Assembly (NCBI RefSeq): GCF_003259185.1
Contig: NZ_QGMP01000001.1
Coordinates: forward strand, 744,001 to 808,000
Reading direction: 5' to 3'
Length of the DNA stretch: 64,000 nucleotides
DNA from: Isoalcanivorax indicus
Lineage (GTDB): Bacteria; Pseudomonadota; Gammaproteobacteria; Pseudomonadales; Alcanivoracaceae
In this document: piece by piece, positions 1-64,000 of the stretch
How positions within the stretch are numbered: the stretch's first letter is position 1
Layout: each line of letters begins with the position of its first letter
Notes under the pieces: model-generated
Seen by the model: only the letters and a program-made list of their open reading frames with translations
The model's database searches: none
Told to the model about the DNA's origin: nothing
Position numbers and translations under genes: made by a program

Positions 1-597
1 ATCCACAGCGCCGCCTTTCGGAGCGTGTACGGCGGCTACCGGCAGGTCATGGTCGTCGCCATGGCTCAGGGCTACCAGCTCAACGCCTTTCGGCAGTTTC
101 AGGTCAGACAGGTGTACCACCTGATCCAGGGCCACGTTGGCCATATCGACCTCGATGAACTCGGGCAGGTGCTGCGGCAGGCAGCTGACTTCCACTTCGG
201 AAGCATTGTGGTTGATCTTGCCGCCCTGCTGCTTGACGCCCACGCACTTGTCTTCGTTCAGGAAGTGCAGCGGAACCTGCATGGTGATCTTGTGGGTCTT
301 GTCCACGCGCAGGAAATCGCAATGCATCGGCGTGCCTTTGGCCGGATGGCGCTGCAGGTCACGCAGCACAGCCTGCTGCTTCTTGCCGTCAACATCCAGC
401 GTCAGGACGTGGCTGTAGAAGGCTTCGTTTTCCAGCGCCTTGACCAGTTCACGCAGTTCCAGGGTGACCATCTGCGGGGCAGTGCTGCCGCCGTAGATGA
501 TGCCCGGGATGCGGGCTTCCAGACGACGCAGGCGGCGGCTCGCACCTTTCCCCACATCGCTGCGGCCCTCTGCATGCAGCAAAAAATCATTGCTCAT
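1..597 (-). CDS. rplY: 50S ribosomal protein L25/CTC (5' part, runs off the left edge)
   Basis: Encodes the long, general-stress (CTC/TL5) form of ribosomal protein L25, which binds 5S rRNA in the large subunit. The 199 residues visible begin [12 protein letters not shown] and contain the N-terminal L25 beta-barrel followed by most of the C-terminal TL5 domain; the 3' end lies outside the window. The ATG at 597 is preceded by GGAG eight bases upstream, which supports this start. It lies downstream of prs and tRNA-Gln on the same strand, the usual gammaproteobacterial order, but a likely terminator at 692-725 separates it from prs. Identity is clear from the sequence; length and stop cannot be judged. 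Confidence 0.93.
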
Positions 598-691
598 GGG
601 TGAATCTCCGGTATGTCCCTGACGGGCCCTGCGACCAGGCCTGCCGGGAGGTTTGGTTAAAAAGGGGGCGCATTATCTATCGGCGCACTGC

Positions 692-725
692 AAAAAGCCA
701 GTGCTGGCGGGGCTGCAGCCCCGCC
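692..725 (-). terminator. Likely intrinsic terminator after prs
   Basis: Reading the minus strand, a fully self-complementary 20-mer (GGCGGGGCTGCAGCCCCGCC, 706-725) is followed by a second small hairpin (GCCAG-CA-CTGGC, 697-708) and a run of five T (692-696). The two hairpins overlap and cannot both form. The position, 31 bases past the prs stop, fits a rho-independent terminator separating prs from rplY. Confidence 0.6.
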
Positions 726-755
726 GGGTCCGGGCTTGCGTCTGATGAGCCGGGG

Positions 756-1715
756 TCAGACCAGCTCCAGCCGGTCGAACATGGCGGACAGGGATTCCTC
801 GTTGTTCACCCGGCGGATGGTTTCCGCCAGCATCGGCGCCAGCGACAGCACCCGGATGCGGCCCGAGTCACGCGCGGCGGTGGACAGCGGGATGGTGTCG
901 GTGACCACCAGCTGGTCGAGTTCGGAATCCTTGATGTTGCTGATGGCGGCCCCGGAAAGCACCGGGTGGGTGCAGTAGGCCACGACCTGTCTGGCGCCGT
1001 GTTCCTTGAGGGCCTTGGCGGCCTTGCACAGGGTGCCGGCGGTATCCACCATGTCGTCCACCAGAATGCAGGTCCGGCCTTCCACTTCACCGATGATGTG
1101 CATGACTTGCGACTCATTGGCCTTGGGGCGGCGCTTGTCGATGATGGCCAGGTCGGCGTCGTTGAGCTGTTTGGCCAGGGCGCGGGCGCGCACTACACCG
1201 CCCACATCCGGGGATACCACCATCATGTCTTCGTAGTTCTGGCGCTCGATGTCCGCCACGATCAGCGGCGTGGCGTAGACGTTGTCCACAGGAATATCGA
1301 AGAAACCCTGGATCTGATCGGCATGCAGGTCAACGGTCACGACCCGGTCGATGCCGACGGTAGTGATCATGTCGGCCACCACCTTGGCGGTGATCGGCAC
1401 CCGGGCCGAGCGTACCCGGCGATCCTGGCGGGCGTAGCCGAAGTAGGGCATGACCGCCGTGATCCGGCCTGCGGAGGAGCGCCGCAGGGCGTCCGCCATG
1501 ACCAGGATTTCCATCAGGTTGTTATTGGTGGGGTTGCAGGTGGACTGGACAATGAAGACGTCCTTGCCGCGCACATTCTCATGAATGTCGATGGCCACTT
1601 CGCCGTCACTGAAGGTGCCCACATCGGCGGCGCCCAGCGGAATGTTCAGCTGGCGAACCATGGCCTGGGCCAGTTCGGGATTGGCATTGCCGGTAAAGAT
1701 AACGAGTTTGGACAC
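756..1715 (-). CDS. prs: Ribose-phosphate pyrophosphokinase
   Basis: Makes PRPP from ribose 5-phosphate and ATP for purine, pyrimidine, histidine, tryptophan and NAD synthesis; cytosolic. The 319-residue protein is the normal bacterial length. Visible family motifs are the catalytic flexible loop [10 protein letters not shown] near residues 91-100, the [12 protein letters not shown] segment near 128-139, and the PRPP-binding loop [14 protein letters not shown] near 216-229. It follows tRNA-Gln on the same strand and precedes rplY, the conserved ispE-tRNA-Gln-prs-rplY arrangement of gammaproteobacteria. A hairpin and T-run lie just past the stop codon. Nothing unusual. Confidence 0.97.
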
Positions 1716-1882
1716 TGGCGCTCCCCGGGGATCGTGTCGATGTTGTCAGTTTCTTAACGGGGACAACGCAGGGGATGACGCTGATGCAGGTAGCGGCGGG
1801 CCGGCGCTGTCGTTTCCTGATCTGCCAGCGGGCGCCTGGGGCAGCCGTCACCGGCATGATCAATCACGTGACTGTGAATTAG

Positions 1883-1958
1883 TGGCTGGGGTACCAGGAC
1901 TCGAACCTGGGAATGACGGGATCAAAACCCGCTGCCTTACCAACTTGGCTATACCCCA
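1883..1958 (-). tRNA. tRNA-Gln (anticodon TTG)
   Basis: The 76-nt minus-strand sequence starts TGGGGTA and ends TACCCCAGCCA, giving a perfect 7-bp acceptor stem with the CCA tail encoded. The anticodon stem-loop is CGGG-TTTTGAT-CCCG, which places TTG at positions 34-36, so it reads Gln CAA. The T-arm GGTTCGAGTCC is canonical. It sits between ispE (three bases upstream) and prs, the usual location in this bacterial group. Confidence 0.97.
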
Positions 1959-1961
1959 ACG

Positions 1962-2849
1962 CTAACCGTTGTCGCAGTGCGAAGCGGTGGCCGCATCCAG
2001 TGCATCAAGCAAGGGTGAGCGGTTGCAGCTCCGCGCGACGAAACCTGTCCAGCGCGGCGGCAGATTCGCGAGCACCGAAGTGCCGATCTGCCGACTCGGC
2101 ACGGGCGCAAAAATGCAGGCTCCGGTGCCGGTCAGATGGCTTTCGCCAACTGCTTTCTCGAGCCAGTCCAGTGCCTCGGCTACCGGCCTGAAAAGCCGCC
2201 GTGCAACGGGTTCGCAGTCGTTGCGAAAGTGCTTCCGGGTGCCCGGCTCAAGAAAGGCCGCTACTGTACTGACGGGGGTATGCCTTGTCAATTCCCGGTC
2301 ATTGAAAATATGCGCTGTCGCGACACTGATTCCCGGGTGAATCACCACATAGTCACGAGGCGGCAAAGACACCGGTGTGAGCTGCTCGCCGATGCCTTCG
2401 GCGAAGGCGCTATGGCCCTGCACGAAGACCGGCACATCGGCGCCCAGTTGCAGCGCCAGCCCTGCCAGCGTCGACGGGCTCAGCCCCAGCTGCCAGAGGT
2501 GATTAAGCCCCAGCAGGGCGGTGGCGGCATCACTGGAGCCGCCGCCGACGCCACCGCCTGCGGGCAGGCGTTTCTCCAGGGTCAGGTGCGCGCCCCGGGT
2601 GCAACCGGTGTGGGTCTGCAGCAGGCGTGCGGCCCGCCAGACCAGATTGTCCTCGACCGGGCCAGGCACGTCGGGCGCATCCAGCCGCAGCGTATCCGCC
2701 GGGCGCAGCGTCAGGGTGTCACCGTGATCGAGCAGCATGAACAGGGTTTGCAGGGTGTGGTAGCCGTCAGGGCGGCGGCCGGTGATGTGCAGGAACAGGT
2801 TCAGCTTGGCGGGTGCGGGCAGCACCAGCGCCGGGTGGCCCGACGTCAC
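1962..2849 (-). CDS. ispE: 4-diphosphocytidyl-2-C-methyl-D-erythritol kinase
   Basis: Phosphorylates CDP-methylerythritol in the non-mevalonate (MEP) isoprenoid pathway, using ATP. The 295-residue protein has the GHMP-kinase layout: N-terminal PAPAKLNLFLHITGRRPDGYH near residues 11-31, with the conserved lysine at 15, and the glycine-rich ATP loop LPAGGGVGGGSSDAATA near 95-111. Its ATG overlaps the end of lolB by four bases, indicating translational coupling, and tRNA-Gln follows within three bases. Length and context match the family. Confidence 0.96.
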   Translation of the reverse strand: MTSGHPALVLPAPAKLNLFLHITGRRPDGYHTLQTLFMLLDHGDTLTLRPADTLRLDAPDVPGPVEDNLVWRAARLLQTHTGCTRGAHLTLEKRLPAGGGVGGGSSDAATALLGLNHLWQLGLSPSTLAGLALQLGADVPVFVQGHSAFAEGIGEQLTPVSLPPRDYVVIHPGISVATAHIFNDRELTRHTPVSTVAAFLEPGTRKHFRNDCEPVARRLFRPVAEALDWLEKAVGESHLTGTGACIFAPVPSRQIGTSVLANLPPRWTGFVARSCNRSPLLDALDAATASHCDNG

Positions 2850-3415
2850 GGTTGCGGCACCCAGTGCTGGACGATCAGGGTAAAGCTGTCGCCGTTCAGG
2901 TTGGCGCGCACGCGGTGTGGCAATTCCAGGCCCGCTACCCGTTCGTGACGGTCAAAACGCAGCGACCAGCCGAGTTGATCCAGGGTGACCAGGCGCCCCT
3001 GATCGTCATAGTGCGGTGTGCCTTCGGCCCACGGCCAGGGCAGGCCACGTACCCAGTAGTAGAGGGCGTCCACCGGAATCATCAGGCCCGTCAGGTGCCA
3101 GGCCAGTGCGGCCGGGGAACTGGCGGTCAGTTGCTCGCGCCCGGTATCGAGCATGGCGCTGGTGTCGTCCCAGCGCAGCTCGGCACTGCCGAAGCCCAGC
3201 GGGCCGGAGAAATGGATCCGGCCGCCCTCGCGCCGCTGGCGCCAGTCAAGGCTGGCGTTGCCGCCGTCGTTGGCCGTGCGATAACCCAGTCGGCCGGTGA
3301 TGTTCCAGTGTTGCAGGTCCTCGGCACGCTCGAAATCATCCACGGTCACGACCGGGCGGGTCTGACAGGCACTGAGCAGCAGCACCAGCAACAGTAATAC
3401 GGCATGGCGAATCAT
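2846..3415 (-). CDS. lolB: Outer-membrane lipoprotein LolB
   Basis: LolB accepts lipoproteins from periplasmic LolA and inserts them into the outer membrane. The 189-residue product has a short lipoprotein signal with lipobox LLSAC (Cys17) and a LolB-type body (HWNITGRLGYR, then a DALYYWVRGLPWP segment). It overlaps the upstream TPR gene and downstream ispE by four bases each (ATGA junctions), so the three are probably co-translated. The lolB-ispE pairing, divergent from hemA, is a standard gammaproteobacterial arrangement and supports the name. Confidence 0.93.
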   Translation of the reverse strand: MIRHAVLLLLVLLLSACQTRPVVTVDDFERAEDLQHWNITGRLGYRTANDGGNASLDWRQRREGGRIHFSGPLGFGSAELRWDDTSAMLDTGREQLTASSPAALAWHLTGLMIPVDALYYWVRGLPWPWAEGTPHYDDQGRLVTLDQLGWSLRFDRHERVAGLELPHRVRANLNGDSFTLIVQHWVPQP

Positions 3416-5115
3416 GAATTCTGCCCGGTCAGTCGTTCCAGGGTGTCGCGCACATGGCGTCCGTCCGGCTCGCGCTGGCGGGCGTCTTCCCAGACGGCAC
3501 GCGCCTCGTCCTGTCGGCCCAGGCTCCAGAGCACCTCGCCCAGGTGCGCGGCCACCTCGTCGTCCGGATACATTTCATAGGCACGTTTCAGATAGGGCAG
3601 GGCCTCTTCTGCGCGCCCCAGGTTGAACAGTACCCAGCCCATACTGTCGAGAATGGCCGGATTGTCAGGCTTTTGGTCGAGCGCACGGCGAATATAACCG
3701 TAAGCCTCTTCATGGCGATCCGTGCGGTCCGTCAGGGTATAGCCCAGCGCATTCAGGGCGTCCGGATCGTCCGGGCGTTGCGCAAGGATAAAGCGCAGGT
3801 CAGCTTCGGTCTGGGCCAGCTGGTCGATGCGCTCGGCGGCCAGGGCGCGGGCATAGCGCAGTTCGATATTCTCCGGCAAATCCTCCACCGCCTGATCCAG
3901 CAGGGCATGGGCGGCATGGGGATCGTCGCCGGCGATCAGTTCGGCTTCGGCGGCGTAAAGCGTCGGCAGGTGCACCGGGTAGTGGTCGCGCAAGCGCGCC
4001 ATCAACGCCTGGCGCTCATTGCTGCGGCCGGTTTCCTGATACAGGCGGGCGGCCTGCACGCGGGCGCGCAGGGCCACCTCGGGGTCGCGGATCGCCAGAT
4101 AGTGGTCAATGGCGCCATCGATGTCGCCGTCCTGCTCGGCGATCTGGGCCAGGAAGCTGCGAATCTCGTCCTCGCGATAACCGTCCCGCATCAGTGATTC
4201 CAGCACCTCGCGGGCGCGCTCGCGGGCGCCATGCTCCATGCCATACAGGGCCAGTGAGTAGCGCAGGTCGGGGTCGTCCGGGTGCTGCTCGGCCAGCACT
4301 TCCAGCTGGCGGAAGGCGGCATCGGTCTGGCCGTCCTGCAACAGCAGGCGCACATACAGCACCCGCGCACGGCGTGCCTCCGGGTAGCGTCGCACCAGCC
4401 GCTGCATGTGCCGCAGGGCCTGATCGCGGTGCCCCAGTTCAAACAACAGGCGGCCTTTCAGCAGCAGGGCCTCTTCATGGTCGCTCTGTCTTTTCAGTGC
4501 CTGCTCGGTGGCGTCCAGGGCTGCCTCAGGGTTGTCCTGCAACTGCAGATGCAGGGCGCGGGCGTACCACAGTGGCGCCTGCTCCGGGTAGCGGTCAGTC
4601 AGGCCGGACAGCGCCGCCAGCAGGCGCGTATTGCCGGCGGCATCCAGGCCCCGGGCCTGGGTGACCAGACGCACCAGTGCGCCCTGTGGATCACGGGAAA
4701 GCAGCGTGTCGATATAGGTGGCAGCCGCCTCGGTATCGCCCAGGCTGATATGCGACAGCGCCGCAATTTCCAGGGCGGTCGTGTCGTTCGGGCTCATGCT
4801 CAGCCAGCGCTCTGACAACTCCAGCGCCAGTTCGGGTTCTTCCATATAAGCGGCCAGCCGGGCTGCCTGGCCGGTCACCTCCGGGCTGCGAGTGCGCCGC
4901 GCCGCCTGGGCGTAGTAGGCCAGGCTGACATCCAGGCGGTTGCGCTGGGCAGCCAGTTCGGCGGCCAGCAGATCTGCCAGGATGGCGGTATCGTAGGGGG
5001 CGTACACGGGCGTTGGCGCGGGTTCCGGTGCTGGCGCGGTGGTGTCCGGTGTATGCCGGGCGCAGCCGGTCAGGGCAAGCATCAAGGCCAGAGTGACAGG
5101 CAGGGCGTATGACAT
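3412..5115 (-). CDS. Tetratricopeptide-repeat lipoprotein
   Basis: A 567-residue protein chosen to start at the ATG at 5115 (MSYALPVTLALMLALTGC), which gives a clean lipoprotein signal with Cys18; an ATG three codons upstream at 5124 is an alternative. The rest is almost entirely helical tetratricopeptide repeats, with typical A-x-A-L-x-x-A-L signatures such as PDDPDALNALGYTLTDRT and NPAILDSMGWVLFNLGRAEEALPYLKRA. TPR lipoproteins of this size upstream of lolB are common in Pseudomonas relatives, but the exact role is not known. It heads the lolB-ispE operon and is divergent from hemA. A role in outer-membrane or envelope assembly is only inference from context. Confidence 0.85.
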   Translation of the reverse strand: MSYALPVTLALMLALTGCARHTPDTTAPAPEPAPTPVYAPYDTAILADLLAAELAAQRNRLDVSLAYYAQAARRTRSPEVTGQAARLAAYMEEPELALELSERWLSMSPNDTTALEIAALSHISLGDTEAAATYIDTLLSRDPQGALVRLVTQARGLDAAGNTRLLAALSGLTDRYPEQAPLWYARALHLQLQDNPEAALDATEQALKRQSDHEEALLLKGRLLFELGHRDQALRHMQRLVRRYPEARRARVLYVRLLLQDGQTDAAFRQLEVLAEQHPDDPDLRYSLALYGMEHGARERAREVLESLMRDGYREDEIRSFLAQIAEQDGDIDGAIDHYLAIRDPEVALRARVQAARLYQETGRSNERQALMARLRDHYPVHLPTLYAAEAELIAGDDPHAAHALLDQAVEDLPENIELRYARALAAERIDQLAQTEADLRFILAQRPDDPDALNALGYTLTDRTDRHEEAYGYIRRALDQKPDNPAILDSMGWVLFNLGRAEEALPYLKRAYEMYPDDEVAAHLGEVLWSLGRQDEARAVWEDARQREPDGRHVRDTLERLTGQNS

Positions 5116-5298
5116 TGTCGGCATTGCGGTGGATGATCCGCTGGCAGAGAAAGAGGGCCAATCATGGCATACCGGGGCGCTGCTGCCCACTGTGCCTATT
5201 GGCGTTATAGTTGCTATGACATTGTTTTGCCGGGATAAATCCCGCAAAATGCGCCACCCAGACACCGTCCATTTCGGCACCGAGCGGGCATATCGGGC

Positions 5299-6564
5299 AT
5301 GAAGCTACTCGCCACAGGCGTCAATCACACCACTGCCGAACTGGGCTTGCGCGAACGTCTGACGTTCCCCGAGGCGCAGATTCCAGCAGCACTGGCGGAT
5401 CTGCGTCGGCAACCCGGTGTGCGCGAGGCGGCGCTACTGTCCACCTGCAATCGCACCGAAATCTACTGTCTGATCGATGCCGACACGGCCGCAGGCACCG
5501 GCCCGGATCTGGCCCAGTGGCTGGCCCGCTGGCATGGCCTGGAGGCCGCGCGTCTGCGTGAAGCGCTGTACCTGCATCAGGATGACAAGGCCCTGCGTCA
5601 TATGATGCGCGTCGCTGGCGGACTGGATTCCCTGGTGCTGGGTGAGCCGCAGATTCTTGGCCAGATGCGTGATGCCTATGCCCGGGCCCACGAGAGCGGC
5701 GCGCTGGAAGCCAGCCTGGCGCGCACGTTCCAGCAAGTCTTCAGCGTGGCCAAACGTATCCGCACGGATACCGGTATTGGTGCGCACCCCGTTTCCGTGG
5801 CCTATGCTGCCGTGTCGTTTGCACGGCATATCTTTGCCGACTTGCGGCAGAGCCGGGCCTTGCTGATCGGGGCCGGTGACATGATCGAACTGGTGGCGCG
5901 GCACTTGCGTGATCAGGGCGTGGCGGATATCACCATCGCCAACCGCACGCTCAATCGCGCCGATGTGCTGGCCCGCGAAGTGAACGGCCGGGCCATTACG
6001 CTGGAAGAAATCCCGGTGGTTCTGGAGCGCACCGACATCGTCATTTCCTGCACGGCGGCGCCCGTGCCCGTGCTCGGCAAGGGGATGGTCGAAAGAGCCC
6101 TGAAAAAGCGCCGTCACCGGCCGATCTTCATGGTGGATATTGCCGTGCCCCGGGATATCGAGCCGGAAGTGGGCGCGTTGCAGGATATCTATCTGTACAC
6201 CGTGGATGACCTGCACGAAGCCATTGAAGAGAATGTACGGCAACGGCAGGATGCTGCGGCCGAAGCGGAGCGCATCATCGACCAGGCACTGTCGCGCTAT
6301 GCTCGCGAGCAACGTGAGCTGACCGCTGTGGATACCCTGCGCCGTTATCGCGAACAGGTGGCGGCACTGGGCGATGAAGAATTGCAGAAAGCGCTGTCGC
6401 AGCTGGAGGCGGGCGGTGACCCGGCGGACGTACTGCGCCGCTTCCAGCATGCATTGCTGAACAAGGTGATGCACCAGCCGAGCGTGCAGCTGCGCCGTTT
6501 TGCGGCGGAAAATCGCACCGAATCCCTGTCCATTGCCCGCGAACTGCTGCTGCGTGACGAATGA
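5299..6564 (+). CDS. hemA: Glutamyl-tRNA reductase
   Basis: Reduces glutamyl-tRNA(Glu) to glutamate-1-semialdehyde with NADPH, the first committed step of C5-pathway heme synthesis. The 421-residue protein has the catalytic Cys50 in the motif STCNRTE, the N-terminal GVNHTTA segment, and the Rossmann motif [11 protein letters not shown] near residue 190. The C-terminal helical dimerisation domain is complete. Its stop overlaps the potential ATG at 6561 ahead of prfA, so hemA-prfA-prmC form a tightly packed operon, as in many gammaproteobacteria. It is divergent from the lolB operon with about 180 bp between the two starts. Confidence 0.97.
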
Positions 6565-6566
6565 CC

Positions 6567-7655
6567 ATGAAAGATTCCCTGCGCACCAAGCTTGAACGCC
6601 TTTGCGATCGCCACGAAGAGCTGTCGGCCTTGCTGTCCGATCCTGGTGTGATCAGCCAGCAGGGCCGTTTTCGCGATTTGTCGCGGGAATATGCCGAGCT
6701 TGAAGATGTGGTGCAGTGTTTTGCCGCCTACCGGAACGCGGACACCACGCTGGCCGAAGCCGAAGCAATGCAACAGGACAGTGATCCGGACATGCGTGCC
6801 ATGGGGGCAGAAGAAGCCCGGCTGGCACTGACCCGTCGCGAAGCGCTGGAAGCGGAACTGCAGCGCCTGATGCTGCCGCGCGATCCGCGCGACAACAGCA
6901 ATGTTTTTCTGGAAATTCGTGCCGGCACAGGCGGCGATGAAGCGGCGCTGTTTGCCGGTGATCTGCTGCGCATGTACAGCCGCTATGCCGACAGCCAGGG
7001 CTGGCGTGTTGAGCAGATCAGCGCCAGTGAAGGTGAAATGGGCGGCTTCAAGGAAGTGATCTGCCGCGTTACCGGCAATGGTGTCTACTCACGCCTGAAG
7101 TTCGAGTCCGGCGCGCATCGCGTGCAGCGGGTACCGGCAACCGAATCCCAGGGCCGTATTCATACCTCGGCCTGCACCGTAGCGGTGATGGCAGAGGCTG
7201 ACGAACTGGAAGTGGTGACGATTCGCACGGAAGACCTGCGTGTCGATACCTACCGCTCCTCGGGCGCTGGTGGCCAGCATGTCAACACCACGGATTCCGC
7301 CGTCCGCCTGACGCATCTGCCCACCGGCATCGTGGTCGAATGCCAGGACGAACGCAGCCAGCACAAGAACAAGGCCAAGGCCATGTCGTTGTTGCAGGCG
7401 CGCATCTATGACGCCCAGCAACAGAAACAGCAACAGGAGATGGCGGCCACCCGCAAGTCGCTGGTCGGTTCCGGCGACCGCTCCGAACGCATTCGCACCT
7501 ACAATTTCCCCCAGGGACGGCTGACAGATCACCGCATCAACCTGACCCTGTACAAGCTGGCAGAAGTGATGGAAGGCAGTCTGGACGATGTCCTCGATGC
7601 CCTGCAGGCGGAACACCAGGCGGAGCAGCTGGCCGCGCTCTCCGGGCAGGCGTAA
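6567..7655 (+). CDS. prfA: Peptide chain release factor 1
   Basis: RF1 recognises UAA and UAG and triggers peptide release. The 362-residue product, counted from the ATG at 6567, carries the GGQ hydrolysis motif (residues 235-237, context [13 protein letters not shown]) and the RF1-type PAT tripeptide near 190-192 that discriminates stop codons. I chose 6567 ([12 protein letters not shown]) because it matches the start of RF1 homologues. An ATG two codons upstream at 6561 overlaps the hemA stop as ATGA and could also be used. The gene ends in TAA, whose last A is the first base of prmC's ATG; PrmC methylates the GGQ glutamine of this protein. Confidence 0.96.
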
Positions 7656-8515
7656 TGAGCGCCAGCGTCGGCGAACTGCTGCGCGCCGCCCGGCAACGGC
7701 TGGACGGTCACAGCCCCACGGCCGACATCGATGCCCGCGTGCTGATGGCCCACTGCCTGCGCAAGCCCGCCAGTTTCCTGTTCACCTGGCCCGAACATAT
7801 CCCCACCGACAGTGAAGCGCGCCAGTTCCAGGAGTGGGTGGCCCGCCGCGTTGTCGGCGAGCCCGTCGCCTACCTCATTGGCCGTCGCGAATTTTACGGG
7901 CATGAGTTTCTGGTTTCGCCAGACACCCTGATTCCGCGCCCGGATACCGAACTGCTGGTGGATACCGTGCTGGAAGGCCTGGCGGCAGACGCGCCGCTGC
8001 GCGTGGCTGACCTCGGCACCGGCACCGGCGCGATTGCCATCAGCCTGGCGCTGGCACGCCCGGCCTGGCAACTGGTGGCGGTGGACACGAGCACGGCGAT
8101 TCTGGATCTGGTGGAGCGCAACCGGCAACGCCTGGGGGCCGGCAATGTGCAGCCGCTGCAATCCAACTGGTGCAGCCAGCTGCCGGGTCCACTGGATGCC
8201 GTGGTGAGCAACCCACCTTATATTCCTGATGACGACCCGCATCTGGGCGAGGGCGATGTGCGCTATGAACCGCGTACCGCGCTGGCGGCGGGCAGTGACG
8301 GCCTGGCTGATATTCGTGTCATCACGGTGCAGAGCCGCCAGCGTTTGCGCCCCGGCGGCTTGCTGGCGCTGGAACACGGCTACGACCAGGGGGAAGCCGT
8401 TCAGCAGATACTGCGTGATGCCGGGTTTGTCCGCATTGAAACCCGCCGCGACCTGGCCGGGCATGACCGCGTTACACTGGGCATCACACCGCCGGGAGAC
8501 GCCGATGCTCAGTGA
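7655..8515 (+). CDS. prmC: Release factor glutamine N5-methyltransferase
   Basis: Methylates the glutamine of the GGQ motif in RF1 and RF2 using S-adenosylmethionine. The 286-residue protein has the N-terminal helical domain, SAM motif DLGTGTGAIA near residues 119-128, and the diagnostic N-P-P-Y tetrapeptide (SNPPYIP, 186-189) that binds the substrate glutamine. It overlaps prfA by one base and the following moeB by eleven bases, so the three are one transcription unit. This is the standard context for prmC and leaves little doubt. Confidence 0.96.
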   Translation: MSASVGELLRAARQRLDGHSPTADIDARVLMAHCLRKPASFLFTWPEHIPTDSEARQFQEWVARRVVGEPVAYLIGRREFYGHEFLVSPDTLIPRPDTELLVDTVLEGLAADAPLRVADLGTGTGAIAISLALARPAWQLVAVDTSTAILDLVERNRQRLGAGNVQPLQSNWCSQLPGPLDAVVSNPPYIPDDDPHLGEGDVRYEPRTALAAGSDGLADIRVITVQSRQRLRPGGLLALEHGYDQGEAVQQILRDAGFVRIETRRDLAGHDRVTLGITPPGDADAQ

Positions 8516-9257
8516 TGACCAACTGCTGCGTTACAGCCGCCAGATACTGCTGCCAGCTTTCGATATCGAGGGTCAGGAAAATGTGTCGGCGGCGCGCGTC
8601 ATGATCATCGGTGCGGGCGGGCTGGGATGTCCGGCAGCGTTGTATCTGGCTGGCGCCGGGGTGGGCGAGATCGTGCTGGTTGATCCGGACACGGTCGAGG
8701 CCAGCAACCTGCACCGGCAGATTGCCTACCGCGAAAGCGATATCGGCCAGCCCAAGGCCCAGGCGCTGGCGGCACAACTGATGGCGCTCAACAGCGGCAT
8801 TCGCGTTGCCGCCTGGCCGCGCGCCGCCGACCCGGACTGGCTGGCGAAGCAGTTGCCCGGCGTCACCCTGGTGCTGGATTGCACCGACAACTTCCGCAGT
8901 CGTGACCAGATCAACCGGGCCTGCCATGCCGCCGGTATTCCGCTGATCAGCGCTGCAGCCATCCGCCTGGAGGGCCAGCTGGCGGCGTTCGATTTCCGCC
9001 GCCCGGACAGCCCCTGCTACGCCTGCGTCTACGGCGACGGCGACGGCGCCGCCCCTGATACCCTGTGCAGCGAATCCGGCATCCTCGGTCCAGTGGTCGG
9101 CACCCTGGGCACCTTGCAAGCGCACCTCGCCCTGCGTCTGCTGACCGGCGCCGAGGTCGGCGGCACCCTGCACCTGCTGGACGCCACCACCCTGAGCTGG
9201 CGCACCTTGCGCCTGAAACGCGACCCTGCCTGCCCCGTATGCGGGACTCATGGATAG
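8505..9257 (+). CDS. moeB: ThiF/MoeB-family adenylyltransferase, probable MoeB
   Basis: An E1-like enzyme that adenylates the C-terminal glycine of a small sulfur carrier (MoaD or ThiS) for molybdopterin or thiazole synthesis. The 250-residue protein starts at the ATG at 8505, inside the end of prmC. It shows the nucleotide-binding GAGGLGCPAALYLAGAG (36-52), the LVDPDTVEASNLHRQ segment (58-72), two zinc CxxC pairs (C171/C174 and C243/C246) and a cysteine at 188 near the position of the MoeB active site. MoeB, ThiF and HesA cannot be separated confidently by eye. Placement after prmC is typical of MoeB in Pseudomonas-like genomes. Confidence 0.85.
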   Translation: MLSDDQLLRYSRQILLPAFDIEGQENVSAARVMIIGAGGLGCPAALYLAGAGVGEIVLVDPDTVEASNLHRQIAYRESDIGQPKAQALAAQLMALNSGIRVAAWPRAADPDWLAKQLPGVTLVLDCTDNFRSRDQINRACHAAGIPLISAAAIRLEGQLAAFDFRRPDSPCYACVYGDGDGAAPDTLCSESGILGPVVGTLGTLQAHLALRLLTGAEVGGTLHLLDATTLSWRTLRLKRDPACPVCGTHG

Positions 9258-9355
9258 CGTGTAGGCTAGGCTGAACGCTGCGAATCGGACTGGCGCACCA
9301 GCCCGGAATCGTTGCGACCTGCCGACCCCGTCAGCCATCTTCGAGAGTCTCCAAT

Positions 9356-9682
9356 ATGCCTGCCTGGATCCCCCTGCTGAAGATTTCCCTGCCGTATGTC
9401 ACCCAGATCGTGACATCGGCAATCCCCGCATTTACCGCTGCCCGGATCGGCAAGCAGGACCCGTTGCTGGCACAGCAAATCGAGGAATTGCAGCAGGCCG
9501 CCACCCATAACGCCGAGGCGATCCAGGCGCTGGCGACTTCGCTGCAGGAAACGGTCGCCCGTATCAATGCGGCCGCCGAAGTCCAGCGTCAGTACATCCA
9601 GCGCCTGCAGCGCCAGTTGCACCTGGCCACCGGCCTGGCCGCTGGCGCCCTGTTGCTGGCGGGCATTGCCTTCTTTACCTGA
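9356..9682 (+). CDS. Small coiled-coil protein with a C-terminal membrane anchor
   Basis: I do not recognise the family. The 108-residue product has an amphipathic N-terminus (MPAWIPLLKISLPYVTQIV), a central helical region rich in Q, E and A with heptad spacing (about residues 35-82) that looks like a coiled coil, and a single C-terminal hydrophobic segment (ATGLAAGALLLAGIAFF). This is a tail-anchored architecture. It lies about 100 bp after moeB, and its last eight bases overlap the convergent epimerase gene. The codon usage looks like real coding sequence. Function unknown. Confidence 0.7.
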   Translation: MPAWIPLLKISLPYVTQIVTSAIPAFTAARIGKQDPLLAQQIEELQQAATHNAEAIQALATSLQETVARINAAAEVQRQYIQRLQRQLHLATGLAAGALLLAGIAFFT

Positions 9683-10595
9683 GCGCGCGGTCCTCGGCGA
9701 TCACCGCCGCCAGCGCTTCATCGAAGTCCCGGTTGCGGAAGCCCAGATCGCGACCGGCCTTGCTGTTGTCCGTCCTGATTCGGGCGGGCAACGGCACAGA
9801 GAGAATGGCCGGGCCTTTTTTTCGCGCCCTGACGACGGCGCGCAGGAAACTCGACAACTGATGCCCCTCACCGCCGACGTTGTAGGCCTCGTTGATGGCG
9901 GCATCATTGGCCAGCGCCTGCGCCGTGGCGTCTGCGACATCCCCCGCATACACCAGCGGAAAGCCGATGCTGGGCAGCACCAGCACAGGCAATTTCAGCG
10001 CCTTGTAGACCATGGCCATGGTATTCGGGTCACGGGCGCCGTAGACGCCGCTGGGCCGCACGGTGGTCAACTGCAGATCCAGCTCCCGCGCCAGTTGCCA
10101 GGCGATGTCCTCGCTGATCTGCTTGCTGGCGCGGTAGGTCCCGCCCTTGCGCCGCTGACCGTCCAGTTGCGGCCACTGCTCGTCCATCGGTTTGCGCAGC
10201 GACCAGCGGTAGATGCCGAAGGTGCTGACATGCACGATCCGTTTCACTCCCGCGCGGTGCGCCGCCTCGAACACATTGCGCGTGCCCTCGACGTTGGCCG
10301 TCAGATGCGCTTCCCAGGCGCCGAAGCCCTTGCTGGCCACATACATGGCCGCATTGGAGATGACCGCATCGCAGCCCCGGAAGGCGGCTTCCAGCGCCGC
10401 CGGATCGGTCAGGTCCGCCTTGCGGAATTCGACCCCCTCATCCGCCAGAAACGCCGCCTTGGCCGGATTACGCACCACGCCGACGACCCGCGCGCCCGCC
10501 GCCATCAGACTGCGGCAAAGATAGACCCCGATCATGCCACTGGCGCCGGTGACGGCGACGGTCTTGCCCTGTAATGCGGTATTCGATGATGCCAT
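9675..10595 (-). CDS. NAD(P)-dependent epimerase/dehydratase (extended SDR)
   Basis: A 306-residue extended short-chain dehydrogenase. The start at 10595 (MASSNTALQGKTVAVTGASG) follows GGGAG and places the nucleotide-binding TGASGMIG motif near residue 16, as expected; an upstream in-frame ATG at 10700 would add 35 unlikely residues. A catalytic-type YRASK motif is visible around residue 150, with HVSTFGIY before it. Substrates of this group include nucleotide sugars, sterol-like compounds and other alcohols, and nothing nearby specifies one. It is convergent with the small coiled-coil gene and divergent from the VOC gene. Confidence 0.8.
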   Translation of the reverse strand: MASSNTALQGKTVAVTGASGMIGVYLCRSLMAAGARVVGVVRNPAKAAFLADEGVEFRKADLTDPAALEAAFRGCDAVISNAAMYVASKGFGAWEAHLTANVEGTRNVFEAAHRAGVKRIVHVSTFGIYRWSLRKPMDEQWPQLDGQRRKGGTYRASKQISEDIAWQLARELDLQLTTVRPSGVYGARDPNTMAMVYKALKLPVLVLPSIGFPLVYAGDVADATAQALANDAAINEAYNVGGEGHQLSSFLRAVVRARKKGPAILSVPLPARIRTDNSKAGRDLGFRNRDFDEALAAVIAEDRALR

Positions 10596-10777
10596 GGCAC
10601 TGCTCCCTGGCGGTTGGCTATTGACGATGCCGACTACTCTGCGTGCAAAGCGGCAAGCAGGCAATGACCGGGGTGAAGGCTGGTGACAAGATATGCGCAA
10701 GCGCTGTGGTCAGATGTCGAAACGGGTCGCCTGCGGGCGACCATTATTGCCTTTCAACCTGACAAGGACTCGCTGAC

Positions 10778-11212
10778 ATGAAAATGGCCAATCCCTATCT
10801 CAACTTCAAGGGCACCACTGAGGCCGCTTTTGAACATTACCGCCGCATCTTCGGTGGCGAATTTACCGCGGTGTTGCGTTACGGCGATTTCCCCGGCAAC
10901 CCGATGGGCGCGCCTGAGGACAAGCTGGACGCCATCGCCCATATCGGATTACCGCTGGGCGGCGACAACGTGCTGATGGGCACGGATGTGATCAGTGCCG
11001 AACACACCGGGGGCTTTGTTGCGGGCAACAACTTCTTCATTGCGCTGGAAGCCGATTCCGAGGATGAGGCGCGTCGCGTTCATGCTGCGCTGGCGGAGGG
11101 CGGCGAGGTCACCATGCCGTTGCAGAGCACCGAGTGGGCACAGTTGTTCGGCATCTGCGTGGATGCGTTCGGTATTCAGTGGATGGTGAGCTTTACGGGT
11201 GATGTGGGTTGA
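10778..11212 (+). CDS. VOC-family protein, PhnB/3-demethylubiquinone-methyltransferase-like
   Basis: A 144-residue single vicinal-oxygen-chelate domain of the PhnB-like subgroup: NPYLNFKGTTEAAFEHYRRIFGGEF at the N-terminus (quoted here as its recognisable spacing) and FGICVDAFGIQWMV at the C-terminus. Members are small cytosolic proteins of mostly unknown chemistry, some related to glyoxalases, and the name PhnB does not prove a role in phosphonate use. A good ribosome-binding site (AAGGA) precedes the ATG. It stands alone and ends 28 bp before the first copy of the inverted-repeat element. Confidence 0.8.
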   Translation: MKMANPYLNFKGTTEAAFEHYRRIFGGEFTAVLRYGDFPGNPMGAPEDKLDAIAHIGLPLGGDNVLMGTDVISAEHTGGFVAGNNFFIALEADSEDEARRVHAALAEGGEVTMPLQSTEWAQLFGICVDAFGIQWMVSFTGDVG

Positions 11213-11240
11213 GCCCCGGAGCCCCGGAGCTCCGTAGCCC

Positions 11241-11353
11241 GGCCTCGGTGAGGGGCAAGCCCTTCCAGAAGCCGCCGTGAATACGTCCCTGTAGGCTTGC
11301 GTTCGGCTTCCTGCCTCACACACTTCTGGAAGGGCTTGCCCCTCACCGAGGCC
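11241..11353. repeat. Structured inverted-repeat element, copy 1
   Basis: Two perfect 31-bp arms (11241-11271 and 11323-11353, starting GGCCTCGGTGAGG and ending CCTCACCGAGGCC) enclose a 51-nt core. The core is about 40/46 identical to that of copy 2 at 18585-18705 and holds a short stem TAC (11282-11284) / GTA (11291-11293) around GTCCCT. The element lies between convergent genes, 28 bp past the VOC stop. It lacks an obvious T-run and has no coding capacity. It could be a bidirectional terminator, a structured transcript 3' end, or a miniature mobile element; I cannot name a family. Confidence 0.85.
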
Positions 11354-11509
11354 TCAGTTCAGTGCCAACGACACGAACACCACTTCGTAGCGTGTCGCCA
11401 GAACCAGACTTTCGGTTGGCTGGAGGTTCTTGACCGGGCTGCGCGTGACGGCCCCCCGAGGGCCATGCCACCACAACCAGAAAGAATGGCCCCCAACCGG
11501 CAACAAAGG

Positions 11510-12379
11510 TCAGAGCGCGCGAATCTCACCACTGAGGTGCGGCTTGACGCCATCTGCGGCCAGCAGGCGAAAATCCAGCCCCGAGCCCTGTTTCTCTTGC
11601 GCGAACTTTACCGTCGCCGGAATGAACATCGGCAACTTGAACTGCACGTCCACACTGAAACCGTTCTCCGGCAACTGATCGTTGACCTCCGCCAGGCAGC
11701 GCGCCTTGGACCACATGCCGTGCACGATCTGGCGCTTGAAGCCGAACAGCTTCGCGGTCAGCGGGTACAGATGAATCGGATTGCGATCACCGGATACCGC
11801 GCCGTACTGCCGGCCCATGCTGCCCGGGACCTTCCATTCGGTGGCATTTGTCACCGGCTCGGCGGCCGCCGGCTTCTTGCCGCCCTTGTCCTCACCCGTG
11901 CCGCCGCCCCGGCGGAACATGGTGGATTCGCTTTCCCAGACCAGCTCGCCGCCGGTGCTGATGTGCGTCAGGATCGAGAATTCGTAGCCCTTGGCCACCC
12001 GCGTGAGCTCGCCGAAACGGCATTCCACATCCAGCTGCTCGCGCTCCTGGATTCGGCGGTACTGAGTGATACGGTTGCGCACATGGACCAGACCCATGGC
12101 CGCGAACGGGAAGTCCTTGTCCAGCAGCAGACTCATGAACAGCGGGTGCGCATGCAGGTGCGGATAGGTCACCGGCAGGTAGCCGTCGGCCTTGAAACCG
12201 CATACCTTGCGATAGGTGGCCAGATGTTTCGCGTCGAGCATGATATCGCTCAGGCGTACGCCCTTGTTCGGCAGTACCGGGTTCTTGCCGGGTTTGACGC
12301 CGGCACGCACGACGGCCTTGGCAAACAGGGGCAGCATGGCAGGTGCGTTGCGCAGTTCGCGAATTTCTGTGGCACTCAT
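11510..12379 (-). CDS. MaoC-type hot-dog dehydratase/hydratase
   Basis: A 289-residue double hot-dog-like protein. The C-terminal half has the MaoC/R-hydratase signature AVSGDRNPIHLYPLTAKLFG (about residues 195-215) with Asp and His in the hydratase positions, followed by IVHGMW. Family members hydrate enoyl-CoA or enoyl-ACP, so a role in lipid or alkane-derived fatty-acid metabolism is likely. The start at 12379 follows AAGGA. It is monocistronic here but belongs functionally with the FabG-type reductase and thiolase near 27-30 kb. The minus-strand frame continues 51 codons beyond the TGA without another stop, which I take as chance. Confidence 0.83.
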   Translation of the reverse strand: MSATEIRELRNAPAMLPLFAKAVVRAGVKPGKNPVLPNKGVRLSDIMLDAKHLATYRKVCGFKADGYLPVTYPHLHAHPLFMSLLLDKDFPFAAMGLVHVRNRITQYRRIQEREQLDVECRFGELTRVAKGYEFSILTHISTGGELVWESESTMFRRGGGTGEDKGGKKPAAAEPVTNATEWKVPGSMGRQYGAVSGDRNPIHLYPLTAKLFGFKRQIVHGMWSKARCLAEVNDQLPENGFSVDVQFKLPMFIPATVKFAQEKQGSGLDFRLLAADGVKPHLSGEIRAL

Positions 12380-12453
12380 GGTGGCATCCTTGATGACGTC
12401 AGCAGGGTGAATTCAATGCAGGGCAGTATAGGCAACCAGAGGGGGAGGGTGGA

Positions 12454-13284
12454 TTGGCCGAAGTGACGACCGACACGCGGCGCCTGCCGCGCTGGCACTG
12501 GGTGGACCAGGGACTGTGGTTACTGGTGCCGGTGGCGTTGATGCTGGGGCTGCATCTGGCTGGCCGCCAGTGGAGCCATGGCGCGCTGGTGCTGGCCTGG
12601 CTGTTGCTGGCGGCGGTGATGCAGGCGGGGCTGTGGCGGCGGGCGCTGAGTCGGCGGCAGGCGTTTCTGGCGGCGTATCTGCATGCGGACAGTCGTTGGC
12701 GCTGGCGTCTGCGGGGCGGCCTGTTGCTGTGGCTGCGGCAGGCGCTGCAAGCCTTGTTGTTGGCGCTGGTGCTGGGCGTGGCGGTGGTGCGTACCCAGCA
12801 GGAGGTGCTCTGGTGGCTGCTGGCGGCCACGCTGCCTGCGATAGTGGTAGTGCAGGCGGTATGTGAGCGCCTGCTTGCACGGCATGCGGCGCCGCGTTAT
12901 CTGCCCGAACTCGCCATGCGGGTCACGCTGGCAGCACTCTTCCTGTTGCTGTTTGCCGTCGTGACGCTGCTGGCCTTGCACGCCCCCTACCCGGATTACG
13001 GCGAGGTGGGTCTGCGTCAGGCGCTGTGGCATGCCATGCAGGCGCAGCAGGCGCACAGCCCGTGGCTGGAGGCGTTGTTGCAAGGCGCTGCCGCCAAGGA
13101 CGCGCTGGTGAACTGGCTGGGTCAGCAGCATCTGCCGGGCAGTGGCAGCCCAATGTTGCGAATCGGCGGCTGGCTGGTACTGCTTGCCGCAAATGGGCTG
13201 TTTGTGTGGTCATACCTGGTAGCGTGCGCCGGGGCCCTGACGCTGGCGCGGCGCCGTATTGATCCTGTGACCCGGAGCGCCTGA
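12454..13284 (+). CDS. Unknown multi-spanning membrane protein
   Basis: A 276-residue protein starting at TTG 12454 behind a strong GGGGGAGGG ribosome-binding site. Hydrophobic segments at about residues 18-35, 45-60, 90-112, 118-135, 155-175 and 230-260 suggest five to six membrane spans, with a long, probably extracytoplasmic stretch between the last two (YPDYGEVGLRQALWHAMQAQ). I recognise no family. It overlaps the next gene by one base (TGATG), so the two are translationally coupled and probably act together in the inner membrane. GC content and codon use match the neighbours. Confidence 0.72.
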   Translation: MAEVTTDTRRLPRWHWVDQGLWLLVPVALMLGLHLAGRQWSHGALVLAWLLLAAVMQAGLWRRALSRRQAFLAAYLHADSRWRWRLRGGLLLWLRQALQALLLALVLGVAVVRTQQEVLWWLLAATLPAIVVVQAVCERLLARHAAPRYLPELAMRVTLAALFLLLFAVVTLLALHAPYPDYGEVGLRQALWHAMQAQQAHSPWLEALLQGAAAKDALVNWLGQQHLPGSGSPMLRIGGWLVLLAANGLFVWSYLVACAGALTLARRRIDPVTRSA

Positions 13285-14375
13285 TGACGACCACGGCTTC
13301 GCCACCTGTCACCGCCGTGCCGGTGATTCGCCTGCTCGGCCTGATGGTCGGGGTGGCGGCGTTGTGCCTGGTGCTGGTACAGCGCGAGGCGTGGCAGGCG
13401 GCACGGGATCCGGGGGCGCCGGTGGTGGTGCGGGTGGGTGATGATCACTATCAGGTGTCGCCACGGCGGGCGGAGGAACTGGCGCTGCTCTCGGCGCTGC
13501 GGTTCGCCGAAGGCGAGGAGGCGGCCCGGGAGGCGATCGCCAGTCATCTGGATCAGTCGCTGGATCGCCTGTTTGCGGACCTGTCGGCCCGGTTGCCGGC
13601 GTTTGCGGACTGGTACTACTCCCTGGGCGGTGAGTATGCGCGGCTGTCCATGTGGGCGCTGGAAAAGGCCAGCCTGGCGGACGAGGGTTTTGTGGCCCGG
13701 CGTGCCGAGGCGTTGATCTTCGAGGCTGCCGACTTTGAAAACCGGCTGGAGATATTGCGTGTCCAGGCGGACGCGCGCCTGCTGCGAGCGGCTCGGGAAA
13801 CGCGGGAACACTGGCTGGCGGAGATGCTCGACCTGCTGGACGCCGACCGGATGCCGGTGGCGCCGCTACCGGATACCGAGACCCTGGCGCTGGATGAGCT
13901 GACACAACAACTGACCGGGTACGGCAGCCCGGAATTCATTGCCCGGATGTCACTCAGCAGCGCGGCGGCGGTGGGTATCGCCGCCGGGCCGCTCATCTGG
14001 CGTGCTGCCAGCCGCCGTGCAGCGGCCACTTCAGGCCGGGCTGTGGCTGCACGGGGGGCGGGCCGCGGCGCAGCCCGGGCCGGTACGGCAGCGGCGGGTG
14101 GCGCCACCCTGTGTGCGCCCAGCGGCCCCGGTGCGCTGGCCTGCGCGCTGGTGGCGGGCGCTGCAGGCTGGCTGGCCACCGACTGGGCCCTGCTGCGGCT
14201 GGACGAAGCGCTGAATCGCGATGAACTGGAAGCCGCCCTGCAACAGAGCCTGGACGACATGCGTGAGGAACTGGGTAAAAGCCTTCTGGCGGCCTACGAC
14301 CGGGTGCTGGACGAGCAGTACGGCGCCATGCAGACCGATATCCAGCGCACCTTCCGCCCCCTGGCCCAGCGTTAG
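13284..14375 (+). CDS. Unknown membrane-anchored helical protein
   Basis: A 363-residue protein coupled to the preceding membrane protein by a one-base overlap. It has an N-terminal membrane segment (about residues 15-33), a large, mostly helical acidic domain (about 40-215), an Ala/Gly-rich hydrophobic stretch that may form a hairpin in the membrane (about 225-310), and an amphipathic C-terminal helix rich in E, L and R. No catalytic motif is visible. The middle region shows low-complexity Ala/Arg runs. It is convergent with desT, with ten bases between stops. Function unknown. Confidence 0.72.
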   Translation: MTTTASPPVTAVPVIRLLGLMVGVAALCLVLVQREAWQAARDPGAPVVVRVGDDHYQVSPRRAEELALLSALRFAEGEEAAREAIASHLDQSLDRLFADLSARLPAFADWYYSLGGEYARLSMWALEKASLADEGFVARRAEALIFEAADFENRLEILRVQADARLLRAARETREHWLAEMLDLLDADRMPVAPLPDTETLALDELTQQLTGYGSPEFIARMSLSSAAAVGIAAGPLIWRAASRRAAATSGRAVAARGAGRGAARAGTAAAGGATLCAPSGPGALACALVAGAAGWLATDWALLRLDEALNRDELEAALQQSLDDMREELGKSLLAAYDRVLDEQYGAMQTDIQRTFRPLAQR

Positions 14376-14385
14376 ATGGGGGCGA

Positions 14386-15024
14386 CTAGGGCTGGCTGCG
14401 CCACCCGGCGGCACCGAGGAAGATCAGGCGCAGCTGCTTTTCGGCCACGCGGGCCAGGAAGGCCTCTTCGGCCCGGTCGTCCACCGGGATATCCAGAATC
14501 TGCTCGGTCAGGGAGGTCATGTTGTTGACCACCAGGGACGCCATCATCTGCAGATCTTCGGCGCTGACCTTGGCCAGGAAGGGGATGCGGGACAGGTCGG
14601 TGGCCAGTTCACTTGTGAACAGTCGTATTTCCTGGCGGATGGCGGTGCGGATAGGCTGGCTGCCGCTGAAGCGTTCCTTGGCCACGAACTGGAAATGTCG
14701 TGCGTTATCACGCACATAGCGCACATACGTCTGCACGGAGGTGCTGATAACCTGTTTCTGCGGCAGGCCCACGGCGCGCACATCGCGCATCAACTGGCGT
14801 AGCGTGCGGAAGGATTCATCCACCAGGGCCAGCCCCAGCGCGTCCATATCCGGGAAATGTCTGTAGAAGGCGGTGGGCACCACGCCTGCCTTGCGGGCCA
14901 CCAGTCTCAGCGACAGGGCCGTAAAATTGTCTTTCTTTTCAACAAGTTCAAGTGCCGAATCCAGCAACGCCCGGCGTGTACGCCCGCGCCGCGGGTCGCG
15001 TCGGGTGTCCCCTGTCTGCTCCAT
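14386..15024 (-). CDS. desT: TetR-family repressor, DesT/FabR-like
   Basis: A 212-residue TetR regulator with an N-terminal helix-turn-helix (LSLRLVARKAGVVPTAFYRHF, about residues 38-58) of the DesT/FabR subgroup. In Pseudomonas aeruginosa, DesT senses acyl-CoA composition and represses the adjacent desCB desaturase operon. Here the gene is divergent from exactly such an operon, which is the main reason for the name. Two operator-like palindromes lie in the desCB promoter, and a half-site (TGTTCACT, about 15100-15107) lies nearer its own start. FabR is the alternative label. Confidence 0.88.
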   Translation of the reverse strand: MEQTGDTRRDPRRGRTRRALLDSALELVEKKDNFTALSLRLVARKAGVVPTAFYRHFPDMDALGLALVDESFRTLRQLMRDVRAVGLPQKQVISTSVQTYVRYVRDNARHFQFVAKERFSGSQPIRTAIRQEIRLFTSELATDLSRIPFLAKVSAEDLQMMASLVVNNMTSLTEQILDIPVDDRAEEAFLARVAEKQLRLIFLGAAGWRSQP

Positions 15025-15144
15025 GTGCCGTCCGCTGTTTGCCCTCGTCTGTGCACGATATTGTCCTCGGTCTGCCCACCGAATAAAAGCATTCCATGGT
15101 GTTCACTTTATAACTTCATGAAAAATAACAATAATAAATAACTT

Positions 15145-15162
15145 TGTGTACAGGTGTTGACA
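15145..15162. promoter_or_regulatory. DesT operator-like site overlapping the -35
   Basis: TGTGTACAGGTGTTGACA matches 12 of 18 positions of the P. aeruginosa DesT operator as I remember it (AGTGAACGCTTGTTGACT), and contains the desCB -35 hexamer. Weaker than the site at 15184. The remembered consensus should be verified. Confidence 0.4.
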
Positions 15163-15186
15163 TCCATGCGGGTCAGAAAATAAAGT
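15157..15186 (+). promoter_or_regulatory. Sigma-70-type promoter for desCB
   Basis: TTGACA (15157-15162), an 18-bp spacer and TAAAGT (15181-15186) form a plausible housekeeping promoter 45 bp upstream of the desC start. Both hexamers lie inside DesT operator-like sequences, which would explain repression by steric block. Confidence 0.55.
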
Positions 15187-15201
15187 GCACGCATGTTCAC
15201 A
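15184..15201. promoter_or_regulatory. DesT operator-like palindrome overlapping the -10
   Basis: AGTGCACGCATGTTCACA is an imperfect dyad (GTGcAC-gcat-GTtCAC) that matches 14 of 18 positions of the P. aeruginosa DesT operator as remembered. It overlaps the desCB -10 element and lies between divergently transcribed desT and desC, exactly where a repressor site is expected. Confidence 0.6.
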
Positions 15202-15230
15202 ACGCAGATTGCAGATTGAGGAACCTTCCC

Positions 15231-16307
15231 ATGCGTCGCACAGGATGGAAACTGCTGGATAACCCGATTACCCGCGCCATGGCGTCACCGCTGTCCGTGG
15301 ATGATTACCTGACCCAGTTCAACCCGCTGTGGTCGGTGGGTGACGTGCGGGGCCGCATTGAGCGCATCGAGCGCGAAACGGCCGACGCGGTGACCCTGCA
15401 CATCACCCCCAACAGTCACTGGCAGGGCCATCGTGCCGGCCAGCATCTGGTGCTGGGCGTGGAGATCGAGGGGGTGCGGTATCAGCGCTGCTTCTCCATT
15501 TCTTCGGCGCCCGCGGATGCGGGTATCACCGTCTCGGTAAAGCGCAACGGCCAGGGTCTGGTCAGCAACTATCTGGTGGATCAGGCCCGTGCGGGTGACA
15601 TCCTGCACCTGAGTCAGGCGCGCGGCGACTTCCTGTTGCCCGAGGGGGATGGCCCATTGCTCATGATCAGTGGCGGCAGCGGTATCACCCCGTTGATGGC
15701 CATGCTGCGCCAGTGCGTGCGTGAGGGGCAGCAGCGTGATGTGGTGTTCCTGCACTACAGCAACAGCTACGTCGACACCCTGTTTCGCGCCGAACTGCGT
15801 GCCCTGGCCGAGCGGTTCGAGTGGTTGACCCTGATTCAGGTGGTTAATGAGGGAGCGCCCATGGCGGGGGACCGCCGTGGCCTGTTCAGCGCGGAACAGC
15901 TGGTTGAGCTGGTGCCGGATTATGCCGCGCGCACGCCGTTGCTGTGCGGCCCGCCCGCCCTGATGGAGCGCGTCAACGCTGCCTTTGAAACTGCCGGGCT
16001 GGCCCGCCCCGCCCAGGAGCAGTTTCAGGTCAAGGTCAGCAACGCAGCGGGCGAAGGCATGGTCCTGTTCAGCAAAAGCGGTCGCGAGGCCGCTGGCGAC
16101 AGCGCGGGCAGCTTGCTCGAACTGGCCGAACAGCAGGGCCTGAACCCGGAGTCCGGTTGCCGCATGGGCATCTGCTACGCCTGTAAATGTCACGTCAGCG
16201 AAGGCCGGGTGCGCGATCTGCGCAACGGCGAAGTGCGCGACGTGAAAGACGAAGACATCCAGCTTTGTGTGCACGCCGCCGCTGGCGCCGTGCAGGTCGA
16301 GCTTTGA
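15231..16307 (+). CDS. desC: Ferredoxin-type oxidoreductase partner of the desaturase
   Basis: A 358-residue electron-transfer flavoprotein: FAD domain with the RCFSISSAP motif (about residues 88-96), NAD(P) domain with ISGGSGITPLMA (about 145-156), and a C-terminal plant-type 2Fe-2S domain with GCRMGICYACKC and a fourth cysteine in IQLCVH. It is expected to pass electrons from NAD(P)H to the acyl-CoA desaturase encoded next. I start it at ATG 15231 because GAGGAA precedes it; the longer open frame upstream covers the promoter. The gap to desB is 28 bp with AGGAGG, so both are one operon under DesT-type control. Confidence 0.9.
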   Translation: MRRTGWKLLDNPITRAMASPLSVDDYLTQFNPLWSVGDVRGRIERIERETADAVTLHITPNSHWQGHRAGQHLVLGVEIEGVRYQRCFSISSAPADAGITVSVKRNGQGLVSNYLVDQARAGDILHLSQARGDFLLPEGDGPLLMISGGSGITPLMAMLRQCVREGQQRDVVFLHYSNSYVDTLFRAELRALAERFEWLTLIQVVNEGAPMAGDRRGLFSAEQLVELVPDYAARTPLLCGPPALMERVNAAFETAGLARPAQEQFQVKVSNAAGEGMVLFSKSGREAAGDSAGSLLELAEQQGLNPESGCRMGICYACKCHVSEGRVRDLRNGEVRDVKDEDIQLCVHAAAGAVQVEL

Positions 16308-16335
16308 TACGAACCCACTGACCAGGAGGCTCATT

Positions 16336-17454
16336 ATGAATGCCGCCGTCAATGCAATGCCGCAAAACATCACCCCGAAACGTGGCTGGCGCCACCTGAG
16401 TGCCGAGCAGGTCGAGGCCTTCGGTGCCGAGCTGGATGCCCTGCGCAAGGAAGTCATGGCTGATCTGGGCGAGCGCGATGCGCGCTACATCCGCCGCATC
16501 CTCAAGACCCAGCGCTATTCCGAAGTAGCAGGCCGGGCGCTGTTGTTCGCCGGTTTCCTGCCGCCGGCCTGGATTGCCGGGACCGCACTGCTGTCGCTGT
16601 CCAAGATCCTGGAGAACATGGAAATCGGCCACAACGTGATGCACGGCCAGTGGGACTGGCTCAAGGATCCGGCGCTGAACTCCATGACCTATGACTGGGA
16701 CAACACCTGCCCGGGCGACCAGTGGAAGCACTCGCACAACTACATGCACCACACCTTTACCAACATCGTTGGCAAGGACCGGGATGTGGGTTACGGGATC
16801 ATGCGCCTGTCGGATGACCAGCCGTGGCGGCCGCAGTACCTGTTCCAGCCAGCTTACAACTGGATTCTGGCGGCGTTCTTCCAGTGGGGCGTGGCCCTGC
16901 ACGATGTCGAGTTCGAGCGCATCGGCCGTGGCAAATCGTTTGCCGAGGCCCGCGCCCAGCTGCGCGGCATCTGGAAGAAAGCCCGCAAGCAGGTGTTCAA
17001 GGATTACCTGCTGTTCCCGGCCCTGGCGGGTCCTGGCTTCGTGTTTACCCTGGCCGGTAACGTGACCGCCAACCTGATCCGCAACCTGTGGGCCTATGCG
17101 GTGATCTTCTGCGGCCACTTCACCGAGGGCGTGGAAATGTTCTCCGAAGAAGAGGTCGAGGGCGAGACCCGCTCCGAGTGGTACCTGCGCCAGCTGCTGG
17201 GCTCCAGCAACCTGGAAGGTGGCCGTGCGTTTCATATCCTTACCGGCCACCTGAGCCACCAGATCGAGCATCACCTGTTCCCCGACATGCCGGCGCACCG
17301 TTATGCGGAAATCGGCCCGCGGGTGCAGGAGATCTGCCAGCGCTATGGCCTGCAGTACAACACCGGCACCCTGCCGCGCCAGTTCGCTACGGTGCTCAAG
17401 CGCATCAATCGCCTGGCACTGCCGGGGCGTCGCCGGAAGACGGTGGCGGCCTGA
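16336..17454 (+). CDS. desB: Membrane acyl-CoA delta-9 desaturase
   Basis: A 372-residue membrane fatty-acid desaturase. It has all three histidine boxes that bind the di-iron centre: H99NVMH103, HSHNYMHH near 132-139, and HQIEHH near 310-316, the last typical of this desaturase family. Hydrophobic stretches flank them. In Pseudomonas the DesB enzyme desaturates exogenous saturated acyl-CoA aerobically, altering membrane fluidity. The ATG at 16336 has an excellent ribosome-binding site (CAGGAGG); the longer upstream frame overlaps desC and is not used. Cotranscribed with desC. Confidence 0.92.
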   Translation: MNAAVNAMPQNITPKRGWRHLSAEQVEAFGAELDALRKEVMADLGERDARYIRRILKTQRYSEVAGRALLFAGFLPPAWIAGTALLSLSKILENMEIGHNVMHGQWDWLKDPALNSMTYDWDNTCPGDQWKHSHNYMHHTFTNIVGKDRDVGYGIMRLSDDQPWRPQYLFQPAYNWILAAFFQWGVALHDVEFERIGRGKSFAEARAQLRGIWKKARKQVFKDYLLFPALAGPGFVFTLAGNVTANLIRNLWAYAVIFCGHFTEGVEMFSEEEVEGETRSEWYLRQLLGSSNLEGGRAFHILTGHLSHQIEHHLFPDMPAHRYAEIGPRVQEICQRYGLQYNTGTLPRQFATVLKRINRLALPGRRRKTVAA

Positions 17455-17547
17455 CGGGTAAAACGCCTGCCCGGTGCCGGTTCCGGCGCCGGGCATGGCT
17501 GTGCTAATCTGCCTGTTGATACTGAACCGTCAGGATAACCAAGCAGG

Positions 17548-18549
17548 ATGGCAGAACTTACCGACTCCGGGGTATTGCTGCGCATGGCCTACAAGGGCAT
17601 GCAGTCCGCCGGTATAGATGCCGATGCGGTGCTACAGAAGGTCGGTCTGAATGCCTCGGTAATGGGCCAGCCAGACCTGCGCACCCCCCATGACGCCCAG
17701 GAATGGTTCTGGCAGGCCGCCGAAGAAGTCTCCGGTGACCCCCATGTCGGCCTGCACCTCGGCGACCACATCCCTATCTTCAAGGGCCAGGTGCTCGAAT
17801 ACCTGTTCCTCAGCAGCCCCACCTTTGGCGATGGCCTGAAGCGGGCCCTCAACTATCAGCGATTGCTCTCCGATGCCGCCCAGGGCGAGCTTGAGGAAGA
17901 CGAGGACACGGTGCTGCTCAAGCAGATGTTCTGGAGCCGTCGACTGCACCACTTCAATGAGTGCGGCATGGTCGGGGTCATCAAGTTCTTCCGCTTCGTC
18001 ACCGATGGCGCGTTCGAGCCCTTGCAGATCAGCTTCAAGCATTCCGCCCACGCAGACATGCAGGAATACCAGCGAGTGTTCGGCTGCCCGATCCTGTTCG
18101 ACCAGGCGCATACGGGGCTGCGTTTCGCCAAAGAGGTCATGACGTTGCCCTCGGCGCACCATGAGCCGGAGCTGCTGCGTCTGCATGAGCAGTTGGCGAT
18201 CGAGCAGGTGGCGCGGCTGGAGAAACAGGATCTGGTGGCGCAGGTCAATCGTCTGATCGCGGAGCTGCTGGAATCCGGGCATGCCAATCTGGAGGACGTG
18301 GCAGCGCGTCTGGGCATCAAGCCGCGGCAGCTGCGTACGCGCCTGGCGGATGCGGGGACCAACTTCAATCAACTGGTGGCGGATTACCGGTGCCGTCTGG
18401 CGAAGCGCCTGCTCGGCGGTACGGACGAGTCCATCGACGAGATTGTCTATCTGACCGGCTTTTCGGAGCCGAGTACCTTCTATCGTGCGTTCAAGCGTTG
18501 GGTGGGGATGACGCCCATCGAGTATCGCAAGGCCAAAAGCGACGAGTGA
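17548..18549 (+). CDS. AraC-family transcriptional regulator
   Basis: A 333-residue regulator with an N-terminal effector-sensing domain of the arabinose-binding-like type (about residues 20-205) and a C-terminal double helix-turn-helix (about 230-330; conserved ESIDEIVYLTGFSEPSTFYR and GMTPIEYR). This OruR/GbuR-like subgroup is abundant in Pseudomonas and Alcanivorax and often controls adjacent catabolic genes, but no neighbour is an obvious target. It follows desB by about 90 bp on the same strand and ends 35 bp before copy 2 of the inverted-repeat element. Confidence 0.87.
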   Translation: MAELTDSGVLLRMAYKGMQSAGIDADAVLQKVGLNASVMGQPDLRTPHDAQEWFWQAAEEVSGDPHVGLHLGDHIPIFKGQVLEYLFLSSPTFGDGLKRALNYQRLLSDAAQGELEEDEDTVLLKQMFWSRRLHHFNECGMVGVIKFFRFVTDGAFEPLQISFKHSAHADMQEYQRVFGCPILFDQAHTGLRFAKEVMTLPSAHHEPELLRLHEQLAIEQVARLEKQDLVAQVNRLIAELLESGHANLEDVAARLGIKPRQLRTRLADAGTNFNQLVADYRCRLAKRLLGGTDESIDEIVYLTGFSEPSTFYRAFKRWVGMTPIEYRKAKSDE

Positions 18550-18584
18550 TGATTGTCCGGGTAGGGGACTGCCTGGGTGGTAAT

Positions 18585-18705
18585 GGCCCTCGGGGGAGCG
18601 GGTAAAGGGTTTCAGGACACGCCGTGAACCCGTCCCTGGGGGCTTGCGTTCGGCATCCATGCCTCTCGACAGTCCTGAAACCCTTTACCCGCTCCCCCGA
18701 GGGCC
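18585..18705. repeat. Structured inverted-repeat element, copy 2
   Basis: Two perfect 34-bp arms (18585-18618 and 18672-18705, starting GGCCCTCGGGGGAGC) enclose a 53-nt core. The core shares about 40 of 46 aligned bases with copy 1 (11241-11353) and lies in the same orientation. The short core stem reads CCC (18629-18631) / GGG (18638-18640) here, against TAC/GTA in copy 1. A second stem, GGCAT-CC-ATGCC, follows. It sits between convergent genes, seven bases from the stop of the gene at 18713, and could end both transcripts. Confidence 0.87.
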
Positions 18706-18712
18706 GTCACGT

Positions 18713-20257
18713 TTAGTGCTTTTTCCGGCGGAACAGCAATACCATCCCGAATAACCCGAAGACAAAGCCGATGCTGCCTGTAGAGCGGTTCAGCGGGCCT
18801 GTGGGCGGCACAAAAGGTGCCTCTACGCGGGTGTAAGTGGCGCTGCGTACTGCGGACTCGGCGTCATCGAGTACGGCGATGGCGCGCACTTCCGTGGTGT
18901 CGGTGAGGGTGATGGTGTCGCCGGGCAGCAGTGACAGGCTGGTCTGGTCCGGGTTGCTGCCGTCCAGGGTGTAGAACAGGGTGCTGCCTTCAGGTCCGTT
19001 CAGGGTGATCACCAGCTGGGCGCTGGAGAACTCCTGGGAGGGTGGGTTGAAGGTGGGTGCCGGGACGGTGGCCACCAGGTTGACGTCATCCAGATACAGG
19101 GTGCGGGCGAAAGGACCGGGGACGTTGCCTTCGGGGCTGCTGCGGTCGCGCGCGCGCAGGCTCAGGCGGGCGGAGCCGATACCGGCGAGCGCGGCGGCTT
19201 CGCGGCTGTCGTTCGTGGTGAAGGTCAGCCATTGGCCGCTGTCGCCGTTGACGCTGAAGTCCTGCTCCAGATTCAGGGCGCTGTCGGCGGCGTCGGTGCA
19301 GGCGTTGTCGGTGAAAAACGCCAGATTGACACGCAGGTTGAGGTCGTCATCGGGGGTCAGGCTCATGGCGCGGACGCTGGGGCGCAGGGTGTCATCGCCG
19401 GTGACGGGGACGCACTGGTCCAGGCGACTGGCGCCGAAGTTGCCGGTCAGGCTTTCGAAGTAAAAGACATTATTGCCGCTTTGCGCAAAGCTGACAGCGC
19501 CCGCCGCAGCACGCAGACCCGCATCACGCTCGACATACCAGCCGCTGCCGGCGTTCAGGAAATCGCCGTCCACAACATCCAGATGCTCGAAGCTGCCGTT
19601 GCGAATCAGGTTGGCCTGACTCTCGCCCTGGGTGGCACGCACGTTGTCGAAAAAGACCCCGGCGTTCTGGCCACTGCGATCGCGTGCACGCAGGGAGATA
19701 CGCAGTACGCGTGCCTCTTCGGGCAGGTCGCTGGCGGCGAAGACCACCGGGGTGGTATCGACCCAGGTATTGGCGTCGATGCTGAGTTGCAGGTCGATGT
19801 CTTCGTTGGAACGCGCAAAGCTGAGGCGATTGCTGTTGGCGTCTGCTTGCAGGTTTTCCTCGCAGGCGACCATGTCCGGATAGAAGTTCGGATTCAGGCG
19901 GCTGCGGACGTCGCTGCTTGAGACGCTGGTGCGTACGGCATAACGCAAACTCAGGGACTGGTCCGGATCGATGGGCAGACACTGCTCCAGTTTGTTGCTG
20001 CCGAAGCCATCGTCGAGCGTGTTAAAGCCGAAAGCGCTGTCGCCCTGGGCGCCAAAGCCGGCGCCGGTGCGAATCAGGCCACCGGTGGGGGTCAGCAGGG
20101 TCCAGGAGGGCAGGAAGCCGATGCCGCCGTCAGTGGCGTAATCGATGTCACCGATACCGCGTTGGTCGAGATCGGAAAAGTCACCGTTGTCGAGGGCCTG
20201 AGCCGTCCAGGGCAACAGCAGGGCGGCCACGGCCGCCATCGTGATGGATGCTTTCAT
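18713..20257 (-). CDS. Secreted surface protein with CHB_HEX_C-like domain and C-terminal sorting-like tail
   Basis: A 514-residue exported protein. It has a signal peptide ending near AQA, two related beta-rich domains (about residues 23-210 and 215-395, both with an EQC/DQC motif and an RDRS segment near their ends), then a chitobiase/hexosaminidase C-terminal-like Ig domain (LFYTLDGSNPDQTS), and finally a hydrophobic segment followed by RRKKH. The tail (GSIGFVFGLFGMVLLF plus basic end) resembles CTERM-type sorting signals, though not a canonical one. No catalytic residues are recognised; adhesion or polysaccharide binding is a guess. GAGGAG precedes the ATG. It lies ten bases downstream of the porin gene on the same strand and may be cotranscribed with it. 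Confidence 0.75.
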   Translation of the reverse strand: MKASITMAAVAALLLPWTAQALDNGDFSDLDQRGIGDIDYATDGGIGFLPSWTLLTPTGGLIRTGAGFGAQGDSAFGFNTLDDGFGSNKLEQCLPIDPDQSLSLRYAVRTSVSSSDVRSRLNPNFYPDMVACEENLQADANSNRLSFARSNEDIDLQLSIDANTWVDTTPVVFAASDLPEEARVLRISLRARDRSGQNAGVFFDNVRATQGESQANLIRNGSFEHLDVVDGDFLNAGSGWYVERDAGLRAAAGAVSFAQSGNNVFYFESLTGNFGASRLDQCVPVTGDDTLRPSVRAMSLTPDDDLNLRVNLAFFTDNACTDAADSALNLEQDFSVNGDSGQWLTFTTNDSREAAALAGIGSARLSLRARDRSSPEGNVPGPFARTLYLDDVNLVATVPAPTFNPPSQEFSSAQLVITLNGPEGSTLFYTLDGSNPDQTSLSLLPGDTITLTDTTEVRAIAVLDDAESAVRSATYTRVEAPFVPPTGPLNRSTGSIGFVFGLFGMVLLFRRKKH

Positions 20258-20267
20258 GGTCGTCTCC

Positions 20268-21701
20268 TCAGAATTCGTATTGCAGTCGGGCGGCGATGAC
20301 TCGGCCGGTGGTGTCGGTGCCGTCGCGTTCGGCGTCGAACTGCATCAGGTTCAGTTTCACGATCAGGTCGGGATTCATGTACCAGTTCAGGCCCAGGGTG
20401 TAGTGGTCCATTTTCTGGCCACGGCCAACGCGTGAGTGTTCTTCGGAGTCGATGGTGGAATAACGCGCGGCTACTTCGAAGGCGCCCCAGGTGCCGTTGG
20501 CGGGATCGAAGTTGCGTTGCGGGGTCACGCGGCCGAAATCACCGCTGCTTGGTCGGTAGTTGCGGTGCTCGCCGGTCAGGAAGTGGCTGGCCTGCACATA
20601 GAAACCATCCAGCGTGAGGGCGTTGGACGGATTGGCGTCGGTGCCGTGGGCGATCAGCTTGGCGGTTTCATCCAGGTTCAGGTCAACCCGGTTGTATTCG
20701 GCTTGCAGGGAGAAAGAGCCAATACCCCAGGCTGCTTCCAGGCCAAAGCGGTTGAAGTCTTCAACGGCTTCGATGTCGTCACGGCCGACCAGGCGCAGGT
20801 CAATGGCACGTGCACCTTCGCGGGTCCGCAAACGCACCGGCACCCAGGCATCGGTTTCCTTGTTGAAGGCGTTCTGCCGATGGCTGGCGCTGCCGCCGAA
20901 GTGCAGGAAGTTGCCACCGTCGGCCCAGGGCGCGATGGAGAGACGACCCGACAGGGCATAGCCTTCTTCCACGGTGCGATCAATGCTCACGCCCTGGCCG
21001 CCGAACAGACCGATGGCGCCGAACCAGTTGGGGCGCAGGGTTTCATACATGACGCCCATTTCCCGGTCCGGGCGGAGCGCATCTACGGACGCAGACCGTT
21101 CCATGAATGTAATGCGACGCGAGCTGGTGTTGCTCTCCATGGAGTAGGGCTCCTTGAAGTGCCCCACGGCCAGTCGGCCGGTCGGCATCAGATACGCGAC
21201 ATAGGCATTGGCAAAGCCGACTTCCTCATCGCGGAAGTCCACTTCCATCTGCCATTCCCAGTTACTGTACATGTAACCCAGTACACCGAGGCGGGCGCGC
21301 CGAATCACGCTGCCGTAGGCGGGCGGTTCATGGGACTGGCGGGCGACGAAGGCAATGTCGTCATCGAAGGAACCGCGCTCGGCATCGAACTGCACGCGAC
21401 CGCGCACACGGAAGCGATGCTGTCCATCGGCGCTGTCCACGGTAAAGCGACGCACCGCCACGGCGGGTTCATCGTCCTTCACCGGTTCAGTCGGTTCATA
21501 TTTCATGCCGCTGCGTTGCACGGCGGGCGCAGCAGGACGAGAAGGCTGACGCAAGGTGTCGGCTTCTTCCTGGGTCAGGATGCCTTTTTCCAGCAGGGTA
21601 TCGATCAGATCGGGGGCATCGGCTGTCGCAACAAGCGGCAGGGTCAGCCCGACAGCCAGCGCCAGAGACGCGGCCCGGAAGCGGTTGGTTTTCACAGTCA
21701 T
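20268..21701 (-). CDS. OprO/OprP-family phosphate-selective-type porin
   Basis: A 477-residue outer-membrane porin. The start at 21701 (MTVKTNRFRAASLALAVGLTL) gives a normal signal peptide. A short helical EKGILTQEEADTL segment follows, typical of the periplasmic coiled coil of these porins, and the chain ends in ARLQYEF, a correct terminal beta-strand. The body matches Porin_O_P (RRARLGVLGYMYSNWEWQ). Members take up phosphate, pyrophosphate or other anions. Pho-box-like repeats sit upstream at 21851-21890, and an ABC transporter with its own Pho box is nearby. It is a paralogue of the porin at 32344. Ion specificity cannot be read from sequence. Confidence 0.86.
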   Translation of the reverse strand: MTVKTNRFRAASLALAVGLTLPLVATADAPDLIDTLLEKGILTQEEADTLRQPSRPAAPAVQRSGMKYEPTEPVKDDEPAVAVRRFTVDSADGQHRFRVRGRVQFDAERGSFDDDIAFVARQSHEPPAYGSVIRRARLGVLGYMYSNWEWQMEVDFRDEEVGFANAYVAYLMPTGRLAVGHFKEPYSMESNTSSRRITFMERSASVDALRPDREMGVMYETLRPNWFGAIGLFGGQGVSIDRTVEEGYALSGRLSIAPWADGGNFLHFGGSASHRQNAFNKETDAWVPVRLRTREGARAIDLRLVGRDDIEAVEDFNRFGLEAAWGIGSFSLQAEYNRVDLNLDETAKLIAHGTDANPSNALTLDGFYVQASHFLTGEHRNYRPSSGDFGRVTPQRNFDPANGTWGAFEVAARYSTIDSEEHSRVGRGQKMDHYTLGLNWYMNPDLIVKLNLMQFDAERDGTDTTGRVIAARLQYEF

Positions 21702-21850
21702 ATCCTGTATCGCAATGGCGGCTACGAACTCCGTCGCTCCCGAGGCGGACTGTTGGCAAGCTGTTTCGCTCTGACAGACGGCCGGGTTCCATCCTTGAAA
21801 CACGCGTTGAAAGAATGGCTTTCAAGCCGCATTCATTGTTTCGTCATGAA

Positions 21851-21890
21851 ATGACACCGGGGTTCTTGTTTTATGACGGTTTCATGAAGA
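21851..21890 (-). promoter_or_regulatory. Pho-box-like phased half-sites upstream of the OprO/P porin
   Basis: On the minus strand, TCTTCAT (21884-21890), CCGTCAT (21873-21879) and GTGTCAT (21851-21857) fall on an 11-bp grid (offsets 0, 11 and 33), like PhoB half-sites (CTGTCAT with 4-bp AT-rich spacers). Two half-sites match 6/7 and one 4/7. They lie about 150-190 bp before the porin start. Confidence 0.5.
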
Positions 21891-21988
21891 TTTCCCGGTT
21901 CGCGTGAAAATTGGTTGAAGTGCAGGGAACAGAGTGAGTAGGCTCGCTTTCCAACGTATAAGAACGATTTGTCTGCACGTATTTCTTT

Positions 21989-22963
21989 ATGAAAACCTTT
22001 CTTCGTCGCCCTTCACAGGCTGCCTTTGTCGAGGATGCCCTGACGATCTACAGCGCGGGTCCGGGTGCGCTGGCACGTCATCTTGTGGCGGATTTCCGCT
22101 CGGCGGCGGGGTGTCAGGTCAACCTGTTGCAGGACACCACAGGTCGTTTGCTGGCGCGACTGGAAGCAGAAGCGGCTTCACCCGTGGCGGACGTGGTGAT
22201 GCTGGCCTCCTGGGACGCAGCTCGCGAAATGGAGCAGGCAGGGCAATTGCAGCCGGTGGCGCTGCCCGACCCCATAGTATTGCCAACCCGTTATCGCACG
22301 AGTTGCCTGCTGGCTCAGGGGGTCTCGGTACTGGGGATGGCCTGGCGGCAGGCGAGCGGGCGCCCGCCGCCCCCGGACTGGCAGGCGCTGGCCGCCGCGG
22401 AGTTCAAAGGTCGCCTGTGCATGCCTGATCCGGCGTTGTCCGGGGCCACGCTGGACTTGCTGCTGGGGCTGGAGCGTGCCTGGGGAGAAGGGCTCTGGGC
22501 GCTGTTGGCGCAGTTGCGGGATGGCGGCCTGGTGGTGCCGGGGGCGAACAGTCAGGCGTTGTTGCCGGTGATACGTGGCGAGCGTGATCTGGTGTTCGGC
22601 TGTGTGGACTATCTGGCCAGTTCGATGCAGGCCCGTGAAGCAGGATTGCGCTTTATCCTGCCGCAAAGCGGTACCGTGTCGGCGGCTCGGCCGATGATGG
22701 TGTTGCGAGGTGCCCGCCACGCCGATCTGGCGTGGTCGTTCATTGCCCATGTGTTGTCGGCGGAGGGCCAGCAGCGTGTCCAGGCTGCGGGCCTGACGCC
22801 TGTTATCGGTCAGGATCAGGCCTCCCCGTTGGCGCCAGCACTGCTGTCGTTGCCCGCCAGTCCGGACAGTGCCCGGCTTGCCCTGCTGACTCGGTTTGCT
22901 GATCTGTTCGGGGGCGAGTTTGCCGGTGTGGATCGCCGTGCCGTGCCACTGGGTTGGGCCTGA
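21989..22963 (+). CDS. ABC-type solute-binding protein lacking a recognisable signal peptide
   Basis: A 324-residue homologue of iron/phosphonate-type periplasmic binding proteins (TIYSAGPGALARHLVADF, then DVVMLASWDAA). It is clearly related to the lipoprotein binding protein at 24649-25653, which shares IYSAGP and the GANSQALL/AANSQALT segment. The N-terminus is MKTFLRRPSQAAFVEDAL followed directly by the mature domain, so the hydrophobic core of a signal peptide is missing. No better upstream start is seen. It may be cytosolic, or the signal may have been lost by deletion. It is transcribed toward the permease gene, on the opposite strand. Confidence 0.72.
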   Translation: MKTFLRRPSQAAFVEDALTIYSAGPGALARHLVADFRSAAGCQVNLLQDTTGRLLARLEAEAASPVADVVMLASWDAAREMEQAGQLQPVALPDPIVLPTRYRTSCLLAQGVSVLGMAWRQASGRPPPPDWQALAAAEFKGRLCMPDPALSGATLDLLLGLERAWGEGLWALLAQLRDGGLVVPGANSQALLPVIRGERDLVFGCVDYLASSMQAREAGLRFILPQSGTVSAARPMMVLRGARHADLAWSFIAHVLSAEGQQRVQAAGLTPVIGQDQASPLAPALLSLPASPDSARLALLTRFADLFGGEFAGVDRRAVPLGWA

Positions 22964-22993
22964 GGAGGCGTGCCCCGTGCGCCCCGGGCGGGC

Positions 22994-24652
22994 TCAGTGG
23001 TGGCGTCGTCGCTGCACCACGGCCATGACCGCCATGCTCAGCATGATGGTCAGCGTCGCCATGGCCATGGCCAGCCCGATATCGCCCTGCTCGAACTGAT
23101 TGAAGATAAAGGTGGCCGACGTATCCACGCCCGGTGGCAACAGCAGGATAGAGGCGACCAGTTCGCGCATGCAGACGATAAAGGTCGTCAGCCAGGCGGC
23201 GAGCAGTGCCGGTTTCAGTTGTGGTAGCACGATGCGGACGAAGATGGTCCATCGTGACGCCCCCATCAGCGCCGCAGCGCGCTCAAGATTGCTGCCGATA
23301 CCGGCGAGTTGCGCATTGGCGTAATTCAGCGCGTCGGTAATGTAGATCGCGACGTAAGCGAGCAGCAGCATCCACACGGTGTTGTACACGTTCACCGGAA
23401 TCCAGGGGGCGTTCCAGGCCAGAATCAACGCCACCGCCATCACGATCTTCGGAATGACCCTTGGCAGCATGGCCAGGCCATCCATCACCTGTCGTGCGCG
23501 GCCTTCGCTGCGTGCGCTGACATAGGCGATGTAGCCCCCCACGGCGACGCACACGGAGGCCGCCGCAATGCTCAGCCAGAGACTGGTGAGCAGGGCAGAC
23601 AGGCCGCGGCTGCCGGGCGCCAGCAGGTTGCCATAGTGGCTCAGCGTCAGGCTGGGCAGGCCGTCTTGCCAGCGGTCTGCGATGCTGGTCAGCAGCATGG
23701 CCGCATAGGGCAGCCCTGTGCTGAGCAGGAACAGGCCGCCGAACCAGCCCCAGGCGAGCCATTGCCCCTGACGCGCCAGAGGACGCAGGGGGTGCTGACC
23801 GGGGCGGCTGCCACCGGCGGAGAACAGCGCGGCGATCCAGCGCCCGCCATAAAGCGCTGCCAGGGCAAACAGGCAGAGCAGGCTCGACAGTGACGTTGCT
23901 AACGCCAGATCCACCGGCCAACTGGTCACCAGATAAAAGATTTCAGCGGGCAACAGTGGCAGGTTGGCGCGTGTGCCGAGCACCGCAGGGACACCGAAAT
24001 TGGACAGCGACTCCAGAAATACCAGCAGACCGGAGTTGATGACCGCAGGCAGCAACAACGGCAGCATGATTCGCACCGCCACACGAGTGCGGCTGGCGCC
24101 GAGTTGCAGGGCGGCATCTTCAAGACGACGTGGCAAACCGGACAGGGTGGCTTCCACGGCCAGGGCGACGTAGCCAAACGACGACAATGCCATTACCAGT
24201 GTGACGCCCCAGAACGAGAAGAACGCGGCACGCAACGCTTCCGGCATGGTGCCCAGCAGACTGTCGGCGAAGCCACCGTCTTGCATGACCAGTATGTAGC
24301 TCAACGCCGCGATATACGGCGGCGTCATGATCGGCATCAGCAAGGACAGACGTGCCCAACCCTTGCCTGCCATGTGGGTGCGCGCCAGCAGATAACCGCA
24401 GGGAATGCCGAACACCCAGCTCGCCAGTGTGACGGCGCCCGCCCAACTGAGTGAATTCCATAACAGGGTACCGATTTCCGGAGTGTCACCGATGGCGCGG
24501 TAGGCGGACAGGAAGCCGTCGAGGCTGCCGCCCAGCAACTCGGGGAACAGGCTCTGCAGGAACAGCAGCAGCAGCGGATAACCAGCCGTGATGCCGAGAA
24601 ACAACATGCACAGCATCACCGGCCAGGGCAGAAGGCGCGCAGCACGGATCAT
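22994..24652 (-). CDS. Fused two-domain ABC transporter permease (FbpB/ThiP-like)
   Basis: A 552-residue inner-membrane protein with about twelve hydrophobic segments and two EAA-type loops that contact the ATPase: LEDAALQLGASRTRVAVRIM (about residues 180-200) and LERAAALMGASRWTIFVRIV (about 450-470). It is therefore a fusion of two permease halves, as in FbpB-, ThiP- and AEP-type importers. The ATG overlaps the stop of the binding-protein gene (ATGA). It is the last gene of a three-gene operon behind a Pho-box-like site. The substrate is unknown; the site favours a phosphorus compound such as a phosphonate, but iron is possible. Confidence 0.88.
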   Translation of the reverse strand: MIRAARLLPWPVMLCMLFLGITAGYPLLLLFLQSLFPELLGGSLDGFLSAYRAIGDTPEIGTLLWNSLSWAGAVTLASWVFGIPCGYLLARTHMAGKGWARLSLLMPIMTPPYIAALSYILVMQDGGFADSLLGTMPEALRAAFFSFWGVTLVMALSSFGYVALAVEATLSGLPRRLEDAALQLGASRTRVAVRIMLPLLLPAVINSGLLVFLESLSNFGVPAVLGTRANLPLLPAEIFYLVTSWPVDLALATSLSSLLCLFALAALYGGRWIAALFSAGGSRPGQHPLRPLARQGQWLAWGWFGGLFLLSTGLPYAAMLLTSIADRWQDGLPSLTLSHYGNLLAPGSRGLSALLTSLWLSIAAASVCVAVGGYIAYVSARSEGRARQVMDGLAMLPRVIPKIVMAVALILAWNAPWIPVNVYNTVWMLLLAYVAIYITDALNYANAQLAGIGSNLERAAALMGASRWTIFVRIVLPQLKPALLAAWLTTFIVCMRELVASILLLPPGVDTSATFIFNQFEQGDIGLAMAMATLTIMLSMAVMAVVQRRRHH

Positions 24653-25653
24653 TGTCGGGCCGCCATGGGGGCGATCTGTGCACGCTCGATCTGATACTGG
24701 AAGCGTCGCAGGATGGTGCCCTGCTGGGCCAGTGCCGCGGTCACATCACCGCGCAGGATCTGTGGTGGTGCCGGGGTGGCCTGCCGCGCCGCGCTCGGCG
24801 CAATATCGGTTCTGGCAGGCAACAGATGTGCATCGGCAATGTGCTGCTGTGCGCTGGCGCTGAACAGATGCGCCACAAACAGACGAGCACTGTCCTGCCG
24901 AGGGCTGCTGGCCAGAATCCCCACCGGGCGTGTCATCAGTGGCACGCCGCCAGCGGGATAATGCATCACCAGCGGCGCGCCCTGATCAATCTGCCGGAAT
25001 ACCAGATAATCCACCGCGCCAAGCACGGCCTGGTAGTTGCCGATCATCAACGAGGTCAGGGCCTGGCTGTTGGCGGCCGGAAACTCCATTCCGGCAGCGC
25101 GGGCGCGGGTGAAATCCAGCCAGGCGCTATCGGCATCCGCCAGCACACGACTGACCACAAAGTCCCCGGCGGTGCCGGAGCGCGAGGGCGAGGGCATGGC
25201 GATGCGCCCGGGGAACGCTCCGCTGAACAACAAGGGCCAGTCCGGTGCCATATCCGCATGGGTGCTTGCCAGGGCAACGCCCACCAGCGCGGCGCTTGTC
25301 GCCAGATAATAACGTTGTGGATCGTGCCAGTCGGCAGAGGTGTCGGGGAGCGGCAGGTCGTCAAGGGCCATGAGTCGGTCGGCGCTGCGCAATGCTTCGG
25401 CGGCGACATCGCTGGCGAAGATGACGATATCGGCTTGCGGCCGGAAGCGCTCTGCTTCCAGTTTCGCCATCAGTTGTCCGGTGGTGGCGACAAAAAGACG
25501 TACCGGGATGCCGTGCTCGGCGCTGAAATCCGCACTGATCTGTTCAATCAGCGGGCGTGGCCCCGCAGAATAGATCACCAGCGCGGCATCATCCTGACGC
25601 CCGCAACCGCCCAGCAGCAACACGATGCCCAGTACACAGACACGAACGTTCAT
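24649..25653 (-). CDS. ABC transporter substrate-binding lipoprotein
   Basis: A 334-residue extracytoplasmic binding protein of the iron/2-aminoethylphosphonate type. The signal MNVRVCVLGIVLLLGGC gives a lipobox at Cys17, so it should be anchored to a membrane as a lipoprotein. The mature part starts with the ALVIYSAGPRPLIEQ segment shared with its signal-less paralogue at 21989. It overlaps the ATPase gene upstream and the permease gene downstream by four bases each, so all three parts of one importer are translationally coupled. The ligand cannot be read directly. The upstream Pho-box-like sequence suggests a phosphorus-containing ligand. Confidence 0.85.
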   Translation of the reverse strand: MNVRVCVLGIVLLLGGCGRQDDAALVIYSAGPRPLIEQISADFSAEHGIPVRLFVATTGQLMAKLEAERFRPQADIVIFASDVAAEALRSADRLMALDDLPLPDTSADWHDPQRYYLATSAALVGVALASTHADMAPDWPLLFSGAFPGRIAMPSPSRSGTAGDFVVSRVLADADSAWLDFTRARAAGMEFPAANSQALTSLMIGNYQAVLGAVDYLVFRQIDQGAPLVMHYPAGGVPLMTRPVGILASSPRQDSARLFVAHLFSASAQQHIADAHLLPARTDIAPSAARQATPAPPQILRGDVTAALAQQGTILRRFQYQIERAQIAPMAARQ

Positions 25654-26723
25654 TCACCCACCGCATGCAACGCGTCAGTGCTGATGCGCACGGACACCTG
25701 AGCGCCGGGGTGGAAAGGCTGATCAGCAAAGCCGCGCAGCGTCAGGCCGGGATGGATCTCTGCAACGACTTCCTGGCGGTCACCCAGAAAGTGACGACGG
25801 GTGCAGACACCGGTCAACATGATGCGCTGGCTGCAGGGCGCCGTGTCCGGCGCCACCATGTGTACGGCTTCACGACGGATCACCAGATGGCCTCGCTCCG
25901 GCAGGTCGGGGAGCCGGGCGCTGTGGCCGTTCACGTCCAGGCGCTCGTCCAGTTGCAGCCCGCCAGCCATGCGACGATAGGGCACAAGATTGGCGCTGCC
26001 GATGAATTCGGCAGCAAACCGGGTGCGCGGCCGCAGGTAGATGTTCTCCGGTACATCCATCTGTTCAATACGGCCCTTGTGCATCAGTGCAATACGATCG
26101 CCGAGGGAAAACGCTTCCGACTGGTCATGGGTGACATAGACCGCCGTCAGGCCGGTATCGCGTAGCAGGAGCGCAAGCTCTGCCTTCAGGTCTTCACGCA
26201 GTCGCGCGTCAAGGGCCGACAAGGGCTCATCCATCAGCAGCACTCGCGGGTTTACGGCGATGGCGCGGGCAATGGAGACCCGTTGTTGCTGGCCACCAGA
26301 GAGCTGTGCCGGTTTGCGGTCAGCCAGATGCGCCATCTGCACCCGTTCCAGCGCCTCGAGGGTAAGGCGCTCAACCTCGGCGCGTGGCCGATCCTGAAGC
26401 TTCAGGCCGAAGGCCACATTCTGGGCCACGCTCATGTGCGGCCACAGGCTGAAGTCCTGGAACACCATGGAAAAACGGCGCTCGCGCATGGGCACACACA
26501 GGCCACGCGCCGGGGCGTCCAGGGTCTGTCCGGCGCAGGTCAACTCGCCCGCGTCAGCCTGAATCAGGCCGGCAATGATATTGAGGAGGGTCGTCTTGCC
26601 ACATCCGGAGGGGCCGAGCAGTACCAGGCACTCACCTTGCTGCAGGCTGAAATCCACCCCGTCGAGCACGCGTGTTCCGCCAAACTGTTTGGCAAGGCGG
26701 CTGGCGCTGAGGTAGCCGTCCAT
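25650..26723 (-). CDS. ABC transporter ATP-binding protein (FbpC/PotA-like)
   Basis: A 357-residue ATPase with Walker A LLGPSGCGKTTLL (about residues 36-47), signature LSGGQQQRVSIARA (about 138-151), Walker B VLLMDEPLSALD (about 158-169) and a switch histidine in YVTHDQ. About 120 further residues form a TOBE-type regulatory domain. The length and C-terminal domain fit FbpC/PotA/AEP-type importers. It is the first gene of the operon, which continues with the binding protein and the fused permease. GGGAGATGACAT precedes the ATG, and a Pho-box-like sequence lies 59 bp upstream of the start. Confidence 0.92.
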   Translation of the reverse strand: MDGYLSASRLAKQFGGTRVLDGVDFSLQQGECLVLLGPSGCGKTTLLNIIAGLIQADAGELTCAGQTLDAPARGLCVPMRERRFSMVFQDFSLWPHMSVAQNVAFGLKLQDRPRAEVERLTLEALERVQMAHLADRKPAQLSGGQQQRVSIARAIAVNPRVLLMDEPLSALDARLREDLKAELALLLRDTGLTAVYVTHDQSEAFSLGDRIALMHKGRIEQMDVPENIYLRPRTRFAAEFIGSANLVPYRRMAGGLQLDERLDVNGHSARLPDLPERGHLVIRREAVHMVAPDTAPCSQRIMLTGVCTRRHFLGDRQEVVAEIHPGLTLRGFADQPFHPGAQVSVRISTDALHAVGE

Positions 26724-26781
26724 ATGTCATCTCCCTGCCATACGATTGAAACCGGATCGTCGTATAGAGTAGAGAGCAAAT

Positions 26782-26799
26782 ATGACAGCCAGATGACCT
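26782..26799 (-). promoter_or_regulatory. Pho-box-like operator upstream of the ABC operon
   Basis: On the minus strand AGGTCAT-CTGG-CTGTCAT is two 7-bp half-sites with a 4-bp spacer, as in PhoB sites. The second half is a perfect CTGTCAT and the first matches 5 of 7. It lies 59-76 bp upstream of the ATPase start codon, a good activator position. Confidence 0.65.
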
Positions 26800-26820
26800 G
26801 GCTGGCGTAGCCACCGCAAC

Positions 26821-26849
26821 AAAAAAGGCGAGCACGAGGCTCGCCTTTT
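26821..26849 (-). terminator. Rho-independent terminator for the FabG-type gene
   Basis: The minus strand reads AAAAGGCGAGC-CTCGT-GCTCGCCTTTT, an 11-bp stem with a 5-nt loop, ending in a T-run (TTTTTT at 26821-26826). It lies 26 bp past the stop of the gene at 26875 and separates it from the ABC operon promoter. Confidence 0.9.
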
Positions 26850-26874
26850 CTGCGCTGAAGGACAGCACCCCGTG

Positions 26875-28293
26875 TCAGGCGCCGATCAGGCTCTGCCCGC
26901 AGACGCGCACGACATTGCCGCTGACGCCCTGGGACGCCGGGCTGGAGAAGAACGAGATGGTCTCCGCCACATCCACCGGCTGGCCGCCCTGGTTCATGGA
27001 GTTCATGCGACGGCCCGCTTCGCGAATGGCGAACGGAATGGCGGCTGTCATCTGTGTTTCGATAAAGCCGGGTGCCACCGCATTGATGGTGATGTGGCGC
27101 TCCGCGAGTTCTGGCGCCATGCCCTGCACCATACCGATCACCGCCGCCTTGGAGGTGGCATAGTTGGTCTGGCCCATGTTGCCGGCGATGCCGGAAATCG
27201 AGCTGACGCAGACAATGCGACCACCCTCGTTGAGCGTCTTGTCGTCCAGCAACTGCTGGTTGATACGTTCCTCGGAGGCGATATTGATATCGATCACCAT
27301 GTCCCAGAACTTGTCCGGCATGCCCGCCAGCGTCTTGTCGCGGGTCACGCCCGCGTTGTGGACGATGATGTCCAGGCCGCCTTCGGCCCTGGCTGCATCG
27401 CTGATGAGCTTCGGTGCCTCAGCCGCCGTGATGTCGGCTTCCAGCGCGATGCCGTTGATCTGCTCGGCGACCTGTTTCAGGTCTTCCGCCATCGGCGGGA
27501 TATCCAGCACGATCACCTTGGCGCCGTCACGGGCCAGCACCTGGGCGATGGCCGCGCCGATGCCGCGCGCCGCGCCGGTCACCAGCGCGGTCTTGCCTGC
27601 CAGCGGCTGCTGCCAGTTGAAGCCAGCGGCGTCAAAGGTCGCTGCGCCGACATGGACTTTCTGGCCGGACACATAAGCGGCTTTCGGCGACAGGAAGAAT
27701 TGCAGCGGGCTGGCCAGCTGGCTCTCAGCGCCCTGATCCACATAGACCAGGTTGGCGATGGTGCCTTTCTTCACTTCCTTGCCGAGGCTCTTGACCAGAC
27801 CCACCAGGCCGCGCTGGGCGATGCGCTGGGCCAGATCGCAGGTTTCCGGGGTACGACCGATCACCACGATACGACCGCACTTGTCCATCTTGCGGATCAC
27901 CGGGTTGAAGAAATCCCAGATGGCGCGCAGCTCGCTGGTGTTGCGGATGCCGGTGGCGTCAAAGATCAGCCCCTTGAACTTCTCGCCGTCGTCGCGCTCC
28001 GGTGCGTAGCTGCTGACGCTCTCGCCGCTGGCGTTGGCAGCGGCCTGAACGTCCGCTTCTGCGGCGGCCCCGGACAGGGTGTGCACGCTGGCCTGGGGAG
28101 CACCCTTGAGGGTGCTCAGCACGGCTTCAAAGGCACTGCCGCCAGCGGCGCCGCCGAGCACGACCTTGCCCTTGATAAAGGAGACTTCGCCCGGCTGATG
28201 GCGCTCGAGCATCACCGGGATCGGCAGATTCAGGGTGCTGAAGACCTTCTTGCCCACTGCGGAGTTGGCAATAGCCTGATAGACGTCGCTCAT
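26875..28293 (-). CDS. fabG: High-molecular-weight 3-oxoacyl-ACP/CoA reductase (FabG4-like)
   Basis: A 472-residue two-domain short-chain dehydrogenase. The N-terminal ~215 residues form a degenerate Rossmann-like domain. The C-terminal half has the NAD(P) motif VTGAARGIGAAIA, the serine region SSISGIAGN near 364-372 and the catalytic YATSK (Tyr378, Lys382). HMW FabG enzymes of this size interconvert 3-oxoacyl and 3-hydroxyacyl thioesters and can act in fatty-acid synthesis, PHA metabolism or beta-oxidation. I start at ATG 28293 (MSDVYQAIA), preceded by AGGTGAGG; a GTG three codons earlier is unlikely. It is divergent from a thiolase, suggesting a shared beta-oxidation role. Confidence 0.87.
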   Translation of the reverse strand: MSDVYQAIANSAVGKKVFSTLNLPIPVMLERHQPGEVSFIKGKVVLGGAAGGSAFEAVLSTLKGAPQASVHTLSGAAAEADVQAAANASGESVSSYAPERDDGEKFKGLIFDATGIRNTSELRAIWDFFNPVIRKMDKCGRIVVIGRTPETCDLAQRIAQRGLVGLVKSLGKEVKKGTIANLVYVDQGAESQLASPLQFFLSPKAAYVSGQKVHVGAATFDAAGFNWQQPLAGKTALVTGAARGIGAAIAQVLARDGAKVIVLDIPPMAEDLKQVAEQINGIALEADITAAEAPKLISDAARAEGGLDIIVHNAGVTRDKTLAGMPDKFWDMVIDINIASEERINQQLLDDKTLNEGGRIVCVSSISGIAGNMGQTNYATSKAAVIGMVQGMAPELAERHITINAVAPGFIETQMTAAIPFAIREAGRRMNSMNQGGQPVDVAETISFFSSPASQGVSGNVVRVCGQSLIGA

Positions 28294-28530
28294 TATCCTC
28301 ACCTTGACTGTAAGTTCGGGATGTACCTGATGGGCCGCACCATAGCATATCTGGCCGGGCGCCCGGGAAAAGTGGCGCTATTGAAGCACCCCGGAGCCGC
28401 ATGGGTATTGACCGGCCACAGAGGCGTGAAGGGCGGTGCAGCCAATGAGCGGCGCTGGCTTGCCGCTAGACTGCCGCCAGTCTTTTGTATAGCTTGACCG
28501 CTTCACGCGCCCATCTACGGAGGAATCACG

Positions 28531-29817
28531 ATGCTGGCAGGAAAGAGTGTACGCAAGGTCGCCATTGTCGGTGGCAACCGGATCCCGTTCGCACGCAGCA
28601 ATACCGCGTATTTTGGCGTTTCCAACCAGGAAATGCTGACCGCCGCCCTGCAAGGGCTGGTGCAGCGCTTCAACCTGAAGGGCGAGCGCCTGGGGGAAGT
28701 GGCTGCGGGCGCCGTGATGAAGCACTCGCGCGATTTCAACCTGGTGCGCGAAGCCGTGCTGGATTCCGGCCTGGCGCCGGAAACGCCCGCTTATGACCTG
28801 CAGCAGGCCTGCGGTACGGGTCTGGAAGCCGCGATCCTGGTGGCCAACAAGATTGCCCTGGGGCAGATCGAGGCGGGTATCGCTGGCGGTGTGGACACCA
28901 CCTCTGACGCCCCGCTGGGCGTCAACGACGACAAGCGCAAGGTGTTCATGGCGCTGAACAAGGCCAAGACCACCGGCGAGAAAGCCAAGCTGGCGGTCAA
29001 GCTGCTGAATCCGAAGTGGATCATGCCGGACATCCCCAAGAACGCTGAACCGCGCACCGGCCTGTCCATGGGCGAGCACGCGGCCGTTACGGCGAAAGAG
29101 TGGAGCATCCCGCGCGACGAGCAGGACCAGCTGGCCCTGGCCTCCCACCACAATCTGGCCAAATCCTACGACGACGGCTGGCAGAAAGACCTGATCTCGC
29201 CGTTCAAGGGTCTGGAGCGTGACAACAACCTGCGTGGCAACTCCACCCTGGAAAAGCTGGCCTCTCTGAAGCCGGTGTTCGGTGGCGAAGACGGCACCAT
29301 GACGGCCGCCAACTCCACCCCGCTGACCGATGGCGCCTCGGCAGTGCTGTTGGCGTCGGAAGAGTGGGCCAAAGCGCGCGGCCTGCCGGTGCTGGCGTAC
29401 CTGACCCTGGGCGAAGCCGCCTCGGTGGATTTCGTGCAGAAGAAAGAAGGCCTGCTGATGGCCCCGGCCTATGCCGTGCCGCGTATGCTGGAAAAACTGG
29501 ATCTGACGCTGCAGGACTTCGACTTCTATGAAATCCACGAAGCCTTTGCCTCGCAGGTGCTGGCGACCCTGAAAGCCTGGGAAGATCCGAAGTTCTGCAA
29601 GGATCGTCTGGGTCTGGACAAGCCGCTGGGCGCTATCGACCGCAGCAAGCTGAACGTCAAGGGCAGTTCGCTGGCCGCCGGTCACCCGTTCGCCGCCACC
29701 GGTGCGCGGATCGTGGCCAATGCCGCCAAGCTGCTGAACGAGAAGGGCAGCGGTCGCTGCCTGATCTCCGTCTGCGCCGCAGGCGGCCAGGGCGTCGTGG
29801 CGATCCTGGAAAAGTAA
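28531..29817 (+). CDS. Acetyl-CoA C-acyltransferase (thiolase), FadI-like
   Basis: A 428-residue thiolase. It has the nucleophile Cys94 in QQACGTGLEA, a histidine in IHEAFASQV, His385 in AGHPFAATGAR and the acid/base Cys415 in SVCAAGGQG, all needed for thiolysis or Claisen condensation. The length and motif spacing resemble FadI/beta-ketothiolases rather than short biosynthetic PhaA enzymes. It is divergent from the HMW FabG gene, and the pair probably supplies the last two beta-oxidation steps for some acyl chain. GGAGGAATC precedes the ATG. Confidence 0.92.
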   Translation: MLAGKSVRKVAIVGGNRIPFARSNTAYFGVSNQEMLTAALQGLVQRFNLKGERLGEVAAGAVMKHSRDFNLVREAVLDSGLAPETPAYDLQQACGTGLEAAILVANKIALGQIEAGIAGGVDTTSDAPLGVNDDKRKVFMALNKAKTTGEKAKLAVKLLNPKWIMPDIPKNAEPRTGLSMGEHAAVTAKEWSIPRDEQDQLALASHHNLAKSYDDGWQKDLISPFKGLERDNNLRGNSTLEKLASLKPVFGGEDGTMTAANSTPLTDGASAVLLASEEWAKARGLPVLAYLTLGEAASVDFVQKKEGLLMAPAYAVPRMLEKLDLTLQDFDFYEIHEAFASQVLATLKAWEDPKFCKDRLGLDKPLGAIDRSKLNVKGSSLAAGHPFAATGARIVANAAKLLNEKGSGRCLISVCAAGGQGVVAILEK

Positions 29818-29843
29818 GTCGAGAAGCACGTGTCGTGAAAAGC

Positions 29844-29876
29844 ATGCCCCGGGTCGGCCACGCCGCCCCGGGGCAT
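29844..29876. terminator. Bidirectional hairpin between the thiolase and DASS genes
   Basis: A 9-bp stem (ATGCCCCGG at 29844-29852 and CCGGGGCAT at 29868-29876) lies between the convergent genes. There is no clear T-run in either direction, so it is a weaker terminator candidate. Confidence 0.55.
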
Positions 29877-29878
29877 TC

Positions 29879-31447
29879 TCAGAACAGGCCGAAGACCCCG
29901 TCCGGCGTAATGCCGAGAAACCGGAACCAGGTTTCCCCCAGCACCACAATCGATATCCATCCCGCCAGCATCATGGTGATGCCGTACCGGAAGCCGTCGC
30001 CCAGACTGTAGTGGTCGGTCTCATACAGTAATGCCGCCGGCTTGCTGTTGAAGGGCAGCACATACACGTGCTCGATCAGGAAGGCCACCGGCAGGGCCAG
30101 GCTGATGACGCTGTAGCCCAGTGTTTCCGCTGCGCCAATGGCAATCGGCACAAACAGCATGGCGCGCATGGTCTTGGCTTGTGACACCAGTGCGCTGAGC
30201 GCCATGATGCCCGTCAGCAACAGGTAGACCGTCCAGAAAGGCGTGTCGCTGTCGATCCCGGCGTAACTGAAGAAAGCGCTGACACTGATTTCCGGCAGGC
30301 CGGTCTGGGCAAACCCGGCGCCCAGGCAATAGGCGCCCGCAGAGAACAGCATCAGGTGCCAGGGGATATCCACATCGTTCCATTCCACGATGCCGATCCG
30401 TGGCAGCAGGGCCACGATGCCCCCCAGCAGAGCGACCGCAGTGGCGCTGACGCCATGCCAGCGGTCTGTGATCCAGAGCACCAGGATGGCCAGAAAAAGC
30501 ACCGCAGCGCGTACCTCGGTCCACGACAGCGGCCCCATTTTCTCGTACTCGGCCTGCAAGCGCTGCAAGCCGCCCTCGACCTGGGGAATGCGCTCTTCCT
30601 CTGCCAGCGGAAAGAACACCCGGGCGCCCAGGATATATCCCAGCAGCATCAGGCCGATCATGGTCGGCAGCATGGCGATCATCCAGTCGCTGAAGTAGAT
30701 GCTGCCGGAGATAGCGCCCGTGATCAGCGCCACGGCCAGCAAGTTCGCGCCGGAGCCGGTCATGAAAGCGCCTGCGCCCAGATTGATGCAGAGCAGGTTC
30801 TGCAGAACGATATTGCGTCCGAAATTGTTTTTGCCGTCACCGGGCCGGGCGCCATACATGGCCGCGATCACCATGAACACCGGCAGCAGGATGGCCGCCT
30901 TGGCAGTGGTGGCCGAGATAAAGGCCGACATGACCGTATTGATGACGATAAAACTCAGGAAGACACCGGAAGCCTTGTGTCCGAAGCGCAGTACCAGCCA
31001 GACCGCGAAGCGTCGTGCCAGGCCGGTCTTGACCAGCATGCTGGCAAGAATGAAAGACATGATGTTCAGCCACATCACCGGATGACCCAGCTGTGCATAG
31101 GCTTCGCGCTCACTCAGGATGCCGGTAGCGATCAGCGCGAATATAACGATCAGGGAGACCAGATAATTGGGCAAGGCGGCGGTGGTCCACAGGATCATGG
31201 CGGCAGCAAAGACCGCCAGCATCAACTGATTCTGACGGATCAGGTCGGCAAGCGCGGTGTCTGCGAGGCGTGCAGCTGCAGAGCCCGACAGGCTGGCCGG
31301 GTCGAGGCTCAGCAGGAAATCGGGCGCCCAGACGTACCCCAGCATGATGAAGGCGAGCACGGCCAGAGGTATGCCCAGGCGGGCGAGCCACAGCTCGACG
31401 CCAGAGCGGCTACGCTTTGGCAAGCGGTCAATACGGTAGTGATCCAT
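29879..31447 (-). CDS. DASS/SLC13-family anion:sodium symporter
   Basis: A 522-residue inner-membrane transporter with about 12-14 hydrophobic segments. It is recognisable as DASS by the repeated re-entrant features: SATTAKAAILLPVF in the first half, SGANLLAVALI, and ALVSQAKTMRAMLFVPIA in the second half. Substrates include dicarboxylates, sulfate and, in some eukaryotes, phosphate. The start at 31447 (MDHYRIDRL) is 32 bp after the preceding gene's stop. It is co-oriented with a possible CYTH-domain protein, recalling the eukaryotic link between DASS phosphate carriers and polyphosphate proteins; this is only an analogy. The substrate is undetermined. Confidence 0.85.
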   Translation of the reverse strand: MDHYRIDRLPKRSRSGVELWLARLGIPLAVLAFIMLGYVWAPDFLLSLDPASLSGSAAARLADTALADLIRQNQLMLAVFAAAMILWTTAALPNYLVSLIVIFALIATGILSEREAYAQLGHPVMWLNIMSFILASMLVKTGLARRFAVWLVLRFGHKASGVFLSFIVINTVMSAFISATTAKAAILLPVFMVIAAMYGARPGDGKNNFGRNIVLQNLLCINLGAGAFMTGSGANLLAVALITGAISGSIYFSDWMIAMLPTMIGLMLLGYILGARVFFPLAEEERIPQVEGGLQRLQAEYEKMGPLSWTEVRAAVLFLAILVLWITDRWHGVSATAVALLGGIVALLPRIGIVEWNDVDIPWHLMLFSAGAYCLGAGFAQTGLPEISVSAFFSYAGIDSDTPFWTVYLLLTGIMALSALVSQAKTMRAMLFVPIAIGAAETLGYSVISLALPVAFLIEHVYVLPFNSKPAALLYETDHYSLGDGFRYGITMMLAGWISIVVLGETWFRFLGITPDGVFGLF

Positions 31448-31479
31448 CTCGAGTGGATCGAAATCGGAGCGTTGTGTCG

Positions 31480-32103
31480 TCAACGTAGCAAAGGCTCCTG
31501 CGGGATCAGGCCCATGGTTTCGCGCAGCGCGGTTACATAGCTGCGGTTGCGCCAGGCTTCCAGACCAATCAGTGCAGCGGCGCTCTCGACATGCTCCGCG
31601 TGCACCGACTCCAGACATACCGATTGCAGGCTGGCGCCGTTGATGTCCAGCTCCACCCACTCACCAAGGCATTCGTTCAGCGCATAGCGGATACGTCTTT
31701 TTCTCAGCGCCACGGCCACCATGTCCGGCAGGCCGTAAAAGAAGCGGGTGTTGAGGTCATGCTCATCCAGCAACGTCTGCGTGTTGTCCATGCAGGCGTC
31801 GGGCGGAGTAATGCCCAGCGGCACCAGTGCCTGCTGGGCAAACGTCTGTGCCGTCAGCGGCAGCGGCGTGGACGCGGACGGCGCCCATTGTTCAAGCTCG
31901 CCGCAGGTGTGCACGAGCGTCTTGGTGTCCAGCTTGCCGGCGCGAATCTTGATGTTCCGATCGCTGTTATGCCGCGATATCAGATACCACTCCTGGCTGA
32001 CCTTGATGTCGATGACACGGCCATGCTGTATCAGGCGGTATTCCAGTGCACCGAAGTGCCTTGCAAAGGCCCGCCATTCAAATCGGTTTCCTGTATCCAC
32101 CAC
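31480..32103 (-). CDS. Uncharacterised protein, possibly CYTH/triphosphate-tunnel-like
   Basis: A 207-residue soluble protein with no signal or membrane segment. Features reminiscent of the CYTH fold are alternating charged strands with NIKIRAGKLDTKTL near residues 48-61, RKRRIRYALNECLGEWVELDINGA near 133-156 (quoted for the charge pattern), and a C-terminal NRSYVTALRETMG. Such proteins bind triphosphates or polyphosphate. The acidic tunnel residues are not all evident, so this stays a guess. It precedes the DASS transporter by 32 bp on the same strand and is probably cotranscribed. An FNR/Anr-type site lies upstream of its start. Confidence 0.55.
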   Translation of the reverse strand: MVDTGNRFEWRAFARHFGALEYRLIQHGRVIDIKVSQEWYLISRHNSDRNIKIRAGKLDTKTLVHTCGELEQWAPSASTPLPLTAQTFAQQALVPLGITPPDACMDNTQTLLDEHDLNTRFFYGLPDMVAVALRKRRIRYALNECLGEWVELDINGASLQSVCLESVHAEHVESAAALIGLEAWRNRSYVTALRETMGLIPQEPLLR

Positions 32104-32198
32104 GCTAACCCCCGCTTGCCCGGAGATGACCAGCTTACATGGTCCGTGCCGGGGTGCGTGCCCGGGAAGGGGGCGCGATGGCGTGATCGTGAGCTTTG

Positions 32199-32253
32199 TT
32201 GATCTGCATCAACGTTGCGCGGGGCCGGGCCCGCCTTTCTTGACCTGGCTCAA
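32199..32253. promoter_or_regulatory. Two FNR/Anr-type sites in a divergent promoter region
   Basis: TTGATCTGCATCAA (32199-32212) matches the consensus TTGAT-N4-ATCAA exactly. TTGACCTGGCTCAA (32240-32253) matches nine of the ten conserved positions (TTGAY-N4-RTCAA). The centres are 41 bp apart. They lie between the CYTH-like gene (start 32103) and the porin (start 32344). Confidence 0.7.
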
Positions 32254-32343
32254 GAGCTGCCGGGCGCGCGCATGCGCGAATGGGGTGGCATCCAGTGAGC
32301 TGGCGGAGACCAGTACACGCCACAGACAAAAGAGGGCTATACC

Positions 32344-33834
32344 ATGAAAGCACCAACACCGCTTTTTTCCGGGCTGCTGCTGCTCCTGTCGGCCATGCCG
32401 GCAGTGCCACTGGCAGATACCACGGATGATCTGATTCGCACCTTGCTGGAGAAAGGAATTCTGAGCGAGGAAGACGCCGCCGCTCTGCGTGCCGAGCCGC
32501 CGGTTGTCGATCGCCACCCGGGCATGAATTACGAGCCCACCACGCGTATAGAAGACGAGCTTACGCGGATGCGCGTTAACAAGTTCCGGGTAGAAACAGC
32601 AGACGGCGCCCATCGTTTCGGTGTGCGCGGTCGCGTGATGGTGGATCATGCGCGCGTGCAGGACCCGTTCAAGAGCACCGACGACGACCGGCTGGATCGC
32701 GGCGATCTGGGGCGATCCGGCACCATCATCCGGCGCGCACGACTGGCGCTTCTCGGGCTGGCGTATGACCGGTGGGAATGGCAGATGGAAGTGGATTTCC
32801 GGGACCCAGTCACCTACGACATTGAGGAAGGTGACGATATAGAGGGCATCCGTTTCGCCAACACCTATCTGGCGTACCTGTTTGACGAAGGGCGTCTTGC
32901 TGTCGGTTACTTCAAGGAACCTTTCAGCCTTGAGAGTTCTACCAGTTCCCGCCGTATCTCGTTTATCGAGCGCGCCTCACCCGTCGACGCCTACCGTCCG
33001 GACCGGCAGCTTGGTGTGATGTACGAAACCCTGAGACCTGACTGGTACGCGGCGCTCGGGCTGTTCGGTACAGATGTGTCGCGGCGTCGGGAGGTCAATG
33101 AAGGCTGGTCGGTGGCGGGCCGCAGTTCCTTTGCACCGTATATGGACGTCAATCGAGGCATCTGGAGTCACCTGGGGGTATCTGCCAACTACCGCAGTAA
33201 TTCCTACGTTCACGAGAAAAGCCGTGGTCGTGAAAGGGATTACGACAGCGTCCGCATGCGCAGCCGGCTGGGCACACGGGCCATTGATGGCCGTGTTATC
33301 GGGCGGCGCGATTTCCAGGACGTGAAGTACTTTGCGACCTATGCCCTTGAAGCCGCCTATGGCGTCGGGCCGCTGTCTTTCCAGGGCGAATATCTGCTGC
33401 AGGACCTGCGTCGGGACGCGAATGCGCAGGGCTTTACGGGCGACCCGACGACGGACCCCTTGTCGTTGTCCAACGGGGGGTACTATGTGCAGAGCAGCTA
33501 CTTCCTGACCGGGGAGCGGCGCCATTATCGGGCGTTTAGCGGTGATTTCGGCCAGACCCGGGTGCTGCAACCGATCAACCAGGGTGGTTGGGGGGCGTGG
33601 GAGCTGCTGGCCCGTTACGCCTATGCCGACCAGACGGATCACCATGATGAGCGTGGCGCTCAGGAGCTGGATCACTACACGCTGGGCGTTAACTGGTACC
33701 CCGTGGATGACATTGTGGTGAAGTTCAATGCCATGTATGTGGATGCGTCCACGTCCAGCCGCGACCTGCCGGCAGGCGAGACCAAGGACTGGACCAGCAT
33801 GGTGTACGCATTGCGCGTCCAGTTCGAGTTCTGA
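32344..33834 (+). CDS. OprO/OprP-family porin, second paralogue
   Basis: A 496-residue outer-membrane porin with a signal peptide (MKAPTPLFSGLLLLLSAMPAVPLA), the helical LLEKGILSEEDAAAL segment, a Porin_O_P body (RRARLALLGLAYDRWEWQ) and a C-terminal beta-strand ending in LRVQFEF. It is closely related to the porin at 20268 (both have SSRRI-FMER/FIER and a shared GVMYETLRP segment), so it likely arose by duplication. Two FNR/Anr-type sites, rather than Pho boxes, lie upstream, suggesting oxygen- or nitrate-linked control. A strong terminator follows at 33848-33885. Substrate unknown. Confidence 0.85.
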   Translation: MKAPTPLFSGLLLLLSAMPAVPLADTTDDLIRTLLEKGILSEEDAAALRAEPPVVDRHPGMNYEPTTRIEDELTRMRVNKFRVETADGAHRFGVRGRVMVDHARVQDPFKSTDDDRLDRGDLGRSGTIIRRARLALLGLAYDRWEWQMEVDFRDPVTYDIEEGDDIEGIRFANTYLAYLFDEGRLAVGYFKEPFSLESSTSSRRISFIERASPVDAYRPDRQLGVMYETLRPDWYAALGLFGTDVSRRREVNEGWSVAGRSSFAPYMDVNRGIWSHLGVSANYRSNSYVHEKSRGRERDYDSVRMRSRLGTRAIDGRVIGRRDFQDVKYFATYALEAAYGVGPLSFQGEYLLQDLRRDANAQGFTGDPTTDPLSLSNGGYYVQSSYFLTGERRHYRAFSGDFGQTRVLQPINQGGWGAWELLARYAYADQTDHHDERGAQELDHYTLGVNWYPVDDIVVKFNAMYVDASTSSRDLPAGETKDWTSMVYALRVQFEF

Positions 33835-33847
33835 ACCGACGCGCCTC

Positions 33848-33885
33848 GCAGCGGGAGGGCTGGCCTCGCCTCCCGCTGCTTTTTT
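33848..33885 (+). terminator. Rho-independent terminator after the second porin
   Basis: An 11-bp perfect stem (GCAGCGGGAGG at 33848-33858 and CCTCCCGCTGC at 33869-33879) is followed immediately by six T (33880-33885). It ends right at the stop of the convergent TetR gene. Confidence 0.92.
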
Positions 33886-34497
33886 CTAGCGCAGCGCCGC
33901 CAGCATCAAGCGCACCGCCTCTTCGCTGACTTCTTCCATGTCCTGCCGATCCACATAAATGCCGTCATTCAGCAGCTTGCACAAGCCGTGCAGGGTGGCC
34001 CAGCTGGCCTGCGCCAGGCGCAGTGGCTTGCTGCCCTGTGGCAGGGTGCCATGTTGCAACAAACCGGCGATGCGGTCGGCATAATGCCGAAAAGCCGCGA
34101 AGGCGGTCTCGCGCAGCGCATCCGTGGGCTGGCCGCTCTTCCACAAGGGGCGCCCGAACATCAGCTCATAGCGTTCCGGGTGATCGGTGGCAAAGCGCAG
34201 GTAATCGCGGACAAAGTCTCGCAGGCCCTCGGCGGGGTCATTGCCGCTACCCAGGCGCGCGTTGTCGATCATGGTTTTCAGATCACGGAAGCCTTCCTCG
34301 GCCAGCGCACTGAGCAGGGCGTTCTTGTCGCGGAAATGGTGGTAGGGCGCCATGCGCGACACGCCGATGCGCTCCGCCAGCTTGCGCAGGCTCATGCCGC
34401 CGATACCGTCTTCACGCAGCAGCTGGTCCGCCTCGCGCAGCAGGGTGGCGCGCAGATCGCCGTGGTGGTAGCCGGGCTTGTCCTGGTGGGTGGCCAT
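33886..34497 (-). CDS. TetR-family regulator, probably of fadH
   Basis: A 203-residue TetR/AcrR repressor with an N-terminal helix-turn-helix (MSLRKLAERIGVSRMAPYHHF, about residues 35-55) and a WHG-type C-terminal ligand domain (LAQASWATLHGL). It is divergent from fadH. The 110-bp gap between the two starts contains a near-ideal composite palindrome with 15-bp arms (34545-34580), which is very likely its operator and suggests control of both genes by a fatty-acyl ligand. The start at 34497 is the first ATG of the frame. Target and ligand are inferred from position only. Confidence 0.88.
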   Translation of the reverse strand: MATHQDKPGYHHGDLRATLLREADQLLREDGIGGMSLRKLAERIGVSRMAPYHHFRDKNALLSALAEEGFRDLKTMIDNARLGSGNDPAEGLRDFVRDYLRFATDHPERYELMFGRPLWKSGQPTDALRETAFAAFRHYADRIAGLLQHGTLPQGSKPLRLAQASWATLHGLCKLLNDGIYVDRQDMEEVSEEAVRLMLAALR

Positions 34498-34544
34498 GGC
34501 GTGTCCCTTGTCTGTCCCGTTGAGTCGTGTGGCTGCTGAGTCTT

Positions 34545-36649
<2,105 letters not shown>

Positions 36650-36660
36650 GCTGAGCCCTG

Positions 36661-36993
36661 TCAGTTGCAGTACTGCCCGTAGCGCCCCAGCGCGCGGTTG
36701 CTTGAGCGATCCACCATATCCACCCAGACCGTCAGTGGCTCCTGGGTGCGTCGATTGGTCAGGTCTGCAAAATCGCTGGTCGGCAAGGGGCCGCTGGCCT
36801 CCAGCCGGTCGCCGGGCTTGGGGGCTTCGCCGCGAATCAGTTTCAGCAGCACCTGGCCTTGCCCGGTGTTCAGCATGATGTAGCCGCATTCCTGGCCGCT
36901 CAGGATGACGGTGCCAGCGCGGCTGGCATGCGCGGCGGTGCCGGCAAACAGCAGCAGCAAGGTGAGGGCGCCAGCGAGCAGGGCAGAGGGCAT
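36661..36993 (-). CDS. Small secreted protein of unknown function
   Basis: A 110-residue exported protein. The start at 36993 is chosen because AAGGAG sits eight bases upstream and it yields a classical signal peptide (MPSALLAGALTLLLLFAGTAAHA); longer starts in the frame are not supported. The mature part is about 85 residues with two cysteines (QECGYIML and a C-terminal QYCN), possibly a disulfide, and no recognised domain. It is convergent with fadH (11 bp apart). It lies downstream of a membrane-protein gene on the same strand with an 81-bp gap. Function unknown. Confidence 0.7.
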   Translation of the reverse strand: MPSALLAGALTLLLLFAGTAAHASRAGTVILSGQECGYIMLNTGQGQVLLKLIRGEAPKPGDRLEASGPLPTSDFADLTNRRTQEPLTVWVDMVDRSSNRALGRYGQYCN

Positions 36994-37074
36994 GCGGGTG
37001 AATCTCCTTGTTTTTATAGTGCCGTCTTTCATGAGGCTATTGTGACGTGAACCGGTGAGCACGCCAAGCGCCGG

Positions 37075-37608
37075 TCAGCGGCGCAGGGGCAGCAGCCAGT
37101 ACAAGACGGCCAGCACGTAAACCAGCACCAGCGTCCATTTTCCCAGTGAACAGAGCCAGCTCAGCCGGGCCAGGCCATCGGTAATCAGCAGGGGTTCGGC
37201 AAGAAACACGCGCTGCACGCTGTTTTCCAGCACATCCAGTAAACCGGACAGCATCGGCAGCGGCAATAGCCGATCCCAGGCTGCGCCGGCGCCGCGCCAC
37301 GAAAAGACCACGGCCAGGGCACAGGTGCCGAATATCGCGTACCAGAACGGGTGCAGCGCATCGAGCATGAAATGCGCCTGATAGACCCCCAGCAGGCCGG
37401 CCTCCTCCCAGGCCTGGAACTGTGCCACGTAGGCGTCGGCGCTTGTAAAGCCCAGCTGCATTCGCAGCAGGGTATCCGGGCCGCCCAGCGGCGCGAACGC
37501 CAGCCCGAGCAAGGTCTGTGACAGCAGGAACACCAGGCCGGAGAGGCATAGCAGCCAGGGCAGGTTGAACGCGGTGCGCAAGCGCCCGGTGGTCATCGGA
37601 ACGGTCAT
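37075..37608 (-). CDS. Small multi-spanning membrane protein
   Basis: A 177-residue protein with about four hydrophobic segments (about residues 16-40, 85-105, 115-135 and 150-172) and a short periplasmic or cytosolic loop containing FQAWEEAGLLGVYQAHFMLDAL. I do not recognise the family. It follows the MliC-like gene by 15 bp on the same strand, so the two may be cotranscribed. The coding frame is clean and its GC content matches the flanks. Function unknown. Confidence 0.65.
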   Translation of the reverse strand: MTVPMTTGRLRTAFNLPWLLCLSGLVFLLSQTLLGLAFAPLGGPDTLLRMQLGFTSADAYVAQFQAWEEAGLLGVYQAHFMLDALHPFWYAIFGTCALAVVFSWRGAGAAWDRLLPLPMLSGLLDVLENSVQRVFLAEPLLITDGLARLSWLCSLGKWTLVLVYVLAVLYWLLPLRR

Positions 37609-37623
37609 GGTTTCAGCCTGTGG

Positions 37624-38031
37624 TCAGTGGGACATCTGCAGGCAGACGTAGGTGTCGTCTGCGGCACTCAGCAGCGCCTCGCTGCCTTTGCTGTGCCAGG
37701 TCAGGTCGGCGTTGGCATAGCGCACCCCGGAGGCGCTGGGAGCCTGGGCCAGTGAGGCGTCACGGGGCAGCACTTCCAGCACCTGGGTTTCGCCCTGCAG
37801 ATGCAGGGTGACGCTGTCCTGGGCATAGCTGGCCTGCACCTGCAGTGCTTCGGCGCACTGGTAGCGCACTTCGCTGATGATGCCGGTGTCGGGCGTGTGA
37901 GCGTCCTGCGCGGTAGCGTGGGCCGCGTCTTCCCTGTCGATTTCAGGTTGTGGCGGCTCTGGCTCACCGCAGCCGCTGAGCAGAAAAGAGAAGGTACCTG
38001 CAAGCAAGAACGTGACGGCGATCCTGGTCAT
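37624..38031 (-). CDS. mliC: MliC-family lysozyme-inhibitor-like lipoprotein
   Basis: A 135-residue lipoprotein (signal MTRIAVTFLLAGTFSFLLSGC, Cys21). After an acidic, proline-rich linker comes a compact domain with the MliC features: VRYQCAEALQVQASYAQDSVTLHL (shown for spacing), SGVRYANADLTWHSKGSEALL, and a second cysteine at the end (YVCLQM). MliC proteins protect the cell wall by inhibiting C-type lysozyme and sit in the outer membrane. The family call rests on this pattern, not on a search. It leads a possible two- or three-gene unit ending at 36661. Confidence 0.7.
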   Translation of the reverse strand: MTRIAVTFLLAGTFSFLLSGCGEPEPPQPEIDREDAAHATAQDAHTPDTGIISEVRYQCAEALQVQASYAQDSVTLHLQGETQVLEVLPRDASLAQAPSASGVRYANADLTWHSKGSEALLSAADDTYVCLQMSH

Positions 38032-38090
38032 GACGGGCTCCCTGGGTTTCCTTACGCGCTACCCGATTATGCGACGGCAGTGACCGACTG

Positions 38091-38143
38091 GCCAGCATGA
38101 CGCGCTGCCCCCCCCCGGAGGGGAGGTGGCGCGTCATGCTGGC
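38091..38143 (-). terminator. Long perfect hairpin after the acyl-CoA dehydrogenase operon
   Basis: A perfect 15-bp stem (GCCAGCATGACGCGC at 38091-38105 and its complement at 38129-38143) encloses a 23-nt loop with a run of nine C and a G-rich half. It lies 25 bp past the stop of the gene at 38168. No T-run follows, so termination is likely but not typical. Confidence 0.55.
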
Positions 38144-38167
38144 GTCGGTGCCGTGATACCTCGCCTT

Positions 38168-39376
38168 TTACTTCAGCTCTTTCGAGGTCAGGCCGAGCAG
38201 ACGCCGGGCGATGATCAGCAGCTGGATTTGCTGGGTGCCTTCGAAAATATCCAGAATCTTCGAATCCCGCGCCCATTTCTCCAGCAGTTCGTCTTCGGTG
38301 TAACCCAGCGCACCGCACAGCTCCACACAACGCAGTGTGATGGTGTTCCCCACACGCCCGGCCTTGGCCTTGGAGATGGAGGCTTCCACCGAGTTGGGCT
38401 TGCGATTATCCGCCATCCAGGCCGCCTTGACGGTCAGCCAGTAGGCGGCTTCCCATTCGGCCTCCATGGTGTACAGCTCGGCTTCCATGGCACTGACATT
38501 GCTGATCGGGGCGTCATAGTCCAGGCGCGTATGTTCGGCCATCAACTCGCGGGTACGGTCCAGGGCCGCCTTGGCGCAGCCCAGGGCGAAGCAGGCTACC
38601 AGGGGACGGGTGTTGTCGAAGGTCTCCATCACGCCCGCGAAACCCTTGGCGACATCCACTTCCGGATTGCCCAGCAGGTTTTCCTTCGGCACGCGGCAAT
38701 CGGTGAAGGTGATCGCGGCGGTGTCCGAGGCGCGGATGCCGAGTTTCTTCTCCAGTCGCACCAGTTCCATGCCGGGCGTGCCCCACTCGACCACGAACGA
38801 CTTGATGGCCGCGCGACCCAGTGCCAGATCCAGGCTGGCCCACACCACCACACAGTCGGCGCGCTCGCCGGAGGTCACATAGATTTTCTCGCCGTTCAGC
38901 ACATAGTGGTCGCCATCTTCTTTCGCGGTGGTACGAATGGCGGCGGAGTCGGAACCGGCGCCGGGCTCGGTGATCGCCATCGCCGCCCACTTGCCCTTGA
39001 AGCGCTCCAGTTGCTCGTCGTTGGCCACCGCGGCAATGGCAGCGTTACCCAGGCCCTGACGCGGCATCGACAACAGCAGGCCCACGTCGCCGTAACACAG
39101 CTCCAGTGCGCCCAGGCAGGTGGTCATGTTGGCGCCATTCTTGACCGTGTTGTCGTCACGCTTGTCACGGCCCTTGCCGGTCTGGCTGGCACCGGCGCTG
39201 GAGGTGGGGTCGCCGTCGTTCATGCCATCCAGCACCGAGGCCAGCATATCCAGTTCTTTGGGGTATTCGTGTTCGGCGCGGTCATATTTGCGCGAGATCG
39301 GCCGGAACACACTCAGGGCCACCTGATGTGCATTGTTGATCAGCGGCTTCATTTTTTTAGGCAGATCAAAATTCAT
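38168..39376 (-). CDS. Acyl-CoA dehydrogenase
   Basis: A 402-residue flavoenzyme oxidising acyl-CoA to enoyl-CoA. It has the FAD-binding AITEPGAGSDSAA segment, the YVLNGEKIYVTSG motif, and a C-terminal DIFEGTQQIQLLIIARRLLG, with the EGT region carrying a glutamate in the usual catalytic area. It lies 18 bp downstream of another acyl-CoA dehydrogenase gene, so the two are cotranscribed and may form a heteromeric pair as in some steroid and long-chain systems. The substrate range is not visible. A long hairpin ends the operon. Confidence 0.88.
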   Translation of the reverse strand: MNFDLPKKMKPLINNAHQVALSVFRPISRKYDRAEHEYPKELDMLASVLDGMNDGDPTSSAGASQTGKGRDKRDDNTVKNGANMTTCLGALELCYGDVGLLLSMPRQGLGNAAIAAVANDEQLERFKGKWAAMAITEPGAGSDSAAIRTTAKEDGDHYVLNGEKIYVTSGERADCVVVWASLDLALGRAAIKSFVVEWGTPGMELVRLEKKLGIRASDTAAITFTDCRVPKENLLGNPEVDVAKGFAGVMETFDNTRPLVACFALGCAKAALDRTRELMAEHTRLDYDAPISNVSAMEAELYTMEAEWEAAYWLTVKAAWMADNRKPNSVEASISKAKAGRVGNTITLRCVELCGALGYTEDELLEKWARDSKILDIFEGTQQIQLLIIARRLLGLTSKELK

Positions 39377-39394
39377 GATGCAGTCCTCCGCTGA

Positions 39395-40702
39395 TTAAAG
39401 GTGCAGGCCGCCGAACAGGACACCGACGGCCCGAAGGTCGCGGTACCAGCGTTCAACCGGATATTCGTGAGTGAAGCCATGGCCGCCGAGCAGTTGCACA
39501 CCGTCGGTGCCGATCTTCATGGCTTTTTCTTTTACCAGAATGCGCGCCAGGTAGGCTTCGCGCTGGAAGTCCTTGCCTTGTTCGGCGCGGCTGACCGCGC
39601 GCCAGGTCAGCATGCGCATGGCATCCACCTCAATGGCCATATCGGCAATCAGGAAGGCCACGGCCTGACGATGGCTGATGGGCTCGCCGAAGGCCTTGCG
39701 CTCGTTGCAGTAGGGAATCACATAATCCAGCACGGCCTGGGCATTGCCGACCGCCAGGGCGCACCAGGCAAGGGTGCCCAGATCGATGAACTTGCGATAA
39801 TCGAAGTCGTCACTGCCCAGACGCTGCGCGGCGCTGACCTTGACGTTTTCCAGGATCAGCGGGCGCTGGCCGCTGGCGCGGATACCCATCGACGGATCCT
39901 CGCCGGCGCTGAGCCCTTCGCTGCCGCCTTCAACGATAAACACGGCGGGGCCACTGTCAGTCTGTGCGGCCACCAGGAACAGCTCGGCTTCCGCTGCCAG
40001 CGGCACCAGCGCCTTGGTGCCGTTGAGCACATAGTGATCGCCCTCGCGGGTGGCGCGGGTCTTGAGTTTCATCGGGTCGAACATCAGGTGCGGTTCGGTC
40101 ACGGCGATGGCCGCTTTCGGCGGCTGCTCGCCGGCGAAGGCGGGCAGGTAACGCGCCTGCTGATCGGCAGAGCCCCAGTGCGTCAGCGCATTGGCCACGC
40201 TCATGGGCGAGAGGATGGCGACCGCCTGGCCCATGTCGCCCCAGGCCAGATCTTCGGCGATCAGCATGGTGGTCACGGGGGAGCGCTCGCTGGCCGCGCC
40301 GCCGAGGGATTCCGGTACGGCAAAGAAATTCAGCCCCAGCTCCAGCGCGGCGGCCAGCGTTTCGTCGCTGGTGGCCTGGGCGGCGTCGGCCTCTTCGCCG
40401 CGCGGGCGCAGCACTTCACTGGCAAAGGATTTCACCGAGTCACGCATCATCTGCTGTTCTTCGGTAATGTTCAGGTCGAACAGACCCTGGGCGTGTCCCG
40501 GCGCATTCAGACGCTCTGGCTTGTCCAGCTTGTTAGCGCTGCTGAAGGTGCGTGCCGAGGTGGTGATGACACGAAAGCCGGTGCGGGTGAGCGAGTAGGC
40601 TACCCGTTCGATGACCCGGCGCAGGCCGAGTTTGTCCAGCAGGCTGGAGCTGGCCATCTTGTTCAGTGCGGTCAGGGCGTAGCCGACGGCATCTTTGGCC
40701 AT
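39395..40702 (-). CDS. Acyl-CoA dehydrogenase family protein, divergent
   Basis: A 435-residue acyl-CoA dehydrogenase-fold protein and first gene of a two-gene operon. The N-terminus is about 70 residues longer than usual (MAKDAVGYALTALNKMASSS onward, with no clear signal). The core has AIAVTEPHLMFDP in place of the normal TEPxAGSD, and the C-terminus has the GGHGFTHEYPVERWYRDLR motif. The altered FAD loop and lack of an obvious catalytic glutamate make independent activity uncertain. It may be a structural partner of the enzyme encoded at 38168. Acyl chain specificity is unknown. Confidence 0.82.
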   Translation of the reverse strand: MAKDAVGYALTALNKMASSSLLDKLGLRRVIERVAYSLTRTGFRVITTSARTFSSANKLDKPERLNAPGHAQGLFDLNITEEQQMMRDSVKSFASEVLRPRGEEADAAQATSDETLAAALELGLNFFAVPESLGGAASERSPVTTMLIAEDLAWGDMGQAVAILSPMSVANALTHWGSADQQARYLPAFAGEQPPKAAIAVTEPHLMFDPMKLKTRATREGDHYVLNGTKALVPLAAEAELFLVAAQTDSGPAVFIVEGGSEGLSAGEDPSMGIRASGQRPLILENVKVSAAQRLGSDDFDYRKFIDLGTLAWCALAVGNAQAVLDYVIPYCNERKAFGEPISHRQAVAFLIADMAIEVDAMRMLTWRAVSRAEQGKDFQREAYLARILVKEKAMKIGTDGVQLLGGHGFTHEYPVERWYRDLRAVGVLFGGLHL

Positions 40703-40822
40703 GACGGAATCCTCTGTCGGTTGTCGGAGAGGCTTCCGATTATGCGGTGAGGGCGCAGACTCACAATGACTGCGTCGCCCTGTGAAGAAGGCCGCGCGGC
40801 AACCTTCGGTGAAAGGCAGGTG

Positions 40823-40855
40823 AAAAAAAGGGCGCCTCTGAGGGGAGAGGCGCCC
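40823..40855 (-). terminator. Rho-independent terminator after the Ig-domain lipoprotein gene
   Basis: A perfect 10-bp stem (GGGCGCCTCT at 40830-40839 and AGAGGCGCCC at 40846-40855) with a 6-nt loop is followed on the minus strand by seven T (40823-40829). It lies 29 bp past the stop at 40885. Confidence 0.93.
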
Positions 40856-40884
40856 GAAGCCGCATGAACTATGCGGGAGTCAAA

Positions 40885-42450
40885 TCAATTTCTGCAAAGC
40901 AGACGAATGGTGCAAAGGATGTCGGACAGCGGATCAAGGATCGGCGCCAGGGCATCCACCAGACCGCCGCTGAGGTCGACCAGGTTGCCGGTCTCCAGAT
41001 CCAGCACGCTGATGGCCAGCAGGCCGCCGACTTCGGCATCCAGCAGGGCGCCATTGAGCAGGCTGGCCTGCACCAGGGCTTCAACACTGAAGTTCTCGAA
41101 CAGGGTGTTCAGTACCGGCACCTGTTCCAGGGCGCCTTGCAGTTCACCCAGTACGGTATTCAGCGCGTCTTCCAGCGGATCGGGCAGCAGGCCCAGGCCA
41201 TTGGGGTCCAGGATCGACAGGTCGATGCCCAGTACGCCACCGTCGCCGATCAGGGCTTCGGCCAGCAGGCCCGGGATTTCTGCCGGGTCGCCGCCGGTGA
41301 AGGCATCGGCCAGCTGTTGCAGGGCCAGCGGGTCCAGACCGATATCCAGTGCCAGCGTGCAGTTCTCGCCGGGGGTGGACGGGTCGCAGATCGCCACCAG
41401 GGTGTTTTCCAGGGCGAAGTTGTCGAAGTCGAAATCACCGAAGTCTTCCGGGCTCGGCAGGTTCGACAGCGGCAGCTTGACGATCAGCAGGTTGTCCAGG
41501 TTGCTCAGGCCATCGTCGCCATCACCCAACTGCAGGTTTTCCAGCAGGGTGCCGCCGATAAAGTTCAGGGCGTCGCCCAGGCCCGGAATCTGGCTGATCA
41601 GTTCGTCGTTGAGCAGCACCACCACGCCGCCGGTGCGGAAGTCGCTGGAGAAGGGGGCTTCCAGCGAGTTACCGGCCAGATCGCGGATGTTGGTGTTGAT
41701 GCTGAGGTCGTAGTACTCCTGCATGACCAGATCGCTGGCGGGTGTAAAGGTGGCGACCTCGCCATTGACGTCAAAGGTGCCGGTGACCACGTTGCCGTTG
41801 TCGCGGCGGGTCAGCACGATGTTGGTGCTGTTGACGGTATCCGGCAGGACCGGCTCGCTGAAGGTGATGACGACATTGGTGCTGGTGGCCACGAGTGTCG
41901 CGCCATCGGCCGGATTGACCGCCTCGACGCGCGGCTGCTCGCCGTCGATCACGCCGCCGGTGGTGAAGGTGCGATCGCCGGCCTCGCCCTCGGCCAGGAA
42001 TTTCGGCGGGAACGGATCGACACACTCGGCGGCACGCAGCTCAGGCCCGATGGTCAGGGTGTGCAGCGTGTTGGAGGCCAGGTTCATCTGCGGCGTCATG
42101 GTCACGGTGCGGCCATTGACCGAGTAATTCACCGCCACCGGCGCGCCATTGGCGGTCAGGAACAGTGTCGTTTCATTCACCGAATCTTCGGCGACCGGCT
42201 CGTTGAAGCGCACCACCAGCGAGATGTTCTGCGGCACGTTGGTGGCGCCGTCGGCGGGCACCAGGCCATCGAGTTCGAACAGCTGGGTCGGATCTTCGCA
42301 GAAGCTTTCTTCACGCGGATCTTCCGGCCCGCCAGTACCCGGGGGCAACTCGATGCGCGGGTCGCTGGGGCGGTTGCTGCCACCGCAGGCCGCCAGGCTG
42401 ACCGCCAGCAGGCCGGTCAGAAACAGGGTGTACCATTGTACGTTTTTCAT
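40885..42450 (-). CDS. Lipoprotein with two SbsA/Big_5-type Ig domains
   Basis: A 521-residue lipoprotein (signal ending LAAC, Cys22). It has two bacterial Ig-like domains typical of calcium-independent adhesins and S-layer proteins (PADGATNVPQNISLVVRFNEPV and PADGATLVATSTNVVITFSEPV, about residues 63-175 and 180-272). A C-terminal ~230-residue domain is rich in Leu, Gly and Asp (for example LGDALNFIGGTLLENLQ), which I do not recognise. It follows the OmpA-type gene by 25 bp on the same strand and is likely cotranscribed, suggesting an outer-membrane-associated complex. Function unknown; cell-surface adhesion is a guess. Confidence 0.8.
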   Translation of the reverse strand: MKNVQWYTLFLTGLLAVSLAACGGSNRPSDPRIELPPGTGGPEDPREESFCEDPTQLFELDGLVPADGATNVPQNISLVVRFNEPVAEDSVNETTLFLTANGAPVAVNYSVNGRTVTMTPQMNLASNTLHTLTIGPELRAAECVDPFPPKFLAEGEAGDRTFTTGGVIDGEQPRVEAVNPADGATLVATSTNVVITFSEPVLPDTVNSTNIVLTRRDNGNVVTGTFDVNGEVATFTPASDLVMQEYYDLSINTNIRDLAGNSLEAPFSSDFRTGGVVVLLNDELISQIPGLGDALNFIGGTLLENLQLGDGDDGLSNLDNLLIVKLPLSNLPSPEDFGDFDFDNFALENTLVAICDPSTPGENCTLALDIGLDPLALQQLADAFTGGDPAEIPGLLAEALIGDGGVLGIDLSILDPNGLGLLPDPLEDALNTVLGELQGALEQVPVLNTLFENFSVEALVQASLLNGALLDAEVGGLLAISVLDLETGNLVDLSGGLVDALAPILDPLSDILCTIRLLCRN

Positions 42451-42475
42451 CGTCTTTCTCCCAAAAGCGGGCCGC

Positions 42476-43549
42476 TCAGCGGCGCTTCATCTCTTCGCGG
42501 GTGGCCTGGACTACCGCTTCCACGCGGCGGTTTCGGGCGCGGCCCTCTGCGGTACTGTTGTCGGCAATCGGTTGCGTCAGACCCATGCCCGAGGTGCGGA
42601 TACGGCTGGAATCAATACCGAACTCGGAGATCAGCACGCGCATTACAGCGTCGGCCCGGCTCAATGACAGGTTCTGGTTGTAAGAGGCCGTGCCGGTAGA
42701 GTCGGTGTGGCCTTCCAGCAGCACTTCGCTGTCCGGATACTGGATCAGCACTTCAGCGATCTGGCCGATGTCCTCGAAGAATTCCGGCCGTACGGTGGTG
42801 CTGTCGTGCTCGAATTCCACATACAGGGTGATGTTGACGCTCTCGGTGAGCATGATCGGGCAGCCGACTTCGTCCACCAGGGCGCCAGCCGGGGTATCCG
42901 GGCACTGGTCCAGATGGTCCGGTACGCCGTCGCCGTCGGAATCCATCCAGATCTCGGCACGCGGGGTCGGGGTGGCAGCGGCATAGCGCTTGCCGAACAG
43001 GAAGTTCAGCGCCACGAACGGCTGGGTGTCGACAAAGCCGTCGTCCAGCTCGATCAGACCGCGCAGGCCACCGTCGAGCATGAAGCGGTGGTTCTGACCC
43101 AGCAGGCGTTGCAGACCGGCTTCCAGGACAATGGCGTCTTCGCGCTTGGTGCCCAGGCCGTCCACCTTCAGGCGGTTGTAGCCGTAACCGGCGCCGCCAT
43201 AGGGCACAAAGCCGATCAGTGACATTTCATGCCAGTGGACCCGGCCGGTCAGATTGATCAGGCGAGCGTCGACATCGATGTCTGTCTGGCGGGTCTCGGT
43301 GCTGCCATCGCCATACTGCAACTGCGCCGAGAAGCGCGGGTTGAAGCGATAGCCCAGATGAATGGCGGGTTGCCAGAAGTTGTGGATGTTGTCGAGGTTG
43401 TCCCGGCCTTTGCCTGCGTCGTAATAGGACCCCTGAATACCCACATACCCGAAAGAATCCGGCCAACGCTGTTCGGCGATTGCCGGAGCGCCCGCCAGCA
43501 GGGCGGTCAGCCCGGCGACCAGCGCGGATCGTGAAATGAATGTCTTCAT
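42476..43549 (-). CDS. OmpA-family outer-membrane protein with a TSP3 calcium repeat
   Basis: A 357-residue OmpA-like protein. The start at 43549 (MKTFISRSALVAGLTALLAG) gives a signal peptide. An eight-strand barrel of about 180 residues follows, then a thrombospondin type-3-like calcium repeat (DSDGDGVPDHLDQCPDTPAG) and a peptidoglycan-binding OmpA domain (LEGHTDSTGTASYNQNLSLSRA, then GRARNRRVEAVV). It should tether the outer membrane to the cell wall. It has a close paralogue at 44158, separated by a 0.6-kb gap. It is first in an operon with the Ig-domain lipoprotein. OprF-like function is possible. Confidence 0.9.
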   Translation of the reverse strand: MKTFISRSALVAGLTALLAGAPAIAEQRWPDSFGYVGIQGSYYDAGKGRDNLDNIHNFWQPAIHLGYRFNPRFSAQLQYGDGSTETRQTDIDVDARLINLTGRVHWHEMSLIGFVPYGGAGYGYNRLKVDGLGTKREDAIVLEAGLQRLLGQNHRFMLDGGLRGLIELDDGFVDTQPFVALNFLFGKRYAAATPTPRAEIWMDSDGDGVPDHLDQCPDTPAGALVDEVGCPIMLTESVNITLYVEFEHDSTTVRPEFFEDIGQIAEVLIQYPDSEVLLEGHTDSTGTASYNQNLSLSRADAVMRVLISEFGIDSSRIRTSGMGLTQPIADNSTAEGRARNRRVEAVVQATREEMKRR

Positions 43550-44109
43550 GTTGCTTCCCTCTTTGTGACTCCCGGAAAAATTCAAGACTCAGCGCGTAAT
43601 CCGGGTAGCCCGGATCACGGCGTCATGATCGGATATCGGTGTCCAGAGAGGGGGGCGAGCAAGGAGACTTGGCGCGGGAGGGGTCGAAACGGCGTCTGGA
43701 AAGGCCGCCATGCACCAAGTAAAAATTCATTTAATTCAGTGCCTTGCGAATGATATCACAGTGATATCACAAGGCCTGCCGGGCCAGCCACTGTTGTATT
43801 TTTGTCATGGATTGTAGTTGAGCTTTGCGTGGCGAGGCGGGGAGTACCGGGGGATTACAATGGGGAGGTGAGAAAGGTGATAGGTAAGGGATAAGTTGTC
43901 TATCTGCCCGGCTTTTCATGTAGTGGCATTGTTACGCCCGGGTAAAGATTTTCATACAGGCTCATTTGTAAGAGATATCTTACAAGAAAGATAGCGAATG
44001 TCTTACAAGGATAGTAGCGAATGTCTTACACGGGCCTGCGCACGGACGGACCTCGGGGACTCGCCGCGTCAGCAGTATCAGGGAAAACAGGGAAGAAGAC
44101 GTGAAACGT
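43550..44109. other. Gap with palindromic and direct repeats, no gene seen
   Basis: A 560-bp stretch between the two OmpA genes with no convincing gene. It contains a perfect dyad TTGTAAG-AGATAT-CTTACAA (43966-43985), a 16-bp direct repeat TAGCGAATGTCTTACA (43992-44007 and 44015-44030, spaced 23 bp), and a TGATATCACA/GTGATATCAC pair (43751-43770) whose second half is a perfect palindrome. TCTTACA or its complement therefore occurs four times within about 65 bp, suggesting a protein-binding array or repeated element. The gap is AT-richer than the surroundings. Confidence 0.6.
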
Positions 44110-44129
44110 GGCCCGGCAAGCGCCGGGCC
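44110..44129 (-). terminator. Hairpin after the second OmpA gene
   Basis: GGCCCGGC and GCCGGGCC (8-bp stem, 4-nt loop) lie about 30 bp past the stop at 44158. On the minus strand they are followed by ACGTTTC, so the T-run is weak. Confidence 0.6.
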
Positions 44130-44157
44130 AGGAGTGTAGCGGGAGGGCGGGTCGGGG

Positions 44158-45279
44158 TTACTGGAGAATGGCTTCCACGCGGCGGTTTCTGGCGCGGCCC
44201 TCGGCGCTGTGGTTGTCCGCGATCGGCTGGGCCGGGCCGACGCCTACGGCATCAATGCGCGCCGGGTCCACGTCGTAGTGCAGAACCAGCGCGTCGCGCA
44301 CCGCTTCCGCCCGTTGCGCTGACAGGCGCGTGTTGCGCTCGGCCGAGCCGCTGTTGTCAGTGTGCCCTTCCAGACGCAGGCGACCTTCCGGGTACTGCTG
44401 CATCATGTGGGCGACCACGGCCAGACGGGGAATGTCCTGCTGGCGCAGGACCGCCTGGTTGAGCTCGAACTCCACGTACAGGGTTTCGCGAAGGCTCTGT
44501 TCAAGGCTGACCGGGCAGCCGTGCTCGTCCACCTGCGCTCCGGTGGGCGTGTCCGGGCAGCGGTCCAGATAATCGGGTACGCCGTCGCCGTCACTGTCAA
44601 GCGGGCAGCCGCGGCTGTCCACGGGAACGTCCGCCGGGGTGTCCGGGCAGGCGCTGTGCGGCGTGGCGGGTGCGGTGTCTGCCGTGACGGGCGGTGCGGG
44701 GCGGCGGCGCTCGCCGATGACGAAATTGAGCGCGGCGTAGATTTCGCCTTCGATGGCGTTGTCGCGCGACGCCGCGCGCATCGGCCGGGCGCCCAGGTCG
44801 AGCACCCAGTGGTCGGTCAGGCGACGCTGGACACCGGCCTCAATGCCGATCAGTTCCTGCTCATGGCGCTGGTTGCTGCCGGACCGGTCGAAGCGGATCT
44901 GGCCGCCGGTAATGCCCGCATAGGGTTCGAAGCCGAGCAGCGAGGTGTCGTGGAAATGATGTCGCAGAGACAGCAGGGTGACGGTCGCATAGGTGCGCGG
45001 CCCAGGGGTATCACGGACCACATTGTTGCGCTCCCACCACAGCTGGGCGGACCAGTTTTCATGAAAGCGCAGGCCGGCCTGCAGGCCGGGCAGGGTGACT
45101 TCACGGAACGAAATCTTGTCGGTGTCGAACCAGTACTGGCTGAGATGCCCGCCGACATAGCCGTAACGATCGGGCATGTCGCGGTGCAGGCCAGCGTCCC
45201 GCGCATGATCGTGGGCATGGGCGGTGCAGGCGAGTGCGGCAAGTGAGCAACTGATCAAGGCAAGCAAACGATTCTTCAT
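44158..45279 (-). CDS. OmpA-family outer-membrane protein, second paralogue
   Basis: A 373-residue protein with a signal peptide (ending AHA), a His/Asp-rich mature start (HDHARDAGLHRDM) that could bind metal, a beta-barrel domain to about residue 190, a Pro/Ala-rich linker with two TSP3-like segments (DSRGCPLDSDGDGVPDYLDR), and a C-terminal OmpA peptidoglycan-binding domain (LEGHTDNSGSAERNTRLSAQRAE). Architecture and residues closely follow the gene at 42476, consistent with duplication. It is monocistronic with a short downstream hairpin. The histidine-rich start is not seen in the paralogue. Confidence 0.88.
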   Translation of the reverse strand: MKNRLLALISCSLAALACTAHAHDHARDAGLHRDMPDRYGYVGGHLSQYWFDTDKISFREVTLPGLQAGLRFHENWSAQLWWERNNVVRDTPGPRTYATVTLLSLRHHFHDTSLLGFEPYAGITGGQIRFDRSGSNQRHEQELIGIEAGVQRRLTDHWVLDLGARPMRAASRDNAIEGEIYAALNFVIGERRRPAPPVTADTAPATPHSACPDTPADVPVDSRGCPLDSDGDGVPDYLDRCPDTPTGAQVDEHGCPVSLEQSLRETLYVEFELNQAVLRQQDIPRLAVVAHMMQQYPEGRLRLEGHTDNSGSAERNTRLSAQRAEAVRDALVLHYDVDPARIDAVGVGPAQPIADNHSAEGRARNRRVEAILQ

Positions 45280-45424
45280 GGATCTCCGTCCTGGATGAAT
45301 TATTGTGACAGGCAGCGAATGGCACCGTGTCCGGGCATTCCCTGCCGGATGACCTGCGCGATGTTAGGCAGTTGCCGCGGTGGGTGCAATGCCGGGTGGC
45401 CGCTGGCGTGACCGGTTTGGCGAT

Positions 45425-46192
45425 TCAGGTGTCGTGATGGTTGCGCGCGCTGTACAGCGCATAGTCAGCGTCGTTGAGCAGGCTTTGCAAGGCGCGGCTG
45501 CTGGTCTCGGTGGAGGCGACGCCACAGCAGGCACGCAGAGTGATGCTGAGGTCATTGCCCTGGACCTGTTGTTGCGCCAGCCGTTCGCGCAGGTTGTTAC
45601 TGATACGCAGCGCATCGCGCAGGCTGGTGTGTGGCAGCACCAGTATGAACTGGGCCCCCTCGAAACGTCCGAACAGATCGCTTTCGCGAATCTGTGCGCG
45701 CACCTCCCGGGCCAGCATCTGCATGGCCTTGTCCGAGGCATGACGACCGAAGTGATCAATGATGTCGCGATTGTTCTGCAGGTCGATCAGTATCACGGAC
45801 ACGGCGTAGTCGTGCCGACTGCTCAGAGCCAGTTCCCGCTCCAGCATGTTGAGCATATAAGGGCGGTTGTACAGGCCGGTGAGATGATCGTGGCGAGCCA
45901 GTTGCCGCAGGTGCTGGTTGTGGCGTTGCAGTGAGGCGTTGATGCAGCTGACCGGATAAATGACCGCTGGCATGATCAGCAGCGGAATCAGCACCGATAA
46001 TCCCATGGCGAACACCCAGTTGCGTTCACCGGTGGCGAGGATGCTGATGGCGGTTACGGTGACAGAGACGAGCAGCACCAGCAGTGTCAGCTGTGCCGCG
46101 CGGCTGATGCCCCGCAAGCGATCGTGGCTGGTGACGTCCGGCTCGTTGTCCTGAAGTGGATCCTTGTCGAGCGGCTGATTCCAGAATCCCAT
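45425..46192 (-). CDS. Membrane-bound GGDEF-domain protein with degenerate active site
   Basis: A 255-residue protein with two membrane spans (about residues 33-55 and 62-82) and a C-terminal diguanylate-cyclase fold (DHLTGLYNRPYML). The signature GG[DE]EF is replaced by FEGAQF (about residue 190), and the metal/substrate region reads LIDLQNNRDIIDHFG rather than the usual DxDxFKxIND. It is therefore unlikely to make cyclic di-GMP and may instead be a sensor, a GTP-binding regulator or a relic. Length and frame are intact, so it is not a pseudogene by sequence. It is monocistronic. Confidence 0.8.
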   Translation of the reverse strand: MGFWNQPLDKDPLQDNEPDVTSHDRLRGISRAAQLTLLVLLVSVTVTAISILATGERNWVFAMGLSVLIPLLIMPAVIYPVSCINASLQRHNQHLRQLARHDHLTGLYNRPYMLNMLERELALSSRHDYAVSVILIDLQNNRDIIDHFGRHASDKAMQMLAREVRAQIRESDLFGRFEGAQFILVLPHTSLRDALRISNNLRERLAQQQVQGNDLSITLRACCGVASTETSSRALQSLLNDADYALYSARNHHDT

Positions 46193-46252
46193 GCATCCCC
46201 CGGTCTGCTGTCTGGGCAGTCTAGCGCAGGCGAGGGGGGGCGGGGTAGTCGC

Positions 46253-46786
46253 TCAGTGGCCGAGCAGATCCTGCTTCAGCCGGTCGTTATAAGGCCGGTC
46301 GCCGAACCAGACGGTCAGATAGCTCTGCGCGAAGTCGTCGCCTTGCTCGGTGGCCAGCAGTTCACCGTTCAGACTCAGCAGCAAGGTGCCATCCGGGCCA
46401 TAGTCGAGCTGATAGGTGTCGCCATCGCCGATATCGCGATAGCGGGCATTGAAGGCTTGCAGGCGCTCCTGCAGGGCCGCGAAGGTTTCGGCACTGACGT
46501 TGCGCTCGATCATCGCCTCGGCGGCCTTGCCAAAGGCATCACCGGGAACATCGCGGCGATAGGAGAATTGCAGGCGCAGCGGTGCCTCCATCGGGCTGCT
46601 GTGGCGGCGGCAATCATCCCGGTACAGCACGGCTTCACCGACGCGGATCACGCGCAGCGCCCTGACCGTGCCACGCCCGCACTCGGTCAGGCGGATGTCC
46701 TGCTCCTCCAGCCAGGTGGCGGGGTCCGGGCTGGCCATTGCGGTACCGGCCAGCACACCCAGCACTGCAGCGCAGATCATCTTCAT
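46253..46786 (-). CDS. Chalcone-isomerase-like periplasmic protein
   Basis: A 177-residue exported protein (signal ending AMA) with the bacterial chalcone-isomerase-like pattern: GEAVLYRDDC, LQFSYRRDVPGDAF, and the C-terminal YLTVWFGDRPYNDRLKQDLLG. These proteins share the plant chalcone-isomerase fold but not the substrate, and often appear in clusters with DUF2878, DUF1295 and cyclopropane synthase-type genes, as here. It is translationally coupled (four-base ATGA) to the NTF2-like gene upstream. The enzymatic role is unknown; membrane-lipid modification is inferred from context. Confidence 0.75.
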   Translation of the reverse strand: MKMICAAVLGVLAGTAMASPDPATWLEEQDIRLTECGRGTVRALRVIRVGEAVLYRDDCRRHSSPMEAPLRLQFSYRRDVPGDAFGKAAEAMIERNVSAETFAALQERLQAFNARYRDIGDGDTYQLDYGPDGTLLLSLNGELLATEQGDDFAQSYLTVWFGDRPYNDRLKQDLLGH

Positions 46787-47373
46787 AAACGTCCCCTGAT
46801 CCAGCGCACCATGCCGCCAACAATGGGCAGGTGCTGGTAAAAGCCCTGGGTGCTGTCCCAGAAGTCCTGATGCAGCACGATGTCGCCGGCCTCGTTGAAG
46901 CGCAGATGGGTCATGCCCACCGTGTAGCTGTCGATGGCACGACGGGTCACGGTAAACCGGGTGCGCATGCCCCAGCGCACATAAAGATCGCCACCGTCGA
47001 GCGTCCAGCTGAGCAGGTCGACCTCAATGCTGTCGACGGCATTGCCGGTCGCTTCCAGATAAGCCACCAGGGTGTCGCGGTCGGTGGCGCTATGCAGTGT
47101 GTCGTTAAAGAAGAGTGTCTCGGCGTAGGCGCGCCGGGCCCGCTCGCCCACATCATCATCGGTCAGGTGGGTAAAGACGCTGACGAACCGGGCCACGGCG
47201 GCCTCGGGATCAGCCGGGGGCACTGCAGGGAATTGCTGCAGGGCGGCGATATAGTCCTGGGCAAAATCGGGCGCCTTTTCGCGGCCGGCGCATCCGGCCA
47301 GCGTGGCGAAGACGCCGAGCGTCAGCATCAGCCAGAAAAATTTCACGGGAAAGGTCTTGCGGTCAGCAGTCAT
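46783..47373 (-). CDS. NTF2/SnoaL-like lipoprotein
   Basis: A 196-residue protein with a lipoprotein-type signal (LGVFATLAGC; Cys27 for the 47373 start) and a single NTF2-like domain (TLFFNDTLHSATDRDTLVAYLEATG and HLRFNEAGDIVLHQDFWD mark it). The start is uncertain: ATG 47373 has a weak ribosome-binding site and a GTG a few codons later is possible. It is coupled to the chalcone-isomerase-like gene and is divergent from DUF2878 with about 90 bp between starts. Similar sets occur around sterol- and lipid-modifying genes. Function unknown. Confidence 0.72.
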   Translation of the reverse strand: MTADRKTFPVKFFWLMLTLGVFATLAGCAGREKAPDFAQDYIAALQQFPAVPPADPEAAVARFVSVFTHLTDDDVGERARRAYAETLFFNDTLHSATDRDTLVAYLEATGNAVDSIEVDLLSWTLDGGDLYVRWGMRTRFTVTRRAIDSYTVGMTHLRFNEAGDIVLHQDFWDSTQGFYQHLPIVGGMVRWIRGRL

Positions 47374-47466
47374 CAGGTCAGTTTGCGCCGCCCCCGGTGA
47401 ACCGGCTGTGAAGCGCGGCCCTGCGGCTTCACAGGCCATTCATGGCGAACGTGAAAGCATGCTCGA

Positions 47467-48045
47467 ATGAAAACGTCCTTGCGCAGTGCCGTGATCGGCA
47501 ACTTTGTCATTTTCCAGTGCCTCTGGTTCGCGGCCATTCTCGGCGCGGCGCGAGGCATCCAGTGGCCGGTGTTTGTGGCGCTGGCGCTTATGCTGGGTTG
47601 GGCGCGGCTGCACGGTAGTCCGTGGCGCAGCGACATGCGCATGGCAGCGGCGGGGCTGGCCATCGGCCTGGCGGTCGAGCCGCTGTGGCTGGCTGCAGGC
47701 GTTATCGAATACCGGCTGCAATGGTCCGCCAGCCTGCCTCCCCTCTGGATTCTGGCATTGTGGTGCGGGTTTGCCGTGACCTTCAATCACAGCCTGGCCT
47801 GGTTATGTGGGCGGCGCTGGCTGGCGGTGGTGTTTGGCGCGCTGGGCAGCGCCGGGTCGGTGATTGCAGGGGTGCGACTCGGCGCGGCCGAAGCGCCTGC
47901 CGGGCTGACGTCGCTGGTGCTGGCTTACGCAGCCCTCTGGGCAGTGATTGTACCGGCGCTGGCCTGGTGGGCGACACGCCCACCACCGGGGCCGGGCGCC
48001 GCAGAGCATGGCGATGCCGACAGAGGTGATCATGGAATCGCCTGA
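47467..48045 (+). CDS. DUF2878-family membrane protein
   Basis: A 192-residue integral membrane protein with five to six hydrophobic segments, matching the DUF2878 pattern (WARLHGSPWRSDMRMAAAGLAIG and FAVTFNHSLAWL). Its function is unknown, but it is usually found beside cyclopropane synthase-type genes, as here. It overlaps the next gene by 14 bp, giving a DUF2878-DUF1295-cfa unit. The start at 47467 lacks a clear ribosome-binding site. An alternative start a few codons downstream cannot be excluded. Confidence 0.75.
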   Translation: MKTSLRSAVIGNFVIFQCLWFAAILGAARGIQWPVFVALALMLGWARLHGSPWRSDMRMAAAGLAIGLAVEPLWLAAGVIEYRLQWSASLPPLWILALWCGFAVTFNHSLAWLCGRRWLAVVFGALGSAGSVIAGVRLGAAEAPAGLTSLVLAYAALWAVIVPALAWWATRPPPGPGAAEHGDADRGDHGIA

Positions 48046-48826
48046 TACGTTCGTGCTCTGGGTGGCCGCCCTGGTGCTTGCGCTCGTCTGCCTGTTGGGC
48101 TGGTGGGTGCAGTGCCGCACCCGCAATGCCGCCCACGCGGATGTCATCTGGTCTTTCGGCGTCGGCGCCACCTCGCTGTTTTATCTGGCCATGGGCGAGG
48201 GGCCCTGGTTGTTGCGCCTGGTCACTGCGGCGTTGATCGGCTTCTGGTCGCTGCGACTGGGCAGCCATATATGGCGTCGCGTGCGCGCGGAAGAGCACGA
48301 GGAAGGGCGCTATGCGGCCATGCGCGAAGCGCTTGGCGAGCGCATCAATCTGTTTCACCTGTTCTTTTTTCTCGGCCAGGGGGTGTTGGCGTGGTTGTTT
48401 GCCCTGCCGGCGTGGGTCATTGCGGCGCATCCCGGGCCGCTGGTGATCTGGTCGCTGGTGCTGGGCGGCGCCGTCGGCGTTATCGCCTTGCTGGGCGAAC
48501 GCGAAGCGGACCGGCAGCTGGATCGTTTCCGCCGTAACCCGGCCCATCGCGGCAAGACCTGCCGGGAGGGGCTGTGGCGCTATTCCCGCCACCCCAACTA
48601 CTTCTTTGAATGGCTGCACTGGTTCAGCTATCCGCTGCTGGCGGTGGGCGCCGCCTGGGCCGGCTGGCTGTGGCTGGCGCCGGTCATGATGTTCCTGTTC
48701 CTGTGGTTCGTGACGGGGATTCCCTATACCGAACGGCAGGCCCTCAAAAGTCGCGGTGAGGATTACCGCGAGTACCAGCGCACCACCAGCGCCTTTATTC
48801 CCTGGAGACCCCGTCATGGTCATTGA
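48032..48826 (+). CDS. DUF1295-family membrane protein (steroid 5-alpha-reductase-like fold)
   Basis: A 264-residue membrane protein with about six spans and the DUF1295/isoprenylcysteine-methyltransferase-like C-terminal motif GLWRYSRHPNYFFEWLHWFSYPL, followed by GIPYTERQALKSRGEDYREYQ. The family resembles steroid 5-alpha reductases and may reduce double bonds or methylate lipids. The start at 48032 is preceded by AGAGGTG. It overlaps the upstream and downstream genes by 14 and 11 bp, which suggests a tight operon with the cyclopropane synthase-type methyltransferase. Confidence 0.82.
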   Translation: MESPDTFVLWVAALVLALVCLLGWWVQCRTRNAAHADVIWSFGVGATSLFYLAMGEGPWLLRLVTAALIGFWSLRLGSHIWRRVRAEEHEEGRYAAMREALGERINLFHLFFFLGQGVLAWLFALPAWVIAAHPGPLVIWSLVLGGAVGVIALLGEREADRQLDRFRRNPAHRGKTCREGLWRYSRHPNYFFEWLHWFSYPLLAVGAAWAGWLWLAPVMMFLFLWFVTGIPYTERQALKSRGEDYREYQRTTSAFIPWRPRHGH

Positions 48827-49853
48827 GCTTGCAGAACGCCGTTGGCTGCCCGACAGCCTGATCCGCTTCGGGATTCGCAAATTACTGGGTCAACGGCTGC
48901 GCCTGGAGCAGGCCGGTGATCCGATGCAGGTCGAGGCGCGCAAGACGGCGCTGATGGAGGCGCTGGCGCAAGGGCCGGTGGCCGAGCAGCAGCAAGCGGC
49001 CAACGATCAGCACTACGAAGTGCCCGCGTCCTTTTATCTGCGTGCACTCGGGCCGCACCTGAAATATTCCAGCTGTGTCTGGGACGAGACCACGCTGACG
49101 CTGGAGCAGGCTGAAGAGGCCATGTTGGCGCTGACCTGTGAACGTGCCGCGCTGGACAATGGCCAGCGGATTCTGGAGCTGGGCTGCGGCTGGGGTTCCC
49201 TGTCGTTGTGGATGGCACAACAGTATCCGGGCAGCGAGATCATCAGCGTGTCCAATTCCGGCTCACAGAAGGCGTTCATCGATCAGCGTGCGCGCGAGCG
49301 AGGCCTGACCAACCTGACTGTCGTCACCGCCGACGCAGCGACCTTCCAGCCTGAAGGGCAGTTTGATCGGGTGGTGTCGGTGGAAATGTTCGAGCACATG
49401 CGCAATCACCGTGAACTGATGCATCGCATTCACGACTGGCTGGTGCCGGGCGGCAAGCTGTTCGTGCATATTTTCTGTCACGATCAGGTGTTCTACCCGT
49501 TCGAGACCGAGGGCGAGGCCAACTGGATGGGGCGGATGTTCTTCACCGGCGGCGTGATGCCGTCCTGGGATCTGCTCGAGCGTTGCCAGGAGCGTCTGAC
49601 GCTGGACGACAAGTGGCGCGTCAACGGGGTGCATTATTCTCGTACGCTGGAAGCGTGGCTCGACAACGCCGACCGGCACCAGGACGAATTGATACCGGTG
49701 CTGGCCAGCACCTATGGAGCCGATGAAGCCAAGGTGTGGCTGCAGCGCTGGCGCATGTTTTTCATGGCCTGCTCCGAGCTTTTCGCTTATCGTGGCGGCG
49801 AGGAATGGTTCGTGGGGCATTATCGCTTCACCCGTCCTGAAACAGGTGTCTGA
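48816..49853 (+). CDS. cfa: Cyclopropane-fatty-acyl-phospholipid synthase family protein
   Basis: A 345-residue SAM-dependent lipid methyltransferase. The SAM motif is ILELGCGWGSLSLWMA (about residues 115-130), the family loop is YEVPASFYLRALG, and the C-terminal SELFAYRGGEEWFVGHYRF closes the fold. Such enzymes add a methylene bridge, or a methyl group in related forms, to unsaturated acyl chains of phospholipids. I start at ATG 48816, inside the previous gene, with CTGGAGA upstream. It completes a DUF2878-DUF1295-cfa operon. The exact product (cyclopropane or 10-methyl lipid) is not visible. Confidence 0.87.
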   Translation: MVIELAERRWLPDSLIRFGIRKLLGQRLRLEQAGDPMQVEARKTALMEALAQGPVAEQQQAANDQHYEVPASFYLRALGPHLKYSSCVWDETTLTLEQAEEAMLALTCERAALDNGQRILELGCGWGSLSLWMAQQYPGSEIISVSNSGSQKAFIDQRARERGLTNLTVVTADAATFQPEGQFDRVVSVEMFEHMRNHRELMHRIHDWLVPGGKLFVHIFCHDQVFYPFETEGEANWMGRMFFTGGVMPSWDLLERCQERLTLDDKWRVNGVHYSRTLEAWLDNADRHQDELIPVLASTYGADEAKVWLQRWRMFFMACSELFAYRGGEEWFVGHYRFTRPETGV

Positions 49854-49868
49854 AACGGACTGTCTGCC

Positions 49869-51179
49869 ATGTCAAAACGCCGGACCGGTGTCCAGCACCG
49901 CCTGACCCGTGTCTACCTGATGCAGGTCGTGCTGATCAGCCTGGCCACTGTGCTCGGCGTGATGGCCACCGCCAAGATCATCGAGCATGTGCTGGTCAAG
50001 CAGGCGCTGAAGCTGGAAGCCGAGCATTACTGGGCGTTGTACGAAGACGATCCCGATTTTCCTCGTCCCAATACACGACATCTGCTCGGGCTGCTGGTGC
50101 GCGAAGACGGTGGCCCGGACAGCATCCCCGCCAGTTTCCGGCAGTTGACGCCGGGCTATCACCGCATTGATCTGAATGATGACCGCCCGCTGGTGTATGT
50201 GGAATACCATCCCTCTGCGGAGGTGGCCGCCAGGCTGTATCTGATCTTCGACGAGCGCCGCGTTTCCGCACTGGCCCTCGTCTTCGGTGTGTTGCCCCTG
50301 ACCGGCGTGTTGCTGGTGATTTATCTGATGTCCTTCCTGTCCTGGCGCAAGTCACGCCAGTTGATGTCGCCACTGGTGCAACTGGCCGAGATGCTGCGCG
50401 GGGCACCGATTACTGATCCCCGCGCTGCGCGCCCGGCGTTTGACGAGATCGAGACAGAAGCCGATTCCGAAGTGGCGGTGCTGGTGGCCTCACTGGAAGC
50501 CTACGCGGATCGCTTGCTCGATTTCGTCGAGCGCGAGCGTCAGTTTACCCGTGATGCCAGCCATGAGCTGCGTACACCACTGGCGGTGATTCAGGCCAAT
50601 CTCGCCTTGCTGGCGGCACGTTTTCCGGAGACGCCATCGGTGCAGCGCATCGAGGATACCGTGGAAGACATGGAGGCACTGATTGCCACCCTGTTGCTGC
50701 TGGCGCGCAGTGAACATCGCGATTTGCCCGAGGAGCGGCTGATCGTCAACGATCTGGTACTGAATCTGGTGGAACGCCTTCAGCCGCTGGCGGACAACAA
50801 GCAGGTGGAGCTGGTGTGTGAACAGCGCGCCATGCTCAAGCTGACGGCGCCGGAGCAGGTGCTGGCCATTGTTGTGACCAACCTGGTGCGTAACGCCATC
50901 AACTACACCAATTCCGGCAGCGTGCAGGTGATCGTTGGCCGCCAGGAAGTGCTGGTGCGTGATACCGGGCCAGGGATCAATCCGGACGATCTGGAGCGGC
51001 TGCTACAGCCTTTCGAGCGCGGCACCGGGAACAAGGAAGGCGGGCACGGTCTGGGCCTGGCCATCGTGCAGCGGTTGTGCGAGCGTTTTCGCTGGAAGCT
51101 GGAGGTGGCCAGTGAACTGGGTCACGGCACCCAGGTCCGCATCACCTTTCCGGCGTGGCAGACCTGGACCCGTTTCTGA
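49869..51179 (+). CDS. Sensor histidine kinase
   Basis: A 436-residue two-component sensor with two membrane spans (about residues 18-36 and 140-160) around a ~100-residue periplasmic sensor, a HAMP-like linker, the phosphoacceptor box FTRDASHELRTPLAV (His232) and a HATPase_c domain (NAINYTNSG, VRDTGPGI, GHGLGLAIVQRL). It is 15 bp after cfa and may be cotranscribed with it. The response-regulator gene lies on the opposite strand with stops only 2 bp apart, a convergent rather than operonic arrangement. The signal is unknown. Confidence 0.92.
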   Translation: MSKRRTGVQHRLTRVYLMQVVLISLATVLGVMATAKIIEHVLVKQALKLEAEHYWALYEDDPDFPRPNTRHLLGLLVREDGGPDSIPASFRQLTPGYHRIDLNDDRPLVYVEYHPSAEVAARLYLIFDERRVSALALVFGVLPLTGVLLVIYLMSFLSWRKSRQLMSPLVQLAEMLRGAPITDPRAARPAFDEIETEADSEVAVLVASLEAYADRLLDFVERERQFTRDASHELRTPLAVIQANLALLAARFPETPSVQRIEDTVEDMEALIATLLLLARSEHRDLPEERLIVNDLVLNLVERLQPLADNKQVELVCEQRAMLKLTAPEQVLAIVVTNLVRNAINYTNSGSVQVIVGRQEVLVRDTGPGINPDDLERLLQPFERGTGNKEGGHGLGLAIVQRLCERFRWKLEVASELGHGTQVRITFPAWQTWTRF

Positions 51180-51181
51180 CC

Positions 51182-51880
51182 TCAGGCCGGTTCGCGAATG
51201 CAGAAGCCCACCCCGGGCATGGTTTCCAGCAGGTGCACATCAAAGGGCTTGTCCACCGCCTTGCGCAGGTTATACAGATGGCTGCGCAGGGCATCGGAAT
51301 CCGGCACCAGATCGCCCCACAATTCCTGCTCCAGCTGCTCGCGGCTGACCACCTTGGGCGTTTCGCGCATCAGAATACGCAGGATGCGGAAGGCGGTGGG
51401 TGACAACTTCAGCACCTGACCGCCACGCCGCACTTCCTGGCGGGCCGGGTCCAGTTCCAGATCGGCCACGGCGAGAATATGCGGTGCCACTTCGCGGCGT
51501 TCGCGGCGCACCAGGGCCTGGATGCGCGCGGACAGTTCCGGCAGGGCAAACGGCTTGACCAGATAATCGTCACCGCCCCGGCGGAAGCCTTCCAGTTTGT
51601 CGTCCAGCTGGTCACGGGCGGTGAGGAAGATCACCGGCGTATCCAGCGTCAGGTCGTGGCGCAGGTATTCGCACAGGGAATAGCCATCCTCGCCGGGCAG
51701 CATGATATCCAGCAGGATCAGGTCGTAATGGTGCTCACGCAGCAAGGAGCGTGCGAGGGCGCCGTCCCCCGCATAATCGGCCGAGGCCCCCAGTTCTTCG
51801 AGGTACTCGACCACGGTCTGGGCCAGTTGGCGGTGGTCTTCCACCAGCAGGATGGCGAGTTTTTCCAGCGGTCGGGTCAT
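51182..51880 (-). CDS. OmpR-family response regulator
   Basis: A 232-residue DNA-binding regulator. The receiver domain has VEDHRQL, phosphoacceptor Asp58 (LILLDIMLPGEDG) and FLTARDQ. The winged helix-turn-helix effector domain has KVVSREQLEQELWG and LRSHLYNLRKAVDKPF. The start at 51880 (MTRPLEKL) is preferred over an upstream ATG because it fits the receiver fold. It is convergent with the sensor kinase and likely its partner. A dyad at 51905-51923 lies just upstream, consistent with autoregulation. Targets may include the iron-uptake gene at 52034, which is divergent from it. Confidence 0.91.
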   Translation of the reverse strand: MTRPLEKLAILLVEDHRQLAQTVVEYLEELGASADYAGDGALARSLLREHHYDLILLDIMLPGEDGYSLCEYLRHDLTLDTPVIFLTARDQLDDKLEGFRRGGDDYLVKPFALPELSARIQALVRRERREVAPHILAVADLELDPARQEVRRGGQVLKLSPTAFRILRILMRETPKVVSREQLEQELWGDLVPDSDALRSHLYNLRKAVDKPFDVHLLETMPGVGFCIREPA

Positions 51881-51904
51881 GGCAACGTGATCCTTGTGGT
51901 TTGA

Positions 51905-51923
51905 GATATCCGTATTGGATACC
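51905..51923. promoter_or_regulatory. Palindrome between the response regulator and TonB receptor genes
   Basis: GATATCC-GTATT-GGATACC (six of seven arm positions match) lies about 25 bp upstream of the response-regulator start. It could be its own operator. No other support. Confidence 0.4.
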
Positions 51924-51979
51924 ACTATCGTCCTGAGGAGCGCGTCAACGCAAGATCAATGCTGCGACACTTTGCCACA

Positions 51980-52008
51980 TTGAGGCCTGTCCGGGCCCTC
52001 CTGATAAT
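51980..52008 (+). promoter_or_regulatory. Sigma-70-like promoter for the TonB receptor
   Basis: TTGAGG (51980-51985), a 17-bp spacer and GATAAT (52003-52008) lie 25 bp before the receptor start. The hexamers and spacing fit a housekeeping promoter. Confidence 0.5.
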
Positions 52009-52033
52009 GCTGCCCTGACTGGATTCCGGGGTT

Positions 52034-54169
52034 GTGATCGTGAGCACTGTGTTCTGCCGCCTGATGGCCCTGTTACCGCTTGCGGCGCTGCCCCTGCCGT
52101 TGTGGGCGCATCACCCCGTGCTCCCGAATGACGAGCAGCCCGCAGGCGGCGCCCGACTGGAAACGATTACCGTTCATGCGCCTGACGCGGGCGGTCTGTC
52201 CTCCACGGCGGACGACAAGCTGGAGGCATTCTTCCGCGCCAGCCGCGCCCAGAGTCTGCTGGACGGCGAGCGCTGGCGCGAAGGGCGGGCAGGCAATCAG
52301 GAGGATGCCTTCAGGCGGGTGCCCGGTGTCTGGGCAAGCAGCGAAAACAACGGCGACGATGTGGCCCTCTCGATCCGCGGATCAGGCATTTCCAGCAGCA
52401 GTTTCGGTCGCGGCATTCGTTCCTATCAGGACGGCATTATCCTGGGCAGTCTGGATGGCGGCACCACCAACCAGCTGGTGGATATGCTCGCCTATGACCA
52501 CCTGGAGGTGTATCGCGGCCCGGCGGCCCTGGCACTGGGGGCGGCCACCACCGGTGGTGTCATCAACTATGTCAGCCGCACCGGCCGCAACACGCCGGGC
52601 TGGCTGCTGCGCAGTGAAGCCGGTCGCTTCGGTTACCGCCGCAACCAACTGGCCCACGGCGGGCAGGATGGCGATCTGGATCACTTCGTCAGCATCAATC
52701 ACACCTGGCAGGAAGGGTTTCGCGACCAGCAACGGCAGAACAACCTGCGCCTGAACGCCAACCTGGGGGTGCAGCTGCATGACGACCTGGAGCATCGCAC
52801 TTATCTGATGGTGACCGAGGCCAACACGGAGCTCGCGGGCGCGATTCCCCTGCACACCCTGAACCGCGACACGCGTCGCCAGGCCGCCGCCAACAACGTG
52901 CAGTATGACGCGGACCGCAACTGGCAGGATATTCGTCTGGCCAACCGCGCCCTGTGGCAGATCGACGATCGACAGCGCCTGACCACCAGCGCCTTCGTGA
53001 CCCGCAGCCGCCTGGATCATTTGCCGACGCCCTTTGTCGGCATCATCGACAACGCACTGGAAAGCTATGGCGTGGGCCTGGATTACGCCCTGGACCAGGA
53101 AGGTGGCCATACGCTGGTGGCCGGCGTGCGAGCAGGGCAGGGCAGTGACCGGCTGGCGCGCTTCCAACAGACTCCGGACGGCCAGCGCAAGGGCAACCAG
53201 ACCTACGATGCCCGGCTGCGCACCGTGCAACTGGAAGCCTATGCCGAGCAGACCTGGCAGGTCAGTGAGCGTTGGCGGTTGAACCTCGGGGCTCAGGCAC
53301 TGCATTCGCGGCGTGCACTGGATGACTTTATTCGTGAATCGCCTCCGCCCTGTGCCGAGTGCACGGGGCCCCAGCCCCAGGCCAACCCGGATGACATCAG
53401 CTACCGGGTGACCTATCGCGGTTTTTCACCGAAAGCGGGCGCTACCTTTGAATGGACGCCGGGCCAGCTGGTGTTTGCGCAACTGGCGCGCAGCATCGAA
53501 GGGCCCGCGTCATCGGAGCTGGGCAATAATCCGATTCCCGGCAGTCTCGATGCGCAAACGGCTGTCACCGCCGAGCTGGGCAGCCGGGGCGTGCTGTCGT
53601 ATGGCTACTGGGAACTGGTGCTGTACCACACCCGCATCGAAAACGAGATCCTGAATCTGGATCTGGATGGCGCCACGGGCATCTTCAATGCCCGTGGCGA
53701 CACGGTGCATCGCGGTATCGAACTGGGCACCGGGTTGCACCTGCATGACGACCTGATGCTGGAAACCGTGTACAACCTGTCCGATTTCCGCTTTGATGAC
53801 GACCCGGATTTCGGCAATAACCGCCTGCCCACCCAGCCGCGCCATACCCTGTTCATGAGCCTGCGTTACAGCACGCCCGGCGGGCTGGTGGTGGCGCCAA
53901 ACGGGCGCTATGTGAGCGGCTATGACCTGACCTACCGCAACACCCCCGGCCAGAACTGGCAGGCGCCGTCGCATACGCTCTGGGGGCTGGTGGTCAGCCA
54001 GGAATTCGCCAACGGCCTGCGGTTGTTTGCCGAGGGCCAGAACCTGACCGATGAAGTCTATGTGGCCTCGGCCACCGCCGTTGTCGCGCCGGGGCCGACC
54101 GCCACCTCCGGTAACGTCAATCCGGGCGGCCCGCGGGCCTGGTACGCCGGCTTCGAATATCGTTTCTGA
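52034..54169 (+). CDS. TonB-dependent outer-membrane receptor
   Basis: A 711-residue receptor with a signal peptide (MALLPLAALPLPLWA), a plug domain (DAFRRVPGVWASSENNGDDVALSIRGSG), the VYRGPAALALGAATTGGVINYVSR segment, and a 22-strand barrel ending in WYAGFEYRF. The start is GTG at 52034 or 52040; an ATG ten codons later would still include the signal. It is followed after 9 bp by a PepSY membrane protein, a pair often used for siderophore- or metal-related uptake with reduction of the metal in the periplasm or membrane. The ligand is unknown. It is not obviously Fur-box controlled. Confidence 0.88.
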   Translation: MIVSTVFCRLMALLPLAALPLPLWAHHPVLPNDEQPAGGARLETITVHAPDAGGLSSTADDKLEAFFRASRAQSLLDGERWREGRAGNQEDAFRRVPGVWASSENNGDDVALSIRGSGISSSSFGRGIRSYQDGIILGSLDGGTTNQLVDMLAYDHLEVYRGPAALALGAATTGGVINYVSRTGRNTPGWLLRSEAGRFGYRRNQLAHGGQDGDLDHFVSINHTWQEGFRDQQRQNNLRLNANLGVQLHDDLEHRTYLMVTEANTELAGAIPLHTLNRDTRRQAAANNVQYDADRNWQDIRLANRALWQIDDRQRLTTSAFVTRSRLDHLPTPFVGIIDNALESYGVGLDYALDQEGGHTLVAGVRAGQGSDRLARFQQTPDGQRKGNQTYDARLRTVQLEAYAEQTWQVSERWRLNLGAQALHSRRALDDFIRESPPPCAECTGPQPQANPDDISYRVTYRGFSPKAGATFEWTPGQLVFAQLARSIEGPASSELGNNPIPGSLDAQTAVTAELGSRGVLSYGYWELVLYHTRIENEILNLDLDGATGIFNARGDTVHRGIELGTGLHLHDDLMLETVYNLSDFRFDDDPDFGNNRLPTQPRHTLFMSLRYSTPGGLVVAPNGRYVSGYDLTYRNTPGQNWQAPSHTLWGLVVSQEFANGLRLFAEGQNLTDEVYVASATAVVAPGPTATSGNVNPGGPRAWYAGFEYRF

Positions 54170-54178
54170 GGACACGAC

Positions 54179-55654
54179 ATGCTCTCCCTGCTGCTGCGCT
54201 GGCACCGTCGACTGGCGCTTGTTGTCGCCCTGCCGGTGTTGCTGTGGGTCATCAGTGGCCTGACCCATCCGCTGATGGCGCACGTCTGGACACCGGAACT
54301 GCGCTGGCAGCACCTGGCGCTGCCCGCGCTGCCGCAGGCGGATGAGGTGATCCCGCCGCAACGTCTGTTGCAGCGGCACGGCTATGAGGCCGTCGATCAG
54401 ATCAATCTGGTTTACGTGAGCGGCCGTCCGCAGTGGCAGGTGGCGGTCTACGGGCCGCGTCTGCAGGCCGAGCGTTACCGCGAGGCGCGGCCACCGGCCA
54501 ATGTGGCGCTGAGCTATTACGATGCGGTCAGCGGCATCCCCGTGGTCGGCGGTGAGCGACTGCATGCCATGGCCCTCGCGCGGATTCTGCTGGGGGACCC
54601 GCAGGTTGCGGTGACCGACGTGACCCGTCTGGACGACTTTGACCTGCAGTACCGTTTCGTCAACCGCCTGCTGCCGGTGCACCGGGTCAGCTTTGATCGC
54701 GATGACGGCATCCAGTTGTATATCGACGTGATCGGCCAGCGTCTGGCCGCCGCCGATAATCACTGGCGCCGGGCTGGCTTGTGGACCTTTGCCCAGTTCC
54801 ATAACTGGCATTTTCTTGGCGAGCGGCATCACCCCCTGCGCACCGGCGCCATTACCGTGATGATCAGCCTGACCTTTGTCGTCGGGCTCGGCGGGCTGGT
54901 GTTGTACGCCGTGCAGTGGCGCAAACGCCGGGGCCGCCAGGGCCGTGATGGCGCACACCGCTGGCATCGTCGCCTGGGGCTGGTCATGGCGCTGGCGATG
55001 CTCGGGTTTGCCAGCAGCGGCCTGCATGTCGTGCTGGGCCAGTTCCAGGCCGAGGACCATCTGGCCTGGCGGGCCGATACCCGCATACCTGTCAGCGCCC
55101 TGACCTGGAACCCGCTGGCTTCCGTGACCGCACAGACCATCGGCCTGTCCCATGCCTGGCTGGACGGCGAGCCGGTCTGGCAGTTGCGTGAAAATGTGGA
55201 GGGCGGTGAAGCCATCCGCTATGTGCATGCGCAGACCGGCAACGCCCTGAGTGACGATGCAGACCGTGATTATGCGCTGGCGCTGTATCAGGACTGGGCC
55301 CGGCACAGTGGTCGCCCGGTACAGCCGGTTACCTTTACCCGCGCCTTGCCCGACTTCGCCATGGACTATGTCTCGGTCTACAAGCGCCTGCCGGTGCAGC
55401 GGCTGGGTCTGGCCCAGGCACCGCTGAGCACCTTCTTCGTGGAAACCCATACCGGCCACGTCGCCCATGCGGCGACCCCGGAAGGGCGACTGCGCAGCCG
55501 CCACTTCATGAACCTGCACAAGTATCACTTCCTCGGCAACCTCGGCCTGGGGCCGGCCGCCCGTGACCTGGTCATCAGCATGGTGGTCGTGCTGATCCTG
55601 ATCGTGGTGCTGCTCGGCACGGTGGCCTGGCTGCGCCTCAGCGGCCGTCGCTGA
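54179..55654 (+). CDS. PepSY-associated membrane protein
   Basis: A 491-residue inner-membrane protein of the PepSY_TM group, with four main hydrophobic segments (about residues 12-32, 220-243, 258-280 and 465-485), histidines near them (RWHRRLALV, HNWHFLG, HRWHRRLGLV, LHKYHFLGNLG) and extracytoplasmic PepSY-like domains. Family members associated with TonB receptors, such as FpvG-like or ferric-reductase-like proteins, are thought to help release iron from siderophores by electron transfer; the paired histidines would suit heme binding. It is coupled to the receptor by a 9-bp gap and good GAGGA ribosome-binding site. Confidence 0.83.
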   Translation: MLSLLLRWHRRLALVVALPVLLWVISGLTHPLMAHVWTPELRWQHLALPALPQADEVIPPQRLLQRHGYEAVDQINLVYVSGRPQWQVAVYGPRLQAERYREARPPANVALSYYDAVSGIPVVGGERLHAMALARILLGDPQVAVTDVTRLDDFDLQYRFVNRLLPVHRVSFDRDDGIQLYIDVIGQRLAAADNHWRRAGLWTFAQFHNWHFLGERHHPLRTGAITVMISLTFVVGLGGLVLYAVQWRKRRGRQGRDGAHRWHRRLGLVMALAMLGFASSGLHVVLGQFQAEDHLAWRADTRIPVSALTWNPLASVTAQTIGLSHAWLDGEPVWQLRENVEGGEAIRYVHAQTGNALSDDADRDYALALYQDWARHSGRPVQPVTFTRALPDFAMDYVSVYKRLPVQRLGLAQAPLSTFFVETHTGHVAHAATPEGRLRSRHFMNLHKYHFLGNLGLGPAARDLVISMVVVLILIVVLLGTVAWLRLSGRR

Positions 55655-55663
55655 TCCTTAAAC

Positions 55664-55682
55664 AATAATGATTCTCATTGAC
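55664..55682. promoter_or_regulatory. Fur box upstream of the heme operon
   Basis: AATAATGATTCTCATTGAC matches 14 of 19 positions of the Fur consensus (GATAATGATAATCATTATC). It lies 58-76 bp upstream of the hmuR start, so iron-repressed expression of the hmu genes is very likely. Confidence 0.8.
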
Positions 55683-55732
55683 ACAAAGAGGATTGCGCCC
55701 CATCATTGCAAATAGTTCTCGATAACTAAATG

Positions 55733-55746
55733 TAATGATATGCATT
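55733..55746. promoter_or_regulatory. Second Fur-box-like sequence overlapping the hmuR start
   Basis: TAATGATATGCATT matches 12 of 14 positions of the Fur core and includes the hmuR ATG at 55740. Such a site could add repression by blocking early transcription. It may also mean the real start is downstream. Confidence 0.55.
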
Positions 55747-57749
55747 CAAACTTCCTTGCTCCGACGCCTGTGCTGCTGGTGCTCTGCCTGCTGGTGACGC
55801 CAGCGCATGCCGACAACGTCGCCTGGCTGGATCAGATCGTGGTTACCGGCACCCGCACCGAGCGCAGCGTGATCGACGCGCCCGTGCGCACGGAAGTGGT
55901 CACCCGCCAGGAGCTGGAGCGCACCCATGCCCGGTCATTGAAGGAGGCACTGGAAAACGTGTCCGGGCTGCAGTTGCGCGAGATTCACGGCAAGGCCGGG
56001 TATGAAGTCTCCCTGCAAGGCCTGAGCGGCGAGCAGGTGCTGGTGCTGGTGGACGGCCTGCGTATCTCAGCCAGCACCGGCTCCACGGTGGATGTCAGCC
56101 AATTGGCGCTGACCGAAGTCGAGCGTATCGAGATCGTCAAGGGCGCCACCTCGGCGCAATACGGCAGCGCCGCCATGGGCGGTGTCATCAATGTTATTAC
56201 CCGCGATGTAACGCCGGGTTTCAGTGGCGAGATGCAGGGCGATATCGGCAGCTATGGCAGCCAGAACCCGTCCACCCATCGCATCGACATCGCTCGCCGC
56301 CATGCCCGTGCCCGGGTGGACACCGGCACCGAGACCCTGCGCTTGCGGCTGGCGGCAGACCGTCTGGAGAGCGACGGTATCACTCCGGTGCCTGGCGGTT
56401 GGGCGCGCCCCTCGGATGAAGTGGACCGGCAACAATACGACGCCCGGCTGGAATGGCACCCCTCGCCCGACGGGCGCTTCTATCTGCAAGGCGGACGGTT
56501 TACTGAAGACGGCATCAGCCGCGCCTCCGAGCGCTTGCCCGGTGGCGTCTTGCTCAACACCAGCAAGACCGAAGCGGTCATTCGCGACCGCTATGTGGCG
56601 GGCGGGCGCTGGGCCTGGCCGGGCGGCTTCGCGGTGCAGCTCAATGGCGTGCACGAGCAGTTCAGCGACGACACCCTGAAATATTCCCCCACCGGTCCCT
56701 TTGACGACCGCTATGCAGAGATGGACCTGTCCCAGCTTTCGCTGCAAGTGGATAGCCCCTATTACGACGGCATGGATGGCGCCCTGGGTTACAGCTTCCA
56801 GATGGGCGGCGACCTGCATCACGAAAGCCTGCGCCAGACCAAGGACGGTGTCTCCGAGCTGGACGGCACGGATCGCGTCAGCCGCCGCAGCGACGAAATC
56901 TTTCGCCAGGACACGTTTTTTTATGGCGACGCGCTGGAGCTGGTGCTGGGTGTGCGCCACCAGTACGACAGCGACTTTGGCAGCCATGTCGCCGGTAACG
57001 CCGGTGCCCGCTGGCACCTGTGGCGCGGCAGTGACTGGCGCACCACCGCGCGGCTGGGCTGGGGGCAGGGCTACCGCGTGCCCAACCTGAAAGAGCGCTT
57101 CTATCTGTTCGATCACAGCCAGCTCGGCTATGTGGTGATCGGCAATCCCGATCTGCAACCGGAGCGCTCGCAGAGCTGGCAATTGGGCACCACTTTTTCC
57201 TGGCGCGAGCAATGGGTGCTGGAACTGGGCGTGTTTCATAACGCCCTGCGCAACCTGATTCAGATCGATGCGGATACCGACCCGGTGCCGGGCGGCACTG
57301 TGCAGGAGTACCAGTACGACAACGTCGCCCGCGCTATGACACGCGGCGCCGAAGTCGGACTGGACTGGGCCATCGCGCCGCGCCTGAGCCTGCATCTCAA
57401 CCACACCCATATGCAGACCGAAGACCGCGACAGCGGTCAGCGCCTGACGCGGCGCCCCCGGGATATCAGCCGCGCGGGCATCAATATGGGCGTCACGGAA
57501 ACCACCGAACTGACCCTGCGCGGCCGCTACCAGAGTGACGAACTGGCCACCAGCGCCGGGGCGCGCTCGCCGGCCTGGCGCGCACTGGATATCAGTCTGA
57601 CGCATCAGGCGACGCCAGCACTGAGTGTGCTGGCGGGCGTCGACAACCTGTTTGACACACAACGCGACTTTGCCGACCCGGCAGATTTTTCACCGATCGT
57701 CGGGCGTTTTATTTATCTCGGCGCGCGTTATCAATTTGGCCAGCGCTGA
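55740..57749 (+). CDS. hmuR: TonB-dependent heme/hemin receptor
   Basis: A 669-residue outer-membrane receptor with a signal peptide (VLCLLVTPAHA), TonB box region DQIVVTGTR, a plug with GLSGEQVLVLVDGLRI, and the barrel motif YRVPNLKERFYLFDHSQLGY, then NPDLQPERS, reminiscent of the FRAP/NPNL heme-receptor signatures with an intervening histidine. The end GARYQFGQR is unusual in not finishing with an aromatic residue. It heads hmuRYSTUV behind a Fur box. The ligand (heme, possibly from hemoproteins) is inferred from motifs and operon partners. Confidence 0.88.
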   Translation: MHSNFLAPTPVLLVLCLLVTPAHADNVAWLDQIVVTGTRTERSVIDAPVRTEVVTRQELERTHARSLKEALENVSGLQLREIHGKAGYEVSLQGLSGEQVLVLVDGLRISASTGSTVDVSQLALTEVERIEIVKGATSAQYGSAAMGGVINVITRDVTPGFSGEMQGDIGSYGSQNPSTHRIDIARRHARARVDTGTETLRLRLAADRLESDGITPVPGGWARPSDEVDRQQYDARLEWHPSPDGRFYLQGGRFTEDGISRASERLPGGVLLNTSKTEAVIRDRYVAGGRWAWPGGFAVQLNGVHEQFSDDTLKYSPTGPFDDRYAEMDLSQLSLQVDSPYYDGMDGALGYSFQMGGDLHHESLRQTKDGVSELDGTDRVSRRSDEIFRQDTFFYGDALELVLGVRHQYDSDFGSHVAGNAGARWHLWRGSDWRTTARLGWGQGYRVPNLKERFYLFDHSQLGYVVIGNPDLQPERSQSWQLGTTFSWREQWVLELGVFHNALRNLIQIDADTDPVPGGTVQEYQYDNVARAMTRGAEVGLDWAIAPRLSLHLNHTHMQTEDRDSGQRLTRRPRDISRAGINMGVTETTELTLRGRYQSDELATSAGARSPAWRALDISLTHQATPALSVLAGVDNLFDTQRDFADPADFSPIVGRFIYLGARYQFGQR

Positions 57750-57788
57750 AGAAGGTGCGGCCTGCAACACAACCGGAGGGAGATCACC

Positions 57789-58982
57789 ATGCAAGACAGA
57801 AGAACATTTTCGCACTGGCGTGTGTCGCTGATGGGCGCCGCCGTGATGGCACTGGCCGCCTGCGGCGGCTCATCAGGCAGCAGCACACCGCCGGGTAACG
57901 GCGGCGGCGATGAGCAGCCGGATGTCCAGGCGCGCAGCTACGACGCCAGCAGTTATACCGACTGGGTGCATGTGAATCTGGAAAGCGGCGACACCGTGGC
58001 CGAAGACGGCGACTGGCACATTGCGCTGCGCCGCACCGAACTGCGCCTGAATGGCGGCGATTCCGGCCCGGGCAATACGGCCGGTGCGCTGGTGGCAGCG
58101 CAGGATGATTTTTATGACGGCGACGGCGAGCCGAACAGCAGCGTATTTCTGAATGCCACGCCGGATTCCGAGCTGAGTCCCTTGCTGGAAGATTATCCGG
58201 CCCCGGCCACTAATGCCTGGATCGTGGACCGCCTCTCCAGCGCGTTTGGTGGCATGAATGACTGGTATCTGTACCAGCACAGCGCACCGCAGTGTGATGC
58301 GGGTGCTGGCCTGATTGTGGCCAACCCGGACAAGGGCTGGTTGCTGAAATCCGGTGAAGGCAACAGCTATGCCCGCGTGCGCGCCACCGATATCGTTTTC
58401 TGCACCCGCGATGGCAATGGCGTGGAAACCTTTACTTTCGAATTTGATGTGCAGGTGCCGGATTCGGACCAGTTCACCACCGAGGCCACCTTTACCGGCA
58501 CCTTGCCGCCGGCGGGCGGCGAAGTCTGCTTCGATTTCAACGCTGACGAGATTGTGGATTGCACCGGCAACGCCTGGGACCTCAAGGCCGGTTTTGCCGG
58601 CATGAACTTCTTCCTGCGCAGCAATAGCGGCGACAGCGGCGACGGCGCCGGTGGCGTATTCGGCCCGCATGACTGGGCGGACCTGGCCACCTGGCAAAGC
58701 GCCACCATCGACCCCGACAGTGGCGAACCGATTCCGGCACACCTTTATGCCGCCGACAGCAGCAGCGGCATCTTCGCGCAGCAAAGCTGGTACGCCTACA
58801 ACCTGCAGGGCAACCACCGCCTGTGGCCGAACTACCGCGTCTACCGCATTGATACCGATCGCAATGACGACGACGCGCCGCAATTCCAGTTGCAGGTCAC
58901 CGGCTACTACAGCGAAGGCGGTGCCAGTGGCCACCCGCGCCTGCGCTGGCGGCAGCTTGATCTGAACGCTACACAGGAGTAA
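57789..58982 (+). CDS. hmuY: HmuY-family heme-binding lipoprotein
   Basis: A 397-residue lipoprotein (Cys25 in MALAACGG) with two HmuY-like halves: YDASSYTDWVHVNLESGDTV followed by WHIALRRTELRLNGG in the first, and WYAYNLQGNHRLWPNYRVYRI with YYSEGGASGHPRLRWRQL in the second. HmuY proteins capture heme at the cell surface and hand it to an HmuR receptor; the best-known one is from Porphyromonas. The ribosome-binding site GGAGGGAG is excellent. It lies between hmuR and hmuS, 40 bp after the former. The pairing here supports both family calls. Confidence 0.85.
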   Translation: MQDRRTFSHWRVSLMGAAVMALAACGGSSGSSTPPGNGGGDEQPDVQARSYDASSYTDWVHVNLESGDTVAEDGDWHIALRRTELRLNGGDSGPGNTAGALVAAQDDFYDGDGEPNSSVFLNATPDSELSPLLEDYPAPATNAWIVDRLSSAFGGMNDWYLYQHSAPQCDAGAGLIVANPDKGWLLKSGEGNSYARVRATDIVFCTRDGNGVETFTFEFDVQVPDSDQFTTEATFTGTLPPAGGEVCFDFNADEIVDCTGNAWDLKAGFAGMNFFLRSNSGDSGDGAGGVFGPHDWADLATWQSATIDPDSGEPIPAHLYAADSSSGIFAQQSWYAYNLQGNHRLWPNYRVYRIDTDRNDDDAPQFQLQVTGYYSEGGASGHPRLRWRQLDLNATQE

Positions 58983-58986
58983 TTCC

Positions 58987-60072
58987 ATGACGCAGGCATC
59001 GACTCACGCCAGCCAGACCACGGCGCCTTTTTCGCCGGAACAGCGCCAGGCCCTGCAGGCCGCCTGGCGCGCCCTGCGCGAAACGCAGCCGCGACTGCGT
59101 ATTCGCAACGCGGCCGAGCAACTGGGGGTCAGCGAACTCACGCTGCTGCTGACCGAACCCGAAGACAAGGTGGTGCGGCTGCAGCCAGCCTTTACCGACC
59201 TCTATCCGTCGCTGTCGTTGTTGGGGCGCATCATGACGCTGGCGCGCAATGATGAAGTGGTGCATGAAACCACCGGCCAGATGAGCAAGTTCAGTGTCAT
59301 GGAAGGCGGCCGCATGGGCCTGTGCCTGGGCGAGATCGACCTGCGGGTCTTTTTCTCCCACTGGGGGCATGCCTGCGCGGTGACGGAGGCCGGGCCGAAA
59401 GGTCCGCGCCACAGTGTGCAGATGTTTGATCACAGCGGTCAGGCGGTGCACAAGATTTATGCCACCGATGGCACCGACATGCAGGCCTGGGAGGGGCTGG
59501 TCGCACGCTTCCGCGCCGCCGACCAGCGCCCGCCGCTGGCACTGCAACCGGCACCGGCATTCCAGCGCCAACCGTCGCTGCCCGATCCGCAGCCGCTGCG
59601 CGATGACTGGGCGGCGATCACCGACGTGCACCAGTTTCACGACATGTTGAGACGCCACGGGCTGGATCGTCTGACGGCGCTGGAGCAGGTGGGCGAGCCC
59701 TGGGCGCGTCCGGTGGCCCAGGACAGCGTCGAGAATGTGCTCAACAGCGTGGCGGAGATCGGCACGCCGATCATGGCGTTTGTCGGCAATCGCGGCATTG
59801 TGCAGATCTACACCGGCCGCGTACACCGGCTGCTGCGCACCGGCGAGTGGTTCAATGTGCTCGACCCGCATTTCAATCTGCATATGCGCACTGGCGACAT
59901 GAAACATCTGTGGGTGGTACGGCGGCCTTCGGAGGACGGCGATATCACGTCGCTGGATGCGTTCAATGCGCAGGGCGAACTGGTGCTGAGCCTGTTTGGC
60001 GAACGCAAGCCGGGCAAAGCCGAACTGCCTGCCTGGCGCGACCTGCTGGCGCAGATTCCGAGGGTGTCGTGA
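58987..60072 (+). CDS. hmuS: Hemin-degrading factor HemS/HmuS-like
   Basis: A 361-residue cytosolic protein with the two-repeat HemS fold (ESVENVLNSVAEIG-like: QDSVENVLNSVAEIGTPIM, and DPHFNLHMRTGDMKHLWVVRRPSEDG). HemS/HmuS proteins bind imported heme and degrade or pass it to release iron. The ATG is four bases after hmuY, whose terminal CAGGAG serves as ribosome-binding site. Its end overlaps the hmuT GTG by four bases (GTGA). This cotranslation fits an integrated heme-import and degradation operon. Confidence 0.9.
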   Translation: MTQASTHASQTTAPFSPEQRQALQAAWRALRETQPRLRIRNAAEQLGVSELTLLLTEPEDKVVRLQPAFTDLYPSLSLLGRIMTLARNDEVVHETTGQMSKFSVMEGGRMGLCLGEIDLRVFFSHWGHACAVTEAGPKGPRHSVQMFDHSGQAVHKIYATDGTDMQAWEGLVARFRAADQRPPLALQPAPAFQRQPSLPDPQPLRDDWAAITDVHQFHDMLRRHGLDRLTALEQVGEPWARPVAQDSVENVLNSVAEIGTPIMAFVGNRGIVQIYTGRVHRLLRTGEWFNVLDPHFNLHMRTGDMKHLWVVRRPSEDGDITSLDAFNAQGELVLSLFGERKPGKAELPAWRDLLAQIPRVS

Positions 60073-60947
60073 ACAGGCGCGGACGGGTTGCCGTGCTGGC
60101 GGCGCTGCTGCTGGTGCAGCCTGCGTCGGCGCAACCGGCCCTGGAGCAACGGCTGGTGGTGGCGGGTGGCGCCGTGACCGAAATGGTCTATGCCCTGGGC
60201 GCCGAAGACCAGCTGGTGGCGGTGGATGACACCAGTGTCTGGCCGCCCGCCGCCCGTGCGCTGCCGAAGATCGGTTATGTGCGCGCCCTGCCGGTAGAGG
60301 GCATCGCCTCGCTGCGTCCTGACAAGGTGCTGGTGTCGGCAGACGAAGCGGGGCCTGCGCGCACCTTGCGCCAGTTGGAGCGTGTCACGAAGGTCGTACC
60401 CATCACGGCGGCTCACTCTGCGGAAGGGGTGCTGGCCCGGGCGCATCAGGTGGCCGCGGAAACCGGCCGCGAGGAAGCGGGCGCCGCGCTGGTGGCACAG
60501 CTGGAAGCCGCGTTCGCGCGCATCAATGAGCGCCTGCCGCTGGCCGACCCGCCGCGGGTGCTGTGTCTGCTGTCTGCGGGCAGCCATGGGGTGCGTCTGG
60601 CGGGGCGCGACACCAAGGCCCAGGCGCTGTTGGACAGCCTTGGTTTGCCCAACGCGGTGGGCGATCAGCGCGGCTACCGGCCCCTGAGCAGCGAAGCCTT
60701 GCTGGCGTTGGCGCCGGACATGGTCATCATCGCTGAAACCGTGCCGGGGGAATTCCGTGCCGAAGACTGGCCCGCACTGGGCATGACGCCCGCCGCGCGG
60801 GCAGGGCGCATTCTGGTGGCCGACAGCATGCTGTTGCTGGGGTTTGGTCCGCGCTTGCCGGAGGCCATGGCGCAGGTGCTGGATGTGGCCACCGGGGCGG
60901 GTGAGGGCGAGGCGAACGCAGAGAGAGGCGTAGTGTGGTCCCGGTAA
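60069..60947 (+). CDS. hmuT: Heme ABC transporter substrate-binding protein
   Basis: A 292-residue periplasmic binding protein starting at GTG 60069 (VNRRGRVAVLAALLLVQPASA, a signal peptide). It contains typical HmuT/BtuF-like features: RLVVAGGAVTEMVYALG, SVWPPAARALPKIGYVRALPVEGIASLRPDKVL (shown for the family spacing), and a C-terminal helix segment. It carries heme from the outer-membrane receptor to the HmuUV importer. The GTG start overlaps the hmuS stop as GTGA. It overlaps the permease gene downstream by 13 bp. A longer frame upstream is antisense-free shadow sequence and is not used. Confidence 0.9.
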   Translation: MNRRGRVAVLAALLLVQPASAQPALEQRLVVAGGAVTEMVYALGAEDQLVAVDDTSVWPPAARALPKIGYVRALPVEGIASLRPDKVLVSADEAGPARTLRQLERVTKVVPITAAHSAEGVLARAHQVAAETGREEAGAALVAQLEAAFARINERLPLADPPRVLCLLSAGSHGVRLAGRDTKAQALLDSLGLPNAVGDQRGYRPLSSEALLALAPDMVIIAETVPGEFRAEDWPALGMTPAARAGRILVADSMLLLGFGPRLPEAMAQVLDVATGAGEGEANAERGVVWSR

Positions 60948-61963
60948 CGGCTCGCCTGTCGCCGCGACCGGCATTGCTGGGGCTGGCGGTACTGCTGGTG
61001 CTGGGCGCCCTGCTGGCCTTGCGCACCGGCCCCATGCCGCTGACCAGCGCGGAAGTCTGGCAGGGTCTGTTTGTGCAGGATGCCGAGCCCACCGTGCAGC
61101 TGGTGGTGCGCGAGCTGCGCCTGCCGCGCCTGCTGCTGGCCATGCTGGTGGGGGCGGCCCTGGCGGTGTCCGGCGCCCTGTTGCAGGGGTTGTTCCGCAA
61201 CCCGCTGGCGGACCCCGGACTGATCGGCATTTCCAGCGGGGCGGCGCTGGGCGCGGTCAGCGTGATCGTGCTGGGCGAGCGCGTCTTTGCGCACTGGGGC
61301 ATGGCGGTGCCGGGGATGGCCTTGCCGCTGACGGCGTTTGCCTGTGCCTTGCTGACCACGGCGGTGATCTGGCGCATTGGCAGCCGCCAGGGCGAGACCC
61401 ATGTGGCCATGCTGCTGCTGGCCGGGATTGCCATCAACGCCATCGCCATGGCCGGTGTCGGCGTGATGACGTTTATGGCCGACGACGGCCAGTTGCGCAC
61501 CCTGACGTTCTGGACCCTGGGCAGCCTGGCTCAGGCCGACTGGCGCGACTTGCGTCTGGTGGCGCCCTGGATCCTGCTGGTATTGCTGGCCATGCCGGTG
61601 CTGGCGCGCGCCCTCAACGCGGTGCTGCTGGGCGAATCCGTCGCGCTGCACCTGGGCCACGATGTGGACCGGCTCAAGCGGCGCATTGTCGTGATGTGCG
61701 CCTTGGCCGTGGGAGCCGCAGTCTCGGTGTCCGGGCTGATCGGTTTTGTCGGGCTGGTGGCCCCGCATCTGGTGCGGCTCACCCTGGGGGTGGATCACCG
61801 CTGGCTATTGCCCGCCTCGGCGTTGCTCGGCGCCGTACTGCTGGTGCTGGCGGATACCGCTGCGCGGCTCATCGTGGCCCCGGCAGAATTCCCCATTGGT
61901 CTGATGATGGCCCTGATTGGCGGGCCTTTCTTTCTGGCGCTGCTGATGCGCCGCTTTTCCTGA
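60935..61963 (+). CDS. hmuU: Heme ABC transporter permease (FecCD family)
   Basis: A 342-residue FecCD-type permease with nine to ten hydrophobic segments and the family features RELRLPRLLLAMLVGAALAVSGALLQG (near residues 58-84), NPLADPGLIGISSGA, and ERVFAHWG. It starts at a GTG at 60935 inside hmuT, so it is translationally coupled. Together with HmuT and HmuV it forms an ATP-driven heme importer in the inner membrane. Length is normal and no key residues appear missing. Confidence 0.92.
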   Translation: MVPVTARLSPRPALLGLAVLLVLGALLALRTGPMPLTSAEVWQGLFVQDAEPTVQLVVRELRLPRLLLAMLVGAALAVSGALLQGLFRNPLADPGLIGISSGAALGAVSVIVLGERVFAHWGMAVPGMALPLTAFACALLTTAVIWRIGSRQGETHVAMLLLAGIAINAIAMAGVGVMTFMADDGQLRTLTFWTLGSLAQADWRDLRLVAPWILLVLLAMPVLARALNAVLLGESVALHLGHDVDRLKRRIVVMCALAVGAAVSVSGLIGFVGLVAPHLVRLTLGVDHRWLLPASALLGAVLLVLADTAARLIVAPAEFPIGLMMALIGGPFFLALLMRRFS

Positions 61964-61972
61964 GAGACAGAG

Positions 61973-62830
61973 ATGAGTGACACGCGAACGGCGGCGCGTC
62001 TGGCGGCGCCGATACTGCAGGCCCGTGATGTGGTCCTGGTGCGTGGCGGCCAACGGCTGCTGAACGCGGTCAGCCTGCGTGTGCAGGCCGGCGAGGTGGT
62101 CATGTTGCTCGGCCCTAACGGCGCGGGCAAATCGACGCTGCTGCGGGCGCTGGCCGGGGAATGGGCGGTGCAATCCGGCGATATCCGGCTGGGGGGCGAA
62201 GCGCTGACCGGCCTGTCGCTGGTGGCGCTGGCACGTCGCCGCGCGGTGATGCCCCAGCAGGTCACGCTGAGCTTTCCGATGCGGGCGGAAGAGGTGGTGG
62301 CGCAGGGCCTGCCGGGTCGCGAGGCCGGCGATGCCGGGCACCCGTCCGTGGCTGCGCAGATGGCCTGGTGCGATGTGGGTCATCTGGCCGGGCGTCTGTA
62401 CAACAGCTTGTCCGGCGGCGAGCAGCAGCGTGTGCAACTGGCGCGTGTGCTGGTGCAGCTGCGTGCCATGCCCGGTGAGCGGTTATTACTGCTGGACGAA
62501 GCCACCTCGGCGCTGGACCCGGCGCAACAGTACCGGTTGGTGGCGCAACTGGCGCTCCTGGCGCAACAGGAAAATACCGCGCTGATCATGGCTTGTCATG
62601 ATCTGTCACTGGCGGCGGCTTATGGCAGCCGGATACTGCTGCTGGCCCATGGCGCGTGTGTTGCCGACGGGCCGCCGGAGAGTGTCTTGACCGAAGAGAA
62701 TCTGGCGGCGGTATATGGTCTGGATGCGTGCCTGGATACGCGTGGCCCGTTACGGCAGGTGCGCGTGCGCGGTGCCTATCCTTCCTCGCGCGCTTCGGCA
62801 CAGCCGACGCACAAGGTGACGGTGGGATAA
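61973..62830 (+). CDS. hmuV: Heme ABC transporter ATP-binding protein
   Basis: A 285-residue ATPase with Walker A GPNGAGKST (47-55), signature LSGGEQQRVQLARV, Walker B RLLLLDEATSALD and a switch histidine in MACHDLSL. It powers the HmuTU importer and ends the hmu operon. The ATG at 61973 is preceded by GAGAGACAGAG. Its last 55 bases overlap the convergent TraR/DksA-like gene, an unusually long antisense overlap of two coding ends that could let transcripts interfere. Confidence 0.93.
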   Translation: MSDTRTAARLAAPILQARDVVLVRGGQRLLNAVSLRVQAGEVVMLLGPNGAGKSTLLRALAGEWAVQSGDIRLGGEALTGLSLVALARRRAVMPQQVTLSFPMRAEEVVAQGLPGREAGDAGHPSVAAQMAWCDVGHLAGRLYNSLSGGEQQRVQLARVLVQLRAMPGERLLLLDEATSALDPAQQYRLVAQLALLAQQENTALIMACHDLSLAAAYGSRILLLAHGACVADGPPESVLTEENLAAVYGLDACLDTRGPLRQVRVRGAYPSSRASAQPTHKVTVG

Positions 62831-63183
62831 AGCGCCAGCCGTTTTTCCTGAATCACACAACCGCAGTCTTCGCAGTAGCCGTAATCGTTGTTGTCGAGGC
62901 GTGTCAGGGCTGCACGAATGGCGCGGATTTCATGCCGTCGCCGGGCCGTGGAGGATACCGACATGGCTTGCTGCTGCAAGGCGTCCATGCGCGACAATCG
63001 CCCAACGCTTTGCTGATCCAGTTCAACGGGTTTTCGCGCACTGCTGCTATCGGCGTCAATTTGCTCGAGCATGGCCTGACGTTCCAGCAACAGCTTGCGA
63101 AGCGGTTCGAATTTCATGGGCTGGCCTTGGCGTTTTTGCCATTGATCCTGCGCACTATGGCGCGCGCTTTCCTGGCTGTCCAT
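62776..63183 (-). CDS. DksA/TraR-type C4 zinc-finger protein
   Basis: A 135-residue protein with a predicted coiled coil (about residues 25-95) and a four-cysteine zinc finger at the end (Cys104, Cys107, Cys125, Cys128; YGYCEDCGC and CVGCAEA). This is the DksA/TraR family, whose members insert into the RNA-polymerase secondary channel and modify initiation, with or without ppGpp. The acidic tip (D-x-x-D-A in DksA) reads RMDALQQQAM here, so function is uncertain. The start at 63183 or the ATG at 63117 (MKFEPLRK) are both possible. It follows the AGCS gene and overlaps hmuV. Confidence 0.85.
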   Translation of the reverse strand: MDSQESARHSAQDQWQKRQGQPMKFEPLRKLLLERQAMLEQIDADSSSARKPVELDQQSVGRLSRMDALQQQAMSVSSTARRRHEIRAIRAALTRLDNNDYGYCEDCGCVIQEKRLALYPTVTLCVGCAEAREEG

Positions 63184-63198
63184 GGTGGCACGACGCCA

Positions 63199-64000
63199 TC
63201 ATTGTTGCCGGGAAAAATAGACCTTGGCGGCAGCATTGACCTTCGGCGCCAGCAGCAATGATGCGATCATGGTCGGGATGGCCATGACCGCATACATGCC
63301 ATCAATCAGCCCCAGCACGGTATCCAGTGACACCACGCTGCCAATCAGGATCAGTGCACCGTAAAACCAGATGTAATGATGCTGCACTTGCGCGCCGCAT
63401 AAAAAACCCAGGCATTTCGCGCCGTAATACCAGAACGTCAGAATCGTGCTGAGGCTGAGCAGTGTGACCATGATGGCCAGCAGGGGGCCGGCCAGCACCG
63501 GCATGACCGTGTTGTAGGCGCTGAGGGTCAGGGATACGCCCCGGTCACTGCTCAGCCCGCCGCCATCGCCGTCCCAGGCGCCCGTTACCAGCACCACCAG
63601 CGCGGTACAGGTGCAGATCAGCAGGGTGTCGATGACTGGGCCAAGCATGGCCACCAGCCCCTCGCGTACCGGCTCGCGGGTGCGCGCTGCACCGTGTGCC
63701 ATCACTTCCGTGCCGATACCGGCTTCATTGGAAAAGGCGCCCCGGCGCACACCTTCGACGATCACGGTCCCGAGAATCCCTCCGGCCACCGCCTGGCCGG
63801 TAAAGGCATCGCGAACGATCCAGGCCAGCGCCGCCGGGATATCAGCGAGATGCTGGCTCAGCACGGCGAAGGTCATGCCCAGATAGAGCAGTACCATGGC
63901 CGGAACCAGCCGGGAGGTAACCAGGCCAATGCGTTGTATCTGACCGAGGACCACCAGCACCACCAGCGTCAGCACTATCAGGCCGATACTGATGTCGAAG
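63199..64000 (-). CDS. AGCS-family sodium:alanine/glycine symporter (C-terminal part)
   Basis: The last 266 residues of a sodium-coupled amino-acid symporter, open at the right edge. Family motifs include GVRRGAFSNEAGIGTEVMAHGAA and MLGPVIDTLLICTCTALVVLVTG, followed by several membrane spans and a basic end (NAAAKVYFSRQQ). Imports alanine or glycine with Na+. The N-terminal half, start and promoter are outside the window. The stop lies 15 bp ahead of the TraR/DksA-like gene, so the two may share a transcript. Confidence 0.92.
   Translation of the reverse strand, partial: FDISIGLIVLTLVVLVVLGQIQRIGLVTSRLVPAMVLLYLGMTFAVLSQHLADIPAALAWIVRDAFTGQAVAGGILGTVIVEGVRRGAFSNEAGIGTEVMAHGAARTREPVREGLVAMLGPVIDTLLICTCTALVVLVTGAWDGDGGGLSSDRGVSLTLSAYNTVMPVLAGPLLAIMVTLLSLSTILTFWYYGAKCLGFLCGAQVQHHYIWFYGALILIGSVVSLDTVLGLIDGMYAVMAIPTMIASLLLAPKVNAAAKVYFSRQQ

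Follow-up and report, generated by a model that had tools for sequence, protein, structure and literature searches.

The small repeat YPAL sits close downstream of genes. In Yersinia it corresponds to RU-2 (PMC2759123). The published description is of a mobile repeat that has filled and empty sites, duplicates 3–26 bp of its target and has its targets at or adjoining dyad symmetry; according to the same description, YPAL is co-expressed with upstream genes and perhaps affects transcript stability (PMC2229807). Long inverted repeats around a core, with a tail-to-tail bias, are described for the intergenic repeats of Pseudomonas fluorescens (PMC2718517), which the element reported here resembles in both respects. 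With YPAL/RU-2 our element shares the core of one strand (the GGA strand, named after its loops), including the hairpin loops AAGGAT and ATGGAT and the TTTACGGCGT tail, as well as the position between genes and the presence of dozens of copies, whereas its arms are different, it forms inverted composites of two sub-types (A and B), and it occurs in genera distant from Enterobacterales.

The sponge RNAs CsrB and RsmX/Y/Z are each encoded by one gene, which has a promoter and a terminator of its own. They resemble the element in carrying several GGA hairpins per RNA, but here we are dealing with dozens of two-site copies, with no recognisable promoter in the two that were scanned. In its finer form, the CsrA-type loop reads C-ANGGAN-G. 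A(N)GGA is the typical CsrA motif (PMC5864184), CsrA motifs are generally paired because CsrA is a dimer (PMC4333381), and CsrA/RsmA has a strong preference for RUACARGGAUGU when it lies in the loop of a short hairpin (PMC7937890). The closest RNA architecture is that of TwoAYGGAY RNA (RF01731), in which, as in our element, two GGA-loop hairpins lie within a less conserved outer stem and for which CsrA binding is proposed; the difference is that its description there is not of a dispersed repeat with covarying long arms (PMC4333381). In the literature searched, we found no paper joining YPAL and CsrA, and none naming a CsrA-binding repeat family.

Two hairpin elements of the window and their family

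The window, i.e., the whole stretch of 64,000 nucleotides analysed, contains two copies of the element, whose GGA strand is opposite to the printed one:

11241..11353, GGA strand minus: copy 1, hairpin element of type A, with arms at 11241–11271 and 11323–11353
11282..11293, minus: 3'-proximal CsrA-like hairpin of copy 1 (in the direction of the GGA strand), UAC-AGGGAC-GUA (from sequence, stem covariation and loops)
11305..11315, minus: second CsrA-like hairpin of copy 1, 5' on the GGA strand, GGC-AGGAA-GCC, with a type A loop one base shorter (from sequence, alignment and loops)
11354..11442, no strand: middle region of the A–B composite at copy 1 (from comparison with other composites)
11443..11489, no strand: collapsed type B site beside copy 1 (from comparison with intact composites)
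18585..18705, GGA strand minus: copy 2, type B-like hairpin element, with perfect arms at 18585–18618 and 18672–18705
18629..18640, minus: CsrA-like hairpin of copy 2, CCC-AGGGAC-GGG (from sequence, covariation and loops)
18652..18663, minus: second CsrA-like hairpin of copy 2, GGC-AUGGAU-GCC (from sequence, alignment and loops)

The sequence-only reading had reported perfect inverted arms of 31 and 34 bp around a core shared in the same orientation, and both points were reproduced when re-measured. The arms of copy 1 are 31 nt each and 100% complementary; those of copy 2 extend to 39 nt (18580–18618 and 18672–18710) with 95% complementarity, the inner 34 being perfect. The core pattern of 34 positions (4 of them free) fits both copies on the same strand with 0 mismatches, and their covariance-model scores are 96.5 bits (copy 1, C1:755256–755338) and 108 bits (copy 2, C1:762603–762687). 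Folding of both strands of both copies gave z values of -9.4 to -11.7. Copy 1 is an A–B composite: matches run through its middle region in other copies, with identity up to 91%, and at its B site the flanks are retained and the hairpin has collapsed to GGCCCCCCGAGGGCC (11450–11464), a 15 bp palindrome.

Only two copies had been claimed initially, with a proposal to search by covariance model. This search, with a model made from 47 copies of the same genome, revealed a multi-copy intergenic element with a conserved core, far above two copies: 82 matches at E<=0.01 were obtained in the 3.44 Mb genome, 67 of them with E<1e-18. The core pattern with <=3 mismatches has 66 matches in the genome vs 3 for the reversed control. 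Chance origin of the core was ruled out, with 0 pattern matches in 100 shuffles set against the 82 genome copies. About 80 further copies, the sub-types A and B, often arranged as an inverted pair, and the collapsed B site are details that the earlier reading did not contain. Contig ends of the assembly (G000) fall in or beside copies (C2:1–43, C3:92–174, C6:73–155, and C6:12397–12481 of 12518); the repeat thus probably interrupts the assembly, so that the genome may hold more copies than were counted.

Besides the two main sub-types, some intermediate copies occur. Many sites represent an inverted composite of two hairpins, roughly 330–470 bp long as estimated from a set of copies, and in the doublets of this genome the GGA strands face outwards in 25 of 25 cases. 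The core is better conserved than the arms, whose sequence differs between copies of the genome by a mean of 34% over the inner 26 bp, although within copies the arms have only 18 mismatches in 1769 positions (counted over 56 rows, including one cut-off copy and one core-deleted copy). In the 47 copies, 99.7% of cells are paired, both partners vary in 15 of the 22 pairs, and the covariation score reaches 0.618 vs 0.172 for shuffled and <=0.160 for slid data; wider model-found sets gave 0.913 vs 0.203 and 1.027 vs 0.233.

Some copies depart from this anatomy. The L001 composite has an extra insert between A and B, which is bounded by GTAGGCTGGGCTGAGC and GCCCAGCCTAC and is probably a REP-like repeat in its own right, and a similar arrangement is seen in L017. 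One A copy (L030:1501–1525) is devoid of the 5' GGA hairpin of the core, its 29 bp arms being still perfect, and the related genome G020 (L076 on contig C1, matches 591 to 1811) carries six tandem copies about 227 bp apart.

A literature search with core 12–13-mers led to YPAL, and a 9-mer yielded nothing useful. When YPAL was aligned with the window copies and with distant copies, the whole core proved to be shared: of the 28 columns that are invariant across 7 rows, 27 belong to the core, among them those of both GGA loops and of ACGGCG. The sequence-only reading knew of no named family; the core is the same as that of YPAL/RU-2, and we have little doubt that both window hairpins are copies of a YPAL-like dispersed element. 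Membership in an Rfam family was rejected, because the weak matches, to microRNA models and to a Yersinia sRNA, scored below gathering in every case; eight element loci at E<=1 gave no RF01731 match, and the whole window at gathering gave only a tRNA. A REP/RAYT origin was rejected as well: the sole Y1_Tnp match in the genome has no element copy in its 3.3 kb locus, the nearest element match being about 22 kb away from this gene.

Gene setting, gap histories and spread

Both window copies were described earlier as lying in convergent gaps, 7 to about 160 bp from the stops, and our measurements agree. A glyoxalase-family gene (10778–11212, plus strand) stops 28 nt from copy 1, and a MaoC-like gene (11510–12379, minus) stops 156 nt from it; for copy 2, the corresponding distances are 35 nt for an AraC-type regulator gene (17548–18549, plus) and 7 nt for a minus-strand gene (18713–20257) with Fn3_assoc and CHB_HEX_C_1 matches. 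Among the 18 window gaps of >=100 bp, 2 are convergent, and these are exactly the two element gaps. At the genome level, the convergent location proved to be common and not exclusive: both neighbours were called in 50 of the 54 site rows (among them L295:5362, a pattern match without model support; L283 yielded no match to the pattern), giving 24 convergent, 22 tandem and 4 divergent sites, and at least one gene 3' end faces the element in 46 of the 50. The named loci, among the matches listed, gave 30 convergent, 50 tandem and 6 divergent sites plus 36 at edges; all gaps of >=100 bp in these loci comprise 52 convergent, 179 tandem and 65 divergent ones.

The orientation of the GGA strand relative to neighbouring genes is random. 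With respect to tandem genes it is sense in 23 and antisense in 27 cases (named loci among the matches listed; rough gene calls, the caller used having concurred with better calls at 35 of 45 sites), and single copies in tandem gaps of this genome are divided into 6 sense and 6 antisense. Counts from a cruder gene caller (22 sense, 35 antisense) were dropped because its concordance reached only 29 of 49 sites.

Simple scans detected no T-tract terminator at either window copy and no promoter, other promoter types being outside their reach. Since the T-tract is absent, the window copies are not intrinsic terminators by this criterion, which speaks against the terminator idea put forward in the sequence-only reading. 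A sponge gene of the CsrB/RsmZ type, having its own promoter and intrinsic terminator, was rejected for both copies on the basis of these simple scans.

Comparison with related species demonstrates that the elements turn over fast at fixed gaps. The copy 1 gap, which holds A and the collapsed B here, contains two B-like elements in G036 and short plain hairpins in G037 and G033. After the regulator gene adjoining copy 2, a short hairpin is found in G037 (L255), its loop region GCATCCATGC being one ATGGAT loop on the other strand, and the other five species have a different neighbour (the match stops with the regulator) and hairpins with T-tracts. In a third gap (C1:733 kb), four species have different elements; a separate T-tract terminator stem is complete here (G000) and in G036, and its first half is visible in the stretches of G037 and G033 that were compared. 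No clean empty site was detected among the gaps compared across related species. The short G037 hairpins of the copy 2 regulator gap (L255) and of the copy 1 gap (L250) look otherwise unrelated to the element but likewise have an ATGGA(T) loop on one strand; at convergent sites, GGA-loop hairpins may be more widespread than the YPAL-like family.

Of the 46 genomes searched in the family, 20 gave matches, and these represent 3 of 8 genera (own genome counted). The element is dispensable: no match was obtained in 3 of the 7 members of the same genus or in any of the 17 sampled members of one sister genus. In the class sample it occurs in 45 of 274 genomes and 40 of 222 genera (own genome counted), and in the phylum sample, for which the class make-up of the 398 genomes is not given, in 32 (own genome again counted), all of the same class. 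Samples of more than 40 genomes were searched with stricter filters, so that these counts of spread are lower bounds. The earlier impression that similar hairpins exist in related gammaproteobacteria is borne out by exact core matches, among those listed, in records of Marinobacter, Microbulbifer, Halopseudomonas, Stenotrophomonas, Methylotuvimicrobium, Ectothiorhodospira and Shewanella, and the spread is wider than supposed. Three genomes of one genus from the same order have 28, 46 and 7 matches at E<=0.1, which represent a longer-stemmed version with GGA in both loops.

Three exact core matches within 8 kb were encountered in a MAG titled Klebsiella pneumoniae (L188, CAMDWI010000036.1), which may be a mislabelled or mixed bin. 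A phage search gave no match for window copy 2, nor for a copy from one same-order genome. A plasmid search gave no match for window copy 1 and one partial match, outside its core, for the same-order copy. The YPAL query matched 17 enterobacterial plasmid records (e.g., NZ_CP067312.1:71643–71735), of which 14 are predicted to be conjugative.

The GGA strand and its paired loops

A new feature suggested by the sequence is that the GGA strand would fold into two hairpins, most of whose loops fit A(N)GGA, the motif of CsrA/RsmA sites. When copies were selected by core sequence alone, the arms were seen to contain, among the matches listed, 148 wobble pairs possible on the GGA strand only vs 36 on the other strand only. 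This count covers 98 copies out of the 120 found by pattern, since 22 were excluded for poor arms (score <10), and in these 98 good-arm copies 2346 of 2627 positions are Watson–Crick pairs and 97 are other mismatches; the arm finder handles both wobble kinds alike. Per locus, again among the matches listed, wobble leans to the GGA strand in 63 cases and to the other in 5, with 30 ties; the tallies take in related, non-independent genomes, for which statistical significance is a guide only. In this genome alone, 10 wobble pairs belong to the GGA strand vs 3 to the other. Because of the bias of 148 vs 36, the GGA-strand fold is the one conserved, and the view that it is the functional one is well supported and, in our opinion, highly probable.

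This bias was also divided by gene setting. Among the matches listed, the ratio of GGA-strand to other-strand wobble is 27:4 for sense copies, 18:3 for antisense, 46:10 for convergent, 4:4 for divergent and 53:15 for unclassified ones. Since the antisense copies keep the bias, a dock on the neighbour's mRNA alone is insufficient; the main result against a plain 3'-UTR role is that the GGA fold is kept even at copies whose GGA strand would be absent from the transcript of the adjacent gene.

Of the 101 rows in the model-found sets A2 and A3, 99 were scored, and 98 of these have an ANGGAN loop in the 3' hairpin, the first free position being G, T, A or C and the last T, C, G or A; both sets were found with a model made from set A1 and hence lean to its loops and structure. 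The A1 rows themselves are no evidence for this loop because the pattern used to find them already specified it (as C-NTCCNT-G on the opposite strand). The loop script demands a C–G closing pair in the 3' hairpin, a pair that is seen in all distinct rows (47, 77 and 21), and the stems of this hairpin covary, e.g., CCC/GGG, TAC/GTA and TCC/GGA. For the 5' hairpin, A(N)GGA was revealed in 128 of the 146 rows scored out of 148 (A1, A2 and A3), and 9 of the misses represent a competing fold picked by the loop script. Named loci were picked by the exact pattern, with the TAC/GTA stem fixed too, so that only the arms and the 5' hairpin are free evidence in them; the best loop of this hairpin, which is free in the search pattern, contains GGA in 104 of 121 copies among the matches listed. 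A first scan of the pattern loci, with A(N)GGA in 47 of 121, was too low because the loop A is often shifted into the stem. The distance between the two GGAs is 23 nt in 85 and 24 nt in 16 of the 113 copies with an upstream GGA, among the matches listed.

The element thus has A(N)GGA in short-hairpin loops and in pairs, as is typical of CsrA-type sites, and the hairpin 11282–11293 with its preceding base matches RUACARGGAUGU at 10 of 12 positions. The csrA gene is present once in the genome. Among the matches listed for the class sample, it occurs in 41 of 45 element-bearing genomes vs 194 of 229 without the element, and the association is weak because of this frequency in element-free genomes; csrA is not among the matches listed for element-bearing G053 (75% complete), G114 (88%), G145 (67%) and G241 (98%). 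The pull-down with RsmA, RsmE and RsmI of P. putida is described as yielding intergenic regions near or resembling ISPpu8 sites, including a "long palindromic region" downstream of PP_3547, whose identity with the present element is not implied (PMC7937890). For Alcanivorax dieselolei, the account of sRNA candidates from dRNA-seq and of an intergenic scan for CsrA-type RNAs names CsrR1 and CsrR2 and no repeat (PMC9788540), which may weigh against a CsrA dock, the strain being one that may or may not carry the element. The specific loop match, pairing, spacing and one indirect experiment lead us to suppose that the element RNA probably binds CsrA/RsmA, an opinion held with moderate confidence.

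Proposed role and competing explanations

Slightly more cautiously, we favour an overall explanation in which a YPAL-like small mobile repeat is combined with a GGA-strand RNA acting as a two-site CsrA/RsmA dock. One can suggest that the 3' ends of gammaproteobacterial genes are where such a repeat settles and that its conserved product would be the GGA-strand RNA with a long arm helix, free in sequence, with pairing kept. This helix would present a pair of small hairpins whose loops are either C-[ANGGAN]-G or AGGAN, the shorter form, and whose GGAs are 23–24 nt apart, and the paired hairpins would form a two-site dock for one CsrA/RsmA dimer. A transcribed copy may tie CsrA to the RNA end or guard that end against decay, or the copies may jointly titrate CsrA. 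The sequence comparisons demonstrate the family and its copy number, the covariation, the strand asymmetry, the loop consensus with its spacing, and the kinship to YPAL; transcription, CsrA binding, any effect on mRNA and mobility are what we infer here from sequence data.

The chief rival, which is compatible with CsrA binding, is a mobility signal on the GGA strand: the mobilising machinery would read the GGA-strand hairpins as single-stranded DNA or RNA, with the loops as recognition sites, and the location at gene ends would be merely the least harmful place. G·T is better tolerated than A·C in DNA hairpins, which counts for such a signal, and the signal agrees with the wobble bias being independent of gene orientation, with the random orientation itself, and with the patchy presence inside one genus. 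The target duplications and filled/empty sites of YPAL (PMC2229807), the mostly conjugative plasmid records bearing its relatives in enterobacteria, and the explanation of the tail-to-tail repeats of P. fluorescens by a "least worst" location (PMC2718517) point in the same direction. However, the mobility signal leaves unexplained why both loops match the CsrA site, including its two free positions, and the search for a mobilising enzyme gave a single Y1 transposase match, whose locus has no element; we consider this explanation rather unlikely, and the dock preferable.

Alternatively, the arms might be a two-sided 3'-end hairpin, a terminator or decay barrier on both strands, with the core as a passenger. 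The prevalence of convergent (24 of 50) over divergent (4) sites fits this role, as do the 18 of 24 convergent element gaps without another T-tract terminator (simple scan), the other hairpins or ordinary terminators occupying same-gene gaps in sister species, and the co-expression of YPAL with upstream genes, perhaps with an effect on stability (PMC2229807). Nevertheless, such a hairpin predicts no strand bias of wobble, contrary to the one observed among the matches listed; the core is more conserved than the arms, the T-tract is absent at the window copies, and in one gap of G000 and G036 a separate terminator stands beside the element, all of which makes this alternative improbable. A palindrome that acts purely as DNA and owes its perfection to hairpin-templated repair would suit the near-perfect arms of divergent sequence and the collapse visible at 11450–11464, but it is weakened by the strand asymmetry of the wobble pairs, as well as by the conserved loops and covarying short core stems, and is very hard to credit.

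Returning to the CsrA/RsmA dock, we may extend it, tentatively and with less confidence than the dock itself, to a broader scheme: mobile repeats across Gammaproteobacteria would carry paired CsrA/RsmA docks to dozens of gene ends in each genome, representing a dispersed, fast-evolving sponge or tether layer for the Csr/Rsm system, and the element may in addition rely on CsrA to be expressed or to spread. CsrA/RsmA is a global regulator, and its known antagonists are a few dedicated RNAs. If the scheme is true, tens of mobile two-site copies per genome would rewire Csr networks, and the effective CsrA level would vary among species. Repeats long seen as neutral or as terminators, such as YPAL and its relatives, would then gain a concrete biochemical partner.
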